Shown here in pieces: positions 1-41,183 of a stretch of DNA of 41,183 nucleotides (position 1 is its first letter; each line of letters starts with the position of its first letter). The position numbers and the translations under genes are program-made. Under the pieces are notes generated by a model, which had not been told where the DNA came from, ran no database searches, and saw only the letters and a list, made by a program, of their open reading frames with translations. Where the stretch lies: NCBI GenBank assembly GCA_029834535.1, contig JAQMWT010000107.1, positions 1 through 41,183 of the forward strand. Direction: 5' to 3'. The stretch is from Chrysophaeum taylorii. Lineage: Eukaryota; Sar; Pelagophyceae; Pelagomonadales; Pelagomonadaceae.

Positions 1-152
1 CTAGCAAGGAAACTACAAGAATACAGCAAGAATGCTTCTCACAAAAGAGAGGTATGATGTCACCAAAAAGATCGGGAAAGGTGTCCCGTTGAACGGGTAT
101 CAAGCCTCAAGAGAGGGGGGGTAAGCCTTCGCGGTCAGGAGTTGCCGCCACA
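1..152 (-). repeat. Gypsy-family LTR, truncated by the window edge (L0)
   Basis: Read on the minus strand from 152 leftward, this begins TGTGGCGGCAACTC, the same start as the LTRs at 11585 and 19353. It stays alignable with the 19353 LTR through the AAGGCTTACCCC block, a CCCG..CGGG block and a TGACATCAT box. The purine run GAAGGAGG (plus positions 153-160) sits directly before the TG, as a polypurine tract would. That suggests a 3' LTR of a minus-strand element or a solo LTR. The other end lies outside the window. Confidence 0.7.
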
Positions 153-276
153 CCTCCTTCGAATGGGTGCAGCCATGCGCCGCACAAGAATACGTCGTTT
201 GATTCTCGGAATTCGTAGGTCCCTTGACGACGTAGTCCGCGACGATGCTCTTTTTGCGACCAACCTTCGGCGCCAT
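100..276 (-). pseudogene. Short ORF (58 aa), possible zinc-finger N-terminus cut by an LTR
   Basis: The ATG at 276 opens a 58-residue frame. It starts with a basic patch (GRKKS) and then has a CAAHGCTH cluster (Cys and His at roughly residues 31-37), which resembles the beginning of a BED-type zinc finger of the kind found in transposases. From about residue 42 the frame runs into the LTR at 152, so the rest is LTR-encoded by chance. The alternative is that the whole frame is fortuitous. No function is assigned. Confidence 0.25.
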
Positions 277-617
277 CGACGCAACCGCCTCTCAAAAGTA
301 CTGGAAACTGGACAGCCAAGTACTGACGCGCTGAGAGGGTTTTCAAACCGAAAATTGAAAATATACAAACGAAACGATATAATATTAAAATAATATCGAT
401 ATAAAACGAAATTATATTTTGCCCGTTATAAAAAACGTTTTAAGCTGTTCAATAGCCACCAGGTGGTTTTTATGCGCAAACGACGCCCCGTCCGCCGCTC
501 TACGCGCAGGTAAATCACGAAGATCCAATTCGACGGTGTGTAAAAGTTTCTAGTTTGCGACTAAATCGCCCCGTCCGACGAGTAATTAATATTGACTTAA
601 CTAAGAACTCTGCTTAA
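277..617. other. AT-rich gene-free stretch
   Basis: No supported gene. Positions about 345-440 are strongly AT-rich compared with the rest of the window and contain a small ATATTA/TAATAT hairpin near 380. Nothing else is recognised. Confidence 0.5.
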
Positions 618-1187
618 TCGAGACTTTTAGAGACGAGAAGACCATCGAACAGTTGTCCGGGAGGATCCCATGCTGTCGCCACACTGCAGGCAGCGGCAAA
701 GGCGCTCGAGCCGACGGCCCAGGACGTGACATACCGCGAGATTATGAAAGACGCCGACGGCAAAGGGGCGACGCAATAGCTCGCCGCGCGCAAGCTCGAC
801 ACCCTCGGCATTATCAAGGCGCACTGTGGCGTCGCCAACGATCCAGACCGTATCGCCCAGCTCGATCGCGCCGCGAGACTCGCCTCGTCGGTCTCCGAAA
901 TCACGCGCATCGAGCAAAGGGAGAGAAGGTCGAAAAAGGTCGCGCAGCAGGCCAGTCTACTCGACCTCGCTCCCAAGGCCGTCGCTAAACTCAAGTCCAA
1001 GGGCAAAGACGTCACAAAGATCACCGTCCGCGAGATCACCTCCATCCTCGGCCGCTACTTCGGCGTGGCCGAGCTTAAGGGTGACAAAGCGGCCCACGTC
1101 AAGGCCCTGCAGGACGCCATCGAGGCCAAACCTGACGCCCTCAGCGCGGTCCAGTCGGCCGCCACCGGCATCGGCACGCTCGGCCCG

Positions 1188-1225
<38 letters not shown>

Positions 1226-1250
1226 AGAAAAAGGCCGGTTCTTAATCTAG
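618..1250 (+). pseudogene. Unrecognised gene remnant ending in a poly-Asp run
   Basis: One frame is open from 618 to the TAA/TAG region at 1250 apart from a single in-frame TAG at 777-779. The translation is lysine- and alanine-rich and helical in character, with VREITSILGRYFGV and a following Lys/Ala helix vaguely like a small helix-extension-helix DNA-binding fold. It ends in 12 Asp, then EEKGRF. The first ATG in frame is internal (near 746), so a true start is not visible. Codon use in this frame is C/G-rich at third positions, unlike the overlapping frames, which supports this one. It stops 25 bp before the 5' LTR of element A. Function unknown. It could be a host gene 3' end or a transposon gene. 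Confidence 0.4.
1188..1223. repeat. (GAC)12 microsatellite
   Basis: Twelve perfect GAC units that encode the Asp run of the preceding frame. Confidence 0.95.
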
Positions 1251-1274
1251 TCTTTACTCTAATCCTCGTGCTGA

Positions 1275-1588
1275 CGCCGCGGCAACTCCCGCCTCCTAAG
1301 GCTCACCCCTCTTCTAGCCCCCCCCCTTATCAGGGGCACCCTACTCCGCTCCGATGATGTCAGTTTTCTCTATGACATCATCTTCCCTGATTTCGGTTAT
1401 TCAAGTGTTCTTGATCATAAAGCAACAGTCGATCATCAAGTTGTGAGGACCAGGCACGGAAGTTGTTTGTGGTTGTGTGGCGAGAGAACGGCCGTCCTCG
1501 TCCAGTGACTCCATCAAGAGCACGGACGCGAGCGGCGAGCCTAGATTCGAAGGTGAGCCAGGTATGCATAATTTCCTGTAACGCCACA
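1275..1588 (+). repeat. 5' LTR of element A
   Basis: Aligns over its length with 11585-11921 (roughly nine in ten positions, plus an indel of about 20 bp). It ends AACGCCACA. It contains a poly-C block near 1320 and a perfect 10-bp inverted repeat, GATGATGTCA (1353-1362) and TGACATCATC (1373-1382). Confidence 0.9.
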
Positions 1589-1589
1589 G

Positions 1590-2020
1590 GTGGTGGAGGA
1601 ATACGAGATTCGAGCGACCATATCGGTCGCAGCGGACGAGTGCATCTTGCATTCTCTACACGGTCCGGACGAGCCGTGCGCGCCCTGATCAAGCGCGCCG
1701 ACGAAGAGTTCAAGAGGGACCATCGCCGTGGGAAAGTTCCCCGGCCGGATACGTTAGTCGTCGGAGGTGACGACGCGCGGATCGGTTCGAGCCGACGCGC
1801 AACCCGGGTACCGCTGCCGCAGGCGAGCGGAGTGAGATCGCAACTCACTGAGGTATTGATTCCCGGGCAGATACGAATTCTGCCGCCCACCGGAACTGAC
1901 AGATCAGTCGGTGGAAGACGCACGCGGCGACGATATTACGCGTGTCGTGGACGAGTAGAAGTCCCAGAGTCGGAGGAACACGAGAACAACGACGACTCAA
2001 CCGTTTTGGACCCGTTCTGA
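1590..2020 (+). pseudogene. gag: Element A gag, N-terminal segment
   Basis: The frame is open from inside the LTR to a TGA at 2018-2020. It is Arg-rich with a segment about ALIKRADEE near 1690. The homologous leader of the relic at 19679-19797 encodes a recognisably related segment (TVQSRVHTLVKCAD) in the corresponding frame. This conservation between two diverged copies argues for a real N-terminal gag (matrix-like) portion. The start codon is unclear: an ATG-like start could lie in the LTR, or translation may begin further down. It joins the next gag segment only through a frameshift near 2015. Confidence 0.45.
1591..1608 (+). promoter_or_regulatory. Primer binding site of element A
   Basis: TGGTGGAGGAATACGAG begins two bases after the LTR end. 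The relic at 19353 has TGGTGGAGGATACGA at the same place. The leading TGG pairs with a tRNA CCA end, and the acceptor 5' strand implied is GGAGGAU. I cannot assign the tRNA with confidence. Confidence 0.65.
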
Positions 2021-2051
2021 CTTTGGCCGATTAGAGCGAGCCGGAGCCGAT

Positions 2052-2627
2052 ATGGAGGACGATGATGCTGCTGACGAGCAGATACGAGAACCCGAACCTT
2101 CAAGTCGTCCCGAGGGGACGAACGAGCGGAACGATGATGATGAAGATGAAGTTGATGATAATGCTGATAAGGACTATGCTACCGAGGATGATGACGATGA
2201 ATAAGAGCTGGACTACGACGGCGATGAACCGGTGGAAGCGCCGCCGGAGAGACAACCGACAGCTCCGTCAACACGTGCGCGAAACCCAGATGCAACGAAC
2301 ATGAACGAGTTTTACGAAGCTCATCTACGCGAGTTACGCCGAGAAAACGAACGCGCGCAAGAGAGACTTCTACAGCAGATAGCAGAAGAAAACGATCGCA
2401 AGGAACGGCTACGCCGGAAGGAGACAGAAGAGTTACGAGAGCAAGTGCGGAAAGCGAACTCTCGAGCAGAAGAACTCCAAGCTCGATCCGAGGAACTTCA
2501 AGATCGAGTAGATTTATTGACCCGAGAAAGGGACGATTTACGTACGCCGAGTCGATCAAGGCGAGCGAGGCCCGGGATCCCGACCCGAGGAAGAGCCGCC
2601 GCCTACACGAACACGCGTGAAAGTTAG
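2052..2627 (+). pseudogene. gag: Element A gag, acidic and coiled-coil segment
   Basis: Starts at the ATG at 2052, which has a purine at -3 and G at +4. An Asp/Glu-rich region (about residues 1-60) is followed, after an in-frame TAA at 2202-2204, by a long charged heptad-like coil from about 2310 to 2560 (ELRRENERAQERLLQQIAEE and onward) typical of oligomerising gag linkers. The frame ends at 2625-2627 and overlaps the capsid frame by a few bases, so a +1 shift is needed to continue. It may be a programmed frameshift, but with so many other lesions decay is simpler. Confidence 0.55.
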
Positions 2628-3564
2628 GAAGCCGCGCTATGATGACGATGATTACGAAACTAAGGAGGGGACGCATGACGACGGGAAGATCGACAACAAG
2701 AAGTTCCTCATGGACTTCACTGACCGGTTCGCCAGCGCGCTAGCTAAACACGATCGCAGCAAGGATCGGCGATCAACCTCCGGATTAAAGACTGAAACGT
2801 TTAAATTGGTTCTTGATGGTCGCGACCAGGACCAGTTCGATTTAGATGCAGGCGCAGTGATGAGTACGTTAGCCGAAGACCATTTTAGCATGGAAAAGCT
2901 GCGGTACCTACTGCCAGTAAGCTTACGCGACACAGTCGCACCGATTTTCCGAGAACACTTGAAGAAATACAAGGACGAGTGCAAGGATCTCGACCATCCG
3001 GCGTCTTTTTATTTACGTCGGGATATCGACGATGATGAGTACGGTTCAGTGGTACGACGACTACGACGACTGAACAGGGAGTACTGCCTCAAGATTTTGA
3101 GATACTTCCGATCGAGTTGCCCTTTGCCTATGACGACAGAGGAATTATTACGAAAGCTTCAGAGTACGACCCAGGCGACCGTTCCGAAACGACCTGGGGA
3201 ACGCCATGTGCACACTTATTGCACCAAATTCCAGAGCGAGGCGATGGCCTACTGCTCTGTGGCCAACCGAGACCTCAATGATGTTGAGATCATTTCTTAT
3301 TTGATACGTGGACTGGAGTCCAACGAGCTACGATCCCGCGTGCGAACCATGCGCAGCGGGCACCCGACTACGTATAATACGTTTACGTCGACGTTGTCAC
3401 TGATTACGCGGCTCGAGAACGATTACGCGACCGCGTTGGCGGAGCGGAGCAGCCGCAATTCGCCGAACCCGTCGAGCGGGAAGCCGCAGAAACCGCCGTC
3501 TGGACGCGGAGGCCGAGCGCTAGCTTCGGGACCGAAAGATAAGAAGACGAAATATGAATCGTAA
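2617..3564 (+). pseudogene. gag: Element A gag, capsid-like domain
   Basis: About 315 codons. The stretch from roughly residue 90 to 280 has the helical layout of retrotransposon gag capsids: LRYLLPVSLRDTVAPIF, then EAMAYCSVANRDLNDVEI, SYLIRGLESNELRSRV, and a closing helix LSLITRLENDYATALAE. The C-terminus is a basic Ser/Pro/Gly linker (SGKPQKPPSGRGGRA). There is no ATG at the start of this frame, so it is entered from the upstream frame. It ends at a TAA (3562-3564), with coding continuing in the same frame immediately after. Role: particle assembly. Confidence 0.7.
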
Positions 3565-4780
3565 CGTTTAGAAGAGAATCCGAAAAAGTGGTACGAGCTC
3601 ACATGCAAGGATTGTGGATTTTTCCTCTCGACCCACGACAAGGATGAACATGGGAGCCGCGTCATTTGCACCCGCGAACCCGATGACTATTATGTTGCGA
3701 TGTGCAAGTACATCGAAAACGACAAGAAACCTCTCTCTCGAGGCAGATGGGAGAGTCGACAGAAGAAGGATACCCAGTCGCGCGATGATGGCAGTTCAAA
3801 TGCCACTCTCGGTTCGAGCGCCGCTCATGATATTCAGAGCAGACTCAACGACATGGGCACGCAGCTGACCACGGTCATGGATTCCGTGAAGCACTTGAAA
3901 GATGGACACGGCCGATCGTCTTCGACACGACCGGGCCGTCGAGATAGCCGGAGCCCCCGACGCCGCGACAAGAGCCGTAGCAGCTCGCGTCCGCGCCGGC
4001 GGAAAGAAAGCCGGAGCCCTAGCAGACATTCGCGCCGACGCCGGCGACGAAGATCTCGCGATCGCAATTCGGACGATGGACGTTACCGAGAAGACTCGGG
4101 TCATTCGTCTGCTACGTTCGCGTTTACGACCCCTTGCGGTCAACAGTTACCATTAGGAGTGATGATGTACCCGGACACGGACACCCGCTCCGACGACGCA
4201 GCCGACGCCCTTGCCGCGGCCGCATTCGAAGATCGTGCTCGCCCGCCGCCGGACGAGCCACCCAACGAAGTGCTGACCGATCGTCGGTCTTTGGCACGGA
4301 TTTATGAAGAGATGTCGAGCGACGAGCTCGAAGAGTCGAGCGATGAACTCGAAGCTCCACGATACTGGGAAGGCGATTCGGACTCGGAAGACGAAGAAGC
4401 TACACCTTGTGAACCAGTGTCCGCGATTACGTTACTTGACGAGTCGTCCACGGACGACCCACCGTTTGTTTTTGACGAGGAAGCCCTCGACGCTATCGGC
4501 TTATCTTTGGACCCTCCAGAGACGACCTTTGGCGACCGGACTGGCTGTGAGCCAGACATGGATTTCTGCAGCGATAGCACGGATGATCATTCGACGGACG
4601 AGACGATGACCATCGCGAGTGATGCAGACGACGATCTTACGATAGAGTTGACGTCGGGGACGACGCCATCTTTTCCTGCGGACCCCCCCGAAACGGTTTC
4701 GGTTACGACGGATCGAGCCACGGATACGCCGCCGGAAGAAAAGGATATTAAATCCATCATGCGTCGGACGAGAAGCTACG
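3565..4780 (+). pseudogene. gag: Element A nucleocapsid: Cys/His cluster, RS-rich domain, acidic region
   Basis: Same frame as the capsid, past the TAA at 3562. First comes a Cys/His cluster (CKDCGFFLSTHDKDEH, then Cys about 8 residues on), a non-standard relative of the gag zinc knuckle. From about 3913 to 4075 there is a strongly RS/RD-rich stretch (SRSPRRRDKSRSSSR and RSRDR) resembling the RS domains of splicing factors. A highly acidic Ser/Asp/Glu segment follows to about 4770. Around 4760-4790 the sensible reading moves to the next frame. Inferred role: RNA binding. The RS domain may give nuclear or splicing-factor contacts, which is inference only. Confidence 0.55.
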
Positions 4781-5864
4781 TGTACTGTCCGAAGACGAAA
4801 GGGTCGCTTCTCCGACTGAGCAAAGCCCGAATGTGTCACCGCCAGAAGAAGAGAGCAGTGACGGTGTCGCCGGAGTCGAGCCGAACCCGACCAAAGAAGA
4901 TGGATTTAAGAAGAAGATTAGCAGCGTTCTCGATTGGGACGAAGACGAGCCGACGTGGAACCTGCAGGATTGGTGGACGAGAACTCGGAACTTCTTGCTA
5001 AAGAAGCCACCAGAACGACCGCTCAGCTACGGAATCGAAGCCGCAGCCGACACGGAACCGATCGCCGATGACGGTGATGATCAACCGATGACGAATGAAT
5101 CTACGGATGCATTCTGGAACGACGAAATGAGCGAGTTATGGGAGAGGTCCTTTACTTCCGAGAACAACGAAGATCAGGATCCCTTACCAACACTGATTCC
5201 CTCCGAGATTGTTATGGAGGAAGAGCGGAAGCCACCGGATAAAGAGGCTGCCGCGAGCGCTGCGTCGATGACGCCGACAATAGATGATACGAGAGCTCAA
5301 GCCGCGGTGTCGATGCCCAACCCCGGCGACGAGCGAGTCAGAGCCCAATGTTCTCACACTTCGTTGACGCCGCGAGATGGCAAGACGATCGAAGATGATT
5401 TGGTTACCCTCCGTTGTTTGGATACGGGTACTCTTACGTTTATGGCCTGTCACATTGACAGGAATCGTGACGGACCGAAATTCTCGACGACCATCGGTGT
5501 TGATGGAATGGCAGATGTTTCCTATATTTGCCGCGAAATGGTCAGAAAGTTGGCCAAAGATAAGTTGATTTTCGATGAAGGCGAGCTTCCGATTAAGCGC
5601 AAGCTGTACGGATCGGGGTTGAATACGACGACGATTTATCGTTGGATCGCGATCCGGGTCGCCCTCGCCGACGACATCGCTGCCCCCATTGTCGCTATTG
5701 TGGCCGACACCAACTATCTGTTCCTGTTGGGAGGGCGCGATATCCGAGTTTTAGGAGCCGTCGTGGACTACCCCACGATCGGATCTGTTTTTATCGAACC
5801 CAAGTCGTCTACGGGCGCAAGAAGATTAAAGTCAAGGGTGAACGAGTCGATGCACCCATTGTGA
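4781..5864 (+). pseudogene. pol: Element A pol, retropepsin-like domain
   Basis: The frame is open through 5864. An acidic linker precedes a domain from about 5460 to 5790 with the layout of an aspartic protease: FSTTIGVDGMADVSYI aligns with the usual D(S/T)GA active-site strand, and YLFLLGGRDIRVLGAVVDY aligns with the family's hydrophobic-LLG-RD strand. The catalytic box reads DGMA instead of D(S/T)GA, so activity is doubtful. The frame breaks near 5815, where homologous reading moves to the frame that leads into the methyltransferase. Confidence 0.55.
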
Positions 5865-6388
5865 CCTTTCGATCTGTTTACGATCGAGACCCGATAACCG
5901 TGCCGATTTACAATCATCAGCACGACGCCTTTCGGCCGAGTCTCGACCTGGTCAAGACTCGAGTTTACGCTCGTTTGAGCACGATTAAAGATCTCCGCAG
6001 CCCGCCGCCGGAACGAGCGGTAGCCTTGGCGACGCGGGGACATTCTACGACCAAATTCTCCTCAGCTCCGGGAGAAATCGCGCGGGTAGTAGTTGCTTAC
6101 GCTGCGCGCGCGCTTCAAATCGAGCCCGGTCGAGCTTACAATCTACTGGTTATTTTGTCGAAGCCTATGGAAAAAGGACAGGTTTTCGTCGCTACGTTTG
6201 CTGAAAACGAGCAGTTGGGAGTTGTCGAAGGGATGTGTTCTTCTTGCGAAGAGCACGACCGGTCCGCTGCTCGTGTGGCGGTTACTTCCGCGGAAGAAGT
6301 GCCGACGGTCGTCACTCAAGGCGAGGTTCTCGCGATTGGCGACATCGTTCGGTACGAAGATGAGTTGAGCGTTTATACGATCCGTTAG
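5815..6388 (+). pseudogene. pol: Element A pol, segment between protease and methyltransferase
   Basis: Begins after the frameshift near 5815 with KKIKVKGERVDAPIVTF and runs to a TAG at 6386-6388. The same frame continues beyond the stop into the methyltransferase. Beta-rich, with VTQGEVLAIGDIV near the end, recalling the beta-domain that follows retropepsin in many gypsy polyproteins. Not otherwise recognised. Confidence 0.45.
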
Positions 6389-7900
6389 CTTACGAAAGAA
6401 TGTGAAGAAGGATACGACAAGGGGAACCTTTCTTTCACCGTTTCCGTCGCTAGTCATTTGACGCGCTGCGACGAATCTCCCCCGCCGATGTTGCTGAGCA
6501 CGGCGCAGAAGGACGCTACAGCCGCTGCTGTGGACAAGTCCTCCCTCAAACGACCCAAAAGAGACGACGATTTCGCTCGACGGTCGGAAGAAGATGAAAA
6601 GAAGTGCCGCGAGATCACCGAAACAGAGATCCGCCGCCGATACGAAAAGGGTCAATGGCTTCCAATCACTTATCGCAAGGTGGTGATGCTGTTCAGTGGA
6701 GCCGGGGGCAGCACTTTAGGTCTCCAACGAGCCAACGAAATGTGTGGGACGTCGTTTCGAGTCGTGCTAGCACTCGACGCGTCGGACACCGCCAACAAGA
6801 TCCACCACAAGAATTTTCCGAATATTCATGTGGTGCAGCACACGCTTTGTGGTCGCTATGTTACAACCCTGCGGTTGATCGAATCTTATTTACCTTACGC
6901 GGAATGGTCGTCGTCGATGTGTATCGCGTCGCCACCCTGCGTACACTCCGCTCTGTGCAATTTGACTTCCAGAGATGTGGGAAAGGGAGTCACCGCCACC
7001 CACTGGACGATGAAATTATGCAAGATGGCTGGTTTCTTCATGTGGCTGATAGAGCAGGAGGCCTCGATTATTTCTTACGTTGCGCGTTTGCACCCTTACG
7101 TGTACGTCGTCAATTTTTACGACATAACGCCCAGTTTGATGAGCTGTCGCGTGCGGTTGTTGGTTTCCAGCCATCCGCTCCATTTGCGCGCAGTTCCAAA
7201 GACTTGCAAGAATATGCAGCAAGAGCTCGCCGCTGTGCTTGGCTACGCAGACGAACGGCATTTACTTCAGACGAACAACTTAGGATCATCACGAGCCGCG
7301 ACAGACGCAGCTTATACCGTTGCGCGTGTCCCGCTTCGCGTAGGACCGCACCGTTCCGATTACAGATCTCTGAATCTGAAAGTGACTTCGGAGTTGCTGA
7401 CGATGCCCCTGGATTTTGATTGGGTCGGCTTCTCCAGGAAGACCTCGTTGAAACACTTGGCGTCCGTCGTGCCACCAGACACGATGGCCTTATTAGTACT
7501 CGACCTGCACAACTCTGTGACCAAGGATTTTCACTTGAGCGGCGAGGCTTTGCCGTCCGCGTTGAGTCCTGCAGACCGACCGTTTGATTGTTATTTGCAA
7601 ATCGATGAAACCTCCCTTCGTCACATACAAGTTCCGCTGTTAAACACGCGCACACGTGTCGTAAGATGGGTATCGACGGATGATCTCCAAGATCGCACCA
7701 AATGGAAACCTCCAGAGGTGCCGTTGATTCCGCCTGCAACAGATGAGCCGGGGACGTCTCATGCTTCTTCTGCTGCCCCCCCCGACAACCAAATTTGGAC
7801 GTTCCGCCAGATCCTGAGCAAGATCGGGAACCGAAGATTAAGAGCGAGCCGAGTGTTCGTGTCAAAGGCGAGAAGATCAACAAAAGCCACCCGGATGTGA
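6389..7900 (+). CDS. C5-cytosine DNA methyltransferase domain within gypsy pol
   Basis: Open without a stop from 6389 to 7900; the first ATG is 6488. Residue numbers count from 6458. Motif I is LFSGAGGSTLGL (Phe79 onward, the SAM-binding glycine loop). A motif II-like ALDASDTANKIHHKNFPN follows. Motif IV is ASPPC with the catalytic Cys161 (codon 6938-6940). Motif VIII-like SCRVRLLV is at about 230. The C-terminus has MPLDFDW and LKHLASVVPPDTM, matching motifs IX/X where GNAVPP is usual. The motif VI position reads EQE (199-201) rather than ENV. The order and spacing are those of known C5 methyltransferases, which transfer a methyl group from SAM to cytosine. It lies between protease-like and RT domains, so it would be made as part of the polyprotein. 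It is the best preserved segment of this element. Confidence 0.85.
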   Translation, partial: LTKECEEGYDKGNLSFTVSVASHLTRCDESPPPMLLSTAQKDATAAAVDKSSLKRPKRDDDFARRSEEDEKKCREITETEIRRRYEKGQWLPITYRKVVMLFSGAGGSTLGLQRANEMCGTSFRVVLALDASDTANKIHHKNFPNIHVVQHTLCGRYVTTLRLIESYLPYAEWSSSMCIASPPCVHSALCNLTSRDVGKGVTATHWTMKLCKMAGFFMWLIEQEASIISYVARLHPYVYVVNFYDITPSLMSCRVRLLVSSHPLHLRAVPKTCKNMQQELAAVLGYADERHLLQTNNLGSSRAATDAAYTVARVPLRVGPHRSDYRSLNLKVTSELLTMPLDFDWVGFSRKTSLKHLASVVPPDTMALLVLDLHNSVTKDFHLSGEALPSALSPADRPFDCYLQIDETSLRHIQVPLLNTRTRVVRWVSTDDLQDRTKWKPPEVPLIPPATDEPGTSHASSAAPPDNQIWTFRQILSKIGNRRLRASRVFVSKARRSTKATRM

Positions 7901-8003
7901 GACTAAAATATGAGAAAAGTACGATGTATAATGGAAAGATGCGCCGCCCGATGCTGATGGTGCACCGCTACCGCAAACTCCCGAGCATGTCAATGATAAC
8001 CCC
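7795..8003 (+). pseudogene. pol: Element A pol linker, Lys/Pro-rich, frames shifted
   Basis: From about 7795 the sensible reading leaves the methyltransferase frame (DVPPDPEQDREPKIKSEP, Lys-rich to about 7920). It then moves again near 7930 into the RT frame (DAPPDADGAPLPQTPEHV). It links the methyltransferase and RT domains. Two indels are implied. Confidence 0.4.
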
Positions 8004-8900
8004 GTGATGAAAGTGAAGATTCCTACGAAGGAAGAAGTTGACAAGGTTGTTCAGGAGCTTGGGGTTCCTGACAATCCGCACCTAGATGACGATGCGAAGC
8101 TGATGCTCCGTCATAGTGTGCAATATTCTTCGGCCTTTTTCGACCCGAGTATGAGACCTGTGGACTCGCAGCCTGTGTCTCTACGATTCAAGGACGCGAA
8201 TCCGCGCCCGATTAAGATGACGCCCTACCGACTGACGCCTGCGAAGCTCGATTGTCTCCGCAAGCAGATCAGTGAGTGGTGCCGGGATGGAGTCATTCGT
8301 CCGGCCAACTCACCTTGGGGCTTTCCTGTGTTGATGCTTCCGAAGAAAGGAGCTGAGATTGGAACGTCAAACGCGTTCCGTGCTGCAGTTGACTTACGTC
8401 AGCTCAACGATCAATTGGTCAATGACAGTTGGCCGAACATTCGACAAGACGATGCTTTGGCTTTTCTCGCCATGCGACGCTGGCGGACATGCATTGATAT
8501 TAGATGGGGATATCACAACCTTCGTCTGGACCCGGCAGCGCAAGACGCTGCCACGATGGTTAGCCCACTTGGCGCTCATAGTTTCTTGCGATTACCTCTG
8601 GGTGTGAAGACGGCCGGTGCTCTTTTCTGCAAGCAAGTGGCGAGCGACCTTTCGAAATGGATGTATCGAGACTTGGTTGCGTTTGTTTACGATATTATGA
8701 TGGGATCTGACGATCTTCATCGACATTTACAAGTTTTGATAGAAGTTACGTGTCATTTGGCACATGGAGGGTACAGCGGTCGAACCGCAAAGTTCCACCT
8801 TCTCAAGGATGATATAGAATTGCTGGGACACATTTCGACCCCAGAAGGCTTAAAGCCGAATCCGAAGACGCTGGAAGCACTGCAGAAGATGCCGATCCAG
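8004..8900 (+). pseudogene. pol: Element A reverse transcriptase
   Basis: Ty3/gypsy-type RT: YRLTPAKLDCLRKQISEW, then DGVIRPANSPWGFPVLMLPK, FRAAVDLRQLND, TCIDIRWGYHNLRL (catalytic Asp present), LPLGVKTAGALFCK, and the palm motif as FVYDIMMGS. The last should read (Y/F)xDD; the first Asp codon is TAC (8688-8690), a single G-to-T-type change, so catalysis is predicted to be lost. LLGHISTPEGLKPNPKTLEAL marks the normal RT end. Near 8890-8905 the frame shifts before the connection domain. Confidence 0.85.
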
Positions 8901-9560
8901 GTGATTTACCGAATACTTATCCGAAGACCCAGATACGCTCTTTCATCGGCATGAGCAATTACTGCCGGTGATATGTGAAAGGCTACTCGAAGATAGTGGA
9001 ACCGCTGAGACGATTATGCCTCGAAGGCGTAAAGTTCGAGTGGACACCCGAGTGCCAAAAGGCCTGGGATACGATTATTGAAGCTTTGGTTGATTCAAGA
9101 GGAGTCTACCACCCCGATTATGATCTGCCATTCCAGATCCGACCCGACGCTCCCAAGGATGGACTTGGAGCATACCTCTTCCAGATTGTCGAAGTCAAGG
9201 ACGATGCAGGACGAGTGACTCTAGAAGAACGAGTGATTGAATACTGGCGCCGGGCCGTGCCGAATGAGATGCGCAATTATGAGCCCCGTCGGCTAGAGCT
9301 GCTGGCAGTTGTCCTTTCTCTGGAGCACCTTATAGCCTATATCGAAGGGCACCGGACTGTTTTGGAGACCGATCACCGAAATTTGACGTTTTTACGTAAG
9401 GCGGCGCACTCGTCTGGGCAGCTTGCTCGTTGGGCGATGCGCCTCGCCAACTTTGACCCTGAACTTGGTTACAAGCCGGGAAAGTCACCGGGTATGAGTA
9501 TCCCTGACTGTCTCTCCCGCAATCCGATAGATCATGTCATCGAGACTGACGAGTTTGGAG
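8901..9560 (+). pseudogene. pol: Element A RT connection and RNase H
   Basis: After the frameshift the frame reads TQIRSFIGMSNYCR, then TGA (8969-8971) where family members have an Arg or aromatic residue, then YVKGYSKIVEPLRRLC. RNase H follows: FQIRPDAPKDGLGAYL with the first Asp, EMRNYEPRRLELLAVVLSLE with the Glu, and LETDHRNLTFL with the next Asp. These are the expected Ty3-type active-site residues. It degrades the RNA strand of the RNA:DNA hybrid. Continuous with integrase. Confidence 0.8.
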
Positions 9561-9779
9561 AACCCTCGAACCACGCTTATTTAGTGTTCCAAGAGCTTCC
9601 CCGACCTGTTGATGACCAGGGAATTCCTGCCTCCGGATGTCACTTAATATTGTCGTTCGTCACGACCGAACTGCCGGAAGACGAGGAAGAATATCCCGAA
9701 AAGGATCCGATGAGATTGGCTACGTCTCGCGCTACGAGACAACGTCGGAAGAACCGTGTGCGCGATGAGCCCCAGGTCT

Positions 9780-11053
9780 TCAAGGACGCAGCCGCTTACA
9801 AGGATTATATTGATAAAATTCCGGATAATATGACGCTCGCTGAGATCGCACGCGAGCAAGAATCTGATGCTACTTGCGAGGATATTCGCTACCGAATGGC
9901 CCAAGGTCAGACGCCGCGACGTTACCGAGCGAACGAACGACATGAAGTTGTGAAAGACATTCTTTACCGCATTTCTGCTGATTTGTACCCGATGATTGTG
10001 GCCCCTGCCACGTTGCGCAAGCGCATTATTCGACTCTACCATGACACTCCGGTTAACGGTGGTCATATGGGACGTCACAGTACTGTCCAGGCTATCCAGG
10101 AACGATTTTGGTGGCCCCACATGTCGAACGAAGTCGGAGTCTTCATTGCTGAATGTTTAGTTTGCCAGAAAGCTCGTACGCCTGAGCCGAAACGAGCTGG
10201 ACTCTTGCAACAGCCTGTCTACGATGGTGATGGCGCTGTTCTATGCATGGATTTATTTGGGCCCTTGCCCAGCGCTGGTCCCGAGACGTATCTTCTCGTG
10301 TTTTTTTATCCGTTCTCGCACTTCTTGATGTTGGATGTTTCGAACGATAAGACTGCTGAGTCCGCTCTTGAGTCTTTTGTCATTAACATCCTCGTCTAGG
10401 GCTACTTGCCCCAGATGATTCGTACCGACAACGGTAAAGAGTTCGTGAACAAGTTGATGCGCGAGTTTTGCCATCTCTTCAACATGCGATACCAAACTAC
10501 GATTCCCTATCATGCCCAGTCGAACCCGGCTGAACGTGTGAACCGATTTATCAAGGCCTTCCTCCGTGCCTGCCTTCAGGGCCGGAACATCACGGATTGG
10601 CCCGACTTTGCCCACTATATTGCGTTTTGCTACAACCGCAAGTTTATTCCAGGCACGCAGATTTCTCCCTTTATGCTACGCCTGAACCGTCAGCTGATCT
10701 TGCCGGCCGATTATACGCTTATGGACTTCGATACCCGACTGTTGCCGAAGACTCGCTCCGACGCAGTCGCTGAGACTCGTGAACGATTGAAGTACTATAC
10801 GAAGATCGTCCGCGAAGCCCGTGATAAAGCTATGAAGAAACACCGATTGGCTTACAACGTCGATCATGTCGATGTTGAGTACAAGGAAGGATCGCATGTT
10901 TTGCTCTACATTCCTTTCCTTCAGAACAAGCTTCGACCGGAATGGCCAGGACCATTTATTATCAAGGAACGCCTTTTCCCGGTCACTTATAGGATTGAGT
11001 CTCTCGACTCTCCGCCCGAAGAACGACGTGTTCATGTTACAGTCAGATCACGC
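9780..11053 (+). pseudogene. pol: Element A integrase
   Basis: HHCC zinc domain: YHDTPVNGGHMGRHST and CLVCQKAR. The DDE core retains all three acids, in MDLFGPL, IRTDNGKEF and NPAERVNRF. A TAG at 10397-10399 interrupts the frame, which then resumes unchanged; copy C at 30745 has a sense codon there. The C-terminal beta-barrel-like part (VLLYIPFLQNKLRPEWPGPF, then a Lys/Glu strand) matches the usual gypsy GPF/Y module. The frame shifts near 11040, where copy C reads straight through. Role: integration of cDNA. Confidence 0.85.
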
Positions 11054-11544
11054 CTGTGATGGTACCACCGATCGTTGATCAAGCCATCCGCAAACCCGAA
11101 GAAACCTTCCGTGATGATTATCAGCACGGTAAGTTTGTTGTTTTCCGGATTCCTGACCGGAAGCGCTCTGATTGGCGCAAGAAGATTTATGTTGCTGAAA
11201 TTTACGAGCCTTACGATTACCAGAATGATCGTGCTGCTCTACATTTCTATTCCGATTTGGGTCCGAACGATGATGTCGCTTATTTCAAGCCGACCTCTCA
11301 CCTTTCGAACCGCGAGCTCAAGCCTGAGTTCAGGGACGCTGACGGTCGCAGTTTAACCGACAAGTCCAAGATCTCATCCAGCACAACTCCTTGTGTCACG
11401 GATTTCGCTCCGCACGAGATTGATGTGTTGGTCCCCAAGTTTACTTTACGCAGTGGTCGAGTTCCTGAGCCGATCGTCACCCGCGTTTACAAGAAGATTC
11501 GTTCACGAGATGCTCGTAAGGCGAAGCCGCGCTCTTCGCGATAG
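11045..11544 (+). pseudogene. pol: Element A integrase C-terminal tail
   Basis: About 160 codons continuing integrase after the frameshift; in copy C (31700-32175) the two are contiguous in one frame. Contains WRKKIYVAEIYEPYDY, then ALHFYSDLGPNDDVAYFKP, a pattern of short strands with aromatic residues reminiscent of chromo- or Tudor-like barrels, and a basic end (RDARKAKPRSSR). A classical chromodomain signature is not present. It may steer integration through chromatin, which is inference from position. Confidence 0.6.
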
Positions 11545-11574
11545 CCGCTCGCTGGGGCAGCTCGAATTCTTACC

Positions 11575-11581
11575 AGGGGAG
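11575..11581 (+). other. Polypurine tract of element A
   Basis: AGGGGAG lies three bases before the 3' LTR start. Copy C has GGGGGAG in the same position (32210-32216), so the site is conserved. Confidence 0.7.
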
Positions 11582-11584
11582 TCC

Positions 11585-11921
11585 TGTGGCGGCAACTCCC
11601 GCCTCCTAAGGCTTACCCCTCATTTAGGTCCCCCCCCTTATCAGGGGCACCCTACTCCGTTCTGATGATGTCAGTTTTCTCTATGACATCATCTTCCTTT
11701 TCCGTGACATGTGTCACCCTGGTTTCTGTGATTCGATAATATCTTAATCATAAAGCAACAGCCGACGCTCAAGTTGCGAGTACCAGGCACGGAAGTTGTT
11801 TGTGGTTGTGTGGCGAGAGAACGGCCTTCCTCGTCCAGTGACTCCATCAAGAGCACGGACGCGAGCGGCGAGCCTAGATTCTAAGGTGAGCCAGGTAGGC
11901 ACAATTTCCTGTAACGCCACA
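11585..11921 (+). repeat. 3' LTR of element A
   Basis: 337 bp, TGTGGCGGCAAC...TAACGCCACA, with perfect 7-bp terminal inverted repeats. The bZIP-site-like inverted repeat of the 5' LTR is preserved exactly (11664-11673 and 11684-11693). Confidence 0.92.
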
Positions 11922-12038
11922 GGCTCTAATTTGATTGAGTGAATTAACTTTCTGACACTGAGCGCGAAACCCTTGCTAAAATCGAAAAGCACCAGGCTCG
12001 ATTCCAACTCGAGCCTTATAGCTGTTTTTTTGAGGTTG

Positions 12039-12070
12039 GGACGCGCTTAGGCGCGTCCGAGGCGGTCTAG
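12039..12070 (+). other. Possible Helitron 3' terminus
   Basis: An 8-bp hairpin GGACGCGC-TTAG-GCGCGTCC (12039-12058) is followed 8 bases later by CTAG (12067-12070). A short GC hairpin about 10 nt before a terminal CTRR is the Helitron 3' signature. A T does not follow the CTAG (the next base is G), and no partner end was found, so this is tentative. The rest of 11922-12342 holds no recognised gene. Confidence 0.3.
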
Positions 12071-12342
12071 GACGATGGTGGGGCCCCGGCGGCCGTTCAG
12101 ATCTTGCCTGATACGGTCACCGGGCTGCCCGATGCAGTGGGCTCGCAGAATCGGTCAACGAAACCAGGCGAGCTTCGCGTACGCCGGTTCAACCTCCGCT
12201 AAGGAGAGTGTTGCTGCTGCGTGGCTGTGCTACCGGATGATCCGGGCAAGGCGATTGACCTGGAACGAGTGCCCGGCATCGAGGGTGACCTGGCCCTTCA
12301 ATTCTTCGTCTGCAGTAAGCGCTGCCGCAACGACTTTGCCCC

Positions 12343-13167
12343 ATGGCACGCCGACTTCCGGCCGTGCTCGAGATCAAGAAATGCATATCGGCAGCGTCGA
12401 CGACGTGCTTGAAGACGGAAATCCGGCCCGGCGATCGAGTCGAGGCGATAGGCAACCTTTTGGCGGGCGTCAGAGTCTACGCTGATGCGGCTACCGTCCA
12501 CAGGCTCCACTATGACGCGGCAACGAGCTCGGTCACTCTCACGGTCAAGGGCGTCTCCAACGGCACCATCAAGGTGGGCTTGAGCGGCGTCCGCGCAGCG
12601 TCGGACAAGGAGAACGCCGTCGCCAGTCGCGCTCGATCGACCGCTTCGCACCGGCGGCCGCCTGCGCTGCAGCCAGCACAGTCGCAGTCGCAGTCGCCTG
12701 AGTTGCGGGGGCAGTTGGTGGTGGAACGGCTCAAGGTCCAGCAGCTCGAGGCAGCAATGGCGTCCCAGCGACACCGTGCCGCCGCGGCCGAGCGTGCCGT
12801 TATGGTGGCAAACGAAGAGGCCTTCGAGGCCGAGGTCGAGAAGGCCGAGGCCATGGAGGCTGCGGCAGCTGTCGCTGCCCGAGCTGATGCCGAGGCCCGG
12901 GAGGCGGCCCGTCGAGAGCAACAACTCAAGGTCCAGCGTCAGCGGAGCGAGGAGGCTGTGGCGTTGAAGCGGAAGCGCGCTCTGCAGGCGGTGGCTGAAG
13001 AGAAGCAGGCGGCGGCCGACGCCCGCGCCGAAGTGGCCGACGCCCGCGCTGAAGTGAAGCGACGGCTCGTTGCCAGTGGTCATGAGCATGTCGAGCTTCT
13101 GCGCATTCTCGCGCCTGTGCGGTGCCCTCTGGCGTCTCGGCTCGGCCATCGGCACCGCCGCAGCTAG
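12343..13167 (+). CDS. Coiled-coil ORF of unknown function (gene Y)
   Basis: 274 codons from ATG 12343. The N-terminal about 90 residues look folded (LEIKKCISAASTTCLKTEI, then short hydrophobic strands). From about residue 115 to 240 it is an almost pure Ala/Glu/Arg/Lys coil, EKAEAMEAAAAVAARADAEA and similar. Around 13110 the sensible frame appears to move to one that ends at 13414 with a Ser-rich tail (NAPLARSETFGFKKAKSSS). No family recognised. It precedes the transposase-like gene X in the same orientation and could be its partner or a separate gene. Codon third positions are C/G-rich throughout. Confidence 0.45.
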   Translation: MARRLPAVLEIKKCISAASTTCLKTEIRPGDRVEAIGNLLAGVRVYADAATVHRLHYDAATSSVTLTVKGVSNGTIKVGLSGVRAASDKENAVASRARSTASHRRPPALQPAQSQSQSPELRGQLVVERLKVQQLEAAMASQRHRAAAAERAVMVANEEAFEAEVEKAEAMEAAAAVAARADAEAREAARREQQLKVQRQRSEEAVALKRKRALQAVAEEKQAAADARAEVADARAEVKRRLVASGHEHVELLRILAPVRCPLASRLGHRHRRS

Positions 13168-13464
13168 CGGCCATTGGGTTGCTGCCTCCCATGTCCCGAG
13201 CCTCGTCGACTGGCGCCAGCACGAATGGGCCTTCAAAGACAGCCTCGTCTCAGGACCCCGCCAAAATCACCACCACCGAGTACGTCCTCGCGAATCGACA
13301 GTGCCGAGAGGCAACGTGCCGAGTTCTTCGTCGTCGTCGACTTCAGCTAACGCGCCGTTGGCGCGTTCCGAGACTTTTGGTTTTAAGAAGGCGAAATCGT
13401 CAAGCCCTACCTGAAGTATACAATGTATACAAACTATGTATGTATGTAGGTAGTGTTAAGAAAG

Positions 13465-14049
13465 ACGTAGGTTGGCACCTATTCGCCTCCCGGGCGGGCC
13501 GGTTGGCAGCCGGAACGTTCGCAGTGGGACGGTGTATGGCCGGGGGGCGAAGACGGAAGGTTATCGACGAGTTGGTTGTCAGTCACATCGCGGTCTATTT
13601 TCCATTGGTTTCCTCCATAGCTTTAGACTGCAGCAGAGAGAATATGCAACCTTCCCATGCGACTATACCCGCATTCTCGTTTGGGATACAACCATTTACT
13701 TCATGTCAGATGTTTACGCTCATAGTACCGCCACGTCAGGTGCCTGGGGGGCTGGAAGTGGCCTTTGTATTCCAGAGGCGAAGGGAACAAGCAAAGTTGT
13801 AGCTTCGTCTCGTCGTGATCAGATAGGCGCAATGAGCTTGTGCGCGTGATCGTGGTGCGCTTACCTGTGTCTTCATGATGTACGTGTGTGTCCTGCGGTG
13901 GTGCTTCGGTCGCATGGCGATTGATGGTCACTCTCCGCCGACCGACCTTTCGGCGCTCCTCGTCTACAGGCCCGTGATTCCGGACTGGCTCCTGTCGGTC
14001 CGGCCTGGCTCCCATGCTCGGGAGAGGTCTGAAGTTAGTTAGTTAGTTA
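13465..14049 (+). mobile_element. TTAG-tailed retroposon, copy 1
   Basis: Flanked by the direct repeat GTTAAGAAAG (13455-13464 and 14050-14059). Ends in GAAG followed by repeated TTAG units, a simple-repeat tail typical of LINE-mobilised sequences. The first about 65 bp (from GCCTCCCGGGC) and the last about 75 bp (GGTCCGGCCTGG...GGGAGAGG) match the element at 30303. The middle, 13560-13960, is not shared and may be an insertion or a different module. No RT domain is seen. Confidence 0.6.
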
Positions 14050-14163
14050 GTTAAGAAAGGCACAAGGCGAATTTGGCAGCCAGTCGCCTAGGGTTTAAGA
14101 AACGAAGGCGGCAGGTGCCTTATTTGCAGTATCTTACTTTCGGAATCCCCCTGTACAACCGAC

Positions 14164-15226
14164 GTGAACAAGCTTATCCAGGCGGCATCGAAGGGCTTCG
14201 GCGAGGGCGTCGGTCGGTACGGCAAATCGTTTGGCAGTCAACTGCGAGCCTTCTTGGAGAAGGAGGAACCTCGGGAACTGTACTTGACGCTCGACCGAAC
14301 CGACAAGGGGACGCGCCAAGATGCATGCACCGAGGCTCATTGGGTCCCGTTCGCCAACCTCCCGCTCATTCTCGATCATCTCGACGATGCTTCTTACGCT
14401 GATGCCTGCGTGCTCCGAGACAATCTCTTCGCCACGCAGCGCCGAAATCGAGGCTGCGTTATGGGCCAGGGCTACTATTCTCGACAAATTCACTGTGCCT
14501 CTTCGGTTCTTTGCCGCATCCAACGATCTCGACGGCTGGTCTGTGCTGCAGATGGCGTCTGTCGTCGAACGTGCGCGTGGTTTGTTCGAGCGACTTAGCA
14601 CCGAGCCAGCAGTGGTTGCCACGGCGAATCTCGAGGCCTTTGACAGGTCGATCAAGCAGTACGACGCATTTCTGAATGTCCGGGCCAACTCAACTCGCAA
14701 GTCAGTGGACGGGACCTTGATGCTACGTGACGTCGACATCGTTTGCCACCGTCGGTATTCACCTGCCCACGACAGAGACGCATGGGCATTGATACTGCAG
14801 CTGCTCGAAGAGTGGGGGCGCGGAATGGCCAGCACACTCCAAAATGGCCAGGGGGCGCGGTACATTGGCAACGGAGACCTCGCCGTCTCCCAACAGACTT
14901 CGGCGATGCAAACGGCGTTTGCGGGTACGTATCGACACACGAATCGACAGGAATCGGAGTTCGGTATGATGAAGTATTACCGGAGCGTCTACCCAAATAC
15001 GGCTCCGGAGAATAATGCTAGCGTTGTTGCGTGCCGAAAAGATGACATTTTCGATCGGCAGGCCGATGCGCATGCCGTCAAGCGTCAGCGCCGAGCCACC
15101 GCCGCTGCCGAAGGAACACACTGAGATGGTAGTGGTGGAAGGAAATCCGCCCCCGGTCGTCTCGACCAGCACGACGACAAGACTGTGACGGCCTTGATTG
15201 AAGCAGCGCGAATAGGGCGGCCGGAC
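14164..15226 (+). pseudogene. Transposase-like gene X, 5' part
   Basis: The frame from GTG 14164 (VNKLIQAASKGFGEGVGRYG) shifts near 14440 into the frame ending at a TGA (15122-15124). That frame then continues in phase up to the insertion at 15227 (DDKTVTALIEAARIGRP). Key segment: TYRHTNRQESEFGMMKYYRS followed by a PN-rich loop, which has the 'E-x-x-F/FG' block seen near the end of several eukaryotic DDE transposase-like proteins encoded by DNA transposons. The N-terminal start is not visible. Interrupted by element D. The product is probably not functional. A precise superfamily cannot be assigned by eye. Confidence 0.5.
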
Positions 15227-15442
15227 TAGAGGTGGAAAATTTCATTTCGCCATGACCCCCCCCCCCCCTCTCTCTCTCTCTCCCTCTATCGCTAACACAC
15301 TACGTACACGCTCAAGAAGCCCCGTCACCGGACACTGTCAAATGCTGTCCCTGCGTCGAAGGAGACAGAGCGCACAGAGGACAAGCACTTCTGCCACTGC
15401 GACAAGGACTCCGCCCAGGTGACATCACAGTTTCTGTCTCTA
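15227..15442 (+). repeat. Left LTR of element D
   Basis: 216 bp. Contains a C14 run and a (TC)n tract near 15256-15290. The distal part keeps an open frame (DKHFCHCDKDSAQVTS). Confidence 0.8.
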
Positions 15443-15618
15443 GGTTTGGGCCCTTTTCACAGTCGCGGAGTTCTATAATCTCGCGTTACTCGGAGACAAT
15501 CGCACTAGTTCGACGTCCCGACCTCGACAGGCCATCGAAGTTCACTTCGACGCCACCCCCCCCCAACTCAAGTCAAGACCCACAGACCCCAACCGCGTCC
15601 AGCGACTCGCAGCGCAAG

Positions 15619-17584
15619 ATGTCGCGCAACCGAGACCACGATCCGCACCAGGCGATCGCGCCACTAGAAGACGATTTCGCCGCCGACCATGCCAGCGACG
15701 ACGCCCATACCAGCGACGACGCTGCACTCGACGATGATGAACTCGACGATGATGAACTCGACGAACTCGCCGCGAAAATCGCCATCCTCCGTGCCCGATT
15801 CGACGCCGACCGAACTCGACCGTCTAGCCGCTGCTCACGCCGCTGAGCGAGCTATGCTTCGGCAGCAGCTCCAGCAGCAGCTACATCAGCTACATACGCA
15901 GCTCCCGAACCAACTCGCCGCTCTTACCAGCGGAACCTCCCCTCCAGCCGCCGCAGCTCCTCTCGCTGTTGCCGCCGCTCCTGCTTCACCACCACAAGCC
16001 CCGACCCCTCCGGTCACACCACCACCAGCCCCGACCACTACGGTCACAACACCACGAGCTCCGACGACCCCGGTCACCGCACCGACCGTCCCGCTAGCTC
16101 CTCCAACTATAGCCGCCGCTTCTGCACCACCAACACCCCTGACCACTCCGGTCACACCACCAAAAGCCACGACCACCCCGGTCACCACACGGACAATCCC
16201 GATCGTCCCACCGACCGTCACCCCAACCACAACCCCCCCTTCCTCTGCCTCTCCAGGCGCCACAACATCACCTTGTTCGCTTTCATCACCACCGATGTCG
16301 AACACACCCCCACCACTTCACACCCAAGTCCCCATCTCCGACACCACTGCCATTATTACCCCGGTACATGGCACACTCCTTTCCGAAGACCAACGCCTCC
16401 ACCCGCGCAACTACGCCACGTATGGTTGTGACGGCCCCGGCACCTGTTCTGACGACATCACCCTTCCTCCTTCCTCTATGAACCCCGAAGTTCTCTACCA
16501 CGAATTGATCGCAACTCAAACCGCACTCGCCAGCGCCAACGCCCGCCTTGACGCCGAAGCCCGCGCTCACGACGAAACTAAGTCTGACCTCGCCACCGCA
16601 AAAGCTCATCTTTCCGCCCAAGAAGCCTCCTTCGCGATCCTCCACGAAACCCAACGAGCCCAGGATGCTGTTCTTCGGCAAATCCTCAACTCCCTTCCAC
16701 CGCCTATCCACCCGGATACTCCTCGTATCACCCCCCGCACCTACTCCATCTACGGTTACGACCCTGGTACACCCCCATGAACCGACACCAGATCCCAACC
16801 GGCACCACAGCCGCGAGTTGTTCCTTCACTTCCGACCCCTTTCGCTCCCACACCCACTGTCGCTCCGATTCTCCCTTCATACCCACGTTCCTCTTCTGAG
16901 GGCGTCCGCCCGCTAAACCTCTCTCACGACCCACCCCTCTTCAACTTGCCCTGCCCCGGACCCGGATCCCCGGACTCCTCACACCATCTCATTCCTCCCG
17001 CACACGACCCTCCTTTCACCAAGTCCCCTCCCGACCGCCATCCTTCGCCACCACCATGCCACCCACCTCCATCTTACGCCGACTCCCCACTCAAACATTC
17101 TCTGTTTCCACACAACGGACCCGGCCCCCTTACCACCTATACCCCTCCAGGCCTTCTTCTTGCCGAAACCACCCTCCACCACCTCACCACCCGCATCACC
17201 CACCCCCCATGATTCCACCTGTCGACCTTCAGCACCCTCAGCGCCGAAGACTCCACCGTCTACGACGAAGACTACCCCGACTATAACGCGCCTTTCCCCG
17301 ACACTTCCCCTGATTCCATGGACGACTCCGTCGCCCGCCACCAAGCCTACACCCAAGCTCTCCACGCCCGCAACATCTCCCGCTATTCTCCCCACCATTC
17401 ACTCCTTTCTTGGTCCAGAGCTCTCTCTCCCGAGTTCGCTCTGAGAGGGCGTAGAGGTAGAAAATTTCATTTTCGCCATGACCCCCACCCCCTCTCTCTC
17501 TATATCGCAAACACACTACGTACAAGCCCAAGAAGCCCGTCACATGAAACTGTAAAGTGCTGTCCCTGCGTCGAAGGAGACTGA
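15619..17584 (+). pseudogene. Element D gag-like Pro/Thr-rich ORF
   Basis: The ATG at 15619 has a purine at -3. The acidic N-terminus (DDDELDDDELDELAAKIA) shifts near 15810 to a frame with a Gln/His coil (LRQQLQQQLHQLHTQLPNQ), then a long low-complexity PVT-P region (about 15940-16300). A C-terminal coil follows (LIATQTALASANARLDAEA onward), bracketed by two YG-PGT motifs. After TGA 16778-16780 the same frame stays open, still Pro-rich, through a second TGA (17210-17212) to 17584, where it reads into the right LTR. Both TGAs follow CCA and could be former CGA Arg codons. The organisation resembles a gag (coil plus flexible linker) without enzymatic domains. Confidence 0.5.
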
Positions 17585-17657
17585 GCGCACAGCGGACAAG
17601 CACTTCTGCCACTGCGACAAGGACTCCGCCCAGGTGACATCAAATTTTCTGTCTCTA
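17452..17657 (+). repeat. Right LTR of element D
   Basis: 206 bp, about nine-tenths identical to the left LTR, with a much shorter C/TC tract. Confidence 0.8.
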
Positions 17658-18678
17658 CGGACTTCACGGCGAGAGCCGACGCTCGTCACCAAGCAGCGAT
17701 CGATCAGCACCGTGCGCGAAATGCCGGAACGATCGCAGCGGCTCGATCGAGCCGCAAACGACACGACGAGGGCCATAGATGCCATCGTGAAGATGCCCCT
17801 TGTCAGCAACCAGGAGCTGGAGGGACAAACCACGCTCGCAGAGTTGGAAAGAACGCTCGACGCCGAACTCGCCAAGCTCCGTAGCAACAGTGGTCGATGC
17901 AAGATGCTCGTCAGCAACATAGTAAGAGTACGCTACACCCACGGCATGGGCATGGGTGACCTCAAGCCCAAGTCCTTCACTTCGACAAAGGACGCACTGG
18001 TCGGCCAGTCTGGTTCATAAGCAAATGTTGCCTTTATAACCAAGCATCTCAGGCAGATCTATCGCAAGATCAAAATGGAGAGGCGGGCGTTGACGGACGA
18101 GCCTGTTGTTCCGCAGCGACGACCGCCGCCGGTGCTTGGTACGGCAACACAAGAGCGCAGGGCCCTGGACGCTCGGCGCCTTGTGAGCGACGCTGAGCTC
18201 AAAGAAAAAGCCGGAGCTGCTTTGGCCACAAAGCGAGCAAAGCGCATGCGAGTGGCAAAGGCACGCATTGGATACCAGGCGAGATTGAGGCCGTCTCGGA
18301 TGCGAATTCAAAGGATGGCCGCAGAAACTTGGGACTGGGTGGATATTCATCGGCTACGACGACGGCTCCTCCGGTTGGCTCAAAGCAAATCGTCCGACGT
18401 TTTTTCGAGGCACCAAACCTGGCTCCTGGCGCTTCGAGCTCGACACCAACGAACACGACGAGGATGTGGATGAAACGGCGGGAGGCACCTTTTTTCTAAG
18501 AGGACATGGGCGTTTTCTTTCACCGACGAGCTCGCCGATTGACGGGCCGACTGTCGCCAACGGCCAACCAGCCGCCCAGTTGGTCGACTTCACACCGTGT
18601 GCTGGTCAGGAGTTCTTCGGAGGAACCACATTGTCGAGTGGGTTCGCTTTCGTGCGTTTTACCTGGATTTCCACATAA
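17658..18678 (+). pseudogene. Transposase-like gene X, 3' part
   Basis: Continues gene X directly after the duplicated CGGAC (DFTARADARHQAAIDQH). It shifts near 17740 into a frame with VSNQELEGQTTLAELERTL and HGMGMGDLKPKSFTSTKD, meets a TAA at 18018-18020 and resumes in phase (FITKHLRQIYRKIKMERRAL). After two more shifts (near 18270 and 18330) it ends with a compact domain, WIFIGYDDGSSGWLKANRP, to TAA 18676-18678. The last block has the feel of a small SH3- or Tudor-like fold. Decayed remnant. Confidence 0.45.
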
Positions 18679-18725
18679 ACTCGAGCAGCCGGTTCCTGCT
18701 CACGCTCATCAGCGGGGCTCTAGGA

Positions 18726-18731
18726 AATAAA
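18726..18731 (+). promoter_or_regulatory. Candidate poly(A) signal after gene X
   Basis: AATAAA about 48 bp past the last gene X stop codon. Confidence 0.35.
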
Positions 18732-19352
18732 GCAGCATAGAAGCACGAGTGCGGGAGCTACGAGGGTGGCCTCCGGAGCAAAGTGGCCAGTTGGAAGCCC
18801 CTTTCGCCGTCTATCGACTTTCCCCGGGCATTCAGTGGCAGGGGGGGCTGCGCGCGTAACCACCTGGTTCCTTAACCCCCCCTAATGACGGATGTAGAGA
18901 CTAAAGCGTGCTCTAGGGTAATTGTTTGCATCGTGCGTCCTTTATCCTTATTTCATCCCGTTCTTCAGAAAAAATTTCTCTCTCCAAGGCCTCGTGACGT
19001 CATGCGCCCATCAGTCTGCAAAAAAACTCAAAACCTTCGGCCTTCGGCCAACCCTATAAGCGTTCGGCGACGAGCTTCCTTCAAAGGTCCCGTAGGTCCC
19101 GTCGGTCCCATCATACCAGCACCTTGGTCGTATTCGCCCTGGGTGTCCCCGAGCAAGAAACGCGACGCGGCGAGGTGGAAATCGGTTGACACGGCTGTTT
19201 ATTGTGAGCGACGAAACTCTCATTCGGCACGTTCTGGCGCGCAGCGTCGCCCCCAGGGGCCTGTATAGAGCTTCACGCACAATAAGTCATCGGCACATAC
19301 CACCGAGGGCCTGGACGGCGGCGCGTTCTATAGAGACTTGTATTTTGGTTGC
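18732..19352. other. Gene-free stretch
   Basis: No supported gene. It holds a G7/C7 hairpin (about 18840-18885) and short CTTCGGC and GGTCCCGT direct repeats near 19038 and 19087. Confidence 0.4.
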
Positions 19353-19677
19353 TGTGGCGGCAACTCTTGCTCCCTAAGTCTTACCCCACTTCTCGAGGCT
19401 TTACGCCCGATCGACGGGCCGCCTATCCCCATTTTCCGTATGATGTCAAGTGATGTCAGTCGTACACAACATCATACTGTTTTCTCTGTCAAGAGTATCT
19501 TGTTATCATAAAGCAACTAGCCAGCCTCAAGTTGAGAGGATTGGCGAGCGTGAACAAGTGTTGTCGTGACGCGAAGCCGACCCCCAAGCCCGAGCCTACC
19601 TTGAGTGTAGAGGCCTCCGGCGTATCGGTGAGTACCCCCAGCGTCTGAAGGTCGGGAACGTTTTTAGAGCCGCCACA
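19353..19677 (+). repeat. Gypsy-family LTR (L3)
   Basis: 325 bp, TGTGGCGGCAAC...GCCGCCACA, the same ends as element A's LTRs. Shares the CATAAAGCAAC and CAAGTTG..GAGG blocks with them. It carries an imperfect version of the inverted repeat (GTATGATGT / ACATCATAC). Confidence 0.88.
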
Positions 19678-19930
19678 AGTGGTGGAGGATACGACCGTGC
19701 GACTATGCCCGCTCGCCAACGAACAAGTGCCCGCGTTGCACTACTACTACACGGTCCAGAGCCGCGTGCACACCCTGGTCAAGTGTGCCGATTCCTGAAG
19801 GCAGACCGCGTTGAAAATTTCCACGCGATGTTTATTTCGTTCGTACGCCCCGAGAGACGACGAACGCGCGCAAGTCGGACTCCGCAGCGCGCAAACCCGG
19901 GAAAGAAGCTGAACGGCGGAAGGTGTTAGC
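19678..19930 (+). mobile_element. gag: Gypsy leader/gag remnant after L3
   Basis: Primer-site sequence TGGTGGAGGATACGA at 19680, then a short frame (LHYYYTVQSRVHTLVKCAD, stop near 19797) matching the gag start of element A. Homology fades by about 19930, so only the 5' end of this second element remains. Confidence 0.65.
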
Positions 19931-20037
19931 GGTGGGATAGCTAGCTACCCACGCGGTATCAAAAGAGTGCCGAGCGGGCACGAGTTCCGCACCTCCTGAA
20001 CGCCAAATTTTGGGGTGACCAGCGGAAGAGCACGACA

Positions 20038-20138
20038 ATCAGATTGACACACATCCTTCATGCACAACACACACACCCCTCTTAGCAGTCGACCTTTGAA
20101 GACAGACAAATAGACAGACAAACATCTGCCAAGTAGTA
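20038..20138 (-). repeat. Dispersed repeat R, copy 1
   Basis: Contains CATCCTTCATGC, CCCCTCTTAGCAGTCGAC and a GACAGACAAA-type run ending near AGTAGTAGTAAGGA. The same order of blocks recurs at 30100-30289 and, inverted, at 34106, 36207 and 36930. Confidence 0.75.
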
Positions 20139-20181
20139 GTAAGGACCTCTGGCGGGCGTCGGCGACAAGTGTGTGGGCGTC

Positions 20182-20418
20182 ATGGCGCGGACGCCGAACC
20201 CGAAGAAGACGTTGAACGAGCGGATGAGGTACGGGACCGCCCGGTTGATCTCGAAGGGCGAGCAGTTCGACGGAGACCTGCCGATCGTCGTGAAGAGGGG
20301 TCGAAAGGAGCATCGGCCGAAGAAAAATCACCTGATTTGGGAGGTGCAGCAGCGTGACCCGAGTCAGCGGCCTGCGCAGTCGCAACGCGGACACCTACGT
20401 CCGTGGCGAGGCGGTTGA
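20182..20418 (+). CDS. Small basic ORF, unrecognised
   Basis: 78 codons from ATG 20182 (context GTCATGG). Lys/Arg-rich: MARTPNPKKTLNERMRYGTA, then VVKRGRKEHRPKKNHLIWE. Codon third positions favour C/G. A GAG-GTGCAG near 20342 could be a splice donor, in which case only the first about 54 residues are an exon. No homologue recognised. The opposite strand is also open, so coding status is uncertain. Confidence 0.25.
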   Translation: MARTPNPKKTLNERMRYGTARLISKGEQFDGDLPIVVKRGRKEHRPKKNHLIWEVQQRDPSQRPAQSQRGHLRPWRGG

Positions 20419-20460
20419 CGTCAGGTACGACCGGCCGCGACAGCATCGCGACTGCGCGCA

Positions 20461-21058
20461 TCAAATTTTCGTCGTCAGGCTCGGGGGACACGGCGACCAG
20501 CTCCAGGTCGAGGGCGAGGTCGCGCCAGGCCGCAGGGGGGAGCGAGTTCTGGAAGTCTCAAGCGAGGAGCTCGGCGCAGAGTCCCGCGAGCCGATGGTCT
20601 CTGCGCGCTTTGAGCGCGCCAAACCCCACCCATCCGTCGGAGACCAAGCTCTCGTCATCTCACGCTCCCACCGCGCGCGTACCCTCAACCCCGTCTTGGC
20701 TGCGAACGTGCCCACGAACGACCGGAGGGCTTCGACGCCGACCTGGCTGGCGCTGGCGCACCACTCCACTTCCAACACACCGCTCCACCCCGCTCCACCC
20801 GTCGAGCAACCTGCACATCCACACCAGAGCGTGCGCGCTGAGGGCCGCCTTCACTGCCACCATTTTCCGCGCCTTCTGGCACGTCCCCCACAGATACTCA
20901 CGCGGCCCCACCCGGTCCACGGCCGCCCACCGTTGCAGCCCGGCGTCCCGCAACGCGGCGACGGCCTGCAACTGGGCGGCAGCCCGCGGACTCCAGGAAT
21001 AACCGCTTGATGTGTATTGCTGCATCCGTAACAGCCCCAGCAAGCACAAGTTGAACAA
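20461..21058 (-). pseudogene. Unrecognised minus-strand ORF pair
   Basis: Two overlapping minus-strand frames look partly protein-like: REYLWGTCQKARKMVAVKAA with a following hydrophobic helix (LVWMCRLLDGW) in one, and VGVEALRSFVGTFAAKTGLR in the other. A single frameshift near 20790 would join them. No family is recognised. The region is GC-rich, so spurious open frames are expected. Confidence 0.25.
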
Positions 21059-21235
21059 CAGAAGCAGCCACCGTCATCCCAGCGCACTTACGTTTGCGAC
21101 CGGCCTTCATCACGTGATTCATCACGAATAAAGAGAGAAAGTACGTATCCTTTGGATGAAAAATTAACCCTCTCGAAGAGAGGCTTGTTTGCCACAGCTG
21201 TGTGTCCTGTCAGTCTCCCGTATTTTCTTTTTACG

Positions 21236-21366
21236 TGCTAGAAAGAGAAATTACCTATAGGACGCAAGACTGCTTCCAAACCAGGAAAGAAAGAAGATAA
21301 AGAAAAAAGATAAGCCGTAAGTAGCTTGCTAGAAAGAGAAATTACCTATAGGACGCAAGACTGCTT
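21236..21366. repeat. 40-bp perfect direct repeat, period 91
   Basis: TGCTAGAAAGAGAAATTACC and the next 20 bases occur identically at 21236-21275 and 21327-21366, separated by a purine-rich spacer. Confidence 0.9.
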
Positions 21367-21418
21367 AGGACGTCTTCCGGTTGTTATCGCGGTAAACCGC
21401 GTTATCATCTTCTTGATC

Positions 21419-22047
21419 ATGGTGCGGGGAAGGTCAGATTTCGTGCATTCCGCGGAGAGATTCCCGCCGCCGGATTTACGTGGGAAAACGAAAGAGGCGC
21501 AAGTTCCTTTGAAAAGGAACTGGCACTCGAGTGTCCTCGCCCAGGAGTGGAATGGCGAAGAGAAAGTGTACAAGCGCGCTGTTGATGCGTGGAAGCGCTT
21601 GTGGCGTGTTCGAGACGATCGTTTCTCGAGCGCGAACGTGAGGTCCGTCGCGACAAGATGGGGCGATTGCGGGCCGCTCGTCGTGAAGCTCTTGCCGCCG
21701 GCGATGAGGATGCGGCGATGCTGCTTGAGCGTCAACGCGAGGCCAAGCGTATTGCAATTGCAGAGCGGCGTGATGGTCGTCTAAAAGAAGCGCACGCCGG
21801 CGACGAGGACGCGATGCGCGCGCTCGAGGACGAACGCGAGAGTGATCGTCTGCGCCACGCCGTATGCCGCGAGAGTCGCAGGGAAGCTAAACGAGCTGGA
21901 GACGAGGCTGCGATCTTGCAATGTCAGCGGGAACGAGAGGGCAATCGTCGTAGTCCCCCCCCCCTTTCTAACTTTCATTTTTTTTCTTCAACCAAAGCCC
22001 TTCCCATGGTTGTTTCGCTACGGCGGCTTAGTGACAGCCCTCGCTAG
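21419..22047 (+). pseudogene. Charged coiled-coil ORF with about 33-residue repeats
   Basis: ATG 21419 opens a frame (VPLKRNWHSSVLAQEWNGEE onward) that appears to shift near 21600-21640 into a frame with three imperfect repeats of about 33 residues. Each has an (A/R)AGDE-A core flanked by Arg/Glu-rich helix: EALAAGDEDAAMLLERQRE; EAHAGDEDAMRALEDERES; KRAGDEAAILQCQRERE. After about 21950 the frame is a low-quality tail through a C9 run. Repeats of Arg-rich helices with small conserved turns occur in proteins carried by Helitrons and other transposons, but I cannot assign this one. Function unknown. Confidence 0.4.
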
Positions 22048-22273
22048 AAACCCTAGTCGACATTTCAAAACGAAGTAGATCCGGAGGCCGAACGCCGTGG
22101 CGCCGGCCGTCGATGCTTGTGGAGGAGGAGTGACCAAACTCGCTGGGGGACCTCCTTGACACATATCCTTGTCATGGTAAGCGGCGCCGCGGCGCGCGAA
22201 TTTGTATGTGTCGCGTGGGCGGCGGTGTTTGGTGTCTGTTTGGATTATGGACGCGATGCGCTTTTCTGGCCGA

Positions 22274-22370
22274 GCGCCGGCCGGCGTGCTCACGCCCCAG
22301 GCGAGAAAAACCCGGTCCGTGCGGTTAGCCGGACTTTTCTCGCCTGGGGCGTGAGCACGCCGGCCGGTGC
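22274..22370. repeat. Long perfect hairpin
   Basis: Arms 22277-22309 and 22335-22367 are perfect reverse complements (33 bp), extending to 36 with one mismatch. The 25-nt loop contains a further 5-bp GTCCG/CGGAC stem. The arms start with the palindromic CCGGCCGG block. Confidence 0.95.
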
Positions 22371-22419
22371 CGGCCGCTTATTCGCATGAGCGTACTGTGA
22401 CTGCGCCTCGACGCAGGTC

Positions 22420-22912
22420 CTCCTATCGAAGGTGCAGCTGGATGCGTTCGAAGGCCTCAACGTCAAGTTGAATGGCGCACTCCAGGGCATCCCCTTCTGC
22501 GTGAAGCCCGGTCGCACCTTTTTTGGGCTGGCCACCCTAAGTGCACCTGGTACGAGGTCCTCCAGCTCGACGAGGACTTCGACGAGGCCTTGGAGGGACT
22601 CGGCAATGGGAAGAAGCAGCCGGCGCTGCACAGCATCTAGTACGTCAAGGGCTCGGGACGCATCCTGACCGCCAGCCCTTCGGCACGGACGACAACAGCA
22701 GGCCCATCTATTGGTTCACCTACCTAACCTCGTTAGATCCCGAGGCTACCGTCAGGGCCTGCCACGACCCGAAACACCACGAGCATTTCTAGTCGATGAA
22801 GGTGCGCCTCGAAACATCCGCGCGAGTCCCCACTGTTCACGTGCCGGGTCTCAACAAGGCACTCCGCGGATTCCGCATACCAACGACCTCTTAATTCCTT
22901 GCTCGAGACCGT
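22420..22912 (+). pseudogene. Decayed ORF, unrecognised (gene Z)
   Basis: Three consecutive frames make one plausible protein: LDAFEGLNVKLNGALQGIPF, a shift at the T6 run near 22520, then KCTWYEVLQLDEDFDEALEG up to TAG 22638-22640 and resuming, a shift near 22675, then NSRPIYWFTYLTSLDPEATV, TAG 22790-22792, and SARVPTVHVPGLNKALRGF to 22912. No domain recognised. It lies upstream of gene W in the same orientation and may belong to the same dead transposon. Confidence 0.35.
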
Positions 22913-22935
22913 GACAAATTGCGACAGGATAGCAA

Positions 22936-22979
22936 CACCCGTTCAATTCTCCTCTCACACCCGTTCAATTCTCCTCTCT
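22936..22979. repeat. Tandem duplication, 22-bp unit
   Basis: CACCCGTTCAATTCTCCTCT occurs twice in direct succession. Confidence 0.85.
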
Positions 22980-23111
22980 GAAGCCCGCCTCTGAACGCCG
23001 TGCCTTTTTATCCCGCGCGTCAAGGCGCTGGGATAAGCATATCCCCCATGCACTGCGCTCGCATGTAGTTTGATAAATAGTTGCGTTGATCTCAGTTGAT
23101 ACATCGCAGGT

Positions 23112-23760
23112 TGCACGTCGGGCGTACTGCAGCGTGGCCTCGTGAGCGACCATGAAGGCCTCTTTCTGGATGACATCGACGGCATGTGGGCTAGATTACC
23201 CACCGACGAGCTCGTGGAGACGGATGGTCACACGATGACAAAGGCAAAGGAAGAGATCGAGGCCGTCATCTAGCGCGTCAACCCCCTCTAGCGCGCCTAC
23301 GCGCCTCTCTTCCATCTCATTCGCGCTGCGCGTCTCCTCACCGACTCCGAGGTTGAGAGGCTCTGCGCCGCCTTCGACACCGTGTCGACCGCCGCACGCA
23401 TGGTGTACACGACCATCCACGTGAAGCTCAAGCTCCACATCATCGATGATCATGTCAAGTATGCCGCCACACGCTGGCACACGTTAGGATTCTTCACCGA
23501 GGACGCCTGCGAGGCGATCCACAAGGTCGCCAACGAGCTGAACCGTCACTGCGCATGCGCCAAGGGCGCCGGCAAGCGGGAGTCGGCGCTCAAAGCCTCG
23601 AAGTCCTGGGCCGGCAGGACCTCCAGGACAACAGGCCCTCTCGCCGCCAGCGTTGGGCGCGCGGACGTGACGCCAAGACGCCTAACACATCGCGCTAGAG
23701 TCGGAGGCCGAGGCATCGTCGGAGAGTGTAAGGTGAAAAAGCAAACGAGGGTTTTTAATG
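23112..23760 (+). pseudogene. Transposase-like gene remnant (gene W)
   Basis: Single frame with two close TAG codons (23271-23273, 23289-23291). Upstream: GLFLDDIDGMWARLPTDELV. Downstream: KLKLHIIDDHVKYAATRWHT, then EDACEAIHKVANELNRHCAC. The 'KLHII-DHV...F-E-EAIH-N' arrangement resembles the C-terminal block of transposase-like proteins found in many animal and protist DNA transposons, where the Glu before the His/Asn helix is a candidate catalytic acid. That resemblance is from memory of the pattern. The copia insertion lies 40 bp further on. Confidence 0.45.
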
Positions 23761-23794
23761 TGAGCTGTCCCTATGTCGCCGAAATTTGCGTTTT

Positions 23795-23799
23795 GAAAC
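23795..23799. other. Copia target-site duplication, left
   Basis: GAAAC, repeated at 29024-29028. Confidence 0.9.
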
Positions 23800-23895
23800 T
23801 GTTACAACTGGAATGGGGCGTTAGACTAGCGATAAGGGAATGACGTAGGGATACTAGATACGTGGTGCAGGGGTAAGTGTCATAGCTTCCTCACA
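23800..23895 (-). repeat. 3' LTR of the copia element
   Basis: 96 bp. On the element strand it starts TGTGAGGAAGC and ends TTGTAACA. Contains CTACGTCATT, a CRE-like half site. Confidence 0.88.
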
Positions 23896-24010
23896 CAGGT
23901 GCTGGAAAAGAAAGAAAAGGAAAAAGGGGTAAGTGAGGTCCTCACACAGGTGCTGAAAAGAAAAAGGAAGAAGGAAAAAGGGGTAAGTGAGACGCTCACA
24001 GAGGAGAAGC
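23866..24010. repeat. Imperfect tandem repeat next to the copia 3' LTR
   Basis: The unit GTAAGTG...CTCACACAGGTGCTG plus a purine run (AAAAGAAA...AAAAAGGGG) occurs two and a half times, partly overlapping the LTR end. On the element strand this region is pyrimidine-rich, so no classical polypurine tract is visible at the LTR. Confidence 0.7.
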
Positions 24011-24019
24011 TTTGATGAA

Positions 24020-24640
24020 GACGTCAATAGAGGCATTGTGGCAGAAAGAAACAGGAGAGATCAGGGCGAAGTCACGAGGTGAGGTAACGAGCACGAAGCC
24101 GGAGGACGGAAGGAGCTTCCGTACTGCGGGTGAAAATATCGCTAAGGTTGTCAAGGCGAGTAATGTGTTGGAGATCAATGATGTGGTTGCGATGATATTC
24201 GGCGGTGCTGTAAAAGCGAATATCAACATGGCGGGTGCGCCGCGTGAGACATTGGAGACGGACTTGGGTGACGGTGGTGCTATTATCGACGTACATTGGG
24301 ACTGTGTGACGAGGGATGTCAAAGTCATCAAAAGTTTGAGAAGCCAAGAGAGCCCAGCAGTAGCGGCGTAAAGAGCGAGCAATTCAGCTTCAAAAGAAGA
24401 GCGGGCGAGGAGGTACTGCGAGCGGGAGCTGTAGGCGATCATAGAGCCAGCAAGGAGAAAACAAAAAATAGTAGTGGAGTGGCGGTCATCAGGGTCGTCG
24501 GCCGAGCTGGAGTCGGAATAACCACAGAGACGAAGGGTAGAATCGCGACCAAGAATAAGAGCAAGATCCTGAGAACCGTTGAGATAACGCAGAGTGTGGA
24601 TAAAGCGTGCCCGTGGGGTTTACCAGGATTGTGAAAAACG
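24020..24640 (-). pseudogene. pol: Copia RNase H and C-terminus
   Basis: Element-strand frames give GYSDSSSADDPDDR with the first RNase H Asp, then SSRSQYLLARSSFEAELLAL with the Glu. After a shift near 24380 comes MYVDNSTTVTQVRLQC, then RTRHVDIRFYSTAEYHRNHI and NLSDIFTRS. These are the standard copia RNase H landmarks, with the end NLSDIFT(R/K) as expected for the polyprotein terminus. It shifts frame twice relative to RT. Confidence 0.8.
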
Positions 24641-25640
24641 CGCACACTGATTGACGGACCAAGTGATATCAGGGCGAGTCATGATGGAGATAAATAGGAC
24701 ACAGCCAACAACACGACGAAAAGGGATGCGCGCCATGAAGATGTGATCTGGAGAACCAGGAGCAGGACAATCAGCCGCAGAAAGATGAAGACCTTTTGGA
24801 GCGGGAGTCAGTTCGGGTTTACTGTTGATGAAGCGATGTTCGGTAAGGATTTCACGGATAGCATGGGATTGGTCAAGAGTGAGCGTGCGTCGAGGGCGGT
24901 CACGCGTAATGCGAAGACCAACGTAAGTGGTGAGATCAAGCTCGTTGACGTCAGTGAAGGTTCGGAAACGGAGGAAGAAGGCTTGGTAATGGCCAAAGCA
25001 ATGACGAGGGTGCGCCACAAGAAGATCATCAACGACAAGAACGAGACGTAGGACAACGGTAGAATTAAGCACGAGCTTGTAATTGCAAGTGTCACCAGAT
25101 CCGCGGACGAAGCCACAATCATTGACAAGGAAGCGTTCCAAATAAAGCCACCAATTACGACAAGCTTGTTTGCAACCATACCAAGAGCGACGGAGCTTGT
25201 AAACGATCTTGGAACCATCGGTGGGTTGGCGAGGAGCATAGCCTTCGGGTGGCCAGACATAGATGTCTTCGTCAATGGGAGCTTGGATAAAAGCGGAGCT
25301 GACATCCAACTTGTGCAAATCCCAGTCATGAACAGCGACAAAGGTTAGAAAGACACGTATTGTGACGATGTTAGCAACCGGCGAGTAGGTGTCGTGATAA
25401 TCAATACCGTGAACCTGAGTGTAACCGCGGACAACGAGGCGAGCCTTGTGCGATTTGAAGCGGCCAGAGTCATACTTCTTGCGGAGGATCCACTTGAGGA
25501 TACAAATGTTGCCTGAAAAAGTCGAAGGAACGCGAGCAACATCCCAGCAACCAAGCTCACCAAGGGAATGATATTCTTTGGCGATGGCTTGCAACCAGCC
25601 AGGACGCTCAGGATTTGTCTGAGCTTAAGCTTCGCGCAAA
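24620..25640 (-). pseudogene. pol: Copia reverse transcriptase
   Basis: Classical Ty1/copia RT in one uninterrupted frame of about 320 codons: WILRKKYDSGRFKSHKARLV, then RGYTQVHGIDYHDTYSPVA, LHKLDVSSAFIQAPIDEDIY, SWYGCKQACRNWWLYLERF, and the catalytic LVLVVDDLLVAH (the two Asp codons at 25025-25030). The palm aspartates are intact, so this module looks competent in isolation. The frame is lost at both ends. Confidence 0.9.
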
Positions 25641-25740
25641 TGGGCGGAAGTAATGGCAGAGTTGTCAATGTATGAATACCGAGAGGCTTCTTCGGAAGCA
25701 GAGTAATAAACATGTGCATGGGGATCAACAAGGGTGTGAG

Positions 25741-26553
25741 CTAGACAAGGGGGAGGAAGACATAATGAACTAACAAACGAAAGCTAGAAGAAGAGACATA
25801 CAAAGAGTGGCAGGAGGAAACATAATCGACAGAGGAAACAGAATCGACATTGTGACAGGAGGAAACAGAATCGACATTGCGTTGTGGACAAACGTCAGAA
25901 TGAAAGTTCGATGATTGAGTGTTTGGTAATGCGCTTTGGTCGACTTTGCGCGGTCGTCCCCGTTTGGCTCGACGTAATGGTGCACGTTTCGTATTGTCCG
26001 TTGACGGTTGTGGTATTGTTTCAGGGGTGATCAGTCCCGATAAGGCCGGCTCCTGAGCATCAAAAACAGGAGACAAGGGAGCAACAGCGGAAGATAAACG
26101 AGGGTCATAATAAAATAAGTCAGGAAAACGAGAATCCACAAGAGGGGGAGGAAGGGGTTGGGAGGACAGAGACTTACGCATAGCAAAATTTTCGTCAAAA
26201 ACAACGTCAATCGAAGTGTGGATGACGGGACCAGTGGCGCGTTGAAGCAATATGCGATATCCAGGGCCGGCAGAGGGATACCCAATGAAGATACCTGTTA
26301 TAGCTTTGGTAGGCCATTTGTCGCCAGTAGGAATTGCAGCAGGACAGCCCCAAACACGAAGAAAATCGACACGGGGGAGAGTTTCATGTAGCATTTCATA
26401 TGGCGTCATGTAACCAGGGTTAGAGGCGTTTGGCATGCGCTCAGAGATGAAGTCAGCCGTTTCCATGGCCCAACGCCAAAAATCAGGCGGACGGTGCGCA
26501 CGCACCAAAAGAGTGCGAGTAATATCAGCAGTTGGACGATGAGAGCGTTCCAC
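25741..26553 (-). pseudogene. pol: Copia integrase C-terminal half and AT-hook linker
   Basis: Begins at the third catalytic residue (GVVERSHRPTADITRTLL). Continues with NASNPGYMTPYEMLHETLPR, RVWGCPAAIPTGDKW, then ITGIFIGYPSAGPGYRILL, the usual copia 'GYS-GYR' block. Further on the linker carries RAKRGRPRKV (25949-25972), a textbook AT-hook core, and a Ser-rich repetitive tail (SVSSCHNVDSVSS). The AT-hook suggests minor-groove DNA contact, which is inference. Confidence 0.8.
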
Positions 26554-28021
26554 AACACCAGAAAAAAAGCGTGCGCCTGTGAAGTTTTGGACTGAGCTGC
26601 AGGAGCACGTTTGAGAGCGATGTTGTTGCCCAGACAGAAGGTTTCGAATTGGCCCATAAGAGAGCGGTCACGATCTGTGTAGATGAGGGCAATGCGATAT
26701 CCAAATGGACGAACCACGGTAGACAGAAAAAGTTCGAGCTGACGAGCGTTCGTAAGTGCATCGTGTCGTGGAGCAAAGTAACGTGTGCGGCGGCGCGTAT
26801 GATCATCGACAAACGTGAGGATGGCTCGGGCGAAGTGGAAGTGGAGGCATGTGCTTTACGTTGGCCAACATGCGCAGCATGCATTTTACCTAGAGCACAA
26901 GCAGGACAAAAAGAAAGAGACGCGGAGCTCGGGAAAAGCGGTGCGCCAACAGCGAGAGAAGACAAACGTCGGATATAAGAGGGACTATAGTGACCAACAC
27001 GAGCATGCCAAAGGTCGAAGGTAAGTTGAGTGCGCTGAGACACAGCGGGAAACGCACAAGGGTCATGTACGCGAGGGCAAGAAGAAAATGCCACAAAAGG
27101 TGAAACGAAGTCCGCGTAGGGCGCAGCGGTCGTATTGCCGATCCAACAGACGATCAAAAGAAGACCGCAGCGACGAAGCAGGGGAATAACGTGATGCGTT
27201 TGTCGGTGACGTAAAATGCGTTGCGGATGAGCATGGCCAACAGCCTGAATCGTATGACAATCGTAACCAACTTGCTCAAGGGCATGATCCGAAAGAATCC
27301 GTTTGTCACCAAGGCCAGGAGAAATGAGAGTATGCGGGAACGCGACATGGATACCATGAGGGGCGGAAAGAGTGGGTGGAGGAGAAGGAAGACCACGATT
27401 GTCGAGAGGACCAATTGAAGGGAACGTCAAGTGAGCAGTGCCAGAACCAGAAACAGAGCCAGTGCCGATAGCAGAAGTGATTGAGTGCTGTTGAGTGTTG
27501 TCAAGGTCAGTGAAACCAGCAGAAGAATGGAAGAGATTGACGTTTGCGCCGGTATCGTAGACGACGAGGCGAAGGTTGTTGCTGTGCAGGTAGTCGCGCT
27601 CACGAGCGGTGAGCAGAGCGGTAAGAGCATTGGTGGATGAAAGGACTTGATGAATGGAGGGGGAGATAGAGAGAAGGTGGTAATTGAAAGAGGGATAGGT
27701 GGGTGCAGAAAGAGATGGGTCAGGAGGGGAGATGGCGGTGGAAGGTGGGACAGAGGGTGTGGTGGAGGGTGGCAACGCAAGAAGCGGCGGAGAGGGTTGT
27801 TATGGGGACAAGAGTGGGATGGGGGCGGAAAGATAGTTTTGGTAGAATGGTGGATGGGGTCGAGGTGGGTATTGGGGATTGAGTCGAGGTGGGTAGTGGG
27901 GATTGGATCGAGGTGGGTATTGAGGCCGAGGGCGAGGGCGGGCGGCGGCTTGTGAGAGCAAATAGCGCTGGCGCTTACGACTGTCCTTCTGGTGATGGCC
28001 AGGAATACCACAAAAGTGACA
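26525..28021 (-). pseudogene. pol: Copia second zinc knuckle, protease, integrase N-terminal half
   Basis: Starts with a second knuckle CHFCGIPGHHQKDS (27980-28021), in which the last Cys is Ser. Then comes a Pro-rich repeat (NPHYPPRLNPQYPPR) and, after a TAA at 27800-27802, protease with the active site LVVYDTGANVNLF (Asp codon 27554-27556). GAG-pre-integrase follows with HHCC: LWHARVGHYSPSY and CPACALGKMHAAHVGQ. From about 26880 the core is read in another frame (LTFVDDHTRRRTRYF and IALIYTDRDRSLMGQF). The spacer that normally holds the first catalytic Asp is unusually short, about 15 residues, and may be deleted. Confidence 0.8.
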
Positions 28022-28029
28022 AAAGTCAG

Positions 28030-28818
28030 TAGGGCGTGACGGGAACGGAAAGATGGGCGAAAAGATGGGCGAGGGCTAGAACGTTGTTGGGAGCGCAAAG
28101 CATTGAGACGACTAAGGCATTTATCAGAAGGATGGTCGGTACGACCACAAAAGTTGCAACGTTCACGATGGCGGGGACTCTCACGGAGCGTAGCATGGAC
28201 AAGCGCAGACTTGGTCTGAAGATAATCGAAAACTTTACTGTTGAGGCGATCAACGAAACCATCATATGTGCGCAGTTTAGGGTCAAGTGCAATGAGAGCC
28301 TTAGACAAGATCGAGTCGGGGATTTTCGTCTGAAGCAATTGCAATGCAAGAGTGTCAGGGAAATCTTGATGATGCCGAGCAACTTGAACACCAGTGATGA
28401 GCTTGTTAAGAAAAGACTCAAGTTCATCGATATTGTTGCATACCAAGGAATGCAAGGAAGCAATTGCAGACTGAGCGAAACGATCCCCATGGCCCATATA
28501 AACATCGGTAATGCGCTTGTAAAGCCGCGTGAAGTTCATATCGCGGTTTTCACGGATATCCGCACGATGAGTATCATGCATTGGAAGTGCCATAAACAGT
28601 GCAGAGTACCAACGTTGCTGCTTAACACCAAATTCTTCTCCAGAGCAGCCAGAGGCGGAAATGCTAGTCCAAGTGTCGTTGGTCAAGATAATGCGATCAC
28701 CGGTGGAAATGATCATGTTTTCCTGGCGCCGGGTCCATTGGTGAAAAAGATGTCGCTCACCGCTGAAGGCATCAAGTTTTTGCGAAAGCTTGCTATCCTT
28801 AATTTCGATCGAGGACAT
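28030..28818 (-). pseudogene. gag: Copia gag
   Basis: ATG at 28816-28818 (minus). A helical gag of the UBN2/copia type: KLDAFSGERHLFHQWTRRQE, VKQQRWYSALFMALPM, NIDELESFLNKLITGVQVAR, LLQTKIPDSILSKALIALDP. Then a perfect CCHC knuckle CNFCGRTDHPSDKC (28117-28158) for RNA packaging. The frame stays open downstream but the sensible reading shifts near 28030 to reach the second knuckle. Confidence 0.85.
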
Positions 28819-28909
28819 GATAAACGATAACGAACCGAACACGTAGCAATGAACTGAAGCCGATGAAGAGTCGACGTGAAGTCAAGCACAGGTTCGATCG
28901 GAACAATCG

Positions 28910-28927
28910 AACGAACACCTGCTACCA
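28910..28927 (-). promoter_or_regulatory. Copia primer binding site
   Basis: Immediately after the 5' LTR the element strand reads TGGTAGCAGGTGTTCG. The first nine bases complement the 3' end of eukaryotic initiator tRNA-Met (CTGCTACCA), the usual copia primer. The match beyond that is poor. Confidence 0.65.
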
Positions 28928-29023
28928 TGCTGCAACTGGAATGGGGCGTTAGACTAGCGATAAGGGAATGACGTAGGGATACTAGATACGTGGTGCAGGG
29001 GTAAGTGTCATAGCTTCCTCACA
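28928..29023 (-). repeat. 5' LTR of the copia element
   Basis: 96 bp, nearly identical to 23800-23895, followed by the TSD copy GAAAC (29024-29028). Confidence 0.9.
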
Positions 29024-29108
29024 GAAACAGCCGTGTTCCGCGCCGGCCCTAATAGCGGAAATAACGGCGTTTCCGTAAAGACTGACCCTTATTTTATTAT
29101 TACAAGTG

Positions 29109-29455
29109 CAGGCCAGTAAGTTCACCTAGCCCCAATCTCTAACCCCAGTAAGTTCACCTGGTCCCAGTAAGTTCACCTAGTCCCAATCTCCAACCCCAGT
29201 AAATTCGGCGTAAACCCACTCGTGCTCACATCCACTCACCCCACTCTCCTTTGAACTCGTCGCTCTCACCCCCGCCAATCTAAGCTGCTCTGATCCGCAC
29301 ACGCCGCTAACCTTTGAGTTTACTCTAAAAACCCCAGCAAGTTCGCTTGGTCCCAGTAAGTTCGCCTGGTCACTTAGTTCACATTGTCCCAATCTCTAAC
29401 CCTAGTAAGTTCACCTGGTTCCAGTAAGTTCACCTGGCCAAGTAAGCTCACCTAC
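29109..29455. repeat. Minisatellite, unit about CCAGTAAGTTCACCTGGT
   Basis: Irregular array of 15-20 bp units (AGTAAGTTCACCTGGTCCC and variants) interrupted by CAATCTCTAACC blocks. Its mirror image is at 37600-38015. Confidence 0.8.
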
Positions 29456-30043
29456 AGTGCGCGTGTAGACGCCGGGAGGGGGCTAATCGGTATTGCGCAG
29501 CACGTGTGGGGTAGGGTGGAGTCGTCGGCTCAGAAGAGCATATCCTCAGGGTTGCCGATCGACAGCCAGCCACGTAGAGCTGGATGTGGCCGAAGACGGG
29601 CTTGGGCAAGAGGACGCCGACCTTGCGGGGCGTCTGCCTCTGGCTCTTGTTGATCGTTTGGCGTCGGTGGGGCTTAAGGGATACAGGTTGGAGGAGCCTC
29701 GGTGACACGACACGATCGATGATGTATCGGGTGCCGTTGCAGTGGCCGTACGACGGGTCGAGGTTGCGAAGACTTTAAGCTCGAGATCAAAGTCAGCATG
29801 CCGTTGGTTGTCAGGGAGTTGAAAACTCGACTGTAAAGAGCGAGGCGTCGTCTTCCGACCCAACATAGTCGGCCGAAAAGAACTCCGACGCCTCGTCTCC
29901 GGAGAAAAAAAGGCCGCGGTCATGCGCGCGTTGTCAGCATCGACAACATCGTTTCGACGGGGCGTGAGAATGGCGCGCTGAAAGAGCCGCCGCGGGTCGT
30001 GAAAACAGTCTGCGAGGTCGCCGTAGACGGCTTGGAGGGTCAC
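29448..30043 (-). pseudogene. Helitron helicase C-terminus (left copy)
   Basis: Minus-strand frames with shifts give AVYGDLADCFHDPRRLFQRA followed by ILTPR and NDVVDADNARM, matching the Helitron Pif1-family stretch before the last helicase motifs. Then comes CNGTRY, and finally RRQTINKSQRQTPRKVGVLL and LPKPVFGHIQLYVA, the motif VI region (usual TINKSQGQT...VFGHGQLYVA). At least two frameshifts. The helicase would unwind DNA during rolling-circle transposition; this copy is dead. Confidence 0.75.
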
Positions 30044-30099
30044 TGTCTGGCTCGCGCGCCTACCTGATCCTTACCCTAAATCGGGGGACAAACAAACAG

Positions 30100-30289
30100 A
30101 CCCCCCTCTTAGCAGTCGACATTTAAAGACAAACAAACAGACGTACTTATCTCCGCCCGTCAGGCACATCCCTCCTACCCCACAAACCCACCCACATCCT
30201 TCATGCTCCCCACACACACCCCCCTCTTAGCAGTCGACATTTAAAGACAAACAAACAGACAGACAAACATCTGTCGATTAGTAGTTAGG
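30100..30289 (-). repeat. Dispersed repeat R, two tandem copies
   Basis: CCCCTCTTAGCAGTCGACAT plus TTAAAGACAAACAAACAGAC occurs at 30104-30142 and 30222-30260, separated by the CATCCTTCATGCTCC block. Ends with GATTAGTAGTTAGG at 30289. Confidence 0.8.
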
Positions 30290-30302
30290 ATTTTGGGTAT
30301 GC

Positions 30303-30691
30303 CTGCGATCGCTAACCGTTGGTTGCGATGGAGGACGGCGCCTAACACGCTTGCTCCCTGCGGCGGCCCCGGGCGTCCCGGAGTGAGACGGTGCCTGCTC
30401 GCCTCCCGGGCTGGCCGGTTAGCACCCGGAAAGTCCGCGCTGGGATGGGGTTCGCTCGGTTGGGCAGAACGCGACGGACAGGCCGATTGTTCGTGGACCA
30501 ACACGTCCGCGACCTGCGACGCTTTTGCACGACCTCGCACAAGACCGCGCGCAGTGGCGGTCCACCATCAACAAGTCCGTCCTCGCCCCTCTGCCCCAAC
30601 TGCGTGAATTTTCTCTGTGATTCCGTACCGGCTCCTGCCGGTCCGGCCTGGTTCCCATGCTCGGGAGAGGTCCGAAGTTAGTTAGTTAGTT
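30303..30691 (+). mobile_element. TTAG-tailed retroposon, copy 2
   Basis: 389 bp flanked by a perfect 13-bp duplication ATTTTGGGTATGC (30290-30302 and 30692-30704). Ends GAAG then TTAG repeats. The 5' segment GCCTCCCGGGCTGGCCGG and the 3' segment GGTCCGGCCTGGTTCCC...GGGAGAGG match copy 1 at 13465. It has about 85 bp more at its 5' end than copy 1, as LINE-type 5' truncation would produce. No coding capacity or clear pol III boxes seen. Confidence 0.75.
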
Positions 30692-30762
30692 ATTTTGGGT
30701 ATGCACGAGAAAATTAAGGGCACCGTAAAGAACGGGTCTTAGAACGCGTTTGATGGCCGCAC

Positions 30763-32175
30763 ATGTCGATCGAAGTCGGAGCCTTCATTGCTGAATCTTT
30801 GGTGTGTCAGAAAGCTCGCACGCCTGAGCCGAAGAGAACCGGTCTCCTGCAACAGCCCTTGTACGATGGCGATGGCGCAGTTCTGTGCATGAGTATGTTT
30901 GGACCCTTGCCCAGTCCAGGTCCCGAGACGTATCTTATCGTGTATTTCGGCCCGTCCTCGCATTTCCTGATTTCGGATGTGCTGCACAAAAAGACCTCTG
31001 AGGCGATCCTTGAGTCCTTTGTCACTCATAATAGAGGGTATTTGCCTCAGCTGATCCGCACGGATAATGGCAAGGAGCTTGTCGACAAGTTGATGCAAGA
31101 GTTTTGTCACCTCTATAACATTCGCTATCAGACTACGTTTCCGCACCATGCCCAGTCGAATCCCGCCGAGCGTGTCAACCGGTTTATCAAGGCCTTCCTT
31201 CGCGCATGCCTTCAGGATCGGAATATCACGGATTGACCCGAGTTTGCTCACTATATCGCGTTTTGCTACAACCGCAAATTCATTCCGGGTACACAGATCT
31301 CTCCGTCCATGCTTCGCCTAAATCGCAAGCCCATGTTGCCGACTGATTACACGCTCATGGATTTGGATGCTCGAAGGTTGCCTAAGACCCGTGCTGATGC
31401 GTAGGCTGAGACTCGAGAAGCGTAAAAGTTATATACAAAAGTTGTGAGCGAGGCCCGTGACAAAGCTCTACGGAAGCAAAAAATAGCCTATAATGCCGAC
31501 CATGTCGATGTCGAATATCAGGAAGGATCGCAGGTTTTGCTGTATATCCCTTTTCTGCAGAACAAATTGCGTCCGGAATGGCGAGGCCCGTTTGTTATCG
31601 TGGAACGCCTCTCGCCGGTCACTTATAAGATCGAGTCCCTTGACTCTCCGCCTGAGCAGCGCTGTGTTCATGTCAGCCAAATCACGCCTGTTAAGGTTCC
31701 TCCGATAGTCGACCGCGCAATTCCCAAACCGCAGGAAACTTTCCGCGACGACGACAAGCATGGCAAGTTCGTCGTTTTCCGGATTCCGGATCGCAAAAAG
31801 TCCAATTGGCGCAAGAAGATTTACGTTGCCGAAGTTTACGAGCCTTATGATTACGAGAATGACCGTGTTGCCTTGCACTTCTAATCTGATCTCGGGCCTC
31901 ATGACAAGGTTTCGTACTTTAAGCCTACCTCCCATCTTTCTACTCGCAAGCTGAAGCCAGAATACAACGATGTCGATGGGCGGAGTTTCACCGACAAGTT
32001 CAAAATCACCACGAGTACTCATTGTGTCACTGACTTTGCTCCACACAAGATCAACGTGTAGATTCCTAAGTTCACGTTGCGCAGCGGTCGGGTTCCTCAC
32101 CCGAACGTCACGCGTGCGTACAAGCAAATCCGTTCACGAGATGCTCGAGATGCGAAGGCTCGCGCTTCGCGCTGA
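30763..32175 (+). pseudogene. pol: Gypsy copy C integrase and tail
   Basis: One frame throughout, with stop codons at 31234-31236 (TGA where element A has Trp), near 31402 and 31420, 31882-31884 (TAA where A has Tyr) and 32056-32058. Keeps CLVCQ-type Cys pair (SLVCQKARTPE), IRTDNGKELVD and NPAERVNRF, but the first catalytic Asp is Ser (CMSMFGPL). It shows that integrase and the C-terminal tail form a single frame in the family, and so locates the frameshift of element A near 11040. Confidence 0.88.
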
Positions 32176-32219
32176 GAGCCGCTCGCTAGGGGCAGCTCGT
32201 AATCTCACTGGGGGAGTCC

Positions 32220-32424
32220 TGTGGCCGGCAGCTCCTGCCTCTTAGGGCTTAACCTAACTCTTAGGGCTTACCCTATTTCTCTCCTCCTGACGTCAGTGCC
32301 ATCCGTGTGGCGACGTCTGACTGTTTCTGTGACATTACGTCACTCCTTTTCTTTATCAATAGTATCTTTCATCATAACAAAGCTCCCAGCCTCGAGTTGA
32401 GAGGCTTGGCGAGCGAGCGCGACC
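32220..32424 (+). repeat. Gypsy-family LTR, 3' truncated (L4)
   Basis: Starts TGTGGCCGGCAGCTCC after the purine tract GGGGGAG. Shares CATAACAAAGC, GAGTTGAGAGG and GGCGAGCG with L3. Contains a perfect CRE palindrome TGACGTCA (32288-32295). Homology stops at about 32424. Confidence 0.8.
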
Positions 32425-32429
32425 CGAAT

Positions 32430-34023
32430 TAATAAGAACAAGGAAAGTGGGGAAGTGGTGGGAAAAGGTGGGGAGAAGGGTGAGGAGCGAAGAGGGGTGG
32501 CGAAGAGAGGTGAGGTGACAGAGTGTGGTGAGGGAGGTGCGACACGAGGCAGTAGCTATTTTCATCGGAGGATGTGTCGCGGAAAAATCAAATAGAGTGC
32601 TTGGATCTACAGCCGCTGTCGCCGGAGGTCCAGCGTGGGCTGTCATAAAACTGGCGTTGGGTGGCATGCACAGTGTGGCCCGGGTGAGGGTGATTTCGCC
32701 ACGAACCCAGTTTGAGTCGACGTCGAGGTCGGCCCACACGAGGAGTGGCACACGCCTGAGCACAATCCGGTCGAAATGGTAGAAGGTGGTGCCGCAGTCG
32801 GAACAACGCGATCGGCGCGAGACAACCAGCGTGCACGAGCCGCAACCCTCAACTAGGATCTTGTGAGCGGGCGTGTGGAAAGACCAGTCCCTGCTTTTGA
32901 CCGGCGCCGTGTGCCACGCACCATTCGTGCCGAAGCACTCCGGATTTGCGCATCGGCAGCAGGCTAGGCCGAATTCTGCGAACCTCTTAGGCTCGCCGTC
33001 CTCGAAGTTGATGAAGGCGACCCGACGCCCTTGAATACAGGCGTCGTCTTTTCATGGACGGCCCATTTGGTCTCGCGCTGCTTTTCCCTAGTACTGTAGA
33101 CATCTTCGAGCGGTATGCTTGTACACTCGGAATAGCACCGAGATGCGGCGCCGCGCCAAGAGGTTCCCGTCGCGCCACCGAAGAAGGCTGGCACCGTCGC
33201 ACATGGCGCCATCAATATTGCGGGCCGCCGCCGCCGCCACGACGGCAGCCGAGACTCTGGGCGACCGGTCACCGCAAGATATGGCGGCACTCAGCTCGTC
33301 CGCGGTATTGTCCATGCTCGGACTTCCCCCAAGTAGCACGACCTCCTTGTCGTGGACGGAGATGGGGTTGCTGTCGGCCTGCTCCTTCACCTCCTTGTCA
33401 TCGAGACCTGGTTGGACATGGTGGCGGTCCGTGCACACCGCACTCGAATAGTCGTCGTTGTTGTCGTGTATCACGATGACTTCGGGGGCTCGCACGTCCG
33501 AGATGTCAGCTGCCTCGTCGCAGTCGGCGCAGTCGCAGTCACCGCCATCGAGCTAGGCGCGACACGTGGACGTCGGGGGGAGGGCAGCTACCTGTTCCAC
33601 ATCAACGGTAGTCACCTGCCTTTTCTCCTCCTGCCTGAGAATCTGGCGCGACCTGTCAACCACGGATCTCAAGTTCTGGCCGGACTTCTTGCGCTTGGTG
33701 CTGAACAGATAGCGCGAGCGAATCGAATTTCGAGAACCGAGGCAGCCGCCCGTCGACTCTATGAGGGGGTCGTCGCCAGCCCGTGCCCGCCGCCCTGCGT
33801 TTCGCAGAGTTCTCTTGAACGTGTTCGTGGCGTCCTGCGTCGCGTCCAGTTCCTCGGCGAGCTGGAACAACCGCCGAAGAACGTCGTCATCGTCAGCAAG
33901 CACACCGTTCCGCCGTTTAGCACGTTTAGCGGCCGCGGCCTTACGTACTCCTTCCTTGCTTGAACTCTGAACTCCGTTCACGCCCGGTTTCTCGAAGGCT
34001 TGGCAGCGACGCAGCTGGCTCAT
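32430..34023 (-). pseudogene. Cys-rich zinc-domain gene remnant
   Basis: Minus strand from ATG 34023. The N-terminal segment (to about 33553) is basic with KRAKRR, a possible nuclear signal, and a charged helix (VLRRLFQLAEELDATQ). Downstream frames give NIDGAMCDGASLLRW and STREKQRETKWAVHEKTTP. After a shift near 33030 comes a cysteine-rich domain: CCRCANPECFG, GCGSCTLV, SRCSDCGTTFYHF, followed by RRVPLLVWADLDVD. The spaced Cys pairs followed by 'F-hydrophobic' resemble zinc-binding domains of large eukaryotic transposon proteins. Ends against the truncated LTR at about 32424. At least three frameshifts. Not assigned to a family. Confidence 0.45.
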
Positions 34024-34105
34024 ACGCCCGCGCCGCCTATCGTTTGAATGATGGGTAGAATAACATCCATCTCATACAACGTCTAATAATTTTGTAATGG
34101 TAGAA

Positions 34106-34172
34106 CGTCAGTCTGTCTTTAAATGTCGACTGCTAAGAGGGGGGTGTGTGTGGGGAGCATGAAGGATGTGGG
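34106..34172 (+). repeat. Dispersed repeat R, inverted copy
   Basis: GTCTTTAAATGTCGACTGCT, AAGAGGGGGG and GGGGAGCATGAAGGATGTGG, then stops abruptly. Confidence 0.8.
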
Positions 34173-34698
34173 TCCATCAAACGTCAGTCTGTCCGTCACA
34201 GCACATCAACGGACCTATACTTTCTGTTCAAATGCCTATGTATGCTCGAAACGGGCCGACAAAATCTGCGTTTTGTAAAGCCGATTTATTTCAAAACGCT
34301 TCACCCGCGGCCTACTTTCTGTTCTTTTGCTAATGTATGTGCCAAAAGGCTATTATAATGTTTTCCTTTGCATGCGAGAGCAGCTGCGGTATTGGAGAGA
34401 GCGAAGTTTGAGCGAGAATCTGGGGTGGTTGCTGTACGTACGTCTCGAGTTCGGATCCTGGTGGTCGATTTGTATGCTGAGTGTAGCCTGGGGAGTGGTG
34501 TGGGTGAAGACGATTTTCGGGTATGTGGTGCGTCTAGGTCCCTGGTTTCGAGTTCGATTCCCGTAGTAAATTGGACGCTGGTAGTCGTAAAAATCGAGAG
34601 TATTTCGAAGAAGAAAACCCTTAGCGTTTCTAAAAAGAAAACCCTTTACCCTTCTTCCTCTTTTTTTGCTATGCAAACCCTCGGCCGATCTTTTTTGA
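34173..34698. other. Gene-free stretch
   Basis: No supported gene. Two tRNA-B-box-like strings (GAGTTCGGATCC at about 34449 and GAGTTCGATTCC at about 34550) do not sit in a foldable tRNA. A direct repeat AAGAAAACCCTT(A/T) lies near 34610 and 34636. Confidence 0.4.
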
Positions 34699-34898
34699 AG
34701 TAAGGTTGACGCGTGCGACGGCGATGGAGCCTTCGCCCGGCAAACGGGACGACGCGCTCGAGCCAGGGACGCTACGCGAGCCTCGACGCCGGCATGGCAT
34801 GCCGGGGTTTTTCTTTCGATGTTCTTTCGGGGTTCTGGCGCGCGCAAAAATGCGACGCGATTTCGCCTTTATTCCGCGCGAACTCTTCGGTACCGCGC

Positions 34899-35425
34899 GA
34901 TGCGTGCCGGCGTCTTCGTCGCCGCTGCGAGCGGCCACCGCCGTCGCGACCGCGGACTCGGACACGCCCGCGGGTTGACGTCCAGTCGACCAACCCGAAT
35001 AAAAACTCCGCGGCCGCTGCGACCGGCCACCGAAATCGAGAAGGGCTTGCCGCGCTCGCGTCTGCGGTCAAAGCCCGCTTCCACGGCCACGACTCGCTCT
35101 TCCGACGGGACGTCCTCGAGAACGCGCGAGACCGAACGAGACTCGACCGTCGACTCGGTGGATCGAACATCGTTTCACCTTCGATACGATGCGTGCCGCC
35201 GGCTTCGTCGCCGCTGCGAGCGGCCACCGCCGTCGCGACCGCGGACTCGGACACGCCCGCGGGTTGACGTCCAGTCGACCAACCCGAATAAAAACTCCGC
35301 GGCGCGGCGCGCCGGCGCTCGACGCGTCTGCCAGCGCTTCGATACGATGCGTGCCGGCGTCTTCGTCGCCGCTGCGAGCGGCCACCGCCGTCCCGACCGC
35401 GGCCTCGGACTCTCCCCCGCGGGCG
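34899..35425. repeat. GC-rich tandem/direct repeat
   Basis: A unit starting GATGCGTGCCGG and continuing CTTCGTCGCCGCTGCGAGCG occurs at 34899, 35188 and 35346. The first two copies share about 116 bp, down to AATAAAAACTCCGCGGC. The third is shorter. Confidence 0.8.
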
Positions 35426-36206
35426 ACAACGGCTCGCCGTAAAGTCGCGGCCTTCGTCGAGCGTCGTCGACCTCGACGTGCGACCGCGATTCGCTTGGTC
35501 GACGGTGGTCGCGCCACGACCTGGGACTGGCCGCGCTCTGGCCATCGCAAACCTCGCGACCTACTGCTGGAGCGCCACGGATCGAAGACCAGGAACAACG
35601 CGGCGACGACCGCGACGAGCGCGCCGCGCGCGCCGCGCCGACGACCGGCCGCGCGCTCGCGCGCGTCACGCGACCGCCCGTGGCCGCGCTCTGGCCATCG
35701 CCGACGGAGACGAAGACGCCACGCTCGCGTCTACGGCGAAGCCCGCTTCCGCGGCACGCCAGCTGCTCTTCCCGCAGCGGCCGTCCTCGACGAACCCTCG
35801 ACCGTCGACCGCGACGGCGCGTCCACTATCTATGGATTATGCGCCACGCCCTCGCATACCGCCCGCCGCCACCCGGCGCCTACCACAAAACTATTGTATA
35901 AGGAAGTAACCACGATAAAAAGCAGCCATCGCATATCCGCGAGTCCAGCAAAAAAACGCAAAGCCGAAAAAAACATAGGCGTAGCGCAACGGAAAGCAAG
36001 GAAAACGGTACACCTAACCCAAAGAAAAATTGGCAGAAACTGGCAGAACCAGGACTGAATTTCAGGGCGTGCGACGGGCAGGTCGTCACTGAACGGCGGC
36101 CCTCGAAGACGTGGGGTCCGGGGGTGCCCCTGAGTTTGGGGCAGACCCCTTGTTGGGGTTCGGGGCTTGCTCCCTGCGCCAGAAAAAAAAACGTGGCCTT
36201 ACTAGT
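35426..36206. other. GC-rich, then low-complexity stretch without supported gene
   Basis: Long open frames in 35426-35900 are Arg/Ala/Pro-rich on both strands, as expected from GC-rich DNA alone. Near 36110-36170 there are short nested G4/C4 hairpins. Confidence 0.4.
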
Positions 36207-36350
36207 CCTATGCGATAGACGGATGTTTGTTTGTGTCTCCGTCTGTCTGTCTGTTTGTCTTTAAATGGGCGCGACTGCGAAAGGGGTGTGTGAGGAACAT
36301 GAAGGATATGGGTGGGTTTGTGGTAAGGGATGTGCCTGACGGGCGGAGAT
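36207..36350 (+). repeat. Dispersed repeat R, right arm, outer copy
   Basis: GTCTGTCTGTCTGTTTGTCT, TTAAATG, AACATGAAGGATATGGGTGG and TGTGCCTGACGGGCGGAGAT, the mirror image of 30140-30275. Confidence 0.75.
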
Positions 36351-36925
36351 GGCGCGCGGGACTAGTGGGGTCATCGCCGAAGTCGTGGGCAGGCGAAGAG
36401 GACGGGCCCCGCCCGTAGGTCGTACGCATGCTGCCGCCGGACGCGCGATGCGACGAAGGGTGACGTCCGCGGGGTCGGGCGGCCTGGGTGGTGTTCCCGA
36501 GGCGGCGACATGGGTGAGGCGGTGAGGGCACAGCGAGCCCGGCCTAATGCGTTGGCGATCCCCACTCACGGTAGATGCGGCGAGTTGGGCCGCCTTTGCC
36601 TCTGAAATTTAGCGCAGCCGCTTGCACCACCAAGGTTCGCGCTTGCAACATTCTGCGCATGTTTGGGCGGCGACGCCGCGCTGGCCTCACCGAGGCACCA
36701 GAGACGAGGCCGGCGACGGTGCCGTAGCTACGTTCCGCTGTTCGACAGGGCCCAAGAAGCCAGGCGGTGGTGCTGTACCCGGCTGGGGGATGATGGCGTC
36801 GATGCCGCGGGCGTGAGCAGGCTATTCAGTGGACTTGCGCTGCGCGCCGATCGACAGGTGACGGTTAGGAGGGACAGGAAGCGCTGGGTGTAGAACGAAC
36901 CCCAAGCGGGGTTGATGTCGTGGTT
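36351..36925. other. Insertion between the two right-arm repeat copies
   Basis: About 575 bp without a counterpart in the left arm. GC-rich, no recognised gene. Confidence 0.4.
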
Positions 36926-36930
36926 GTTTG

Positions 36931-37000
36931 TAACAAACGACTACTAAGAAGGGGGTGTGTGGGGAACATGAAGGATGGGTGGGTTTGTGGGGTTGTTTGT
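36931..37000 (+). repeat. Dispersed repeat R, right arm, inner copy
   Basis: GACTACTAAGAAGGGGGTGT then GGGGAACATGAAGGATGGGT, followed by the CCCTCGATTTAGG block that the left arm also has next to the Helitron part. Confidence 0.75.
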
Positions 37001-37099
37001 CCCTCGATTTAGGTAGGATCAGGTAGGCCCGCGAGCCAGGCGACGGTCTCAAGCCGTAACGCGGCGACTCGAGACTGTCACACGACCCGCGGCGACTCC

Positions 37100-37573
37100 A
37101 GCGCGCCATTCTCACGCCGTCGAAACGATGTTGTCGATGCTGACAACGCGCGCATGACCGCGGCCTTTTTCCCAGAGACAGGCGTGGGTTGGCTTCGGCC
37201 GACTAGGTTGGGTCGGAAGCCGACGCCTACTCTTTAGTCGAGTTTTCGACTCTCGACAACCAACGGCATGCTGACTTTGATCGCGAGCTTAAAGTCTTCC
37301 TGCACCCGTCGCACGCAACCCTGCAACGGTACCAGATACGCATGATCGATCGTGTGGTGTCACCGAGGCTCCTCCAACCTGTATCGTCTTAAGGCCCGCC
37401 GACGCCGAACGATCAACAAGAGCCAGGGCCAGACGCCCCGCGAGGTCGGCGTCCTCTTGCCCAAGCCGTCGCTCTGCCACGTCCGCTCCGCGTGGCTCTC
37501 TGTCGATCGGCAACCCCGAGAATGGCGACTTCTGAGTCGACGACTCCACCCCGCCCGTGCGCAATACCGATAA
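37100..37573 (+). pseudogene. Helitron helicase C-terminus (right copy)
   Basis: Plus-strand frames with shifts contain NDVVDADNARMTAAF-type sequence near 37130, then CNGTR near 37323, then RRTINKSQGQTPREVGVLLP near 37405, here with the canonical Gly that the left copy lacks. The following VFGH block is altered to SLCHVRSAWLS. Less complete than the left copy. Confidence 0.7.
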
Positions 37574-37599
37574 GCCCCCTCCGGCGTCTACACGCGCAC

Positions 37600-38015
37600 T
37601 GTAAGTGAACTTGGGGACCAGGTGACTAACTGGGGTTTGAGATTGGGACTAGGTGAACTCACGTGCTGCCAATACCGATAAGCCTCAGCGTACACGCGCA
37701 CTGTAAGTGAGCTTACTGGACCAGGTGAACAACTGGGGTTTGAGATTGGACTAGGTGAACGGAGAGACCAGGTGAGCTTACTGGGACCAGGTGAACTTAC
37801 TGGTTTTTAGAGTAAACTCAAGGGTTGGCGGCGCGTGCGGATCAAAGCAGCGGATTGGCGGGGGTGGTGACGAGCTCAAGGGTGGGTGTGAGCACAGGCG
37901 GTTTACGCCGAACACTGGGGTTAGAGACGGACTAGGCGAACTTACTGACCAGGTGAACTGCGGGACCAGGTGAAGCTACAGGGTTAGGATTGGGACTAGG
38001 TGAACTGCTGGCCTG
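37600..38015. repeat. Minisatellite, inverted counterpart of 29109-29455
   Basis: Units such as GGGACCAGGTGAACTTACTG repeat irregularly. ACCGATAAGCC is duplicated near 37568 and 37674. Confidence 0.8.
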
Positions 38016-38099
38016 CGCATTTACGTCTTTGTGCATCGTGAACCGTTCTTTACGGGCGTACAATTACAAATTTTGAAAATTGGCGTACGTAATGGGGTA

Positions 38100-40110
38100 T
38101 GTGGACTGGAATGGGGCGTTACACTAGCGATAAGGAGTGACGTAGGGATACTGATACGTGGTGCAGGGGTAGTGTCATAGCTTACACAGGTGCTGGAAAA
38201 AAAGAAAAGGGAAAAAGGGTGAAGTAGCAAATACAGGTGCTGGAAAAAAGAAAGAAAAAGGAAGGAGGTAAGTGAGACATGCACAGAGGAGAAGCTGGAA
38301 GGAGGACGTCAGGAAAGGCATTGTGGCAGAAAGAGACGAGATGGCAGGCGAAGTCCGAGGTGAGGTAACGAGCACGAAGCCGGAGGAAGAGGAACTTCCA
38401 TCTACGGAGCCACATACGCATAAGGTTGGCAAGGCGGCGCAGAGATTGAGATCGCAGACGTGGTTATCAAGTAAGCGATGCTGAGAAAAACTTTCAGTAA
38501 TATGGCGGTGTGGTATATGGCACATTGAGAACTGACTTGGGTGACGGTGGTGCTGTTATCGACACGGCAGGACCGACGTGAGAGATAAGCTTTTAAGTTT
38601 GGCTCAGGGAAATGGCGCAGTAGCGGCGTAAGAAGCAGTGAGCAATTCAGCTTCAAAAGAGGAGCGGGCTATGTTTAGCTCGAGCGGTATCAGAGTTACT
38701 CGCAAGAGCCAGCAAGGAGAAAACAAATCCAGCGGCGAGTAGCGGTCATCAGGGTCGTCGGTCCAGCTGGAATCGGAATAACCAGTTGACGAAGGTAGAA
38801 TCGCGACCAAGAACAAGGGCTAGTCTTCCTTACATTGGGTTCTACCGGATTGATCATTAAAAGGCGCACACGGATTGGCAGTCCAGCCGACCATCAGGGC
38901 GAGAACATAAAGAAAACAAGAACATGATGAAACGAAAAGGACAAACGCTATCAGGCGTGACCAGAGAGCCAGGTGCAGGAAAAGCAGCCGCAGAAAGAGG
39001 AAGAACGCAGAGAGTCAAAGTGCAGGTTGTTACTGGCTACATGATGGAGACTAACGTAACAGTGGAGGTCAACTTTCTTATCAGTGGACAGGAAACGAAA
39101 GAACAGTATCAATAAATAGGGACAAAATTTTCAAAGATTAATCTTTGACTCAAAGAGCAAGGAACAGGATGTAGAGCTAACACAGAACTAACGAGCTTGT
39201 AACGGCACGTCACCAGATCCGCGGACGAAGCCTTAATATTGACAAGCGTTCAAAGCAATAAAGCCTGTTTGACTATTACAATACGCTTGTTTGCAAAACA
39301 GCTGAGCGACGATGGAACGAAAACCATCGGTGGGTTGGCGAGGAGCTCGCATTCCTGGTGGCAAGACCTGGATGTCTTCGTCAATGGAGCTTGATAAAAG
39401 CGGAGCCAACATCCAACTTATGCAAATCATAATTTCAGCAACGCCAGACGCGGGCTTCATAAAGCAAGAACATGCATCTTTAGGGACAATGACGTAATGT
39501 CGTAGCGTCCGCCGTGAACCTGGGATAACCAGATGACAACGACAAGCATTCTACGTTTCTGAACGACCAGATTCAGCTCGTGCGATGGACCCACTTCAAA
39601 GACAAATTCAAACCAGGAAAAGTAGAAGGAACGCGAACATTTCGCGCTCCCAGCAACCGGCCCAGTCCAAACGCCTGGCGGCTTGTAACCAGACGTACAG
39701 GATTGGAGAGAGGGGAGGAAGGCAGAACTATTCAACAAGCTTAAAATGAGTAACAACAGGAACAAACAAAGAATGATTAAGAATCGACAGTGCGTGGTAA
39801 AACGCCAGTATTGTGGGACTGGAGCTGTTCTCCAGTAGTTTCTGAATAATCATACTTTGTCGACTTTGCGCGGTCGGCTCCGTTTGGCTCGACTTTGTTT
39901 TGCATGCTTTATTATTGTCAGCTCTGATTGACTCTACTTTGTGTACAGGGCTGTTATTTCTCTTTTGGTTCTCAGAATTCAGGCCTCTGGCGAGACAATT
40001 GGGTTCGTGATGGTAGTCAGTCCCAAGTAAGTAACTTTTAATCTCATCAAACACGGGGACAAGGGGGCAACAGCGGGAAAAACAAGGCGATAATCAGACA
40101 ACAGCAGGAG
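38100..40110 (-). mobile_element. Copia relic, same family as 23800-29023
   Basis: LTR-like 38100-38186 (GGACTGGAATGGGGCGTTA...GTGTCATAGCTTACA). Next come the tandem purine units, RNase H pieces (VDNSTTVTQVSSQC at about 38550 and a SFEAELL match near 38660), an RT piece near 39340 (SIDEDIQVLPPGM..PRQPTDG) and the linker around 39860-40080 (CGACTTTGCGCGGTCGGCTC). Many 1-20 bp deletions relative to the intact copy. No recognisable gag, and no second LTR in the window. Confidence 0.8.
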
Positions 40111-41183
40111 CTCGGTGACAAGGGGCACTGTCGAACATGAGCGACGTTCCGAAAAGTCAAAAATTGTGCATTGAAGTTCCTTCGGTGGTTGACATTGCGA
40201 AATCTGATAGCAAAGCATCTAATAAAATCGAGGTCGGAACAATAGCGACGAAGGATGCCTAGAAGCTGGTGCGACAGTTACTACCGAGGATCATGGGGTA
40301 AAGATAGCGGAACCGCGGCTAGGCGAAGCGATGGCGGTGTTTATCAGTACGTCTTTATTTAAGGCACGCGACCTTTAGGCTAAATGTCGCATGGCATGCA
40401 AACGACTGGAATGACGATGGTCGGAGTCGACAGAAGCAAAAAGCGCAAACGCAGCTGGAACGTTCTGAAGCGTCGTGTTCTGGATTGTTGTGGTGCTAGC
40501 TGAGAGCCATATCGACGACCATCACGTAGAGTAAGAACCGAGCTGCTGGATGCCAGCCTGCTGTCGCGCATATTGAAGTGGCCCGTTTTCGCATTCGCAA
40601 GGGCTGAGGAACCATATACAGAACCTTTGTTAGAGGTAACGGCGAAGCTTCGCTCGTCATATCAAATAGACGATGAGAACAAAACGACTACTGGCAAAGC
40701 GGTAAGCAGCACGTAGAACGTTGCATATGTGACATTTTACGGAACATTGCATAGCGGAATACTGACCAGGTGCGATAGCAAACCGATTCTCAGGTCAGAA
40801 AAAGCGGCGAAAAGGCGAGAGTCACGCAGAAGGAGAATCACACAACAAGCAGCTCAGCATCCAGGATCCAGATGAGGCGCTCGTTGCACAGGAAGCTCGA
40901 TGCACTTTGCGAAAATCAATGCTTAGTTGTGGCAAATAAATGTTTGTAACGTAGACGCTGTTTCCAAAACCGACAAGCACAACGGTGAGTGGATCAACAG
41001 ACTAGGTGAAAAATACAACGGAGTGAGTGGGCAGCAACCCTAGGCTGAACGAGGAGGGGAGCAATCTACGAGGTGAAAAGACAACGAGGAGGGGAGCAAC
41101 AAGGTAGAAAAATTCAGCTGAGAAGGCTGTGAGGAAGCATACGAGGGGAAAATACAGAACAACTGGCAACAGAAAAAGCGGAA
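40111..41183. other. Unassigned right end
   Basis: No supported gene. AACGAGGAGGGGAGCAA is directly repeated at 41048-41064 and 41083-41099. It may be further decayed copia sequence, but I cannot align it by eye. Confidence 0.35.

Follow-up and report, generated by a model that had tools for sequence, protein, structure and literature searches.

A putative C5-cytosine methyltransferase in the pol region of a Ty3/gypsy retrotransposon lineage of the pelagophyte Chrysophaeum taylorii

Why would a transposon carry an enzyme of the kind used for silencing? This question is raised by a stretch of 41,183 nucleotides of Chrysophaeum taylorii DNA (assembly GCA_029834535.1, contig JAQMWT010000107.1), here called the window, in which a preliminary description made from the sequence had placed a DNA cytosine methyltransferase (MTase) inside the pol of a gypsy element, between protease and reverse transcriptase (RT). 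Judged by its sequence features (Table 1), the element is a Ty3/gypsy LTR retrotransposon with a predicted MTase at that place, since the domain order protease, RT, RNase H and integrase is present together with two LTRs and a primer-site sequence. The LTR pair aligned with 288 matches, 24 mismatches (24/312 sites) and 23 gap columns. The 20-mer at 1595-1614 occurred 127 times in the genome at up to one mismatch and its reversed control 0 times. No Pfam match over cut-off was obtained for the gag region, nor any Pfam match for the stretch at 5502-5744, which we take to be protease-like from its motifs. At the integrase end, tblastn with the open reading frame of locus L055 gave 92-93% identity up to 11541. 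In the window copy the DGMAD protease motif (5502) and the RT (from about 7932) lie off the MTase frame, a TAG stands at 6386-6388 and the frame changes near 5.8, 7.8-8.0, 8.9 and 11.04 kb; this stop codon and the several frame changes indicate a broken copy. The window also holds, at 30736-32172 (+ strand), an integrase end (79% protein identity) that belongs to an older relative of this gypsy element.

Table 1. Features of the gypsy element in the window, with loci of the copia-like family
Feature	Position	Strand	Remark
5' LTR, aligned part, 5' terminus eroded	1279..1588	+	aligned to the 3' LTR
Primer-binding site, complementary to a tRNA-like 3' end	1591..1614	+	directly after the LTR
Probable gag region	2521..5001	+	two long open frames; placed by position only
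Aspartic protease-like motifs DGMADVS ... LLGGRDI	5502..5744	+	motif search
Open frame with predicted C5-MTase	6389..7900	+	profile, motif and fold matches
Predicted C5-MTase domain	about residues 91-390 = 6659-7558	+	
Motif I, FSGAGG	6692-6709	+	motif search
Motif IV, SPPC	6929-6940	+	motif search
Putative catalytic Cys184 (TGC, motif IV)	6938..6940	+	invariant in six rows
Motif VI, Glu222-Gln223, EQ instead of EN	7052..7057	+	invariant in six rows
Motif VIII, RVR, Arg254 and Arg256	7148..7156	+	invariant in six rows
IX-like motif	7388	+	motif search
Motif X, VVPPDT	7466	+	motif search
Run of C at the MTase-RT junction	7776..7783	+	length differs among copies
Reverse transcriptase, RVT_1	7932..8954	+	E 2.2e-8, 34.5 bits
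RNase H and integrase zinc-binding domain	8972..10399	+	PF17917 3.3e-22, PF17921 1.7e-18
Integrase core end and C-terminal part, two frames	10400..11541	+	rve 2.7e-5, below cut-off
3' LTR, TGTGGCG...CGCCACA	11585..11921	+	LTR alignment
Copia-like family loci	L039 and L041 (C96), L040 (C314), L003-L008		MTase with LPCQ, ENV

We consider it nearly certain that the frame 6389-7900 encodes a divergent C5-cytosine MTase and that the element family has retained it. The frame is stop-free for 503 aa over 6389-7897 in the open reading frame listing. PF00145 matched the whole frame at E 1.5e-4 and 21.8 bits, against a curated cut-off of 22, over residues 97-151 only, that is, motif I and its surroundings; the excised domain scored 22.5 bits, above this cut-off, and the MTase of a sister lineage (L054) scored 24.3 bits. 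At E up to 1, all 12 aligned copies matched both PF00145 (best 1.1e-6) and TIGR00675 (best 4.2e-4), and phrog_116, 'DNA methyltransferase', was matched at 2.6e-7. Motif search found motifs I, IV, VI, VIII, IX and X in the expected order in one frame. The motif order and the stop-free frame of the preliminary description were thus borne out; the catalytic cysteine that it numbered Cys161 is residue 184 of the frame. Glu222 lies 38 residues past Cys184, the same Cys-to-Glu spacing as in M.HhaI. We aligned the window family with relatives 23-30% identical to the window in six rows (alignment A4), and Cys184, Glu222 and Arg254/256 were invariant across them. The usual ENV is absent from motif VI, with EQ in 6/6 rows and the Glu retained. 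Additionally, hhalign paired this EQ with the ENV of the PF00145 protein P0124, at an E-value flattered by the choice of P0124 as the best (and one) match of a protein search with A4 (E 0.82).

The fold pointed to the same enzyme class. The structure model was weak as a whole (pLDDT 44.5, pTM 0.46, core better; pLDDT 34 for the single-sequence model), and among the Foldseek matches listed 50 of 50 were C5-MTases, as were 50 of the 50 rows of the VIA list, the first of which is a C5-carboxymethyltransferase. Profile search and structure prediction therefore both returned C5-methylases, in agreement with the preliminary assignment. The best Foldseek row was DNMT2, a tRNA methylase, at 2.5e-8, and DNMT2 was also among the weak sequence matches, which raises the alternative that the enzyme acts on RNA (the genomic RNA of the element or its primer tRNA) and would protect or retain that RNA. 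We regard this as unlikely, as DNMT3, DNMT1 and M.HhaI follow close behind in the same list, M.HhaI and DNMT1 rank high in the VIA list, and the CFT signature of DNMT2 was not seen by eye in the window frame. No DNMT2 appeared among the 50 VIA rows listed, which says nothing against DNMT2. When searched against PDB, the window protein alone gave weak DNMT2 matches (E 0.1 and 0.12) and one GGA1, the profile of 12 near-identical copies gave GGA1 only (5/5, by chance) and no MTase, and the six-row profile gave C5-MTases in 4/4 matches (best 0.0088). The 12-copy profile found nothing in the host DNMT5 domain by hhalign and matched the host DNMT2-like protein at E 0.0022; the six-row profile matched the latter at 6.5e-5 over 74 columns.

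The element is a member of a numerous family. A genome scan with the MTase, in which 85 of 1412 candidates were scored, listed at least 87 rows at 72-100% identity, and 60 of these 87 have no internal stop. In a second scan, with the RT (119 of 1184 candidates scored), 119/119 matched at 84-100%. Twelve RT copies with no entry in the MTase list were checked; in all of them the MTase precedes the RT, in several as fragments lying in different frames. The embedding in pol between protease and RT thus recurs in the copies checked, and none was found among them without the MTase domain. A one-off insertion or a chance likeness of motifs, to which the single-sequence Pfam score just below cut-off and the GGA1 result of the 12-copy profile might have pointed, hardly deserves credence against the copy number, the relatives and the fold; we rejected it on the genome copies, the 12/12 RT copies with MTase and the conserved relatives. 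Uninterrupted copies occur: in two of them an open frame, 3063 and 3067 aa long respectively, contains both MTase and RT. In another copy (P0002) protease and MTase share one frame. The LTR pairs of four further copies differ at 0/335, 4/334, 15/336 and 19/333 sites, and these pairs, one of them identical over 335 bases, indicate that the family moved recently. A 5 bp target-site duplication (GCACT) was seen by eye in one of these four copies and none was visible in the other three.

The junction between MTase and RT varies among copies. In 25 of 30 MTase loci we could locate where the RT starts; its frame was the same as that of the MTase in 12, shifted by two in 10 and by one in 3. In 37 of 43 loci picked by their likeness to the window, the two domains are separated by a run made up of C and some G; its length modulo 3 is 0 in 21 loci, 2 in 13 and 1 in 3, figures to which assembly errors in homopolymers may contribute. 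From these sequences it looks as if the homopolymer acted as a switch that puts MTase and RT either in one fused frame or in separate ones.

To place the family, proteins were searched with the RT-RNase H part, which gave 298 proteins at E<=1e-10, candidates sharing most words being scored. Among the best 120 of the 298, twelve showed 49-64% identity and the others <=35%; six of these twelve cover only 32-71% of the query. The MTase was found by profile in four of the best 120 (P0005, P0006, P0008 and P0009), upstream of the RT, and a profile of the own-genome copies found the same four at 6e-20, 5e-8, 7e-47 and 6e-49, respectively. P0005 is an MMETSP transcript, P0006 is an EukProt/MMETSP transcript labelled Chrysocystis, a pelagophyte, and P0008 and P0009 are encoded on contigs some 10.9 kb long. 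P0006 has the C-terminal part of the MTase only, and its reading may simply begin late. In a midpoint-rooted FastTree of RTs that included 30 of the 106 generic gypsies passing the coverage filter, the six coverage-passing members of the group and two own-genome copies formed one clade (support 1.0). All four clade members whose sequence runs 275 aa or more upstream of the RT query have the MTase, whole or partial; in P0004 and P0007 the upstream sequence is limited to 40 and 125 aa, respectively. Since the basal split of the clade has members with the MTase on either side, a single capture before this split is the simplest explanation, and the family would most simply be an old gypsy lineage that captured its C5-MTase once, before its known members diverged. 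The EQ in place of ENV together with the single RT clade supports a distinct lineage, as the preliminary description had supposed. The MTase region of P0002, used as a query against proteins, gave 0 matches at E up to 0.01, scans of viral contigs gave no relative, and none was found among the prokaryote genome contigs searched with P0008.

The MTase is under purifying selection, looser than that on the RT. Of the 30 fetched loci, which are the ones closest to the window copy, 23 entered the Nei-Gojobori dN/dS calculation (252/253 pairs), after seven had been dropped, five with stops and two with an offset start. The median among these similar copies was 0.245 for the MTase and 0.213 for the RT (18 of 30 loci). 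Along the MTase the ratio was 0.404 for residues 1-90, 0.163 for 91-190, 0.064 for 191-290, 0.332 for 291-400 and 0.338 for 401-467, so that constraint is strongest over residues 91-290, where the catalytic motifs lie. Compared with the divergent sister lineage L054, the MTase gave a ratio of 0.106 (dN 0.15, dS 1.41, the latter near saturation) and the RT 0.029. It is improbable, given this concentration of constraint and the invariance of the Cys, the Glu and both Arg in six rows, that the domain is a structural, non-catalytic passenger such as a nucleic-acid-binding spacer, although motif I is degenerate in P0005 in the six-row alignment and the truncated MTase of P0006, whose late start may be only apparent, would fit a passenger.

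These results suggest that the enzyme probably marks nucleic acid, perhaps that of the element itself, in the course of the element's life cycle. The MTase would be translated within the Gag-Pol polyprotein, or as Gag-protease-MTase in copies whose frame stops after the MTase, and might then be released by the protease of the element and packed into the virus-like particle. There it could methylate cytosines of the new cDNA ahead of integration, so that the copy would resemble host DNA on entering the nucleus, or would arrive there with a chromatin state of its own choosing. We put the probability that the MTase methylates the cDNA of the element in the particle before integration at about one half. 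This reading draws on the position of the MTase, on the selection acting on it and on the published de novo CG methylation activity of the SymbioDIRS-Dnmt3 enzymes (PMC5890265). It is weakened by the degenerate motif I of P0005, by the lower constraint on the MTase than on the RT, by the DNMT2 at the head of the Foldseek list and by the lack of a CG methylation trace described below.

The host probably has a methylation system of its own. Scanned with PF00145, the genome yielded at least 57 matches (123 of 474 candidates were scored), all away from the gypsy MTase sites: one DNMT2-like (C634, a class named from motifs by eye), one DNMT5-like (C621) and 55 more. The DNMT5-like gene (L002, L058) has a 2086-aa open frame with DNMT and SNF2 domains (SNF2 9.4e-14) and probably provides maintenance methylation; with such a gene in the host, the DNA of its own nucleus is probably methylated. 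In Aureococcus, another pelagophyte, DNMT5 accompanies dense linker methylation (PMC9998398).

Among the other 55 matches, 8/8 examined share one MTase family, which on one contig belongs to a copia-like element. The order there is a gag-like region, a protease motif, the MTase (PF00145 at 8.5e-8), an integrase (rve at 0.0048, below cut-off) and RVT_2 (2e-38). In this family the MTase core has a median dN/dS of 0.125 (28 pairs, 8 copies). This MTase retains ENV, and hhalign detected no likeness between it and the gypsy MTase (probability about 0.1%). For this lack of likeness a common origin of the two was set aside; independent capture by gypsy and copia is the favoured reading, and deep divergence the less likely one. 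A C5-MTase thus adjoins the protease in two kinds of LTR element of one genome. Betaretroviruses offer a parallel in the dUTPase of their pro frame, an accessory enzyme adjoining the protease, although the enzyme, the side of the protease and the host are all different. It is conceivable, if doubtful, that pelagophyte LTR elements repeatedly gain a C5-MTase after the protease, gypsy and copia separately, and mark their own cDNA with it before integration; if true, this would be a transposon fixing its own chromatin state at birth. The question of why a transposon would carry a silencing enzyme becomes testable by comparison here, as one host has two MTase families together with a DNMT5-like enzyme of its own by which any mark written could be maintained. 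In addition, the window contains a copia element at 23996-28881 (- strand; RVT_2 1.9e-35, gag_pre-integrs 3.9e-9), in which no MTase was detected and which could serve as a control for methylation comparisons.

We looked for the trace that methylation of the copies could have left. The CpG observed/expected ratio was 1.325 in the gypsy element, 1.283 as the median of the fetched loci and 1.188 in the whole window; the MTase-free copia of the window gave 1.090 and the copia element with an MTase 1.041, and the surroundings of the two host DNMT genes gave 1.258 and 1.458. In 29 loci, singleton transitions were found at 12/98 CG, 3/45 CHG, 19/119 CHH and 26/211 A/T sites. There was thus no CpG depletion and no excess of CG transitions over A/T sites in the element or the fetched loci, and the absence of both disfavours lasting CG methylation of the copies. 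The preliminary description had proposed self-methylation or camouflage as what the enzyme may do. It may mean that there is no persistent CG methylation, that deamination is well repaired in the host, that the context is non-CG or that the substrate is RNA. The missing scar also fits an enzyme acting on RNA, a substrate that de Mendoza et al. raise for SymbioLINE, whose enzyme was inactive on DNA in yeast (PMC5890265). The same data bear on an enzyme working in trans, on host chromatin or integrated copies, where it would set silencing or the state of integration sites and keep the family tolerable. The probable maintenance methylation by the host DNMT5-like gene could preserve de novo marks made in this way, but the copies are not CpG-depleted and Symbiodinium retrotransposons without a DNMT are active as well (PMC5890265), so that we hold such a role to be rather unlikely.

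The element has to be seen beside the MTase-bearing retroelements in print, which are described from dinoflagellates and charophytes (PMC5890265); the precedents invoked in the preliminary description are therefore real. A DNMT inside gypsy pol is already known from KnitGypsy-Dnmt3 of Klebsormidium nitens, likewise an LTR gypsy whose Pol ORF includes a C5-MTase kept by purifying selection (PMC5890265). According to its published description (PMC5890265), that element carries a DNMT3 relative and has a DIRS-like repeat arrangement, whereas the C. taylorii element has a stramenopile host, two ordinary LTRs and an MTase set apart by FSGAGG and by EQ for ENV. SymbioDIRS-Dnmt3 and SymbioLINE-Dnmt of Symbiodinium also have an MTase, purifying selection and many copies, but they are DIRS and LINE elements and not gypsy (PMC5890265). 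SymbioLINE is CpG-depleted, unlike the C. taylorii gypsy, and SymbioDIRS is described as not significantly different from DIRS without DNMT (PMC5890265). DNMT3 members in 'LTR Copia and DIRS' of streptophytes and dinoflagellates are mentioned in PMC12344493, citing de Mendoza 2018, so that a DNMT in a copia element has at least been mentioned before, in one sentence; these elements resemble the second C. taylorii family but are attributed to DNMT3, and the words 'pelagophyte' and 'stramenopile' are absent from the main text of that paper. We found no MTase-bearing gypsy of a pelagophyte or other stramenopile in the open-access literature searched. Within the literature searched, the lineage in a stramenopile host, its MTase with EQ for ENV, its age and its spread over species are new, and so is the copia-like family with a different MTase in the same genome.

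Lastly, two minor observations were made. Three 117-bp direct repeats lie at 34898-35461 of the window, the second 98% and the third 68% like the first, and contig C697 of the genome carries two Photo_RC genes, which were taken as psbA and psbD.
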